Shown: positions 1 to 31,402 of the stretch, piece by piece
Position numbering within the stretch: position 1 is the stretch's first letter
Layout: every line of letters begins with the position of its first letter
From: a virus
Virus record (IMG/VR): IMGVR_UViG_3300021373_002232
Location: 1 to 31,402 of that record
DNA: 31,402 nt
Strand: one strand, 5' to 3'
Made by a program: the position numbers and the translations under genes
Notes under the pieces: generated by a model
The model's database searches: none
Told to the model about the DNA's origin: nothing
What the model saw: only the letters and a program-made list of their open reading frames with translations

Positions 1-453
1 GAGTGGCTTGTCCGATGGGACATTGGCGCGGCTCAGAATGTGCTGGCGATAACGTTCCGGGTGGCCGGTCTGGTACTTGTCGATGATCTTGTTGACCGTT
101 GGGTTCTCACCTACGCGAGCTTGGATGAAGTAGCCGTAATAAGCCACACCGTCGGCGGGCGTCTCGAATGCTGGCGTGGGCAGAGGATTGCCATCGGAGC
201 CGGGCAGATCCGACGTGCTGATGCTGTTGAACAGCTTGTCTGCGCCGTCTGAACGACGGCCAACGGCACCGGGGTTGTAGAAGCGTATCGAGGCTGGCGG
301 ATAGTCTCGGTTGCCAGCGTAGGTGACGTCTGGCCCATCGTATTGCGAGCGATGTTCGGACAGCATGGGCTGGAACATTCGCCCCTTCTCAGGATCTGTG
401 AAGATTGCACTGAAACGAGCGGCTGGAATTGGTGGAACGGGCGTATCAACCAT
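1..453 (-). CDS. Hypothetical protein, 3' end beyond the left edge
   Basis: An open minus-strand frame runs from an ATG at 453 to the window edge without a stop (151 codons visible). The N-terminus begins MVDTPVPPIPAARF and continues with a proline/glycine-rich, Tyr-containing stretch (GVAYYGYFIQARVGENP) that reads like ordinary coding sequence. An AGAGG lies about 9 nt upstream of the ATG and serves as a plausible ribosome site. I do not recognise the family, and no catalytic motif or membrane segment is visible. It lies downstream of the replication genes on the same strand and is separated from the 592-1020 gene by a strong hairpin. It could be the start of a further structural or packaging gene, but that is a guess from position. 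The coding call is fairly safe and the function is unknown. Confidence 0.7.
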   Translation of the reverse strand, partial: MVDTPVPPIPAARFSAIFTDPEKGRMFQPMLSEHRSQYDGPDVTYAGNRDYPPASIRFYNPGAVGRRSDGADKLFNSISTSDLPGSDGNPLPTPAFETPADGVAYYGYFIQARVGENPTVNKIIDKYQTGHPERYRQHILSRANVPSDKPL

Positions 454-525
454 GGTGCTGGGCCTCTGTGGAAACTGAGGCGCAGCCTAGCAAGTGGGGA
501 CCGTGTCGTCGTCCGGGTACATGGT

Positions 526-563
526 GCCCCCAGCCAGCAGGGAGGAGAATGCTGGCTGGGGGC
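526..563 (-). other. Strong 13-bp intergenic hairpin, terminator-like without U-tract
   Basis: A perfect inverted repeat, GCCCCCAGCCAGC (526-538) and GCTGGCTGGGGGC (551-563), surrounds a 12-nt loop in the 138-bp gap between the genes ending at 592 and starting at 453. Neither strand has a run of T after the stem, so it is not a canonical intrinsic terminator. It may be an RNA-stability element, a weak or factor-assisted terminator, or a protein-binding site. Confidence 0.6.
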
Positions 564-591
564 GTGTAGGAGCGCAGGTGGAGGCGCTCAA

Positions 592-1020
592 CTACACTTG
601 TGGCAGGCAGGGATACCGCTCGGCGAAAGCCAGCGGGGCTGCAAGTTCTAGGAAGATGTCGGGGTTCGAGATCTGGTCGTGGGCAAGGAGCCACCGCATG
701 ATGGTCTCTTCGGTCGCCTTGATGTCCTCGAACTCGTGGGTGTCACAGATGATTGGTGCGCCTGTGTGCATGACCGAGGCAGCGTTTGCACCGCCAATGA
801 GGCCAGAGATGTAGAACCATACCGCGTGACCCGGCTCGTCTCTTGCGCCAGACAAGGCATCGAACATTTGATCACGCGGCGTCAGTAGCGCCTGACCGCG
901 TGCGTGCTGGCTGAAGAACACTGCACACGCGAAAGCCATCGACAGCGTCAGAGCTATGGTCAGTGGGCGGATCAATGCGTGGCGATCCTCGTCACGACGT
1001 CGTCTAAAAAACTGATGCAT
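592..1020 (-). CDS. Rap1a/Tai immunity-like small secreted protein
   Basis: A 142-residue protein with an arginine-rich N-terminus (HQFFRRRRDEDR) and one hydrophobic segment around residues 17-40 (RPLTIALTLSMAFACAVFF). The segment reads as a signal peptide or membrane anchor. The mature part has the pattern of the Rap1a/Tai domain: a FYISGLIGGA helix, a first Cys (ICDTHEF), a threonine followed by a helix ending RWLLAH, a NPD turn, and a final helix closing on the second Cys (APLAFAERYPC). In that family the two Cys form a disulfide in the periplasm. Known members include immunity proteins of type VI secretion amidase or lipoprotein-type effectors, but many phage copies have no assigned role. 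The ATG at 1020 has a GAGG about 10 nt upstream. A TTG at 975 that overlaps the preceding stop would give a shorter classical signal peptide. The domain call comes from pattern recognition only. Confidence 0.6.
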   Translation of the reverse strand: MHQFFRRRRDEDRHALIRPLTIALTLSMAFACAVFFSQHARGQALLTPRDQMFDALSGARDEPGHAVWFYISGLIGGANAASVMHTGAPIICDTHEFEDIKATEETIMRWLLAHDQISNPDIFLELAAPLAFAERYPCLPQV

Positions 1021-1616
1021 GACTGAGTGGCCTCGTCGCTGATGTCATGGTCGATGCTGCTAGGCAGATCGTTGGGATCGATAGGCTGTAAGTGGACCAT
1101 TGCCGTGATAACCATGCTGGCCAGCTCTTGGCCGTCGGCTGTCGGGCCGTCCTTGATGAACTGGCGCAGCTCGGGGGTGATGTCGTAGGGCTTGTCGTCT
1201 AAAAACGCACGGAACTGCCAGTACCAGTCTGAGATGTCGGAGCGTGCTAGATCTGCCGTGACGAGACTGTCGAAGAGATGCAAAGCCTCTTCGTTGAACT
1301 CCCACAGCGCACGGGCGCGCTCCGGTAGATCGTCGAAGAACTCGCCGCAGATGGAGAGAGCCATCTTATCGGCAACCGGAAGACCAGCGTCCTTGTACGG
1401 TTCGGTCTGGGTCTGTGAGACCAGCTCCTCCATGGCCTCGTCTACGAGTGTTTTCACTTCTGCGGCGCTGTTCTTAGGTATGGCCGCAATGATCTTGACC
1501 TGTTGCTCCTCCTCGTCCGCCGTCTCGCTGATCACGAAAGCCACGACTGCGAGGGGCGACTGGGCGTCCTCGATGGCTTCGCGTAGCTCTTGCAGCACGC
1601 GGTCATCTATCATCAT
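972..1616 (-). CDS. Acidic hypothetical protein
   Basis: A 214-residue acidic, mostly helical protein starting MMIDDRVLQELREAIEDAQ. I chose the ATG at 1616 because AAGGAG sits 7 nt before it. The frame stays open back to a TTG at 1634, but that start has no comparable site. The N-terminal half (about residues 15-65) has alternating hydrophobic strands (LAVVAFVISE, VKIIAAIP) and a glutamate-rich turn. The C-terminal half is tryptophan/tyrosine-rich (DISDWYWQFRAFLDD). No known domain, signal peptide or membrane segment is evident. It overlaps the end of the resolvase gene by 14 nt and the start of the Rap1a-like gene, so it is translationally coupled within a minus-strand operon. Its function is unknown. 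Confidence 0.7.
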   Translation of the reverse strand: MMIDDRVLQELREAIEDAQSPLAVVAFVISETADEEEQQVKIIAAIPKNSAAEVKTLVDEAMEELVSQTQTEPYKDAGLPVADKMALSICGEFFDDLPERARALWEFNEEALHLFDSLVTADLARSDISDWYWQFRAFLDDKPYDITPELRQFIKDGPTADGQELASMVITAMVHLQPIDPNDLPSSIDHDISDEATQSCISFLDDVVTRIATH

Positions 1617-1986
1617 CTGCCTTCTCCTTGACAAATCCCTTGTGGAGCAGCCACCCCTTGTAGAGGGCCACGAAATCTTGAAGCCGCATGAGAACGTGAC
1701 TGTTCTCCATGGACTGAAGCGAGCGGCGGTTGATCACGACGGGCATGTCGAGGCCAGCGTTCTTGACGGCTTGCTTCATGAACTCGGTCGGCGAAAACTT
1801 CTCGGTGCGCTTGGCCTCTACGGCAATGCCGGGGGTGCCTGTGAGGTCGGGCAGGGCCTCGCCTCTGCCGCCGCCCGAGAGAGGCGTGCGATGAGAGCTG
1901 AGGCCAACGTGTTCGTTGAAGTAAGCAGCCAGATCGCGCTCGTACTGGTCGCCCTTGGCCTTTGCGCCGCGCCCGTTAATTGCCAA
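1603..1986 (-). CDS. Hjc/RecU-like PD-(D/E)XK Holliday-junction resolvase or endonuclease
   Basis: A 127-residue nuclease of the PD-(D/E)XK fold. The visible catalytic set is E16 in the first helix (KGDQYERDLAAYF), D47 in PDLTG, the E57-A-K59 pair in IAVEAKR, and a downstream Q72 helix. The glycine/arginine-rich loop SHRTPLSGGGRGEALPDLTG matches small archaeal-type Hjc and phage resolvases that cut four-way junctions before DNA packaging. A nonspecific or penetration-type nuclease remains possible. Translation starts at TTG 1986 with GGAG 7 nt upstream, and the gene overlaps the zinc-ribbon gene by 11 nt. It lies in one minus-strand cluster downstream of the replicase, which fits a role in resolving recombination intermediates made with the Sak4/SSB/exonuclease set. 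Confidence 0.75.
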   Translation of the reverse strand: MAINGRGAKAKGDQYERDLAAYFNEHVGLSSHRTPLSGGGRGEALPDLTGTPGIAVEAKRTEKFSPTEFMKQAVKNAGLDMPVVINRRSLQSMENSHVLMRLQDFVALYKGWLLHKGFVKEKADDDR

Positions 1987-2254
1987 TGCTCAGCTCCTTC
2001 CTGCATTTGCGGCAGAAGAACCAGTTGCGTGGGCGGCGCTTGGTGTCGCCGCATCGCATACAGGGTCGCTGCCAGAGAGCAGAGCGCTTGGGTTGAAACT
2101 TTGCGCCGGGGTACTGGCGAAGGCCCAGTTGGACGTGCAGACGCTTGACCGTGTCTGTGCAGCAGCCAAGGAATGCAGCCTGCTCGGATAGTGGGTCTGC
2201 GACATGCTCACGGAGCCATTCCTTTTCTGGGGCGGACAGGATGCGCTTGGCCAT
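1976..2254 (-). CDS. Small HTH plus zinc-ribbon DNA-binding protein
   Basis: A 92-residue basic protein in two parts. Residues about 8-45 hold a helix-turn-helix-like region (LSEQAAFLGC, then TDTVKRLHVQLGL). Residues about 64-86 hold a zinc ribbon with Cys pairs CMRC and CRKC separated by about 14 basic residues. The combination suggests a sequence-specific DNA-binding protein, either a transcription regulator or a nuclease accessory factor. No nuclease residues are visible. The ATG at 2254 is preceded by GAGG at a short distance. It is the first gene of the leftward minus-strand cluster, immediately downstream of the 650-bp regulatory region, and carries the TGTAAACTTTTTTGACA motif about 30 nt upstream. 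The exact role is unknown. Confidence 0.65.
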   Translation of the reverse strand: MAKRILSAPEKEWLREHVADPLSEQAAFLGCCTDTVKRLHVQLGLRQYPGAKFQPKRSALWQRPCMRCGDTKRRPRNWFFCRKCRKELSIGN

Positions 2255-2282
2255 GCTGCCTCATTCGTTGTTGCTAACTATG

Positions 2283-2299
2283 TGTAAACTTTTTTGACA
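2283..2299. promoter_or_regulatory. Operator-like motif TGTAAACTTTTTTGACA (copy 1)
   Basis: This 17-bp element matches 15 of 17 bases of TGTTCACTTTTTTGACA at 5168-5184. It has outer TGT and ACA ends around an A/T core, an arrangement typical of operators bound by small HTH dimers. It lies just upstream of the minus-strand zinc-ribbon gene. A third, shorter relative (TGTAAACTATTGACA) occurs at 2596-2610. The likely ligand is the Cro-like protein encoded at 4913-5128 (inference). Confidence 0.5.
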
Positions 2300-2334
2300 T
2301 AGCAAGCAAATTATCTGTGGACATTCGTTGCGGA

Positions 2335-2455
2335 CCAGCCCCCCAAAGGGCTGGGGAGCGCCGCGCACGCAGACAGATGAAGCAATACGCTCCGGGGGAG
2401 CGTTTGCGTGACAGTAGAAGCAACGGGGGCGGAGCGAACGCTCCGGGGGAGCGTT
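2335..2455. repeat. Cluster of three GC-rich hairpins, two of them nearly identical direct repeats
   Basis: Hairpin 1 pairs CCAGCCC (2335-2341) with GGGCTGG (2348-2354). Hairpin 2 is ACGCTCC/GGAGCGT at 2387-2403 with a GGG loop. Hairpin 3 is AACGCTCC/GGAGCGTT at 2437-2455 with the same loop. Hairpins 2 and 3 share ACGCTCCGGGGGAGCGTT and lie about 50 nt apart. No T-tract follows any of them. The arrangement could be an iteron-like or packaging site, or a structured RNA. Confidence 0.65.
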
Positions 2456-2604
2456 AGTGGGGCAAACGGCTCGACGTTCTTGGCTGGTCTAGCGACGTGT
2501 CCTTTGAGGAAGTTTGATGTGCCAGTCTAACAACCTGGCGCATGTATTTTCGTGTCCTGTCCCACACACCTGACGACGAACAAGGGGTAAAAGACTGTAA
2601 ACTA

Positions 2605-2641
2605 TTGACAACGTTTTCCCACCATGTCCCTATATATAACA
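2605..2641. promoter_or_regulatory. AT-rich promoter-like element
   Basis: On the plus strand, TTGACA (2605-2610) is followed 20 nt later by TATATA (2631-2636), a spacing longer than ideal. On the minus strand, TGTTATATA (2641-2633) resembles an extended -10 that would fire toward the 2254 gene. Either reading is weak. The direction is undecided. Confidence 0.3.
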
Positions 2642-2671
2642 GGTGGGTCGTTAGTAGTTGTCTGACGTTAC

Positions 2672-2697
2672 GTAAACATACGCTTCGCTATGTTTAC
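2672..2697. repeat. 9-bp inverted repeat GTAAACATA/TATGTTTAC
   Basis: Perfect arms at 2672-2680 and 2689-2697 enclose an 8-nt loop (CGCTTCGC). The arm shares the GTAAAC core of the operator-like motif at 2283. The stem is too AT-rich for a good terminator, although a short TTCTT follows on the plus strand. It could be an operator or a weak plus-strand terminator. Confidence 0.45.
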
Positions 2698-2904
2698 TTC
2701 TTCCAGTCTGCTGTACGTCGTCTTTGCTCCCCTTGGGGTCCGCAAAGACAGTTGCTTTACCTCTTTGCTTCCTAACTACGTGCCTCTTGGGTCTTTGCTG
2801 GATCGTGCATCAAAATTTCCATTTAAAATTTGAGACAATCTCCGAGGCGCAAAAGCGCGAGCGCAACCGTGCGGCGGAGCCGCAACTGGCTGCGTGGGTA
2901 GACC

Positions 2905-4935
2905 TTATTCGTGAGCAGCTTGGGCCAGCTCAGGTCGTGTATCTTGGCCCCCGTCGCGTAGACCCCAATCAACCAACAAAGGAACAGGCACCCTCAAAGA
3001 CCGACTGATGGCTGCCAGTGGATCTGCCAAGGCCGTGATGCTTGGGTGCGTGCGCATGCTTATGGCCGCCTCCTTGACCGACATCGTGCTGTGCAGCGTT
3101 GGTCTCCAGTCGCCTGTGCCAATCACCTGACCGAGATAGTAGCTTCGCTCCGTGATGGGGTTGGCTTCCCGCACTTTGCCGTAACTGATCTGCGTCACGC
3201 GGTCGAGCGGGTCAGAGATCTGGCGGGTGAGGGACACAGCTTGGAAGGGCGTGCAGTCAATCTGCCTTACGACCTGCCGGTACTTTTCATCACTGTTCCA
3301 GATCGCGTGCTTGCGCTGGGCCATGGCCTCATCTTCGTAGACGGGCTTCACAAAGATCTGCGTGCTGATGTTCGTGAGCGCGTGGCTGCTGCCAGCCTCA
3401 GTGGCGTGGCCATCCGCACCGGGTTTGTTGCTGTGGTGGAGCCACACCACGCACAGCCCAGCGCGACAGAGCTTTTGGGTCAGCACATTGTACTTGGTCC
3501 ATTCGCTGGCCTCGTTCTCTTTGAGGCCGGGATAGTGGCTGCGGACTGTGTCGAACACGACGATGTCCGGGTTGTGCCGCTGGATCAGCCGTGTGAGCTG
3601 CCGGGTGCCGTTGTCTGTGGTCAGATTGAGAGCCGTATCAATCATGCCGTCTGGCCCCGGCACACTGCCCGGAATGACGCGCAAGTTGTCGCCGCTGTTG
3701 CCAATCAGGCTGAAGCGCTTCAGTCGATCCGAGATCAGGTGCGGATTGTTCTCTGGGTCAAACACCAAGGCCGTCGGAGTGGCTTGTATCTGCCAAGGAC
3801 CAACGAACTTTCCCAACTTCGTCGGATCACAGGCAGCCTTGAGCAGCATCATGAGCAGCTCAGACTTTCCGCTGCCCGAGTAGCCAGCCACCATGGTCGC
3901 CTTGCCGGGTTCGAGAATAGTTTCCACGAAGGCCTCTTTGCGCGGGGGTAGGCTGTCGATGAAGCGCTCGGCTGTGGCGTCCGACAGGTAGCCAATCAGA
4001 GGCTTCGGCAGCTCCTCTTCCGCAACAGGCTTGCCGTGTTCGTCGGGGTGGTTCTTCATGTCCAGCCTCCACAGGCTGTCCACGATTATGGCCGTCTCCT
4101 TACCAGCGTACTTTTCGTGATCCCAGTACAGTGCGCCTAAGCGCTGGGCTTCACCCAACACCCACGCCTTGTCTCGTCGCTCAGCGATCAGCATGCCCAC
4201 GACATTGCGCATGGTGTTATTGCGGATGCCCTTTGTGATCATCTTGCCGTCGCGGATCGAATGCAGCCATTCCTCAGCCGTTTGGCCCAGAGCAGGGAGA
4301 TCAGACAGGTCAAGGTCACGCAGGCCGTGTGCCGGTGCATCCGTCTTCTTGATCATGCTGAGGCCCGGAAACGGAGGCAGCTCATCGATGGGCGAACGGT
4401 GTAACCATTTCAACCCACTGCTTGGTGGCACCCTCGCGATGCCACCATCCCCGCGCAGATCCATGCCCTCAATGCCCTGAGAGGCGGTGTTCTGCACGCT
4501 GTGTCCGGGGTGGCGAAACCAATAGTGCCAGCCTTTGGTGGTCTGAACGGCCAGATCCGCGTTTGTTAGACCATGCTGCTGCGCCATAAGGTGAGCCTCG
4601 GGCGTATCGAGGTCCACCACTACGATGCCGCTAAGCCGTCCTGTCACGATGCCGATGTCCAAGGGCACAGGCTCTGGCCAACGTCGGCGCGCTCGGTAAT
4701 TTTCACTCAGCCACGGACGGCCAACATGCACCTTGCCATCCTCGCTCAGCCACTCGGGTGGTTCTGGGCTTTGGAAATAGTCATGCAGATCAAAGAGGTC
4801 GTCCTCTGTCTGCCTGATCGTTTGCCATTGGCTCCATTGATGACACGGAATTTTGTCGCCCCGTTTTAAGGCGACGACCTGCAAGCCTTCTTCGTGGAGT
4901 TCAAGGGCAAGATCAATCCACTTCCAATCTGTCAC
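2905..4935 (-). CDS. Bifunctional primase-polymerase fused to RepA-like helicase/ATPase
   Basis: A 676-residue replicase of the prim-pol type. The N-terminal prim-pol domain (about residues 1-190) shows the catalytic acidic pair in VVVDLDTP (D108, D110), a KGWHYWF motif with H137, and MDLRGDGGIARVPPS with D159, as in the D5/RepB prim-pol family. A linker with a small helical region leads to a RecA-type ATPase: Walker A GYSGSGKS (about 351-358), Walker B DIVVFDT with D462, and a WLHHSNK motif near residue 500, as in RepA/AAA_25 helicases. It likely makes primers and unwinds DNA at the phage fork. I chose GTG 4935, which has AGGAG 7 nt before it and overlaps the Cro-like gene by 23 nt. An ATG at 4950 is the alternative. 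No separate DNA polymerase is in the window. The last 30 or so residues are low in recognisable structure. Confidence 0.88.
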   Translation of the reverse strand: MTDWKWIDLALELHEEGLQVVALKRGDKIPCHQWSQWQTIRQTEDDLFDLHDYFQSPEPPEWLSEDGKVHVGRPWLSENYRARRRWPEPVPLDIGIVTGRLSGIVVVDLDTPEAHLMAQQHGLTNADLAVQTTKGWHYWFRHPGHSVQNTASQGIEGMDLRGDGGIARVPPSSGLKWLHRSPIDELPPFPGLSMIKKTDAPAHGLRDLDLSDLPALGQTAEEWLHSIRDGKMITKGIRNNTMRNVVGMLIAERRDKAWVLGEAQRLGALYWDHEKYAGKETAIIVDSLWRLDMKNHPDEHGKPVAEEELPKPLIGYLSDATAERFIDSLPPRKEAFVETILEPGKATMVAGYSGSGKSELLMMLLKAACDPTKLGKFVGPWQIQATPTALVFDPENNPHLISDRLKRFSLIGNSGDNLRVIPGSVPGPDGMIDTALNLTTDNGTRQLTRLIQRHNPDIVVFDTVRSHYPGLKENEASEWTKYNVLTQKLCRAGLCVVWLHHSNKPGADGHATEAGSSHALTNISTQIFVKPVYEDEAMAQRKHAIWNSDEKYRQVVRQIDCTPFQAVSLTRQISDPLDRVTQISYGKVREANPITERSYYLGQVIGTGDWRPTLHSTMSVKEAAISMRTHPSITALADPLAAISRSLRVPVPLLVDWGLRDGGQDTRPELAQAAHE

Positions 4936-5128
4936 GCAACTTCTCCTCATCGCTGACAATAAACTCTTTTGGGTCCAACCCTTTCGCCTCGCAGACGCGA
5001 ACCAAGTCTGCAATCCGCATGTCTCGTGACTTCTTCCAGTGATAAACGGCGGTGCGCGAGCGCCCTGCGAGCGCTGCAAGCTGCGGCATCCCGCCGACCT
5101 TTTTCACCAGCTTGTCGAAGTCGAGCAT
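4913..5128 (-). CDS. Cro-like HTH transcription regulator
   Basis: A 71-residue protein consisting almost entirely of a helix-turn-helix. GGMPQLAALAGRSRTAVYHW at about residues 12-31 has the layout of Cro/YdaS-type DNA-binding helices (Q-x-x-x-A, turn, recognition helix R-S-R-T-A-V-Y-H-W). A helical C-terminus (ADLVRVCEAKGLDPKEF) likely dimerises. GAGG lies about 6 nt before the ATG. It is the first gene of the leftward operon and overlaps the replicase gene, so both would be made from one message. Divergent from the recombination operon, it is ideally placed to control both directions through the motif at 5168-5184. Whether it represses a lytic switch or only autoregulates is unknown. No integrase or CI-type repressor is present here. 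Confidence 0.78.
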   Translation of the reverse strand: MLDFDKLVKKVGGMPQLAALAGRSRTAVYHWKKSRDMRIADLVRVCEAKGLDPKEFIVSDEEKLRDRLEVD

Positions 5129-5149
5129 TCTTTCCTCTTGCGTTACGGG

Positions 5150-5163
5150 CTAAACGGGTTTAG
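5150..5163. repeat. Short palindrome CTAAAC-GG-GTTTAG in the divergent intergenic region
   Basis: Six-base arms CTAAAC and GTTTAG flank a GG centre, 22 bp upstream of the Cro-like start codon. Together with the neighbouring 17-bp motif it gives two potential protein-binding sites in an 81-bp divergent intergenic space. No confident -35/-10 pair could be set for either direction. A weak plus-strand candidate is TTGCGT, 17 nt, TAGAAA. Confidence 0.35.
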
Positions 5164-5167
5164 AAAT

Positions 5168-5184
5168 TGTTCACTTTTTTGACA
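5168..5184. promoter_or_regulatory. Operator-like motif TGTTCACTTTTTTGACA (copy 2)
   Basis: This is the second copy of the element seen at 2283-2299 (15 of 17 bases identical). It lies between the divergent Cro-like gene (start 5128) and Sak4-like gene (start 5210). On the minus strand it reads TGTCAAAAAAGTGAACA, a near-palindrome TGT-N11-ACA. Position and repetition suggest binding by the adjacent Cro-like protein. That pairing is inference. Confidence 0.55.
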
Positions 5185-5209
5185 GCTCATGCAAGGAGAA
5201 GCAAGCAGA

Positions 5210-5959
5210 ATGTCACTTCCAATTCGTTCAACAAGCAGCATCGCGCTCAACGACCCGAGCAAGTCGCTGCTCTACGCACATATGGGCTGGGGGAAGACTT
5301 ACACCGCCCGGTACTTCGCCGAAGCTTATGGCAAAGGCGTCATCTTTTCCGGCGAAGCAGGCCTTAAAAGTCTGCAAGACGTCGAGATCGACTACATTCC
5401 GTTTACGGGATGGGAACAGCCAGAAGGCGACGGGGTCGCGTTCAAGGATCTGCTGAAGATGATGCGCAGCCCCGAGTTCAAGAAGGCTGGTTACAAGTGG
5501 ATCATGCTCGACAGTTTGACTGAACTGTCAGACATCATCTTCCGGCATTTCGACAAGTTGTACGGTGATGCCAATGGCTTCAAGGTCTGGGCTGATTACG
5601 GCAAGGCCATCGAAGGCACGTTGCGGATGATCCGCGACCAGAACGACTACCACGTCGTTGTCACCTGTCTCGCTAAAGAGGAGGCGGACAACAACGGCGT
5701 AAATCATTACTGGCCCCAAGTGCAGGGCAGCAAGCAGGGCAAGAAAATCCCAGCGATTTTCGACAACGTATTCTGCGGAGCCAAAATCCCCGTCAAGTCG
5801 AGCGACGGGCCACCCGCCATCCAACGGGTTATCTACACCGACGAAGTGAACGGCTGGCACGGCAAGGTCCGTGACCCATTCGGCGCTGCTCGTCCGGTCG
5901 AAGAGACCTCGAACATCGTCGACATCATCAAGCGTATCCAGACAGGAGAAAAGAAATGA
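5210..5959 (+). CDS. Sak4-like RecA-family recombinase/annealase ATPase
   Basis: A 249-residue RecA-core ATPase. Walker A is AHMGWGKTYT at residues about 23-32. Walker B is WIMLDSLTEL with D101. It is of single-domain length, as in phage Sak4 proteins, which act with SSB as single-strand annealing or strand-exchange recombinases. The C-terminal part has the family-typical region HYWPQVQGSKQGKKIPAIFD, followed by a basic tail. I chose ATG 5210 (AAGGAG about 10 nt upstream) over the in-frame ATG at 5189, which abuts the operator-like motif and has no ribosome site. Its last codons overlap the SSB start (ATGA), indicating translational coupling. It heads the only plus-strand operon of the window, followed by SSB and exonuclease, a recombination module seen in many phages. 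Confidence 0.85.
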   Translation: MSLPIRSTSSIALNDPSKSLLYAHMGWGKTYTARYFAEAYGKGVIFSGEAGLKSLQDVEIDYIPFTGWEQPEGDGVAFKDLLKMMRSPEFKKAGYKWIMLDSLTELSDIIFRHFDKLYGDANGFKVWADYGKAIEGTLRMIRDQNDYHVVVTCLAKEEADNNGVNHYWPQVQGSKQGKKIPAIFDNVFCGAKIPVKSSDGPPAIQRVIYTDEVNGWHGKVRDPFGAARPVEETSNIVDIIKRIQTGEKK

Positions 5960-6444
5960 GCCTAGCGTTTAGCGATCTTGATCTTTCGGGCGTCAGCGAA
6001 AACAGCGCCCTTGGCGTGGGCGTCCACGTCGTAGAAATCACCGAAGCCAAGTTCGGCCCAATCCAGCCGGGCGAACGTCCCGTTGTGGAACTTGAGCTGA
6101 ACAGTGGGGGAGCCACCTTCACTGACCGTCTTCGCGTTTTTAGCGAGAGCGAGGTGGGCCAGCGCATCAGCCGCCAGCGCCTCAAAGCCTACTTGGTGGC
6201 CACCGACTTCGAAGATCCTGACAACCCCAGCGACATCAACTGGTTCAAGGGCAAGCGCGTCAAGGTCAAGATCGAACCGGGCAAAGCCTTTGTCCGCGAT
6301 GATGGTTCGACGGGCAACTACAAGAACGTGACTGGGGTTTACGCCGCAGACGCACAAGTCAGCGAAAGCATAGCTCCGGCAACTGCACCCGCGCTTGCTG
6401 CTGCATCCTCTGGCAACAACTTCGACGACGCCATTCCTTTCTAA
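5956..6444 (+). CDS. Single-stranded DNA-binding protein (DUF669/gp2.5-like)
   Basis: A 162-residue protein beginning MSLAFSDLDLSGV with a beta-rich core (VGVHVVEITEAKFG, ERPVVELELNSGG) and NWFKGKRVKVKIEPG, as in DUF669-type phage SSBs. An alanine/proline-rich linker (about 138-155) ends in the acidic, phenylalanine-terminated tail NNFDDAIPF, the hallmark SSB tip that recruits partner proteins. It would coat single-stranded DNA made by the downstream exonuclease and present it to the Sak4 ATPase. The start overlaps the sak4 stop by 4 nt (ATGA) and the stop overlaps the exonuclease start by 1 nt (TAATG), so the three genes are coupled. Confidence 0.82.
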   Translation: MSLAFSDLDLSGVSENSALGVGVHVVEITEAKFGPIQPGERPVVELELNSGGATFTDRLRVFSESEVGQRISRQRLKAYLVATDFEDPDNPSDINWFKGKRVKVKIEPGKAFVRDDGSTGNYKNVTGVYAADAQVSESIAPATAPALAAASSGNNFDDAIPF

Positions 6445-7256
6445 TGACAGAAATCGCCGAGACCATCCTGACCTCAATTGACGAGGGTTTCGTCGGCCTC
6501 CGTGCCAAGGACAAACCCCGTCGTTACATTGGTGGGTCAAACATCGGCGGTCCCTGTGAAGCCGCGTTATCCTTCTCGCTTCGCGGCTTCCCCGATGATG
6601 AGCCAACACCAAAGACGCAGCGCATTTTCACGCTGGGTCACAAGTTGGAAGACCTCATCATCGCTGATCTCAAGCGGTCGAAGATCACGGTCCTAGACCG
6701 AGATCCTGAGACAAACTGGCAGTTCGCGTACCAAAAATACGGCGGCCACATTCGTGGTAACGTCGATGGCCAAATTGAAGTGGCCGATGGCGAACTTGCC
6801 TTGCTTGAGATCAAGTCCATGAACGCTGCCAAATGGCGAGCGTTCGTGAAAAAGGGGGTGGCCGAGAGCCACCCCCAATACGTTGCTCAGATGCAGACTT
6901 ACATGGGATTGGGCGGTTTCGAAAAAGCCGTGCTGCTCGGGTACAACAAAGACACGTCGGAGTATCACTGCGAAGTGGTCGAGTTTGACCTGATTGAGTT
7001 TCATGCGTTGATGGCACGCGCTGAACGGGTCATGGGTGGCCACGCTCCACGGGTCACCGACAACGCAGACGACTGGCGTTGTAAGTTCTGTTTTAAGCGG
7101 GGCGCGTGCAGAGAGGGCAGGTTGCCAGACAAAGACTGTGCGACCTGCGCTTTCTCACTCGCGCAAGACGATGGCCGCTGGTACTGCACGGCCAAACAAG
7201 AAACCGCGCAAGAGGTTTGCGATGACTATTCAGTTTGGGAGCCAAGTGCTGACTGA
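6444..7256 (+). CDS. Cas4/AddB-like PD-(D/E)XK exonuclease with iron-sulfur cysteines
   Basis: A 270-residue nuclease. The catalytic set is H66 in GHKLE, D108 in GNVDGQIE, E122-I-K124 in LLEIKS, and the glutamine helix with Q145/Q149/Q151 (HPQYVAQMQTYM), as in YqaJ/Cas4/RecB-type enzymes. C38 near the N-terminus plus C213-X2-C216-X5-C222 near the C-terminus reproduce the four-cysteine [4Fe-4S] staple of AddB and Cas4. An additional C232, C235, C248, C259 set forms a second possible zinc knuckle. It most likely resects double-stranded DNA ends to feed the SSB and Sak4 proteins encoded just upstream. The start overlaps the SSB stop. There are no Cas1/Cas2 genes nearby, so an adaptation role is not suggested. 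Confidence 0.82.
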   Translation: MTEIAETILTSIDEGFVGLRAKDKPRRYIGGSNIGGPCEAALSFSLRGFPDDEPTPKTQRIFTLGHKLEDLIIADLKRSKITVLDRDPETNWQFAYQKYGGHIRGNVDGQIEVADGELALLEIKSMNAAKWRAFVKKGVAESHPQYVAQMQTYMGLGGFEKAVLLGYNKDTSEYHCEVVEFDLIEFHALMARAERVMGGHAPRVTDNADDWRCKFCFKRGACREGRLPDKDCATCAFSLAQDDGRWYCTAKQETAQEVCDDYSVWEPSAD

Positions 7257-7500
7257 GGAAGACCTCATCGAGCACCCCAACCACTACGCCAAGAACGAAA
7301 TCGAGCCGATTACGTTTATCATGGGCAACGATCCAGACGGCATGTACGCCCGTGGAGCCGTCATCAAGTACGTCAGTCGTGCCGGTCAGAAATCCTACGA
7401 CGGAATGTCGGCTAAGCAGTCAGAGATAGCCGACTGGAAAAAGGCGGCGCGTTACTGCGAAATGCGGATCAGGCAGCTCGAAGGCAAGCCAGTCGTCTAG
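7222..7500 (+). CDS. DUF3310 phage protein
   Basis: A 92-residue protein with the DUF3310 signature: HPNHYAKNEIEPITFI near the N-terminus, then GAVIKYVSRAGQK and a final helix DWKKAARYCEMRIRQLE. These small all-helical proteins are common next to phage replication genes. Some are annotated as nucleotide kinase-like, but the biochemical role is not settled. I chose ATG 7222 with AGAGG 6 nt upstream. The frame is open well upstream, but that part is a shadow of the exonuclease gene, which it overlaps by 35 nt. It is the last gene of the plus-strand operon and meets the spanin gene tail-to-tail, the two stop codons sharing the palindrome CTAG. Confidence 0.8.
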   Translation: MTIQFGSQVLTEEDLIEHPNHYAKNEIEPITFIMGNDPDGMYARGAVIKYVSRAGQKSYDGMSAKQSEIADWKKAARYCEMRIRQLEGKPVV

Positions 7501-7691
7501 TCGCAGAGCTGCTGGTGTAGCAGGTTGTGGGCCAAGACCTGACGCTTCGTCTCATAGGTGTCGCCCATTGCCGGATAGATGTACCCGTAGACCTCGCAGG
7601 CGTCACTGACGGAACCAGCCCCCGTCCCGCAACCGTTTGTCAATATCAGCGTCAGACATAGTGCGCACGTTACGGTCAATGTCTTGAGCAT
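7497..7691 (-). CDS. Outer-membrane spanin-like lipoprotein (Rz1-like)
   Basis: A 64-residue protein with a signal sequence (MLKTLTVTCALCLTLILTNGC) ending in a lipobox-like LTNGC, so the mature protein would begin at Cys21. The remainder keeps a small-phage-lipoprotein pattern: a Cys, an aromatic YGYIYP patch, then DTYETKRQVLAHNLLHQQLC with a terminal Cys. It begins inside the Rz-like gene in another reading frame, the classical overlapped Rz/Rz1 arrangement. Together the pair would bridge inner and outer membranes and fuse them at lysis, which implies a Gram-negative host. T at the -3 lipobox position is not ideal. The ribosome site is weak, as is usual for an embedded gene. Confidence 0.68.
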   Translation of the reverse strand: MLKTLTVTCALCLTLILTNGCGTGAGSVSDACEVYGYIYPAMGDTYETKRQVLAHNLLHQQLCD

Positions 7692-7842
7692 GGCGCTTGA
7701 TCTCTTCCAGTTTTTCTTTGGCGCGTTTGTCTTGCGCCTTTTTGCTGTCTCGGCGTCCCGTCAGGTAAACGAACAGCCCGAAGGCAGCCGCTGCAACAGC
7801 GGCTCCTCCGGCTGCGATTTGCTGGATCAACATTGTCTCCAT
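7603..7842 (-). CDS. Inner-membrane spanin-like protein (Rz-like)
   Basis: A 79-residue protein with one N-terminal membrane helix (QQIAAGGAAVAAAAFGLFVY) followed by a highly charged helix (RRDSKKAQDKRAKEKLEEIKRHAQDIDRN) suitable for a periplasmic coiled coil. It ends in DKRLRDGGWFRQ, an ending typical of Rz-like proteins. The ATG at 7842 is placed by GGAG 7 nt upstream. It lies one base after the stop of the giant gene, so translation is probably coupled. The lipoprotein gene starts inside it. A pinholin or holin is an alternative for a protein with a single helix, but the overlapping lipoprotein gene makes the spanin reading stronger. Confidence 0.68.
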   Translation of the reverse strand: METMLIQQIAAGGAAVAAAAFGLFVYLTGRRDSKKAQDKRAKEKLEEIKRHAQDIDRNVRTMSDADIDKRLRDGGWFRQ

Positions 7843-7843
7843 T

Positions 7844-10800
7844 TTAGAACTCCGTTGTTCCGTAAGTTGTCCGCTTGTAGGCACTGCCGCCTACGCCGCT
7901 GGACTTGCCTTCGGTTGGCTTGAAGCCATCCACGATACCTTCCTTGAAGACTCTGTTGCCGCCGAGGAATGGCGTCCGTCCGACGACCTCTCGGATCGCT
8001 TGACGCTGACGACCCGGCGTTACATCGCCGCCCATCAGCTCGCTGCCAGCATCGGCAACACCAGCAAAGACACTCATTCCATCGCCGAACACCAAGCCAT
8101 AGGTTGGGCCAAGGATCGCCTCTGCTACCCGCTGGCGGCCATATGCTCCGTTGTCTGCTTGTTCAACCGTCGTGCGGAAGATGTCGCCGAGGAGACCAAG
8201 GCCACCCGCCTGCATGAACGCAGTGGTGTACCAGCCTGCAATGGCATCAAGCTGCTCATCGGACCACTCGGGGCCAACAATGTTGCTGAAGCGGGTGGTT
8301 TCATTGATACCGACGCTTTTGCCCTCTTCGCCGCCGCGTGCCATCACCAGATCCTTACCAGCGATGGAGCCAGCAGCGACCGCTGGGCCGAGGGTCATAA
8401 GCAGTGCGGGCTTCTTCATGTACTGCGCCGCAGTCCCATAGTCGCCAGCCCGGATTGCTTTCCATGCTTCGCCCGTCTCATCGACCAGCATCTCTTTGGC
8501 GAACCGCCCATACATGATGCTGAATGATTTAAGCTGATACGCCATGGCTCCCCAAGGGTTGCTGGCGAACAGCGGCATGTCGTGCGGCTTCGGCGAAAAG
8601 ATCGTTGCGTCGGTGAACCGAATGACTGCACGCTCAAAGGCGTGGTCCGCATCTGTGCCACCACCCAGCTTTGGGATAGGCTGATCCGCCTCATACGTCA
8701 TGCCGAACTTTTTAAGCTCACGCTTGTGACGCAGGTACGCTGGGCTGTCTTTGGCACCAATCCCCATCTTCTTGATGGCTTCCATATGGTGACGAAGGCC
8801 ATGCTCGCCGATGGCGGCTGCGCCAGCGCGCTGCATGTTCGTCCACGGAGTAAGGCCCGTCAACTTGAAGAAGGTGCTCTGCAAGATGTTGTTGCCATCC
8901 CCGATGAGCTGCGCCATCCGCTCGTGGGTGATGCCATCCATGGCCACACCAATCCGGCGGATGGTGTCACGGTACTCTTTGTCGCCAAGGTACTTCGACC
9001 ACCCCTGCCACGCAGCCTTAAAATCGCCGCTCCGAATGATCGGCATGGCGATGTCTGAGAAGGACGAGATGGTTGCGTAGGATAGCAAGGTGACGTTTTG
9101 GAAAGCCCGGAAGGCGCGGGAGGTGCCACGCATTGCCTGACTGGCGTTATCCGCTGGGCGGCGCATCATCAACTTCGCGAAGCCGTCAATGGCGTTGAGA
9201 TCATCTGGGTCAATTTGGGCGGGGACACCCTTGAAGTCAGCGAGGGCATCAACGATAGCATCGACACGTCGTTCGTAGGTGATGGGTGGCTCACCTCGGG
9301 TTCCGCGATAGGCATCCATCAGGATGCGCCTTGCGGCTGCTGGGTCCGTGCGCCCAACACGGACTGCCTCCTTCCCAAAGTCATTCGCAGCTTTTGGTGG
9401 CAGCATGCTGATCGTAATTGTCTCTTTGCCTTCTGCTGCTTGCACGCCGTCAGGACCAATGACTGTCCTGTTCGCCGCAAAGTTCTTGTCGGTTTGCAGA
9501 AGCTCAATGATGCCTTCTTCGCCCAGTTGAGCAGCCTTGGCGTAATCAGCAATACCATGGCCATTCAAGCCGAAGTGGTCGGCCTGCTGGATCACACGTT
9601 CGGTTTCGTCGAAGTAGCGGACGACGGTCGCAAGGAGCGACTGCTCCTGATACTTCTGCGCGCTCTCAAGCAGCTCAGGTGCTGCCTGATGGAAGCGCAG
9701 CAGACGGCTGAAGTCGGTGCTGTCGATCAAGGAGGAGGGGCTATCGAAGTCAACGACACCTGTGTCATTGCCCGTGATGTTGTTGAAGACTTTGTCGGCA
9801 AAGGCCTGAGCGTCGTCATTGCTGATCGTCGTCCCAGCGTTTGCACGCTCCTGCTTGACGTAAGCAAACATCAGGCTCTTGAAGCCCTTCTCGTCGCGTC
9901 GAACGATTTCTGGGTTCCACACTTGCGGGAAGTAATCAGGACCAAGATCCCCGACCAGAATGCCAGCGTCCTTCATACGCCGCAGTTGGCCTTGGAAGTT
10001 GTCCCGCAGTGCAGAGAACATTTGACGCTCTTGGTCGTTGCGCAGCTCGCTGGTCTTGCTAGGGTCAATCATAGCCGCCCGGATACGCTGAAGCGGAGCA
10101 GGCTCTTTGAATGCAAAGCCCATGACCTTGTTGCCTTGAGCAGCCGTGGTCATGTAATTGCCCACCTTGCTCAAGAAGTTCGCTGGCATACCCGGCAAGT
10201 TGTTGAGACCAACGATGCCGTAGCCTTCGCGCTTCACACCCTCGAGCAGAGGCATGATGATATTTCCGGTCATCCGGGTGTGCTCAGCGGTAAAGTTGGC
10301 AAACTTGTCGGCCAGCTTTTTCATCCCGGCTTTGTTCAACCGCTGCTCAGCGCCATCGAACAACGACCGGAACATGCGATCCATGCCAGAGCGCGTGCTC
10401 TCTCGAGAGTTAGTTACGATGTTGGACACAGCTTCGGCCACAGCCGGTGCGACCTCGTTTAGGCGCAGGTAGTCTTCGACTGCACCTGCGCTGCTTGGAG
10501 GAAGCTTGAGGTCGGAAGCCACTAACTCCCAGAACTCTGCGCCCAAACCTGCTTTGACGACGCCGTCTTCATCCGGCGCAGCGAGCAGGTCAGGGGACTT
10601 GAGACTGCGAACCTGATCGCTGTCAAAGATGGCAATCACGGGCAGGGCTGCGCCCTTACGCTCAGTCGTGCCGATGATGCCTTCGTAACCCGCAGCCATG
10701 AGGTCATTGTTGATGCTGGCTCGGGCTGCGCTCTCGCTCATACCGGAGCGCTCAAGGACATCGACCGCAAGATTGTACAAGTCATCGCCATCGATGCTTT

Positions 10801-13800
10801 CATTGATGGACTGGCCGAACTGTATGAGTGCTCGCTCGTCCTTCTGGCCAACGGCGCTTTGCATCAGACGCACCAGTTCATCGTCGGCACGATACACTGC
10901 ATTCTGCTGGAAGTTGGCCACGCGACTTGCACTGGTCACGACAGGGGCCACGTCGTCGAAGCTTTTACCCGTTTTGACCAGAGCCTGTATCATACCTTCG
11001 CGCTGTTCAAACAGGCTGACCATCTCGTTGCGAAGGTCAATCGCATCGGCACTGGTCTCAGCGCTCGCTTGCTGACCACGAAGCTGAAGCAACTTCTCAT
11101 CAAGCAGCTCCAAGCGGTCGATAAGGTCGGCTGCCCGTTCCTCACCTTCCTTGGTTCTGGGCATGGTGTCCGCCGTCTTGACGCTCAGAGCGCCATCCGG
11201 TTCTGAGCTGACGTAAGTAGCCAGTCCAAACATGCCCTCCGTTTGCACGCGCCCGTTGTTGTCCACTGGCGTGCCCTTACGGACAGGGACATACAGAGCT
11301 GCTGGCAAGCCGTTGGGCATGATGTTGAACGCACCCTTCGTGAAGCGCTGAATGCCAAGGCGCAGCGCTTCTGTGCCTTGCTCCAAAGCTTCGCTGAATG
11401 CGTCTGCCGCAACTGGGGGTGGGACCGCAGCCCCAACGCCATAGGACGAAGCGATTGGGCGCTTCTTGCTGGCAAACATATCGCCGTACTTCATCAGGCC
11501 GGGGTAAGACTTCTTCAGATCGCCATTAGCAATCAGCCCGTTCACCAAGTACGCGCTCCGATCCATGTAGCTGCGAGCAGACCGAAGGAATGCGGCCCGG
11601 TCGGGGCTCTGCGGGAAGACGTTTTCAAAGTTGGAGCGACCAGCCAGTAGCTCGACAACAGCATCCGTCATGAAGTCATCAGCAGGCCTGCCGTTGATCG
11701 ACTTAAATGGCATGTCGTTGCTGGCCCGAATGGCCATACGGACAACGTCTCGGACTGGATCATCATCCGTGCCTCGGGTTAGGCCCTGAGCAATCTTGCG
11801 CAACTCAGAACGCATGCCCTTAAAGCTTGCGCTGGCATCCGTCATTGCTGCCTTGCCGAGCTGGGAGGCCTCTTCACCCAGAATGTTTGCCAACACCTCG
11901 TTTCTGATGGGGCCATTGGCTTGTTCGTTCGTCGCGCCTACCATGTTCATCACACGGAAGAAGAGCTGACGCATCGTTGCTGTCATCTCTGGATCACGGC
12001 GCACCTGCATCTTGCGTTGCAAGCTGCGAAGCTGAGGTCGAGCGGAGAACGATATACCATCCAGCGAAAGGCCATTCTGACGAGCCTCGCGGATGCGCAG
12101 GTTGTCTACGACGCTGTCTTGCGGCGCTAGGTTTTCCTTGCCACCAGCACGCTGGTAAGCACCCAAGATCTCGTAGAAGTCAGTGAGGTCGTTACGGTCA
12201 GCGGCCAGAACCATCTTGCGGAATAGTTGCCGTGGGGTGGAGCCATCGTCGTATTTGCCGCGTTGCTTAGAGGCAGGCGGTTCGGCGTCAGCCATCCGCT
12301 TCATCTTTTGGGCAATCAGCTTTTCGCGCTTGCCCATCGTGTCCCCTGCGCCAAAGCTGAACATGTTGACCAGCTCGTCCATCGACGCATCGGTCGGAAT
12401 GTCGTTGGCATCCAACGCAGCGTCGAACTTCTCGTTACCTTTCTCCAGATTGCCCTTATAAAAAGCACTGCCGACCGCTTGTGCGGCCCGGTCTTTCTTG
12501 ACCTGCTTTACGCTGTCAGTGACCTGACCAGTTGTGAGCTGGTTAGCAGCAGCATCACGCTTGTTGCGCTCTGACCGCTTGCGGTTGCGGACGCGACTCT
12601 GCTGAGACTGACCGCTCTCCTTGAGCTGGTACTCGTGCGCGTATCGGTTCTCCATCCGCGTGAGCAACTTGCCAATTAGGCCGTCGTCATCGATCTCCCG
12701 TGTGATCCGCTCGTATACATCCGGCGCGTAGTCATTGAAGGTAAACAGCAAATCTTCTTGCTCGGCAGCCAGACCGCTCGCGAACCGTTCGTCCGTCGCG
12801 TAGGTCTTGGTCATGTCGTTCAGCTCGTTCATGTCTCGGATGAGGCTGAACCGGATAGGCTTGAGCGGCAAGAACGTGCCTGTGTTGTTACCGTAGACCT
12901 CACCGCCAGCTCTGTCGGCTAGGTACTTGTTCTGCGCTGAGGTGTTGGTTTGCCCAAAGACAAACCTCATGAACTTGCGCATGACCGGCTCGTAGGACTT
13001 GCCGAAGTCCCGCGCTTCAAGCCACTCATTCCTAAGCTGGGTCAACTCGCCGTAGCGCTTCCGAATGTGGACGCCATCGTTCGTCTTTGGAGGCCGGTCA
13101 AAGTCATTGAGGCGGTACTCTAACCGCTGAGTGTCGCTGAGAATGTTCGAGAACATGGGGTCGAATTGTTCCGGCACCCCGCCGCTCATGAAGAAATCAA
13201 ACAGCTTGCGGAATACGTCCTTGAGCTTCTCAAAGAAGGTGTTCCGACTTTCGCTCAGGGCGCGACGGAAGACTTTATCGCTGCCCCACTTGGTGAACAT
13301 GTTGGCAAAGACTTCGTGGAAGTTCTTACCGACGTCCAAGCCTTGTGGCGCACCAGACAATCCAATTTTGTCTAGCCGCAGGTTGCCCAGATCGTCGATG
13401 TAGTTTGCCAGTTCAGCAAAGAACGCGCCCTTGACCTTTGGCGTCAGGACATAGTCCACGCTCCAGTGAGCCATCTCGTGCAACATAACGTGCGCTGGGT
13501 GGAACTGGCCGTCCGGGTTTAACTCAATGGTGCCACCAGACAGGAACTCTTGCTGCTCAACACCGATTTCATCAGTGGTTGCAGCCGCAGCACGGTAACG
13601 CCCAGCCACGGTGCTTCGGTCTTTCGCATCAACTTCGCCGAGACGTGCGAAGGTTGGCGCACCATCGGACTGGATGCCACTAAGGATGCGCTTTACCACG
13701 TCCAAGGTTTTGGTGTTGTGCCCCTTGAAGATGGCGTCGAGCGCATTGTAAGCGGCGAAGCGGGTGCCCTGCGGCATGATAATGCCCTGCGGCAAGACCC

Positions 13801-16768
13801 GGCTCATGTAGCTGTACATCATGATGGCGCGTGCGGCCAGTTGACGGGCATTGCCTGTGCCAAGGTCTGCACGCAGCATCGTACTTTCGCGCTTCAGCAA
13901 GTCAGCATAAGTGTTGAGCGGCGTGCCCTCATCGATGAAGAGCTTGAACATCGCCTGTTCTTCAGCCGTTTCCGGCTTTGGCAGTTCGACGTCTGCAATA
14001 TCTTTAAGCTGTGGTGGGCCAGCAAAGGCAGCGTCCAAGCTGTACACTGTACCGGGTAGGTTCATCCGGTTAGTGTCAATCGGCGTTGCCTCTTTAACGG
14101 CAGCAGCCAGACGGGCGTACTTACCTTTGGTCGGCTTCTCTGCTGGCAGGAAGTAGGCCTTCCAGTTGGACGGGTCGAAGCGAGGTTCCATAACCTGCCC
14201 ATCGCGAGGAGCGCCAATAAGCTCACGGAAGCCATCACCACGCTCGATTTGGCCTCGACCTATCTGGCGCACTGGGCGATCAATCTTGCCGGGGCCAACA
14301 TAGGCCACGGTCAGGACGAGATCCGCTTTCTCGACCGGCAGGTCTGGATAAGACGCGGCACCGACACGATCTGCCGTTGCCCCTAAGTCAATGTGCGTCG
14401 TGCCATTTGCGTCGATGAACTCATTGATGGCGATCTCGCGTTGGGCTTGCTCTGCATCGCGAGTGACACGGTCGAGTTCATTGTTTTGGTGGAACTTAGC
14501 CAGCACCTCTTTGGCATCATCAAAGTCAGCGCCCGCAAATGAGCGGTCCAAAGTTGCGTCGTAGATAATGAAGTTGCCGCGATCAATTTCCTCAATGCGA
14601 CCGCTGCCCGTCAGAGCTTGCACCCGCGATCGGTTCATATACACAACGACACCATTTTGGGCCGTGATGCCTACGCCGCCGTCAGCGGCGGTCAATTCTG
14701 CAATCTCTTGTTTGCGCAGGCGGTTCACAAAAGCCATGGCCTGCGTGCGTGCCTCAGCTTCTTCCTTGCCACGGTTGATGAGCTGCTCGAGCTTCTCGTT
14801 GAACGCATCCTGTTCAGATGGAGCCAGATCGTCGTAGTTACGGACATCGGTAGCCATCGAACGTCCGTAAGCGTCATCCCCGACAATAACCTTTCCATCA
14901 CTGTCGAGGCTCTTCTTTGCCAGCTCTTCGGCGTAGTTTCGTGCCACGCTTGCACTCGTTGGAGGACGGAAGCCCTTGGCAAACATCCACTGGTAACGTC
15001 CCGGCTTTCGGGTCGTCCGACCTGTCAGCGGATCAATGTTGTCCGTCAGTGAACGACCAGCATTCTCGCTGGTGGCCATCTTTTCAGCAGACTTCGCCGT
15101 CCGGTCAGCAACACGTTCTGGCGTCTGACCAGAGATCTTGCGTCCTGCGAATATCTCATCCAGAGCCTGCGTGGCTGCATCAGCAGCTCCCGTACCCCCT
15201 CGCTGCAAAGCGGCAACACGCTGCTTCAATCGAGCGATCTCTGCGGGAAGGAGCTGGCTCACACGGTTCACCAGTGCAGTGCTATCGGCAACCAGAGCCT
15301 CTTCCAGAGCCTTGTTTGCAGCTCGGACGTCTTCGACAGGCAGGCCAGCAGCTTCTGCTTCTTTGGCGATGTTTGCTTCGATTGCAGCTTCGCTGACGGC
15401 TTCGCCTGTTGCGTCTTCAACTTTCTCTTTGTTGAGGACAGTCGAAACAGCAACTTCAGCCGCGCTGGGTGTCGATGCTTCTGCGGTCAGTGCGCGCTCT
15501 GCGAGGATTGCATCGAGATCGACTTTCGACAGACCAGCCGATGCTGGCGTGTTTGATAGTTGCTCACGGCGAATGACGTAAGCCTCGATCTCCGGGTCTT
15601 TATAGACGTTCTTTCTCTTATCCACAGACAGGTCGAGGCCTGCCTCGTCGGCCATTTTCTTCGCCTTGCTCGAAGGGTTGCCCTTTGGCTTAGTGTCCTT
15701 GGCCTTCGCGGGAGCAGCTTCTTCTGGAGCGTCAGTTGCCGCGCCTTCGGTCTGCGCGGGGGTAGCGGGTTCGCTGGCTGGAGCCGCCTCTGCTTGCTCT
15801 GGAGTAGCGGTACTGGTAGCCGCTGGAGCGTCTTCCGGCACGTCGAAGCCATCAAGATCGAATGTCGCCGCAGACGCCTCGAGGCTGTTTGCTTCTTCCA
15901 GCAGATCATCTTCAGCATCAAAATCGCCACGGGCTGCCGCCTCTGCTGCGTCACGGCGCAGCTCTGCGACTTCCTCTTGTGGTGTGATTTCTGGAGCTGA
16001 AACGGTGGGCTGCTCGGGTGCAGATGGAGCTGGCTGAGCAGGGCCGGGGCCAGTGCCTCGGATTGCACCCGAGATAGCGCCAGCCGTACCACCGATGCCA
16101 GCACCGATACCCGCACCAAACGCTGCCTCCCCGGCAACGTCAGCAGCCAATCGGCCAAAGCTAAATTGATCTTGCAGGCCGAGCTTGATGTCTACGTTCT
16201 GTTGGCCAACTGAGTAAACGCCCCCGAAGCCAGCGCCCAACACGCCTTCCGCCACAGCACCGCGTACAGCACCGGCACGAGCGCCTGCCATCGTGGTACT
16301 GGACCCTGCAAGACGTGCGGCTTGAACTGCTTTAACAACACCCTTACCACCAGCGCCGACAAAGCCACCCACAAAGTTAATCGGGTCGAGGATGAGCGCT
16401 TTACCGTAAGAGGGCAGAGCAGTGCCAGCGCCTACGCCGCCTGTCTGGAAAAAGGCAGGCAGCTTGTTGTGAGCGTCACGGAGACGGGCCTGACGCGCGC
16501 GGCTCTCAGGCGTAGCGGCCTCGGCTCGTTGATAAGCGTTGAAGGGGCCGACAGTGGCGTTCAGTTTGGAGAAGGTCTGGTCGTCGTAGAACTTACGCAT
16601 AAGCTCTTCGTCGTCAGATATGTAGATGCCCCGGTCTTCAAATTCAGCACGAACGTCCGCGATGACACGCGGGTCGCTCATGATGTCCTCGCCGCGAATG
16701 TCGGCGTAAGTGGTTTGTGGGGCAGAAGAAAGGGCCGAAGAACCCAGCAACGAGGATTTGCGGAACAT
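7844..16768 (-). CDS. Giant polyvalent virion protein (2974 aa) with zincin motif and ART-like region
   Basis: One uninterrupted frame of 2974 codons, more than a quarter of the window. Segments in order: an N-terminal charged part; a glycine/alanine-rich membrane-active stretch at about 115-240 (repeated GxxxG-like GAGIGAGIGG); a disordered Ala/Pro/Glu linker at about 240-380; helical regions; a metalloprotease motif H1097-E-M-A-H1101 with a downstream HE-V-F-A-N-M-F at 1151-1157, giving a likely third ligand E1152; a region at about 1820-2057 resembling an ADP-ribosyltransferase fold (LYVPVRKG, GLATYVSSEPDGA, then GYEGI and IAIFDSDQVRSL); and a C-terminal helical part with SIMYGRFAKEML and hydrophobic segments, typical of large polyvalent or internal virion proteins. 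It likely rides in the capsid and is ejected with the DNA. The ART assignment is tentative. GGAG precedes the ATG by 7 nt. Confidence 0.85.
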   Translation of the reverse strand: MFRKSSLLGSSALSSAPQTTYADIRGEDIMSDPRVIADVRAEFEDRGIYISDDEELMRKFYDDQTFSKLNATVGPFNAYQRAEAATPESRARQARLRDAHNKLPAFFQTGGVGAGTALPSYGKALILDPINFVGGFVGAGGKGVVKAVQAARLAGSSTTMAGARAGAVRGAVAEGVLGAGFGGVYSVGQQNVDIKLGLQDQFSFGRLAADVAGEAAFGAGIGAGIGGTAGAISGAIRGTGPGPAQPAPSAPEQPTVSAPEITPQEEVAELRRDAAEAAARGDFDAEDDLLEEANSLEASAATFDLDGFDVPEDAPAATSTATPEQAEAAPASEPATPAQTEGAATDAPEEAAPAKAKDTKPKGNPSSKAKKMADEAGLDLSVDKRKNVYKDPEIEAYVIRREQLSNTPASAGLSKVDLDAILAERALTAEASTPSAAEVAVSTVLNKEKVEDATGEAVSEAAIEANIAKEAEAAGLPVEDVRAANKALEEALVADSTALVNRVSQLLPAEIARLKQRVAALQRGGTGAADAATQALDEIFAGRKISGQTPERVADRTAKSAEKMATSENAGRSLTDNIDPLTGRTTRKPGRYQWMFAKGFRPPTSASVARNYAEELAKKSLDSDGKVIVGDDAYGRSMATDVRNYDDLAPSEQDAFNEKLEQLINRGKEEAEARTQAMAFVNRLRKQEIAELTAADGGVGITAQNGVVVYMNRSRVQALTGSGRIEEIDRGNFIIYDATLDRSFAGADFDDAKEVLAKFHQNNELDRVTRDAEQAQREIAINEFIDANGTTHIDLGATADRVGAASYPDLPVEKADLVLTVAYVGPGKIDRPVRQIGRGQIERGDGFRELIGAPRDGQVMEPRFDPSNWKAYFLPAEKPTKGKYARLAAAVKEATPIDTNRMNLPGTVYSLDAAFAGPPQLKDIADVELPKPETAEEQAMFKLFIDEGTPLNTYADLLKRESTMLRADLGTGNARQLAARAIMMYSYMSRVLPQGIIMPQGTRFAAYNALDAIFKGHNTKTLDVVKRILSGIQSDGAPTFARLGEVDAKDRSTVAGRYRAAAATTDEIGVEQQEFLSGGTIELNPDGQFHPAHVMLHEMAHWSVDYVLTPKVKGAFFAELANYIDDLGNLRLDKIGLSGAPQGLDVGKNFHEVFANMFTKWGSDKVFRRALSESRNTFFEKLKDVFRKLFDFFMSGGVPEQFDPMFSNILSDTQRLEYRLNDFDRPPKTNDGVHIRKRYGELTQLRNEWLEARDFGKSYEPVMRKFMRFVFGQTNTSAQNKYLADRAGGEVYGNNTGTFLPLKPIRFSLIRDMNELNDMTKTYATDERFASGLAAEQEDLLFTFNDYAPDVYERITREIDDDGLIGKLLTRMENRYAHEYQLKESGQSQQSRVRNRKRSERNKRDAAANQLTTGQVTDSVKQVKKDRAAQAVGSAFYKGNLEKGNEKFDAALDANDIPTDASMDELVNMFSFGAGDTMGKREKLIAQKMKRMADAEPPASKQRGKYDDGSTPRQLFRKMVLAADRNDLTDFYEILGAYQRAGGKENLAPQDSVVDNLRIREARQNGLSLDGISFSARPQLRSLQRKMQVRRDPEMTATMRQLFFRVMNMVGATNEQANGPIRNEVLANILGEEASQLGKAAMTDASASFKGMRSELRKIAQGLTRGTDDDPVRDVVRMAIRASNDMPFKSINGRPADDFMTDAVVELLAGRSNFENVFPQSPDRAAFLRSARSYMDRSAYLVNGLIANGDLKKSYPGLMKYGDMFASKKRPIASSYGVGAAVPPPVAADAFSEALEQGTEALRLGIQRFTKGAFNIMPNGLPAALYVPVRKGTPVDNNGRVQTEGMFGLATYVSSEPDGALSVKTADTMPRTKEGEERAADLIDRLELLDEKLLQLRGQQASAETSADAIDLRNEMVSLFEQREGMIQALVKTGKSFDDVAPVVTSASRVANFQQNAVYRADDELVRLMQSAVGQKDERALIQFGQSINESIDGDDLYNLAVDVLERSGMSESAARASINNDLMAAGYEGIIGTTERKGAALPVIAIFDSDQVRSLKSPDLLAAPDEDGVVKAGLGAEFWELVASDLKLPPSSAGAVEDYLRLNEVAPAVAEAVSNIVTNSRESTRSGMDRMFRSLFDGAEQRLNKAGMKKLADKFANFTAEHTRMTGNIIMPLLEGVKREGYGIVGLNNLPGMPANFLSKVGNYMTTAAQGNKVMGFAFKEPAPLQRIRAAMIDPSKTSELRNDQERQMFSALRDNFQGQLRRMKDAGILVGDLGPDYFPQVWNPEIVRRDEKGFKSLMFAYVKQERANAGTTISNDDAQAFADKVFNNITGNDTGVVDFDSPSSLIDSTDFSRLLRFHQAAPELLESAQKYQEQSLLATVVRYFDETERVIQQADHFGLNGHGIADYAKAAQLGEEGIIELLQTDKNFAANRTVIGPDGVQAAEGKETITISMLPPKAANDFGKEAVRVGRTDPAAARRILMDAYRGTRGEPPITYERRVDAIVDALADFKGVPAQIDPDDLNAIDGFAKLMMRRPADNASQAMRGTSRAFRAFQNVTLLSYATISSFSDIAMPIIRSGDFKAAWQGWSKYLGDKEYRDTIRRIGVAMDGITHERMAQLIGDGNNILQSTFFKLTGLTPWTNMQRAGAAAIGEHGLRHHMEAIKKMGIGAKDSPAYLRHKRELKKFGMTYEADQPIPKLGGGTDADHAFERAVIRFTDATIFSPKPHDMPLFASNPWGAMAYQLKSFSIMYGRFAKEMLVDETGEAWKAIRAGDYGTAAQYMKKPALLMTLGPAVAAGSIAGKDLVMARGGEEGKSVGINETTRFSNIVGPEWSDEQLDAIAGWYTTAFMQAGGLGLLGDIFRTTVEQADNGAYGRQRVAEAILGPTYGLVFGDGMSVFAGVADAGSELMGGDVTPGRQRQAIREVVGRTPFLGGNRVFKEGIVDGFKPTEGKSSGVGGSAYKRTTYGTTEF

Positions 16769-16790
16769 TAGAAAACTCCATTTGTTCCGC
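16760..16790 (-). promoter_or_regulatory. Hairpin enclosing the ribosome site of the giant gene
   Basis: On the transcript, GCGGAACA pairs with TGTTCCGC (arms 16783-16790 and 16760-16767). The GGAG ribosome site sits in the 15-nt loop and the last two bases of the ATG sit in the stem. This could damp or time translation of the giant protein relative to its upstream neighbours. Whether it folds in vivo is inference. Confidence 0.4.
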
Positions 16791-16822
16791 CGAGTATCGC
16801 TGTCGTGTTTTTAGTTGTCGTC

Positions 16823-19120
16823 CTAGTTGCCGGGAACGAGACGAGCGCCTTCTGGGAGGCCGCTGTCGTCTGCTCCAAATATGTCCATCTGAGTGACGTT
16901 TTTAATGCGAGGTGTAGCGCCAAACGCATCTTCAGCGATGAAACGATGCTGACGGGTGGCCTGACTGATGTACTTCTTGAAGTCACCTTGCAGCTCTGTG
17001 ACCTCACTGCTGGTGAAAACGCTGCTCATGTTAAGTGCAGTGGCGAATTGACTTTCAGCATCTGCAATAGCTCGGTTGTAACCGGGAAATTGCGACCACG
17101 CTTGCTGCTGGGCAGTGACCTCACGGGCAACCATGGCCATGAAAATTGGCAGCAGTCCCTTCTTGTTTTTGATTGGCGTGTTCTGAAGACCCGTGCCACG
17201 CTGAGCTTCAAAAGCATCGAATGCGGACGCCATGGCGCGGACAACGGCTTGCTGTCGGTCAGGTGACCCTTGGAGTAGCTCCCTGCTCAGGGGGGTCCGA
17301 CCAATCGATGAACGCCGAGACTGTCCAGAACTATCGGTGCTAAACTCCACCCCAATGCCATACCCGCCTAAAGCTTCAACAGCCGCAGACACCGTTGCAT
17401 CAGTGACTATTTCATCGGAGAGGTCGATTACTCGATCAGTCTCAGTGGCCTGACGGTCAATCTCAGCCTGTTCAGTCGGATCGACTTCTAATGATGGGTC
17501 ATTGGCAGCTTCGAGAATGGCGTTGATTGCGTCGTCATATAGGGCAGCCGCTGCCGCTGGGTTGTAGGCTTGATGTTCAGACGCAGGCAACAAGTCGAGC
17601 GCATAGGCTCCACCTGCCGCATAGATGGCGACAGGATCGTTTGCTGCCGTCATGGCTTTGAACCGCATCAGTTGCCCAGCCCGTTGCTCAGCGGCTTGCT
17701 TGCGGGCGTACAGCGTATTTCCAGCGGCTTTGACCTCGGCAACCAAGGCTTCCTGCATCTGGGCAATCTCTGCACCTTGATCAGCAAGCAAGTCATTGAC
17801 GCTCGTGAAGGTTTTTTCCTGCCGCAGGATCTGATCTCTTTGCCTTGCGACTTGACTGGTGTCGTATATGCCAGCGGAATTGAGCTGAGCTTCGAGTTCT
17901 GCCAACTGTTGCTCAGTGATGTTAGGCGTCATCGTGATGCCGCCATCGCCCATCACAAAGTAGGGACGCATGATCGCCGCAAACTCGTCCACCGCATAAG
18001 CTGGAACAACACGGTTGTTGAAGATGCCAGTGTTGTTCACCTCATCAGTCAGGATGTCCTCCAGCTTAATGGACTGTGCGTCTTTACCTTCGCCAACGCT
18101 AATCGCCATTTGATTTGCTGGACGCCCAACCAAAAGTCCGGCTTTGAAGGTTTCGGTGTCGAGTTCTGTTTCATAGCTGCGGTAGAACTCAGTGTCCTTC
18201 AACGCAGCAATGATTGCCGCATCTGAAGCCTGTGACCCACCAGCTCTTGCGACAGAGATCGCAGTTTGTTGGAGCGTCTCAAGTCCATTTGGACCCAAGA
18301 AATTATCCGGTCTCTTTTGATAGATGCCCTGCATGTCGGCGTTAAGCGACAACTGCAAACGAAGATCCACGGGGACTTGCGACGTGGCGGAACTTGCTGC
18401 GGAGGTTGGGGCTGAAGCCGGAGCTGAAGCCGGAGCCGGAGACGGCATGACTGGGCCAGCGTCTGACACCACAGCAGGTGACCGGCCAGAAGAGGCGGAA
18501 GGTGTTGACTGCGCCGTCATGGTCTGAGGAGCCATGCCTGTTTCGCTCAGGTAGTTGTAGCCGGGGAAGCGGTCGTCTGAGAGGTAGCGGTTGGCTGGGT
18601 CGCTGCGCCATTGATTGAACTGACTTGTCCAGCGGTATGCGTTGTCCGCCGCACGTTGCGAACTGATACGCTCGTTCTCTTCGACAATCGACGCCTGTAG
18701 GCCACGCGCCCACTTGAGGTTATCGGTGTTCACCTCCATGCCAGCAGCCGACAAAAGATCCTCGGGGTCTTTTTGGCCATTGGTATCCTTGATCATCTGG
18801 CGGACAAATGTCGTGCGCTTGACCTGTATGTCGAGGTCTTCAGCTTGACGCCTGCGCTGTTCGCGAAGTTCATCTTCCTGCTTCTTGCGCAGGTTATCGG
18901 CAGCCATACGTTGGATGGACATGCCATCAGGCAGAGCTACGGAGCCACCGGGTGTCGTGGAACCTAGCTGCTTGACCTTCGCATGAAAGTCCATGGCTGT
19001 GGCGTAGGGGTTTGACGCCTTCCAGCGCTCAAACTCTTCTCGGATGGCGGCACGCTCACTGCGGATTTCTTTCCGCCGTTGCCCCATCGCAAGGGATGCT
19101 TTGCCAACATTGTAAAACAT
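16823..19120 (-). CDS. Internal virion protein candidate
   Basis: A 765-residue protein. The N-terminal third is strongly charged and helical (REEFERWKASNPYATAMDF, KKQEDELREQRRRQAEDLD). It is followed by a proline/alanine/serine-rich linker at about residues 200-250, then a mixed helical C-terminal half rich in Ala, Gln and Asp (ALVAEVKAAGNTLYARKQAAEQRAG). No enzyme motif is visible. It sits between another coiled-coil virion protein and the giant gene, the position occupied by ejection or internal virion proteins in short-tailed phages. I chose ATG 19120, which overlaps the previous stop in TGATG and has GAGG 9 nt upstream. A TTG one codon earlier is possible. The function is assigned by position and composition only. 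Confidence 0.68.
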   Translation of the reverse strand: MFYNVGKASLAMGQRRKEIRSERAAIREEFERWKASNPYATAMDFHAKVKQLGSTTPGGSVALPDGMSIQRMAADNLRKKQEDELREQRRRQAEDLDIQVKRTTFVRQMIKDTNGQKDPEDLLSAAGMEVNTDNLKWARGLQASIVEENERISSQRAADNAYRWTSQFNQWRSDPANRYLSDDRFPGYNYLSETGMAPQTMTAQSTPSASSGRSPAVVSDAGPVMPSPAPASAPASAPTSAASSATSQVPVDLRLQLSLNADMQGIYQKRPDNFLGPNGLETLQQTAISVARAGGSQASDAAIIAALKDTEFYRSYETELDTETFKAGLLVGRPANQMAISVGEGKDAQSIKLEDILTDEVNNTGIFNNRVVPAYAVDEFAAIMRPYFVMGDGGITMTPNITEQQLAELEAQLNSAGIYDTSQVARQRDQILRQEKTFTSVNDLLADQGAEIAQMQEALVAEVKAAGNTLYARKQAAEQRAGQLMRFKAMTAANDPVAIYAAGGAYALDLLPASEHQAYNPAAAAALYDDAINAILEAANDPSLEVDPTEQAEIDRQATETDRVIDLSDEIVTDATVSAAVEALGGYGIGVEFSTDSSGQSRRSSIGRTPLSRELLQGSPDRQQAVVRAMASAFDAFEAQRGTGLQNTPIKNKKGLLPIFMAMVAREVTAQQQAWSQFPGYNRAIADAESQFATALNMSSVFTSSEVTELQGDFKKYISQATRQHRFIAEDAFGATPRIKNVTQMDIFGADDSGLPEGARLVPGN

Positions 19121-20577
19121 CAATAACCGCCTCGAACTTTGGAACCCGGATTACGGGCGTCAATCTGCTGTATCTGCCGGTAGGAAGGTGAACTGTAAGA
19201 ACTTCGGTTGCCTTCAAAAGATGAGGCCAGATCAGAGAGAGCATCGCCCAAACCAGTGAAGCCATCACCCTGTCTTTCTACCGCTGCGTTGGCGTTGCTG
19301 CCGTAAGCATCTGCAATGTTGCCATAGCCGGAAATTAAGCCACCCAGCATACCGGCAGGTGCGCCAAACGGCTGAGTGCGTGCAGTAGGCAGATTGAAGC
19401 TTTGTACGGCAGACGGTGCGTTGAGCTGCTGTCCAATCGCACTTGGAAGGCCACCAGAGAATTGCGCTGAGTTCAGACCGACCGGAGTGTTGTAATCGTT
19501 TGCGCTGCGGAACTGTGCATTCAAGATCGTGGAGTTGATCCCAATCGGAGCGCCAACATTCTCGGTGGGCAAGGTGTTCATCAGGCCGCGCCGCTGGTCG
19601 AAGCCAGCGAGGCCGACATTCGCTGTCTCGCCCATGATTGCATTCCGGGTGGCAATGTCGCGCTGGATGTCGTCAAACAACAGGCCACGCTCACCGGAGA
19701 TGTACGCCAGTGCTTGTTGCTCGGCCTGCATCTGCGAGGCAGCCAAGTCGTCTGCGAGACGCTGAGCCATGCGACTGCGGGTGTCGCCCGGATCGGTGGC
19801 TGCGATGCCACGACGGCGGAGGTCAGCCTCGTTGAGGCTGGCCATCTGCTCGATGACTTCGTCGTAGCTGTCTCGGGCCGTGTCTCGGTAGCGACCGACC
19901 TGCGCGTCGATCTGCTCTTGGGTCAACGGATCAAGACGACGAATGTCGCCAAGGCCTGACTGCACGTTGCGCAGCTCGTCTTGGAACCGGACAATCTGCC
20001 CGTCTAGTGCAGTACGGAAGACGCCCTCTTGCTCGCGCTCCGAACGGGCGATGCCTTGTGCGCGCTCAAACTGGTCAACGCTGTACTGGCGCTCAGCTTC
20101 TGCGCGGAATTGGTTGTCGTAGTATCGGCGCAGCTCTTCGTCACGTTCGCCTGCTGCAATCTGTTGCGCTCGAGCTAACTCGGCCAAGGCAAAGTCACGC
20201 TCCTCTGCGGCGATCTGCTGGTTCTGCAACATGAAGCCAAGCTGTTCGACCCGCTCTTGTGCGGCCTGCTTGTCTAAGAACTCTTGACGCTGGATGAAGT
20301 AATCACGCTCTTGCTGAAGCTGCGTGTTGTTCATCATGTACATGTCGAAAGCTTGCTTGCGCTCTTGGGCGGCAAGCTGACGGTTTAGCGCGTCCTGCTG
20401 GCGAGTGTACTGCTGCTCAGAATTGAAGGCATCACGTTGGAAGGCCAGAGCACTTCTCTGCATCCCGATGGCATCGTTCTGCTGATCGAAAGCCTGTTGC
20501 GCTTGTCGGCCTTGGGTCAGTGCGCCAAACAAGCCGAGGCCTGCTTGAATACCTGAGATGACGTTCCCGATGCTCAT
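19120..20577 (-). CDS. Coiled-coil internal virion protein candidate
   Basis: A 485-residue protein. Residues 1-25 are a small glycine-containing hydrophobic segment (GNVISGIQAGLGLFGALTQG). From about 26 to 290 it is one long Gln/Arg/Glu-rich helical region with little proline, predicted to be coiled coil (FDQQNDAIGMQRSALAF, ALAELARAQQIAAGERDEE). The C-terminal 180 residues are glycine/asparagine-rich and probably loosely folded. This profile matches internal core or ejection proteins that line the DNA path in podoviruses (inference). AGGAG lies 6 nt before the ATG. The stop overlaps the next start by 1 nt, so it is coupled to the 765-residue protein. Confidence 0.65.
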   Translation of the reverse strand: MSIGNVISGIQAGLGLFGALTQGRQAQQAFDQQNDAIGMQRSALAFQRDAFNSEQQYTRQQDALNRQLAAQERKQAFDMYMMNNTQLQQERDYFIQRQEFLDKQAAQERVEQLGFMLQNQQIAAEERDFALAELARAQQIAAGERDEELRRYYDNQFRAEAERQYSVDQFERAQGIARSEREQEGVFRTALDGQIVRFQDELRNVQSGLGDIRRLDPLTQEQIDAQVGRYRDTARDSYDEVIEQMASLNEADLRRRGIAATDPGDTRSRMAQRLADDLAASQMQAEQQALAYISGERGLLFDDIQRDIATRNAIMGETANVGLAGFDQRRGLMNTLPTENVGAPIGINSTILNAQFRSANDYNTPVGLNSAQFSGGLPSAIGQQLNAPSAVQSFNLPTARTQPFGAPAGMLGGLISGYGNIADAYGSNANAAVERQGDGFTGLGDALSDLASSFEGNRSSYSSPSYRQIQQIDARNPGSKVRGGY

Positions 20578-20586
20578 TCGTTACTC

Positions 20587-22392
20587 CTAGCCCAGACCCA
20601 GCGCTCGGCTGAACCCGGTGCCCATGTTGGCGTAATAATCGTCGTCCCGTCCAAGTTCGAGCGCTCGGAGATAAGCACTGTAGTCTTCGGGTGACATGAA
20701 CTGATTGTTGAAAGTACCACCGCCTTGACGCTGCATGGCTCTGCGCCGCTCCAGCTCTTGGCGAGCAATCCGTGCAGCCTCGTCTCGCTCGAGGTCAGAG
20801 CGGCGAGAGGAGATCTGGTCAGTCAGGCGTTGCAGCTCATCCGCCGCTACGCTCGCATCAAACAGGTCGCGCTGACCTGTCAGGTCTTTAAGAGCCTGCT
20901 CGAAGTCACGGATGTCGTCCGGGCGCGACAGGCGGGCGTTGGCCAGCTCATCGAGCTGGGCCTGTGCATTGGTCTCGATCTGACCCTGACGGCCACGGAG
21001 TTGGTCAGCAAGCTGAGCGTAGGTCTCGTCTTGGTTAAAGAGCTGCTGACGTAGCTCGTTGGCTCGGTCGCCCGTACCGTAGGGATCAAGGTTGTTCAGA
21101 GCGTCAGCAAGACGGTCGCGGATGTCGTAGACCTCGCTGGCGCTCTGAATGTCGCGGAGCTGGCGGCTGTCACTGATCGTCCCGTCTTCGTTTTGCGTAA
21201 TCACCATTGGGTTGAACGGCGCTCTCTGTACGTCCGCGCCGGGGACAGCAACCGGGTCGGTGCCGTAAAAGCCTTCCAGTGACGTCCCAATACCACCGAT
21301 GTCTTCGCCCAGCGCATTGAGGTCACGCATCCGGCGGTCGCGCAGGTTCTGTACGACTTCGCGGTACGGATCGGTCTGGCTGGCCAAGTCGCTGAAGTCG
21401 TAGTTCAGATCGACGTTGAGGTTAGGATCGGTAATGCTGTCGAGCTGGCTGGTCAGGTTGTCGAGCGCCTGCATGTTGCGGTAATCGACGTCGGTGTACG
21501 AGCGGCCAAAGTTGGTAAGGTTCTGCTCGGCTTCGCGGCGGGCAGTATCGACGATGCCTTGTTGGCGGTCTTGATCCATTCCGAGACGATTGATGTCGTC
21601 GAGGGCGAACTGGATTTGTGACTGTGGGCTGCGCAGGTCTACATCGAGGTCGGTGCGGTAATTCTGAGCTTGCAGCATCAGCTCGCGCAGGGCGCGCTCT
21701 GCGGCATCGAGGTCTTCGTTGACAGTGTAGTCGCCGTAGCCAGCGAGGCTCGTATTGACGCCCCGGCCAAACTCGTCAAAGCGGTTTTGCTCAGCGGCGC
21801 GCTGCTTCAGCAGGCCTTGGAGCTGCGAGCGGTATTGATCTGCACCACTCAGGCTCAGGCCACCAGAGGTGTCGCTGCTGTAGCGACCTGCTTGGTTGCC
21901 CAGCATGTCGAGCTGGCCAAGTGCTGCGTTAATTGCCGAGACGTCATTGATCCCGTAGCCACCGAGGCGAGAGCCAAGTGTGTCCAACTGGGTCTGTAGG
22001 CCACGCTGGTAGTCTTGGTCACGCTGCTCACTGTAGCGGCGATTGTCTTCCTCACGCTGACGACGCTGCTCATCCAGCCGTTGGCGCTCCAAGTCCATCT
22101 GGCTCGTGTAGTAGTCCGGTTGTGTCGGGCTGGTGTTAGAGGAGCTGTTACTAGAGCCAGCGCTTGAAGTGACGCTTATGCCGGAAGATTGAGATGGAGC
22201 CGGAGCCTTTCCTCCAGTTACCTGACCGCCAAACTTGGTGCCACCAAAGGCCTGTGGTGAGGACAGGTAGGGCGCGTCCAGCATCATCTGACCAGACTTG
22301 TCACGGAACATCGTGCTGCCGCTGGTAGGGTTGTAGGCAAAGTTAGACTTTGACTGGAACCCCTTTGGAAGAAGGCTCTCGTAAAAACTCAT
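20587..22392 (-). CDS. Coiled-coil structural protein, unknown role
   Basis: A 601-residue protein. The first 95 residues are Gly/Ser/Pro-rich and likely disordered, with a serine-asparagine run SSAGSSNSSSNTSPTQP. The remainder is long, Gln/Arg/Asp-rich helices (DLERQRLDEQRRQREEDNR, LTDQISSRRSDLERDEAAR). No enzyme motif, signal or membrane segment is visible. Composition and neighbourhood (first of three consecutive helical proteins upstream of the giant gene) suggest an internal virion or tail-interior component. Its ATG overlaps the stop of the fibre gene in TAATG, so the two are coupled. Function is inferred from position. Confidence 0.65.
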   Translation of the reverse strand: MSFYESLLPKGFQSKSNFAYNPTSGSTMFRDKSGQMMLDAPYLSSPQAFGGTKFGGQVTGGKAPAPSQSSGISVTSSAGSSNSSSNTSPTQPDYYTSQMDLERQRLDEQRRQREEDNRRYSEQRDQDYQRGLQTQLDTLGSRLGGYGINDVSAINAALGQLDMLGNQAGRYSSDTSGGLSLSGADQYRSQLQGLLKQRAAEQNRFDEFGRGVNTSLAGYGDYTVNEDLDAAERALRELMLQAQNYRTDLDVDLRSPQSQIQFALDDINRLGMDQDRQQGIVDTARREAEQNLTNFGRSYTDVDYRNMQALDNLTSQLDSITDPNLNVDLNYDFSDLASQTDPYREVVQNLRDRRMRDLNALGEDIGGIGTSLEGFYGTDPVAVPGADVQRAPFNPMVITQNEDGTISDSRQLRDIQSASEVYDIRDRLADALNNLDPYGTGDRANELRQQLFNQDETYAQLADQLRGRQGQIETNAQAQLDELANARLSRPDDIRDFEQALKDLTGQRDLFDASVAADELQRLTDQISSRRSDLERDEAARIARQELERRRAMQRQGGGTFNNQFMSPEDYSAYLRALELGRDDDYYANMGTGFSRALGLG

Positions 22393-24038
22393 TAGCTTGC
22401 ATCCACGTAGTCGGCTTCGATAACAACATCGAGGGTGTTCACGGTGCCACTCAGGCTAGAGACGGCCACCTCTAGGTTCAGAGGTCCAGTGCGTGCGTCG
22501 ATGATGATTGGATTGCTGGGCGTGAACGCTGCGTTAGAGGACGTCGTGACCGCAAAGCTCTGGCTTTGTGAGACGCCACCCACCTTGATGTCTAGGGACA
22601 GGGTGCCTGAGCCATCAGCCACGACAGCGTAAACTTTATTGATGCGCACCCGAGCGCCGCTAATCCGTTTGATGCGGTAATCGGTTGCGTCGGTCACGGG
22701 GCTGGCAGCGGTCCCGATCTCTTTGTCCATGATAAGCAGCGGGTACTGCTGAAGAACGCTGAAGCTCGGGATGCGGTCAATGTTGATCAGCAGGTTGCTG
22801 TCCAGCGAGGGCACGCCGTTGGCAGCGTCTTTTTGGGCTGTCGTGATGTAGCCAGAGAGGACGTCGGTCAGGGCGGATAGCTCGTAAGCGCCTGCTGCCG
22901 ACACGCGGATAAACTTGCCGCTGTTCGCCGAGCTAGGCGAGGGGATGTCCACTGCGGGGTTAATATCGACGTTCTGGCTCTCAGAAACCTTGAAGCGCAA
23001 GCGCGGCGAACCTGAGACGTCTTCCAGATAGAACGTGTTAGTGGGGCCAGCGCTCAACGCGGTGCCGCCTGCGGTGACGTCCGAGAGGCCAGCCTTACCC
23101 GCGAGGCTGGTGGTTAGGCCATTGACCTTGGCTTGCGCGATGGCGTTGTCAGCGATCTCCAGCTTGGAGAACAGGATCTTGCCGCTTTGGGTGTTGGTGA
23201 ACACCTGCTCCAGCATGAGGCCAGCCACCACTTGGTTGGCTGTGTTCTCTACGGTGATGATCGAAACAAGATCGCCGTTGGTGGCGGCGGTGTTCAGCGT
23301 GACGGTGTCAGCGCTGTTGTCTCGGACGTAGTCGTTCGAGCCACCTTCACGGAGAAGCAGGCCGTTTTGATAGACTTGGATTTCGGTCTGGTCGTCCATC
23401 ACGAATGGGAAGATGGACTGAGTTGTCGTGACTTCTGCATCGACGCGCTGGAAGCTGGTGATGGCTGTCGCGCGGATTTTGTAGATCGTGACGACTTCAG
23501 CGCCGCCGCTGTTGTCGGTGGTCGTCAGGTCGTCCGAGAAGGTCACGGTGTCATTAGTGGCGCTGGTAACATAGTCGTTGCTGCCACCTTCGACTTGCAG
23601 CAAGCCGTTCCGAAACACCACAATTGTGTCGTCGCTGGTGTGGCTGTACTCCAAGACGGTCGTGCCGCTGGGGTAGGCCACGCCATCGCTGGCCCGGAGC
23701 GTCGTGCCAATGATGTAGTCTTGGCGACCGTTGAAGATTGGCGCACCAATGTCGCCTACGTTCTGACCGGCTTCACCGCGCAGCTCGGAGAGCGCAGCGA
23801 TGGTGGTGAAGTCACCTGTCTCGCCAACGCGGAACTGAAGGCCAGCGGAGCTGTCGAGCTGGAACTCGACATTACTGTTCAAGTTGCCGTTGTCGTCAGT
23901 GAGGTTGTCGATCACCTCTCCAAGCGTCTTGCCGCCGACTTCGGCTTGCTGAAGATAGCGGATGACATTCTCAAACTCAGTTTGCACTTTGTCTGAGCTT
24001 GCGTACTCGAATGCAGCGGTCTGGCGGATGCCTGCCAT
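22392..24038 (-). CDS. Tail fibre or appendage protein with two tandem beta repeats
   Basis: A 548-residue beta-rich protein. The N-terminus (about 1-60) has a helical Phe/Tyr-rich segment that may dock on the tail. Two internal repeats follow at about 137-188 and 216-265, each with the motif V-x-x-NGLL-x-x-EGGSNDYV and then a DTVT strand. This is a repeat found in T7-type fibre N-terminal regions and similar appendages. A trimeric-looking middle part (AKVNGLTTSLAGKAGLSDV) leads to a C-terminal beta domain beginning near 430 (GTASPV..., SLDIKVGGVSQSQSF). It is probably the fibre or appendage that attaches next to the nozzle encoded immediately upstream. No enzymatic (tailspike) motif is visible. 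It starts 5 nt after the nozzle stop. Confidence 0.68.
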   Translation of the reverse strand: MAGIRQTAAFEYASSDKVQTEFENVIRYLQQAEVGGKTLGEVIDNLTDDNGNLNSNVEFQLDSSAGLQFRVGETGDFTTIAALSELRGEAGQNVGDIGAPIFNGRQDYIIGTTLRASDGVAYPSGTTVLEYSHTSDDTIVVFRNGLLQVEGGSNDYVTSATNDTVTFSDDLTTTDNSGGAEVVTIYKIRATAITSFQRVDAEVTTTQSIFPFVMDDQTEIQVYQNGLLLREGGSNDYVRDNSADTVTLNTAATNGDLVSIITVENTANQVVAGLMLEQVFTNTQSGKILFSKLEIADNAIAQAKVNGLTTSLAGKAGLSDVTAGGTALSAGPTNTFYLEDVSGSPRLRFKVSESQNVDINPAVDIPSPSSANSGKFIRVSAAGAYELSALTDVLSGYITTAQKDAANGVPSLDSNLLINIDRIPSFSVLQQYPLLIMDKEIGTAASPVTDATDYRIKRISGARVRINKVYAVVADGSGTLSLDIKVGGVSQSQSFAVTTSSNAAFTPSNPIIIDARTGPLNLEVAVSSLSGTVNTLDVVIEADYVDAS

Positions 24039-24043
24039 GGTCT

Positions 24044-25540
24044 CTAGTTCCTTAGTTCGACTGCGAGACCGATGATGCGGAACAGCCCCTTACCGGAGTA
24101 GGTGAAGGTCAACTGAAGGCCACGATAGCGATGCTCGAAGGGTCTCAGATATTGCGCGGAGAGTGGCACAGAGCGGCGACCACTGTCGTCCGCATCTGTG
24201 AGCTGGATGGCCATAGCCCCCAGATCTCGCCCGTTTTCGTCTTGAGCTTCAATCCGCAACTCTCCATCACCAAACGCTTGGACCAGCAATGACTTGCTTT
24301 GCTTGCGGCCATCAAATGGCCCAGTCCAAAGCACGGGGGTTTTGGCCGTAAGGGTAGGGGTGGTGGTGTCCTCGTCTTCGACCTTGCCGACTTCGTAAAT
24401 GCCGTAAGGTGTGCCGACAACGAAGTTACCGAAAAGAAACGCACCGCACGTCGCGTTCAAAAAGTCACTCGTAGACCAACGGGTCTGCACGCCGCCTTCA
24501 CCAGCCACAAACGTCATGGTTAGGCGCGTGGTGTCGCCACTGCTGCCCAGCGGGAAATAGACATGGTACTGCTGTTCGTCGCGGTCGTAGACAGCGGTAA
24601 TTGTCTCCGGGTCTTCGACTTGCGCAAACAAGCGGCGGTACTCGAGATCGATGCGCTCGCTGAGCTTGACCACGCCGACTTGCAGGCCGTTCTCACTGAC
24701 GCGGCGGAGTGCATAGACGCCGGAGCGTGAGCAGTAGAGTAGGTCCGTGCCTGCCTGCTGGATCGTGTTGTGACTAGCGCAGCCAATGCCGACGTTAGTT
24801 TCCGTGTCCAGCTCGATGCGCGTGATGTCCGGGTCCATCTGAAACACGAATACGCGGTCACTAGCGAAGATGACGAGTTTGTCTTGCTCGAAGCTGGACA
24901 GGCCGGTGATCTCGTCTGCCGTGCCGAGCAGGTTTCGGATGTCCAGCGTGCCCGCGCGCAGGGCGCTTTCGCTGTTGGGGTCCGTATCATCGGCGTGCTT
25001 GTCGAGGTTGCCGTCTTCGCTGATGAGAACTTTGGTGCTGCTGGACTTTAGGCCAGCGAAGCAGGCGCGGTCTCGAACTGTGGTGCAGTAGGCGGGCAGC
25101 TCGGCGTTGAGGTGCGTGCTGGTGCTGGTGCGCCAGCGGTTGCCGGTGTAGATCAACGGCGGGAGGCCACGGACTGCGAAGACCAGCTCACGGTTAAAGA
25201 CGGTCGTCGTCGTGATGGCGTTCGAGGGGTAGACCGTTTCACTCTCAATCCCAGTTTCTGAGATGAAGTGCGTGCCGTCGCCGTGTACTTCGGTGTAGGC
25301 AATCTGGTCCTTCGAGAAGAAGGCGATATGCTTAACACGGCTGTTAGCTGTGCGGCGCGTGACACCGGCATCGCGAACGATCTGGCCACGCTGGTCGCAG
25401 AAGCCATTGGTCAGGTCCACCAGTGCTTGGCCCGTGCCGGTGTCCATGTTGACAACATCGCGACTGGTGTCGAGGCCCGTGAATTGTTCGTAGGCCACGA
25501 ACCGCGTTTTGTCTGAGCTGTTTGCACGGGTCGTGGTCAT
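24044..25540 (-). CDS. Tail nozzle/tubular protein, beta-propeller type (P22 gp10 / T7 gp12-like)
   Basis: A 498-residue protein with repeated beta blades of the kind found in the hexameric tail nozzle of short-tailed phages. The N-terminus carries the family opening YEQFTGLDTSRDVVNMDTG and a LTNGFCDQRGQIVRDAG block. Later blades include LSSFEQDKLVIFASDRVFVF, YCSRSGVYALRRVS and AVYDRDEQQYHVYFPLG. It would close the tail end and hold the DNA until ejection. The ATG overlaps the stop of the adaptor gene (ATGA), matching the usual adaptor-nozzle order. The assignment to the exact family is by pattern and context. A packaged-DNA stabilisation protein is the same functional idea. Confidence 0.72.
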   Translation of the reverse strand: MTTTRANSSDKTRFVAYEQFTGLDTSRDVVNMDTGTGQALVDLTNGFCDQRGQIVRDAGVTRRTANSRVKHIAFFSKDQIAYTEVHGDGTHFISETGIESETVYPSNAITTTTVFNRELVFAVRGLPPLIYTGNRWRTSTSTHLNAELPAYCTTVRDRACFAGLKSSSTKVLISEDGNLDKHADDTDPNSESALRAGTLDIRNLLGTADEITGLSSFEQDKLVIFASDRVFVFQMDPDITRIELDTETNVGIGCASHNTIQQAGTDLLYCSRSGVYALRRVSENGLQVGVVKLSERIDLEYRRLFAQVEDPETITAVYDRDEQQYHVYFPLGSSGDTTRLTMTFVAGEGGVQTRWSTSDFLNATCGAFLFGNFVVGTPYGIYEVGKVEDEDTTTPTLTAKTPVLWTGPFDGRKQSKSLLVQAFGDGELRIEAQDENGRDLGAMAIQLTDADDSGRRSVPLSAQYLRPFEHRYRGLQLTFTYSGKGLFRIIGLAVELRN

Positions 25541-26007
25541 GTCGGTTTATCAAGGCCAGTGTTCGGGTCGGTGGTGGCTGCGTTTCGGGTCTTGTTGGTC
25601 CCGCCATCCCATGGCCGCATCTGGATCTTCGTGTTGCCCGCCGTCTGCCGCCATAGCTCTTGGTTCATTGTTCGAGCGAACTTAGGGCCATAGCTGGCCA
25701 CACGCTCAGAGCCTTGCTGTTCGGCGTAGTAGAACAAGAGGCCAGCAACCATGATGTTGTCTGGGATTGCACTACGGTCCTGCATGGCGTGGTAGTAGGG
25801 CACAGCTTGCAGCGTGGTGCTGGAGTAGGGGTGCATCCGCACGTCATCGACGACCATGTTGGCCAACTCGATCATCATCGAGAGAGCCTCAGCCTCAACA
25901 GTGCTGGCGCTGAAGTCGCCATACCGGCGGAAGACCATGCGTGAGAGGTCTTCCAACCGGCTGTTGGCTTGGCCAGAAATGTGGGGCGTCAGGACATCAT
26001 TCGTCAC
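25537..26007 (-). CDS. Head-to-tail adaptor (gp4/gp11-like) protein
   Basis: A 156-residue helical protein. Segments such as NSRLEDLSRMVFRRYGD, EALSMMIELANMVVDDVRM, and the motif GLLFYYAEQQGSERVASYGPKFARTMNQELWR are typical of the small adaptor that sits between portal and nozzle. It would form a 12-subunit ring below the portal. It begins with GTG 26007, overlapping the preceding gene by 11 nt, and ends overlapping the nozzle gene by 4 nt. The order capsid, small protein, adaptor, nozzle supports the call. Confidence 0.65.
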   Translation of the reverse strand: MTNDVLTPHISGQANSRLEDLSRMVFRRYGDFSASTVEAEALSMMIELANMVVDDVRMHPYSSTTLQAVPYYHAMQDRSAIPDNIMVAGLLFYYAEQQGSERVASYGPKFARTMNQELWRQTAGNTKIQMRPWDGGTNKTRNAATTDPNTGLDKPT

Positions 26008-26263
26008 GGACTACGATCCCGCCCTTAAATTCTTTAGTCCGCTCGAACGCCGAAATGTCCTCTGCTGGAACCTTGTAGTAACAAGGGCCGGGGATCTGAG
26101 GCATACGGGGGCGGAAGCCAGCGACCAGAAGGCGACCAGTTTGATCGGCTACTGTCCGGTAGATAACAGGACCGGCTGGCGCTTTTTTCACGGCTGGCTT
26201 CGGGGCTTCGACTTTTTCGATTGTCGTCTCTTTGGCCGCAGCCTTTGGGGTCTTCGTCGCCAT
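25997..26263 (-). CDS. Small basic virion-region protein, unknown
   Basis: An 88-residue protein. The first 40 residues are Lys/Ala/Pro-rich and likely disordered (TKTPKAAAKETTIEKVEAPKP). The second half is a compact globular part with VIYRTVADQTGRLLVAGF and GPCYYKVPAEDISAFERTKEF. I chose ATG 26263, which has GGAG 6 nt upstream. The ATG at 26275 abuts the T-tract of the terminator and carries that same GGAG inside its frame. It follows the capsid terminator and overlaps the adaptor gene by 11 nt. It may be a head-completion or decoration protein, but nothing identifies it. Confidence 0.65.
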   Translation of the reverse strand: MATKTPKAAAKETTIEKVEAPKPAVKKAPAGPVIYRTVADQTGRLLVAGFRPRMPQIPGPCYYKVPAEDISAFERTKEFKGGIVVRDE

Positions 26264-26274
26264 TGTTTTCTCCA

Positions 26275-26307
26275 TAAAAAGAAGGGGGACAGCGTGCTGA
26301 CCCCCTT
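26275..26307 (-). terminator. Intrinsic terminator after the major capsid gene
   Basis: On the minus strand AAGGGGG and CCCCCTT (plus positions 26301-26307 and 26282-26288) form a 7-bp stem extended by CAG/CTG. The stem is followed at once by CTTTTT (26281-26276). It lies 33 nt after the capsid stop. It would end or attenuate messages from the capsid promoter, giving the capsid more transcript than the genes behind it. Confidence 0.75.
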
Positions 26308-26339
26308 TATGAACGAGTTACGTTAGGTTGGCGTCCGCC

Positions 26340-27542
26340 TTACGCAGCGCGTGCGGACCAACCTTCGATGACCGCATGTACCTTGTCTTGCATCAGCTCA
26401 AGGCCACACTCGGTGAGATATTCCGAGACCTCGGTGTCGGCACCGGGGTTCTGGCGGTTCTCAAGAAGCTGAGTGTCACGACCTTCGAGGTAGCGGTAGG
26501 ACAGGTAGGGGAAGTCAACGATGACCATGGCCGTGTCCATGCCCGGAATCTGCCGGAATTGCGGGTGCAAATGAACCATCAGATCTCCCGCAAAAGTAGA
26601 ATAACGGGTCAAGTTTACGCCGTATGCACCCTCGACTTGGGTTGGCTGCCAGCGGTCCTTGCCGAACTGCTGGAGGTGGTTTGCAACCTTCGCGCCAACG
26701 AATGCGATCTTGGAATTGCTGCCGAATTTGAAAATAGTTTCGGTCAGAGCCAGATCGAACTCTTCTTCAGTCAGGATGCCGTCTGCTGCGTTGATCGCAG
26801 AAGAAGAGGCCGTCGCAACATCGAACTTGTTGGTCAGAGAGGTCATCAGACCGCCAGTGAAGCGGCGTGGCTGAGCAGAAGAAGCGTTGTCTTCGTCCTT
26901 CTTGCCGAAGAACATGGCACGCTCGATGTCACTCATGTGCATCTTCAGAGCCTTCACGCGAGCCTCGTCCTGCTTGTCGCCAGTGCGCAAGTAGGTCGAG
27001 TTCATCGTGCCGGTCACAGAGAAGCTGGTACGGAAGATCTGACAGAAGTTCTCGATCATGATCGCATCGAAGCTAACAGCGGTCGGAGTGTCTGCACCTT
27101 CCTGCGCCGCAAAGCCTGCGATGAACAGCTCAGCGTTGTCAGCAATAGCGTGCGCCGTGCCGCCGACGTTACGGGTGACAGCCAGCGAAGTGCCGGTGGT
27201 GTCAGCAGTAACGTGCATGACTTCACCAGTGGCAGCGTTGACGACGATGGAGCCTGCAATAGCAAACTTGTTTTCGTTGTCGGCGTCCAAAGTGATGGTC
27301 TCGTTGCCGGTGCCGGTAGAGGCGACAACACCATTTACGGTCATCCGACGCTCTGGCAGCTCGTCACGGAAGTTACGGAAAGCCGGGTCATTCGTGCTTT
27401 CGGACTGACCCATGGACAGCAGCGCATTGAGGGGGCTGTTTCCATTCGGCTCAAGCAAAGTAAAGAGTTCACGGTAGTTGCGAGGGCGGAAGGTCGTGTC
27501 GAACTGACCAGTGCCGCGCAACCCTTGGATTGGGGTAGACAT
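26340..27542 (-). CDS. Major capsid protein (SU10/DUF5309 family)
   Basis: A 400-residue HK97-fold capsid candidate. The N-terminal arm reads LRGTGQFDTTFRPRNYRELF, then ELPERRMTVNGVV. An inserted beta domain occupies about residues 70-150 (EVMHVTADTTGTSLAVTRNVGG, in pieces). The core has EGADTPTAVSFDAIMIENFCQIF, a long spine-helix region with KALKMHMSDIERAMFFGKK, and a C-terminal part ending in a basic ARAA. These blocks follow the DUF5309/SU10 capsid pattern. The ATG at 27542 has GAGGA 9 nt upstream. The gene is bracketed by its own promoter-like element upstream (27638-27677) and a terminator downstream, and it follows a scaffold-like gene. The insertion domain could be a surface-exposed feature. 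Confidence 0.88.
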   Translation of the reverse strand: MSTPIQGLRGTGQFDTTFRPRNYRELFTLLEPNGNSPLNALLSMGQSESTNDPAFRNFRDELPERRMTVNGVVASTGTGNETITLDADNENKFAIAGSIVVNAATGEVMHVTADTTGTSLAVTRNVGGTAHAIADNAELFIAGFAAQEGADTPTAVSFDAIMIENFCQIFRTSFSVTGTMNSTYLRTGDKQDEARVKALKMHMSDIERAMFFGKKDEDNASSAQPRRFTGGLMTSLTNKFDVATASSSAINAADGILTEEEFDLALTETIFKFGSNSKIAFVGAKVANHLQQFGKDRWQPTQVEGAYGVNLTRYSTFAGDLMVHLHPQFRQIPGMDTAMVIVDFPYLSYRYLEGRDTQLLENRQNPGADTEVSEYLTECGLELMQDKVHAVIEGWSARAA

Positions 27543-27637
27543 AGCAAAAGTTCCTCAAGTGGAGGTTATGGAAGAAGGGTGTCAGCTCGCGGGATTGCCA
27601 TCGCGAGTAAAAGCGCATGTGGGGCCGAAGCGCCGCG

Positions 27638-27677
27638 CTGTAGGGGTGTTATACCGTGTACACCCCTACAGTGTCAA
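27638..27677 (-). promoter_or_regulatory. Near-consensus sigma70 promoter overlapped by a 12-bp inverted-repeat operator
   Basis: On the minus strand the -35 is TTGACA (27677-27672, 6 of 6), followed by an 18-nt spacer and the -10 TATAAC (27653-27648, 5 of 6). A perfect 12-bp inverted repeat, CTGTAGGGGTGT and ACACCCCTACAG with a 10-nt centre (27638-27671), fills the spacer and covers the -10 end and start site. That is the geometry of an operator. Transcription would start near 27641, leaving a leader of about 100 nt before the capsid ATG. The leader also holds a 6-bp hairpin at 27586-27607. No T-tract follows the repeat on this strand, which argues against a terminator. Confidence 0.72.
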
Positions 27678-27689
27678 ATATCTGGACTT

Positions 27690-28727
27690 TTAGCCAAATC
27701 GCTTGGTCATGGCAGCGTCAGCCATTTGGTCGAATGGCGTCTGTGGGTCCGATGGCGCAGCCGCTTCCGCCGCCCCTTGGCCAGCCGTGTTGCCCATTGT
27801 CCCGTTAAAGGAATAGGCCTGACGACGCTGGGCTGCCTGACGCAACCGTTCCATTTCTGGCTGGTTACGCATGTTCGCGAAATCACCCATGGCTCGGTCA
27901 GCGAGCGCAGGGTCCACGAAATCGTCGGTGGTGTAACCGCGCTCGTAGATGAAAGCCATAAAGTCATCAGCAGCATCGGTGGCAGTCGAGCCAAGGTGAC
28001 GCTGAGCCGCCTGATCGATGTTGTTGCTAATCCGCTGCTGCATGAGCTGACCTTGCGTCTGAGCTTGCTGCGCCCCTGACTGACGCGCCGCATCAGCAAC
28101 GCCCTGTGCTTGAGCCAATACCCGCTGCATCATCTGCTCGATGTTCGCCAGCTTGCTGTCAGTTGCGTTCTTGCTATCTACCAGCTCGCGGTACATCGGT
28201 GGGAGCTGCACGGCGTTCTGCTCCTCGTATTGAGCCAACATATCACCGCTCAGTAGCTCGTTAGGAGCTTGCCCCTTTTCGCCCTGCTGGGTGGTGTTTG
28301 TGTCGTTAGACTGCTGACCCATGGTCGGGTTGTGCTGCTTGGCCTTCAGTGCTGCGATGATCTCTTGGTTCATCATGTCAGCGTCGATGCCAGTGCGCTC
28401 CATGAGTTGGCTCACCGTGTCGATCACCGGCTTCATCTGTGAGTGTTTAAAGTTGAGGTCACGGTAACGCTCAAAGGTGCCAGCGATCTGCTTGTCGGTT
28501 AGATCGCGCTCTTGGTCGCCGACTTTGATCTTGTACATGGCCGACAGCTCTTCGTTGGAAACGGGTTCTGCTGCTGGTTCAGTGATCCTGTCACCCTCAG
28601 TCTGAGGGGCAGCGGCCTTCTCGGTCGCCTCACGGTTGTCGGTGGGAGTGCTGGCTGCCTCTGGGGCAGGGGCTTCTGGAGCAAGACCTTGAGCCTTGTT
28701 CACGCGGTCAATCAAACTGTCTGCCAT
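27690..28727 (-). CDS. Scaffolding-like capsid assembly protein
   Basis: A 345-residue acidic protein immediately upstream of the capsid gene. The N-terminal 60 residues are Ala/Pro/Glu-rich and disordered. A middle region carries YKIKVGDQERDLTDKQIAGTFERYRDL, followed by long helical stretches (KNATDSKLANIEQMMQRVLAQ, in parts) and a Gln/Ala-rich C-terminus. This acidic, helical, low-complexity profile and the position before the capsid fit a podovirus scaffolding protein. AAGGA lies 7 nt before the ATG. No protease motif is visible. The family match is by composition and context, since scaffold proteins diverge quickly. Confidence 0.7.
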   Translation of the reverse strand: MADSLIDRVNKAQGLAPEAPAPEAASTPTDNREATEKAAAPQTEGDRITEPAAEPVSNEELSAMYKIKVGDQERDLTDKQIAGTFERYRDLNFKHSQMKPVIDTVSQLMERTGIDADMMNQEIIAALKAKQHNPTMGQQSNDTNTTQQGEKGQAPNELLSGDMLAQYEEQNAVQLPPMYRELVDSKNATDSKLANIEQMMQRVLAQAQGVADAARQSGAQQAQTQGQLMQQRISNNIDQAAQRHLGSTATDAADDFMAFIYERGYTTDDFVDPALADRAMGDFANMRNQPEMERLRQAAQRRQAYSFNGTMGNTAGQGAAEAAAPSDPQTPFDQMADAAMTKRFG

Positions 28728-28730
28728 GGT

Positions 28731-29015
28731 TTATTCCTTCCGGCCTTGGCGGGATGCAGGTTCATGCGCTTCCATTGGCAACTCGTTGGTTAGCTGCGCG
28801 ATCCTGCGTTGGGGGAGATCAATAACCATCGCGGCGGCATCAACCCGCCCACGACGCCAATGGAGTTCTTCGTTTGTGATGTCTGGCGTCTGACCAAGGT
28901 TGACGACAGCGTGATACATCTCACGCTTCATCACCGTCACTAAGTCATGCCAGCCGGGGTGTTTGGCTAAGTCCTCAAGCGCCTTCAGCTTGGATCGGAT
29001 CTCGCGCTCAGTCAT
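28731..29015 (-). CDS. Small hypothetical protein before the scaffold gene
   Basis: A 94-residue charged helical protein. Visible features are an N-terminal helix REIRSKLKALEDLAKHPGWHDL, a central helix with tryptophan WRRGRVDAAAMVIDL, and a polar tail. No membrane segment or catalytic motif is seen. I prefer ATG 29015, which overlaps the amidase stop by 8 nt. A TTG two codons earlier (29021) has AAGG 6 nt upstream and is a fair alternative. It ends 3 nt before the scaffold ATG, so it is likely co-translated. Its role is unknown. The sequence could be a small structural or regulatory partner in head assembly. Confidence 0.6.
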   Translation of the reverse strand: MTEREIRSKLKALEDLAKHPGWHDLVTVMKREMYHAVVNLGQTPDITNEELHWRRGRVDAAAMVIDLPQRRIAQLTNELPMEAHEPASRQGRKE

Positions 29016-29520
29016 CGACAAGCCATGCCTTCATCTTGTTCAGCCACTTGCGCTTTGGCTTCGGTGGCTCACTCAGGTGCAGCGGTGGCATGCGGCCATC
29101 TTTGTCGAGGCACAGGAAGGCCTTGTAGTCGTAGACGGGGCAGTCGCGGATCACGACCTCACAGTGGCCGTGGAAAGTGATGTCGTCGTAGGCGGCTCGG
29201 ATCTTCTCGCAGAACTCACGCAGAGCGATGATCTGCTTGGTCGAGAAGTCGTCCTTGGCGTCTTGGCCGCCATGCATCGCAATGGCTATGGTGCCCGTGT
29301 TGTGGCCCTTCTGAGCGGCTGGGGTGCGCTCGATGTCTCGACCCGCGCTGATGCTGCCGTCCTTGTGGATCATGTAATGATACCCCACGTCGGACCAGCC
29401 GTTGCCCTCAACGTGCCACTTGCGCACGACTTCGATGTCATCGTGATGGTCGTAGCTGCTGGCTGTGCAGTGGAGAAAGACGCGATCTACGTGTCTGTCT
29501 GGTTTCTCGAAAGTGGTCAA
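29008..29520 (-). CDS. N-acetylmuramoyl-L-alanine amidase endolysin (T7 lysozyme-like)
   Basis: A 170-residue Amidase_2 enzyme that cleaves the bond between N-acetylmuramic acid and L-alanine in peptidoglycan. Zinc ligands appear as H17 (RVFLHCTAS), H119 (FHGHCEV; H117 is the alternative) and C127 (IRDCPVYDYK). The substrate motif GWSDVGYHYMIHKDG (about 41-55) includes the conserved tyrosine. There is no signal peptide, so release needs a holin; the neighbouring small membrane protein at 29574-29834 is the candidate. A basic C-terminal tail (KPKRKWLNKMKAWL) may aid binding. The start is TTG 29520 with GGAGG 5 nt upstream. In T7 the homologue also inhibits RNA polymerase. Nothing here shows that activity. 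Confidence 0.85.
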   Translation of the reverse strand: MTTFEKPDRHVDRVFLHCTASSYDHHDDIEVVRKWHVEGNGWSDVGYHYMIHKDGSISAGRDIERTPAAQKGHNTGTIAIAMHGGQDAKDDFSTKQIIALREFCEKIRAAYDDITFHGHCEVVIRDCPVYDYKAFLCLDKDGRMPPLHLSEPPKPKRKWLNKMKAWLVDD

Positions 29521-29534
29521 AGGTGCCTCCCTTT

Positions 29535-29559
29535 AAGGTGTTAAGATTATTTACACCTT
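29535..29559. repeat. 7-bp inverted repeat AAGGTGT/ACACCTT upstream of the amidase
   Basis: The arms (29535-29541, 29553-29559) enclose an 11-nt AT-rich centre, within the short space between the holin-like stop and the amidase TTG. The core GGTGT-N11-ACACC resembles GGTGT-N10-ACACC inside the capsid operator-like repeat. On the minus strand no T-tract follows, so termination is unlikely. It may be a regulatory site. Confidence 0.35.
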
Positions 29560-29573
29560 TTCGACGGTAGGAG

Positions 29574-29834
29574 CTACCCCGTCATCAAGCCGCCAGCGAA
29601 GACGAATGCTGCAAACTGAGCCACAAAAGCGCCCACGATGAACAAGACGACCTTGTTGGCGTTTGCGTTGAGCCGGGTCTGGGCCTCTTTGATGTAGGCG
29701 AGGTCGGACTTCATTACAGCAAGCTCGACAGCCAAGTTCTTTACGTCGTCAGTGGCCTTGCGCAGATCATCGACGTCTTTGCGCAGTTCGGCGAACGTAA
29801 TTTCAAGGTTCTGGATTTTAAGTTCGACGTCCAC
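29574..29834 (-). CDS. XhlA-like holin or hemolysin-type small membrane protein
   Basis: An 86-residue protein. Residues 1-60 form an amphipathic coiled coil (IQNLEITFAELRKDVDDLRK, MKSDLAYIKEAQTRL). Residues about 62-83 form one hydrophobic helix (VVLFIVGAFVAQFAAFVFAGG) near the C-terminus. This topology matches XhlA-type holin-associated proteins. It probably makes or assists the membrane hole that lets the amidase, encoded next, reach the cell wall. It starts with GTG 29834 and GGAG 7 nt upstream. A single helix is few for a canonical holin, so an auxiliary role is equally possible. Confidence 0.65.
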   Translation of the reverse strand: MDVELKIQNLEITFAELRKDVDDLRKATDDVKNLAVELAVMKSDLAYIKEAQTRLNANANKVVLFIVGAFVAQFAAFVFAGGLMTG

Positions 29835-29895
29835 TGACTGGCTCCGAGATTGGTTTGGTGGATGTTAAGGGCAGGGGGCTGGGCTGTCGTCCGGG

Positions 29896-30912
29896 TTAGG
29901 CACGGGTAATGATAATTTGACCGCGTGAATTGCTGTATCCGCGCGCCCCACTGACATTCGAAACAAGACTGCTGTCGTAGTAGGCCGAACCTCCACCACC
30001 GCCAGCGGCATCATTCCCGGCAGCATAAGCAGAGCCGCCGCCCCCACCGAAATAACCGGAGCCACCGCCGCCGCCGCCTTCGTTTTCGCTGCTCCCGTCA
30101 TAGTCATCAGCGCCACCGCCGCCAAAACCAGCGCCAGCTTGCTTGGCAGATGGCGCTGATGTTCCCAAAGAACTGGTCCCCTGAGCGCCCCGAGCGGTCG
30201 TGGTCCCCCCACCGCCGCCCCCTGCGTTGTCAACAGTAGACCCAGCAGTACCGGATAAATTAGCTCCTCCTCCTCCCGCACCGCCGCTTCCGACGGACCG
30301 GCTGCCCCCGCCGCCGCCACCGCCAGCAATAATGATTGCAGAAGATTGGGACAGGCTCGTTCCACTGAACAAGCCACTCAGCCCACCGCCGCCACCACCA
30401 AGTTCTCCGCCCAGACCCTGATCCGCTGGGGTGCTGGAGTTTACGTAGGATTGGGCTAAGTCGCCGCCATCGCCAAAAGCGGTGCCGGGTTCACCAGACC
30501 CTCCTGAGGTGCCAGAACCGCCACCTCCGTAGCCACCAAAGCCCCACTGGATGTTCGTCGCGTTAAAGCCCAGTGCCCCGAGCAGCAGAGTGTAGGTCGT
30601 CCCCGGCTGCAACTTCACCTCGCCAACCACTCGTCCCCCAGCGCCGCCATTCCCCGAACTCCCAGAGCCGCCCCCAGCCCCACGGACGTCAAACTCAACA
30701 TCGACAGCCTGATCTACCGTGATCCGATACAGGTGGGGCAGGGCATTGGATTGTGTGCGATTGGAGCCAGTAGGTGCAGTCAGCGTTACCGACGCGCCAA
30801 GGACGGAGAAGTCTACGTCAGTCGCCGTGCCACCAAAGTTGAAAGGTAAATACGACAGGACGGGGTCGAAGACCGACACCACAGTCAGAAAGGGAGCGCT
30901 GAAGATTGGCAT
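29896..30912 (-). CDS. Glycine-rich fibre or adhesin protein, ALK/LTK-type glycine-rich domain
   Basis: A 338-residue protein. The first 60 residues are a beta-like N-terminus (FLTVVSVFDPVLSYLPFNFGG). From about 70 to the end it is a glycine-rich domain with a recurring layout: VEFDVRGAGGGSGSSG, YTLLLGALG, FGGYGGGGSG, AIIIAGGGGGGGS, FGGGGADDYDG, and a terminal GQIIITRA strand. Alternating beta strands and runs of GGGGG match the ALK/LTK-like glycine-rich domain and phage polyglycine tip proteins, which bind receptors in tail-fibre tips such as those of T-even relatives. It follows the previous stop by 0 nt (TAA ATG), so it is probably co-translated with the appendage gene to its right. A role in host recognition is inference. 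Confidence 0.7.
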   Translation of the reverse strand: MPIFSAPFLTVVSVFDPVLSYLPFNFGGTATDVDFSVLGASVTLTAPTGSNRTQSNALPHLYRITVDQAVDVEFDVRGAGGGSGSSGNGGAGGRVVGEVKLQPGTTYTLLLGALGFNATNIQWGFGGYGGGGSGTSGGSGEPGTAFGDGGDLAQSYVNSSTPADQGLGGELGGGGGGLSGLFSGTSLSQSSAIIIAGGGGGGGSRSVGSGGAGGGGANLSGTAGSTVDNAGGGGGGTTTARGAQGTSSLGTSAPSAKQAGAGFGGGGADDYDGSSENEGGGGGGSGYFGGGGGSAYAAGNDAAGGGGGSAYYDSSLVSNVSGARGYSNSRGQIIITRA

Positions 30913-31402
30913 TTAGCTGACCGTGATAGACCCGAAGACAAGAGTAGCGGTCGTTGCGCTGCTGTCCGCTTCAAGCACAAAGCCACTCAAGATCATAACT
31001 GGCCCCGCTGAACCGCTGGCGCTGGGCTGAGGCTGGGTAGCGTCCAAAAACTTTGTCGTCATCGTAAAGCCAGACGAAGACAGCGTCAGAGCCGAGGTGC
31101 TGGCATCTTCTTTGATGGCAATTGTGAACGGCGTCATGGGCGCACACAGATGCGCGTTAGCAATCGTAAGCGTACTGCCGTCAGTCGCCAAATCCATGAC
31201 GTGATTGTTCTTGTCAGAGACATCAAAACTTGCGCCAGACGATGTCGCCCCAACAGCCAAACCGCTCAGAGTGAGATCGTTAATCGTGGCGTCAAGGTTG
31301 CCGCCCACGAAGTTGGCGATGTTGCTGGGCGTGGCGTTGAGGTCGTTGGCCACGGTGGTGATGGCTTGGCCAACGCCGATGTTGTCGGCCACAGTGTTAA
31401 CG
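30913..31402 (-). CDS. Tail appendage/fibre protein, 5' end beyond the right edge
   Basis: A frame that is open to the right window edge and ends at 30913, with 162 codons visible. The first visible residues, VNTVADNIGVGQAITTVAND, match the NTVA-type repeat of many environmental-phage appendages, so the GTG at 31392 is probably internal and the gene continues upstream. The rest is beta-rich, Ser/Thr/Ala-rich (LTLSGLAVGATSSGASFDVS, LTLSSSGFTMTTKF). It is read into the glycine-rich gene with no gap, suggesting that the two proteins are parts of one fibre or that one is a tip for the other. Confidence 0.65.
   Translation of the reverse strand, partial: VNTVADNIGVGQAITTVANDLNATPSNIANFVGGNLDATINDLTLSGLAVGATSSGASFDVSDKNNHVMDLATDGSTLTIANAHLCAPMTPFTIAIKEDASTSALTLSSSGFTMTTKFLDATQPQPSASGSAGPVMILSGFVLEADSSATTATLVFGSITVS

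What the first reader, a model, noticed from the sequence alone, without database searches (positions are those of the whole stretch)
7844..16768. 2974-residue polyvalent protein with zincin motif, ART-like region and membrane-active segments
A single uninterrupted frame holds a HEMAH metalloprotease signature (H1097, E1098, H1101, likely E1152), a region at about 1820-2057 with LYVPVRKG at one end and GYEGI...FDSDQVRSL at the other resembling an ADP-ribosyltransferase fold, GxxxG-rich stretches near the N-terminus, and a virion-protein-like C-terminus. The combination implies an ejected multi-effector protein rather than a plain core protein. The ART reading is a hypothesis.
Basis: partly seen in the sequence, partly recalled or inferred. 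Interest (0 to 1): 0.72.

Follow-up and report, generated by a model that had tools for sequence, protein, structure and literature searches.

The report
Giant phage ejection protein, altered ADP-ribosyltransferase
This is an outsized version of the protein that short-tailed phages shoot into bacteria ahead of their DNA; it carries a conserved zinc-protease site and an ADP-ribosyltransferase-shaped domain that has lost its key histidine yet is still strictly conserved, so a familiar weapon fold seems to have been given another job.

Summary
It is best read as a T7-gp16-like ejection protein: the third gene of a conserved 485-aa/766-aa/giant cassette, with a C-terminal module that in a relative matches 'internal virion protein with endolysin domain' (E 1.9e-13). 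The zincin is well supported: HExxH plus a downstream glutamate are invariant in all ten aligned proteins, dN/dS is 0.015, and zincins are among the structural matches. The ART guess was right about the fold: homologous regions in relatives hit Pfam ART-PolyVal (best E 4.4e-7), and residues 1819-2058 match the ART-like part of the solved cyanophage A4 pre-ejectosome (Z 8.1, 153 residues). But in all ten sequences of the window's clade the strand-1 catalytic His (YHGT) is Val or Ile, while dN/dS there is about 0.04. That suggests a repurposed pseudo-ART, not the standard enzyme. A second, degenerate zincin precedes it. No transmembrane segment was found, and GxxxG does not exceed composition. 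So: a new variant of phage polyvalent/ejection proteins. 'Ejected, with a zincin' is supported by inference; 'multi-effector' stays open.

The parts
7844..16768 (-). Giant virion/ejection protein gene, 2974 aa, ATG start at 16768, stop codon 7844-7846
   Evidence: collinear homologues in L003-L006
16034..16516 (-). Conserved Gly/Ala-rich N-terminal region (residues 85-245), like 'internal virion protein D' gp36 of Roseobacter phage CRP-810
   Evidence: 35% identity to gp36 over about 314 columns; no transmembrane segment by hydropathy and no GxxxG excess
15674..16036 (-). Ala/Pro/Glu-rich, poorly conserved linker (residues 245-365)
   Evidence: alignment of five homologues
13193..13726 (-). 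Zincin-like metallopeptidase domain (residues about 1015-1192)
   Evidence: conservation; model mce52bcb8b20b with zincin matches; BFVD match E 7.1e-7 to a large polyvalent protein; dN/dS 0.015
13466..13480 (-). HEMAH (H1097, E1098, H1101), predicted zinc ligands and general base
   Evidence: invariant in the ten sequences, from both clades, and present in CRP-810 gp35
13313..13315 (-). E1152 of F(H/Q)EVFAN, candidate third zinc ligand
   Evidence: invariant in the same sequences; lies in a later helix of the model
11633..11851 (-). Degenerate second zincin (residues about 1640-1712): aligns with HEIGH...EEWFAESLAEYMAER of CRP-810/L020/L026, but HExxH is lost
10595..11314 (-). ART-like domain (residues 1819-2058)
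   Evidence: structural match to 9k3a chain B residues 1418-1601, Z 8.1, rmsd 4.0, 153 aligned; homologous regions hit PF18760; BFVD matches E down to 5.7e-6; dN/dS 0.04
11273..11293 (-). Strand 1 'YVPVRKG' (1826-1832): V1827 stands where the canonical ART has the catalytic His (YHGT)
   Evidence: MAFFT, hhalign and the start of the structural alignment give the same register
11213..11215 (-). Y1852 (GMFGLATYVSS), the retained strand-2 Tyr of the H-Y-x signature
   Evidence: invariant in 14 of 14 sequences
10964..11164 (-). Helical-hairpin insertion in the ART-like domain (residues about 1869-1935)
   Evidence: predicted helices at model positions 139-198, matched mainly by coiled-coil entries
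7919..9166 (-). Conserved C-terminal virion module (residues 2535-2950), gp16-C-like
   Evidence: the homologous module of L028 matches phrog_342 E 1.9e-13, phrog_684 and phrog_6958; related parts of proteins of KPP25, phiA008 and TL-2011b
16823..19123 (-). 766-aa upstream gene, position of gp15 in the cassette
   Evidence: homologues at the same place in L005, L006 and weakly L027
19120..20577 (-). 485-aa gene, position of gp14 in the cassette
   Evidence: homologues at the same place in L005, L006, L027, CRP-810 and L029

Best explanation
The gene encodes the largest ejection protein of a podovirus-like phage, functionally placed like T7 gp16 or the N4 virion RNA polymerase. It is packaged in the head, leaves through the tail with the products of the two upstream genes, and builds the inner-membrane/cytoplasmic part of the DNA-ejection conduit with its C-terminal gp16-C-like module (inferred from synteny and family matches). 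Its zincin probably binds zinc and cuts the giant chain itself, before or after ejection, or a nearby virion or host protein (site conservation shown; activity and target inferred). The ART-like domain has the fold of ART-PolyVal domains but lacks the His that positions NAD+. It most likely serves as a binding or structural module of the ejectosome rather than as a standard ADP-ribosyltransferase (fold, residue loss and strong constraint shown; new role inferred).
For: Third, giant gene after 485- and 766-aa genes downstream of capsid and tail genes, an order that recurs in relatives. C-terminal module: relative L028 matches phrog_342 'internal virion protein with endolysin domain' over its positions 786-1202, E 1.9e-13. 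N-terminus like CRP-810 'internal virion protein D'. Zincin: HExxH + E invariant across two deeply split clades, dN/dS 0.015, model with HExxH helix and E helix, PPEP/ATLF-type matches over W1008-1192, weak collinear match to the N4 vRNAP HExxH region. ART-like: PF18760 hits in relatives at 4.4e-7, 7e-5 and 0.0066; A4 pre-ejectosome match; His to Val/Ile in 10 of 10 sequences of the clade with dN/dS 0.04 (75 synonymous, 12 non-synonymous changes).
Against: The window protein itself hits no Pfam, NCBIfam or PHROG family convincingly; family evidence comes through relatives. Zincin structural Z is only 4-5 and the ART model has mean pLDDT 70. No peptidoglycan-hydrolase domain like that of T7 gp16 was found, nor transmembrane helices by hydropathy. 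No direct evidence of packaging, ejection or cleavage. Upstream genes have no named family.
Confidence: 0.6

Rival explanations
1. The ART-like domain is a working ADP-ribosyltransferase with a non-canonical active site (for example using R1830, Y1852 and D2051) and modifies host proteins after ejection, as T4 Alt does; the protein is a true multi-effector.
For: Pocket strands are among the best conserved parts, with Y1852 and the GYxG...F..D..RSL block kept; dN/dS 0.04. R1830 is invariant in the window clade. Relatives with the canonical His exist in the same protein family.
Against: The strand-1 His of H-Y-x ARTs is Val or Ile in all ten clade members; PF18760 does not match the window protein.
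Confidence: 0.22
2. A purely structural core protein in which both the zincin and the ART fold are relics of effector domains, kept only as building blocks.
For: The second zincin has decayed in place and the ART lost its His, so loss of activities happens in this family; in A4 an ART-like domain is part of a solved pre-ejectosome.
Against: The first zincin keeps all ligands over about 25-30% identity divergence, with dN/dS 0.015, which a relic would not be expected to do.
Confidence: 0.15
3. The zincin is an effector that cuts a host defence or envelope protein rather than the phage protein itself.
For: Iyer et al. list this as an alternative role for polyvalent MPTases (PMC5512222).
Against: Unprocessed packaging is reported for the N4 vRNAP and processed packaging for P1 DdrB (PMC5512222), so neither role is favoured; no target can be inferred from sequence.
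Confidence: 0.2

Closest known systems
Phage-type polyvalent proteins (Iyer et al. 2017, PMC5512222)
   Same: Very large, multidomain, late-gene neighbourhood, zincin-like MPTase together with an ART-PolyVal-type domain and virion regions.
   Different: The ART-like domain lacks the family's strand-1 His; a second zincin is degenerate; the C-terminus is a gp16-like ejection module.
T7 gp16-like ejection proteins (internal virion protein D; review PMC8954989)
   Same: Third gene of the ejection cassette; C-terminal module of a relative matches phrog_342; CRP-810 gp36, homologous to the window N-terminus, is annotated internal virion protein D.
   Different: 2974 aa against 609-1337 aa in the reviewed phages; no transglycosylase found; carries zincin and ART-like domains.
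Phage N4 virion RNA polymerase (third ejection protein, 3500 aa; PMC12633501)
   Same: Giant third ejection protein with an HExxH region (N4 residues 2124-2375); a weak collinear match to the window zincin.
   Different: No RNA polymerase domain was found in the window protein; the ART-like part is not matched in N4.
Anabaena cyanophage A-4L ORF27L (pre-ejectosome chain, PDB 9k3a)
   Same: ART-like fold within an ejection-complex protein; structural match over 153 residues.
   Different: 1717 aa, canonical LYHGT kept, no HExxH in ORF26-29; sequence similarity is marginal.
Roseobacter phage CRP-810 gp36-gp35-gp34
   Same: Collinear homologue along the whole protein, 28% identity.
   Different: Canonical YHGT in the ART and two complete HExxH sites; annotated as three genes.

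Membership tests
Polyvalent proteins (phage type) | Two or more unrelated domain types in one chain | tested here: met
   Zincin plus ART-like fold plus virion module; catalytic competence of the ART part is doubtful
Polyvalent proteins (phage type) | Location among late virion genes | tested here: met
   Downstream of capsid and tail genes on the same strand
Polyvalent proteins (phage type) | Carried in the particle and delivered into the host | not testable with these tools
   Needs virion mass spectrometry and an ejection experiment
Zincin-like MPTase | HExxH plus downstream Glu on a later helix | tested here: met
   Invariant; helices 402-417 and 461-474 of the model carry them
Zincin-like MPTase | Zincin fold | tested here: inconclusive
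   PPEP-2, PPEP-3 and ATLF-type zincins match at Z 3.0-4.9 over 89-115 residues; below the tool's own confidence level
Zincin-like MPTase | Zinc-dependent proteolysis | not testable with these tools
   Bench assay
ART-PolyVal / Tox-ART-HYD2 (PF18760) | ART fold | tested here: met
   A4 pre-ejectosome match Z 8.1 over 153 residues, a range that holds the LYHGT motif of A-4L ORF27L; homologues hit PF18760
ART-PolyVal / Tox-ART-HYD2 (PF18760) | Catalytic His in strand 1 | tested here: not met
   V1827; Val or Ile in 10 of 10 clade members
ART-PolyVal / Tox-ART-HYD2 (PF18760) | Tyr in strand 2 | tested here: met
   Y1852 invariant
ART-PolyVal / Tox-ART-HYD2 (PF18760) | Asp in strand 5 | tested here: inconclusive
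   D2049 in the window, Asn in close relatives; Asn or Ser also in relatives that keep the His
ART-PolyVal / Tox-ART-HYD2 (PF18760) | Score above Pfam's gathering cut-off | tested here: not met
   No PF18760 match of the window protein at E up to 1; L027 reaches the cut-off
T7 gp16-like ejection protein | Third gene of the ejection-protein cassette | tested here: met
   Conserved order in L005, L006, L027, L029, CRP-810
T7 gp16-like ejection protein | gp16-type C-terminal module | tested here: met
   Homologous module of L028 matches phrog_342, E 1.9e-13; the window protein alone has no PHROG match
T7 gp16-like ejection protein | Putative transmembrane helices | tested here: inconclusive
   No 19-residue window above 1.4 by hydropathy, a cruder test than the predictors used for T7
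T7 gp16-like ejection protein | N-terminal peptidoglycan hydrolase (absent in P22-like members) | tested here: not met
   No such family match; not required in all gp16-like proteins (PMC8954989)
N4 virion RNA polymerase | T7-type RNA polymerase domain | tested here: not met
   No match in Pfam, NCBIfam, PHROGs or to the polymerase part of N4 itself

The most novel reading that the evidence does not exclude
An ADP-ribosyltransferase fold inside a phage ejection protein has lost its NAD+-anchoring histidine and been recruited, under strong purifying selection, to a non-enzymatic role in the DNA-ejection machine (or to a new chemistry), while relatives with the same architecture keep the canonical site: an enzyme-to-scaffold switch within one ejected protein family.
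Probability: 0.45. Interest if true: 0.6.

Novelty: new variant of a known kind. Interest (0 to 1): 0.5.

Why it matters
It ties two descriptions that are usually kept apart, 'polyvalent effector' and 'ejection-conduit protein', to one chain and one gene position. It also offers a natural comparison (CRP-810 with a canonical ART site and two zincins; the window clade with one zincin and an altered ART) in which to ask what enzymatic domains do in an ejectosome: process it, act on the host, or simply build it.

Tried and rejected
Direct Pfam, NCBIfam, PHROG and PDB-sequence searches of the window protein gave nothing useful; a ddrB-ParB hit at 639-721 (E 0.075) is not credible. PDB-sequence profile searches gave only chance-like hits such as calmodulin and coiled coils. 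Two genome-contig scans found no relative. Foldseek against the PDB with the ART model gave no significant hit, apart from short local tankyrase matches, because the helical hairpin dominates. GxxxG and transmembrane readings were tested and not supported. N4 vRNAP homology of the zincin is suggestive only: 1 of 150 shuffles reaches the score. The cyanophage A4 structure paper was not found in the library. Reading the strand-5 D/N variation as proof of inactivity was rejected, because relatives that keep the His also have Asn or Ser there.

Full report
WHAT IS THERE. The frame 7844-16768 is open on the minus strand only and encodes 2974 residues from an ATG. The window is a complete IMG/VR record of 31.4 kb, classed linear, with no host named. 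The gene lies downstream of capsid (PHROG major head protein, E 2.7e-38), tail and other late genes on the same strand, directly after genes for 485 and 766 residues. Beyond its 3' end lie a primase-polymerase/AAA protein, an AAA ATPase, a YqaJ-like nuclease candidate and DUF3310.

RELATIVES. Nine loci of the window's own clade (L003-L006, L008-L012; L003 at 64%, L004 at 45%, L005/L006 at 56-57% identity) were found in viral contigs. A second clade holds Roseobacter phage CRP-810 (28%), L020/L025, L026, L027 and L028, with L029 branching first. No relative was found in bacterial or archaeal genome contigs. L027 and L029 are also single frames of about 3200 residues.

EJECTION PROTEIN. The cassette order (485-like, 766-like, giant) recurs in L005, L006, L027, L029 and CRP-810; the 485-aa protein is homologous in all five, the 766-aa protein in L005, L006 and weakly L027. 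This is the 14-15-16 order described for podovirus ejection operons (PMC8954989). The N-terminal region is homologous to CRP-810 gp36, annotated internal virion protein D. The C-terminal module is conserved in both clades; in L028 it matches phrog_342, 'internal virion protein with endolysin domain', positions 786-1202 of 1235, E 1.9e-13, and two virion structural families. Related stretches occur in structural or hypothetical proteins of KPP25-like phages, phiA008 and TL-2011b.

ZINCIN. HEMAH 1097-1101 is the only HExxH, with 0.011 expected from composition. HExxH and the Glu of F(H/Q)EVFAN (E1152) are invariant in the ten sequences and present in CRP-810. In the closely related pair L006/L009 this domain shows 18 synonymous against 1 non-synonymous change, dN/dS 0.015. 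The model (mean pLDDT 66.5, roughly 72-83 around HExxH and E1152) has strands followed by a helix with HExxH and a later helix with E1152. VIA-align lists PPEP-2, PPEP-3 and ATLF-type zincins over W1008-1192 at Z 3.0-4.9: consistent but weak. BFVD gives one strong match, a 'Large polyvalent protein associated domain' protein, E 7.1e-7. The N4 vRNAP HExxH region aligns collinearly, including the trailing 'MFSN(I/L)L' segment, with 1 of 150 shuffles reaching the score of the region-restricted test. The clade-specific His and Asp that Iyer et al. describe for one phage MPTase clade are only partly present: H1090 within the window clade, not in CRP-810-type proteins. A second zincin, complete in CRP-810, L020 and L026 (HEIGH, then a Glu-bearing segment such as EEWFAESLAEYMAER), aligns with residues about 1640-1712 of the window protein, where HExxH is gone.

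ART-LIKE DOMAIN. CRP-810 gp35 hits PF18760 ART-PolyVal at 7e-5, L027 at 4.4e-7 (its gathering cut-off), L026 at 0.0066; four of five scanned relatives match at E up to 0.5. The His-bearing relatives have YHGT in strand 1, G-[IV]Y in strand 2 and G(Y/H)DG...F in the last part. The window clade aligns throughout: Y1826, G1832, G1848, Y1852, G2027, Y2028 and F2048 are kept, but the His is V1827 (Val or Ile in 10 of 10). The register is the same by MAFFT, hhalign against the A-4L domain and the start of the structural alignment. In the model (mean pLDDT 70; later core strands 85-92) residues 1819-2058 match 9k3a chain B 1418-1601, the cyanophage A4 pre-ejectosome, Z 8.1, rmsd 4.0, 153 aligned. Other rows of similar Z match only the helical hairpin. 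In Anabaena phage A-4L, ORF27L carries LYHGT at 1425 and GSGTYFS, within that range; identity of 9k3a chain B with ORF27L is inferred from the numbering. BFVD gives six matches at E below 0.001, one of them annotated as polyvalent, and a lower-ranked 'PolyVal ADP-Ribosyltransferase'. dN/dS of the domain is 0.04 (L006/L009) and 0.05 (L003/L010), against 0.21 in the linker 1260-1640 of L006/L009. So the fold is kept under constraint without the standard catalytic residue. In PARP-type ARTs, loss of this His is associated with loss of activity (general knowledge), so a pseudo-ART is the simplest reading, but an unusual chemistry is not excluded. L029 also lacks the His (YFVRSNG), so by the tree it was probably lost twice.

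MEMBRANE CLAIM. Not supported by hydropathy or by GxxxG counts. Amphipathic insertion is not excluded.

MECHANISM. Shown: gene order, family links, conserved zincin site, ART-like fold (by homology and model), loss of His, selection. Inferred: packaging, ejection, conduit role, self-processing, non-enzymatic role of the ART-like domain. Overall confidence 0.6; my estimates for single steps are ejection-protein identity about 0.85, ART fold about 0.9, active zincin about 0.7, inactive or altered ART about 0.65.

NOVELTY. Polyvalent proteins with zincin and ART are known (PMC5512222), giant ejection proteins with HExxH are known (N4), and an ART-like domain in a pre-ejectosome is in the PDB. New here, as far as these searches go, are the clade with the His-less but constrained ART-like domain, the decayed second zincin, and the joining of these with a gp16-like ejection protein. 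Hence a new variant of a known kind.

Noticed in passing
L001 27011-27072 (CRP-810, gp35/gp34 junction): A 31-bp tandem duplication (copies 97% identical) shifts the frame and splits the giant gene of CRP-810 into gp35 and gp34; L020 (93% identical in the ART region) reads through as one frame. Natural break or sequencing error cannot be told.
   Followed up: partly
L003, insertion between aligned window residues about 1664 and 1670: L003 carries an insertion of well over 100 residues exactly where the degenerate second zincin begins, so this spot looks like a site of domain gain and loss.
   Followed up: no
L002 7015-13164 (Aeromonas phage phiA008 gene 66): The phiA008 protein that shares the C-terminal module carries an N-terminal Staphylococcal-nuclease homologue (PF00565, E 7.9e-7): another enzyme fused to the same virion module.
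   Followed up: no
L031 25321-28497 (Anabaena phage A-4L ORF28L): A Peptidase_M23 domain (E 1.3e-21) sits in the gene next to the ART-like ORF27L, possibly the peptidoglycan-cutting part of that ejectosome.
   Followed up: no
window 29896-30912, minus strand: 338-aa extremely glycine-rich protein (many GGGG runs) among the late genes, near the amidase.
   Followed up: no
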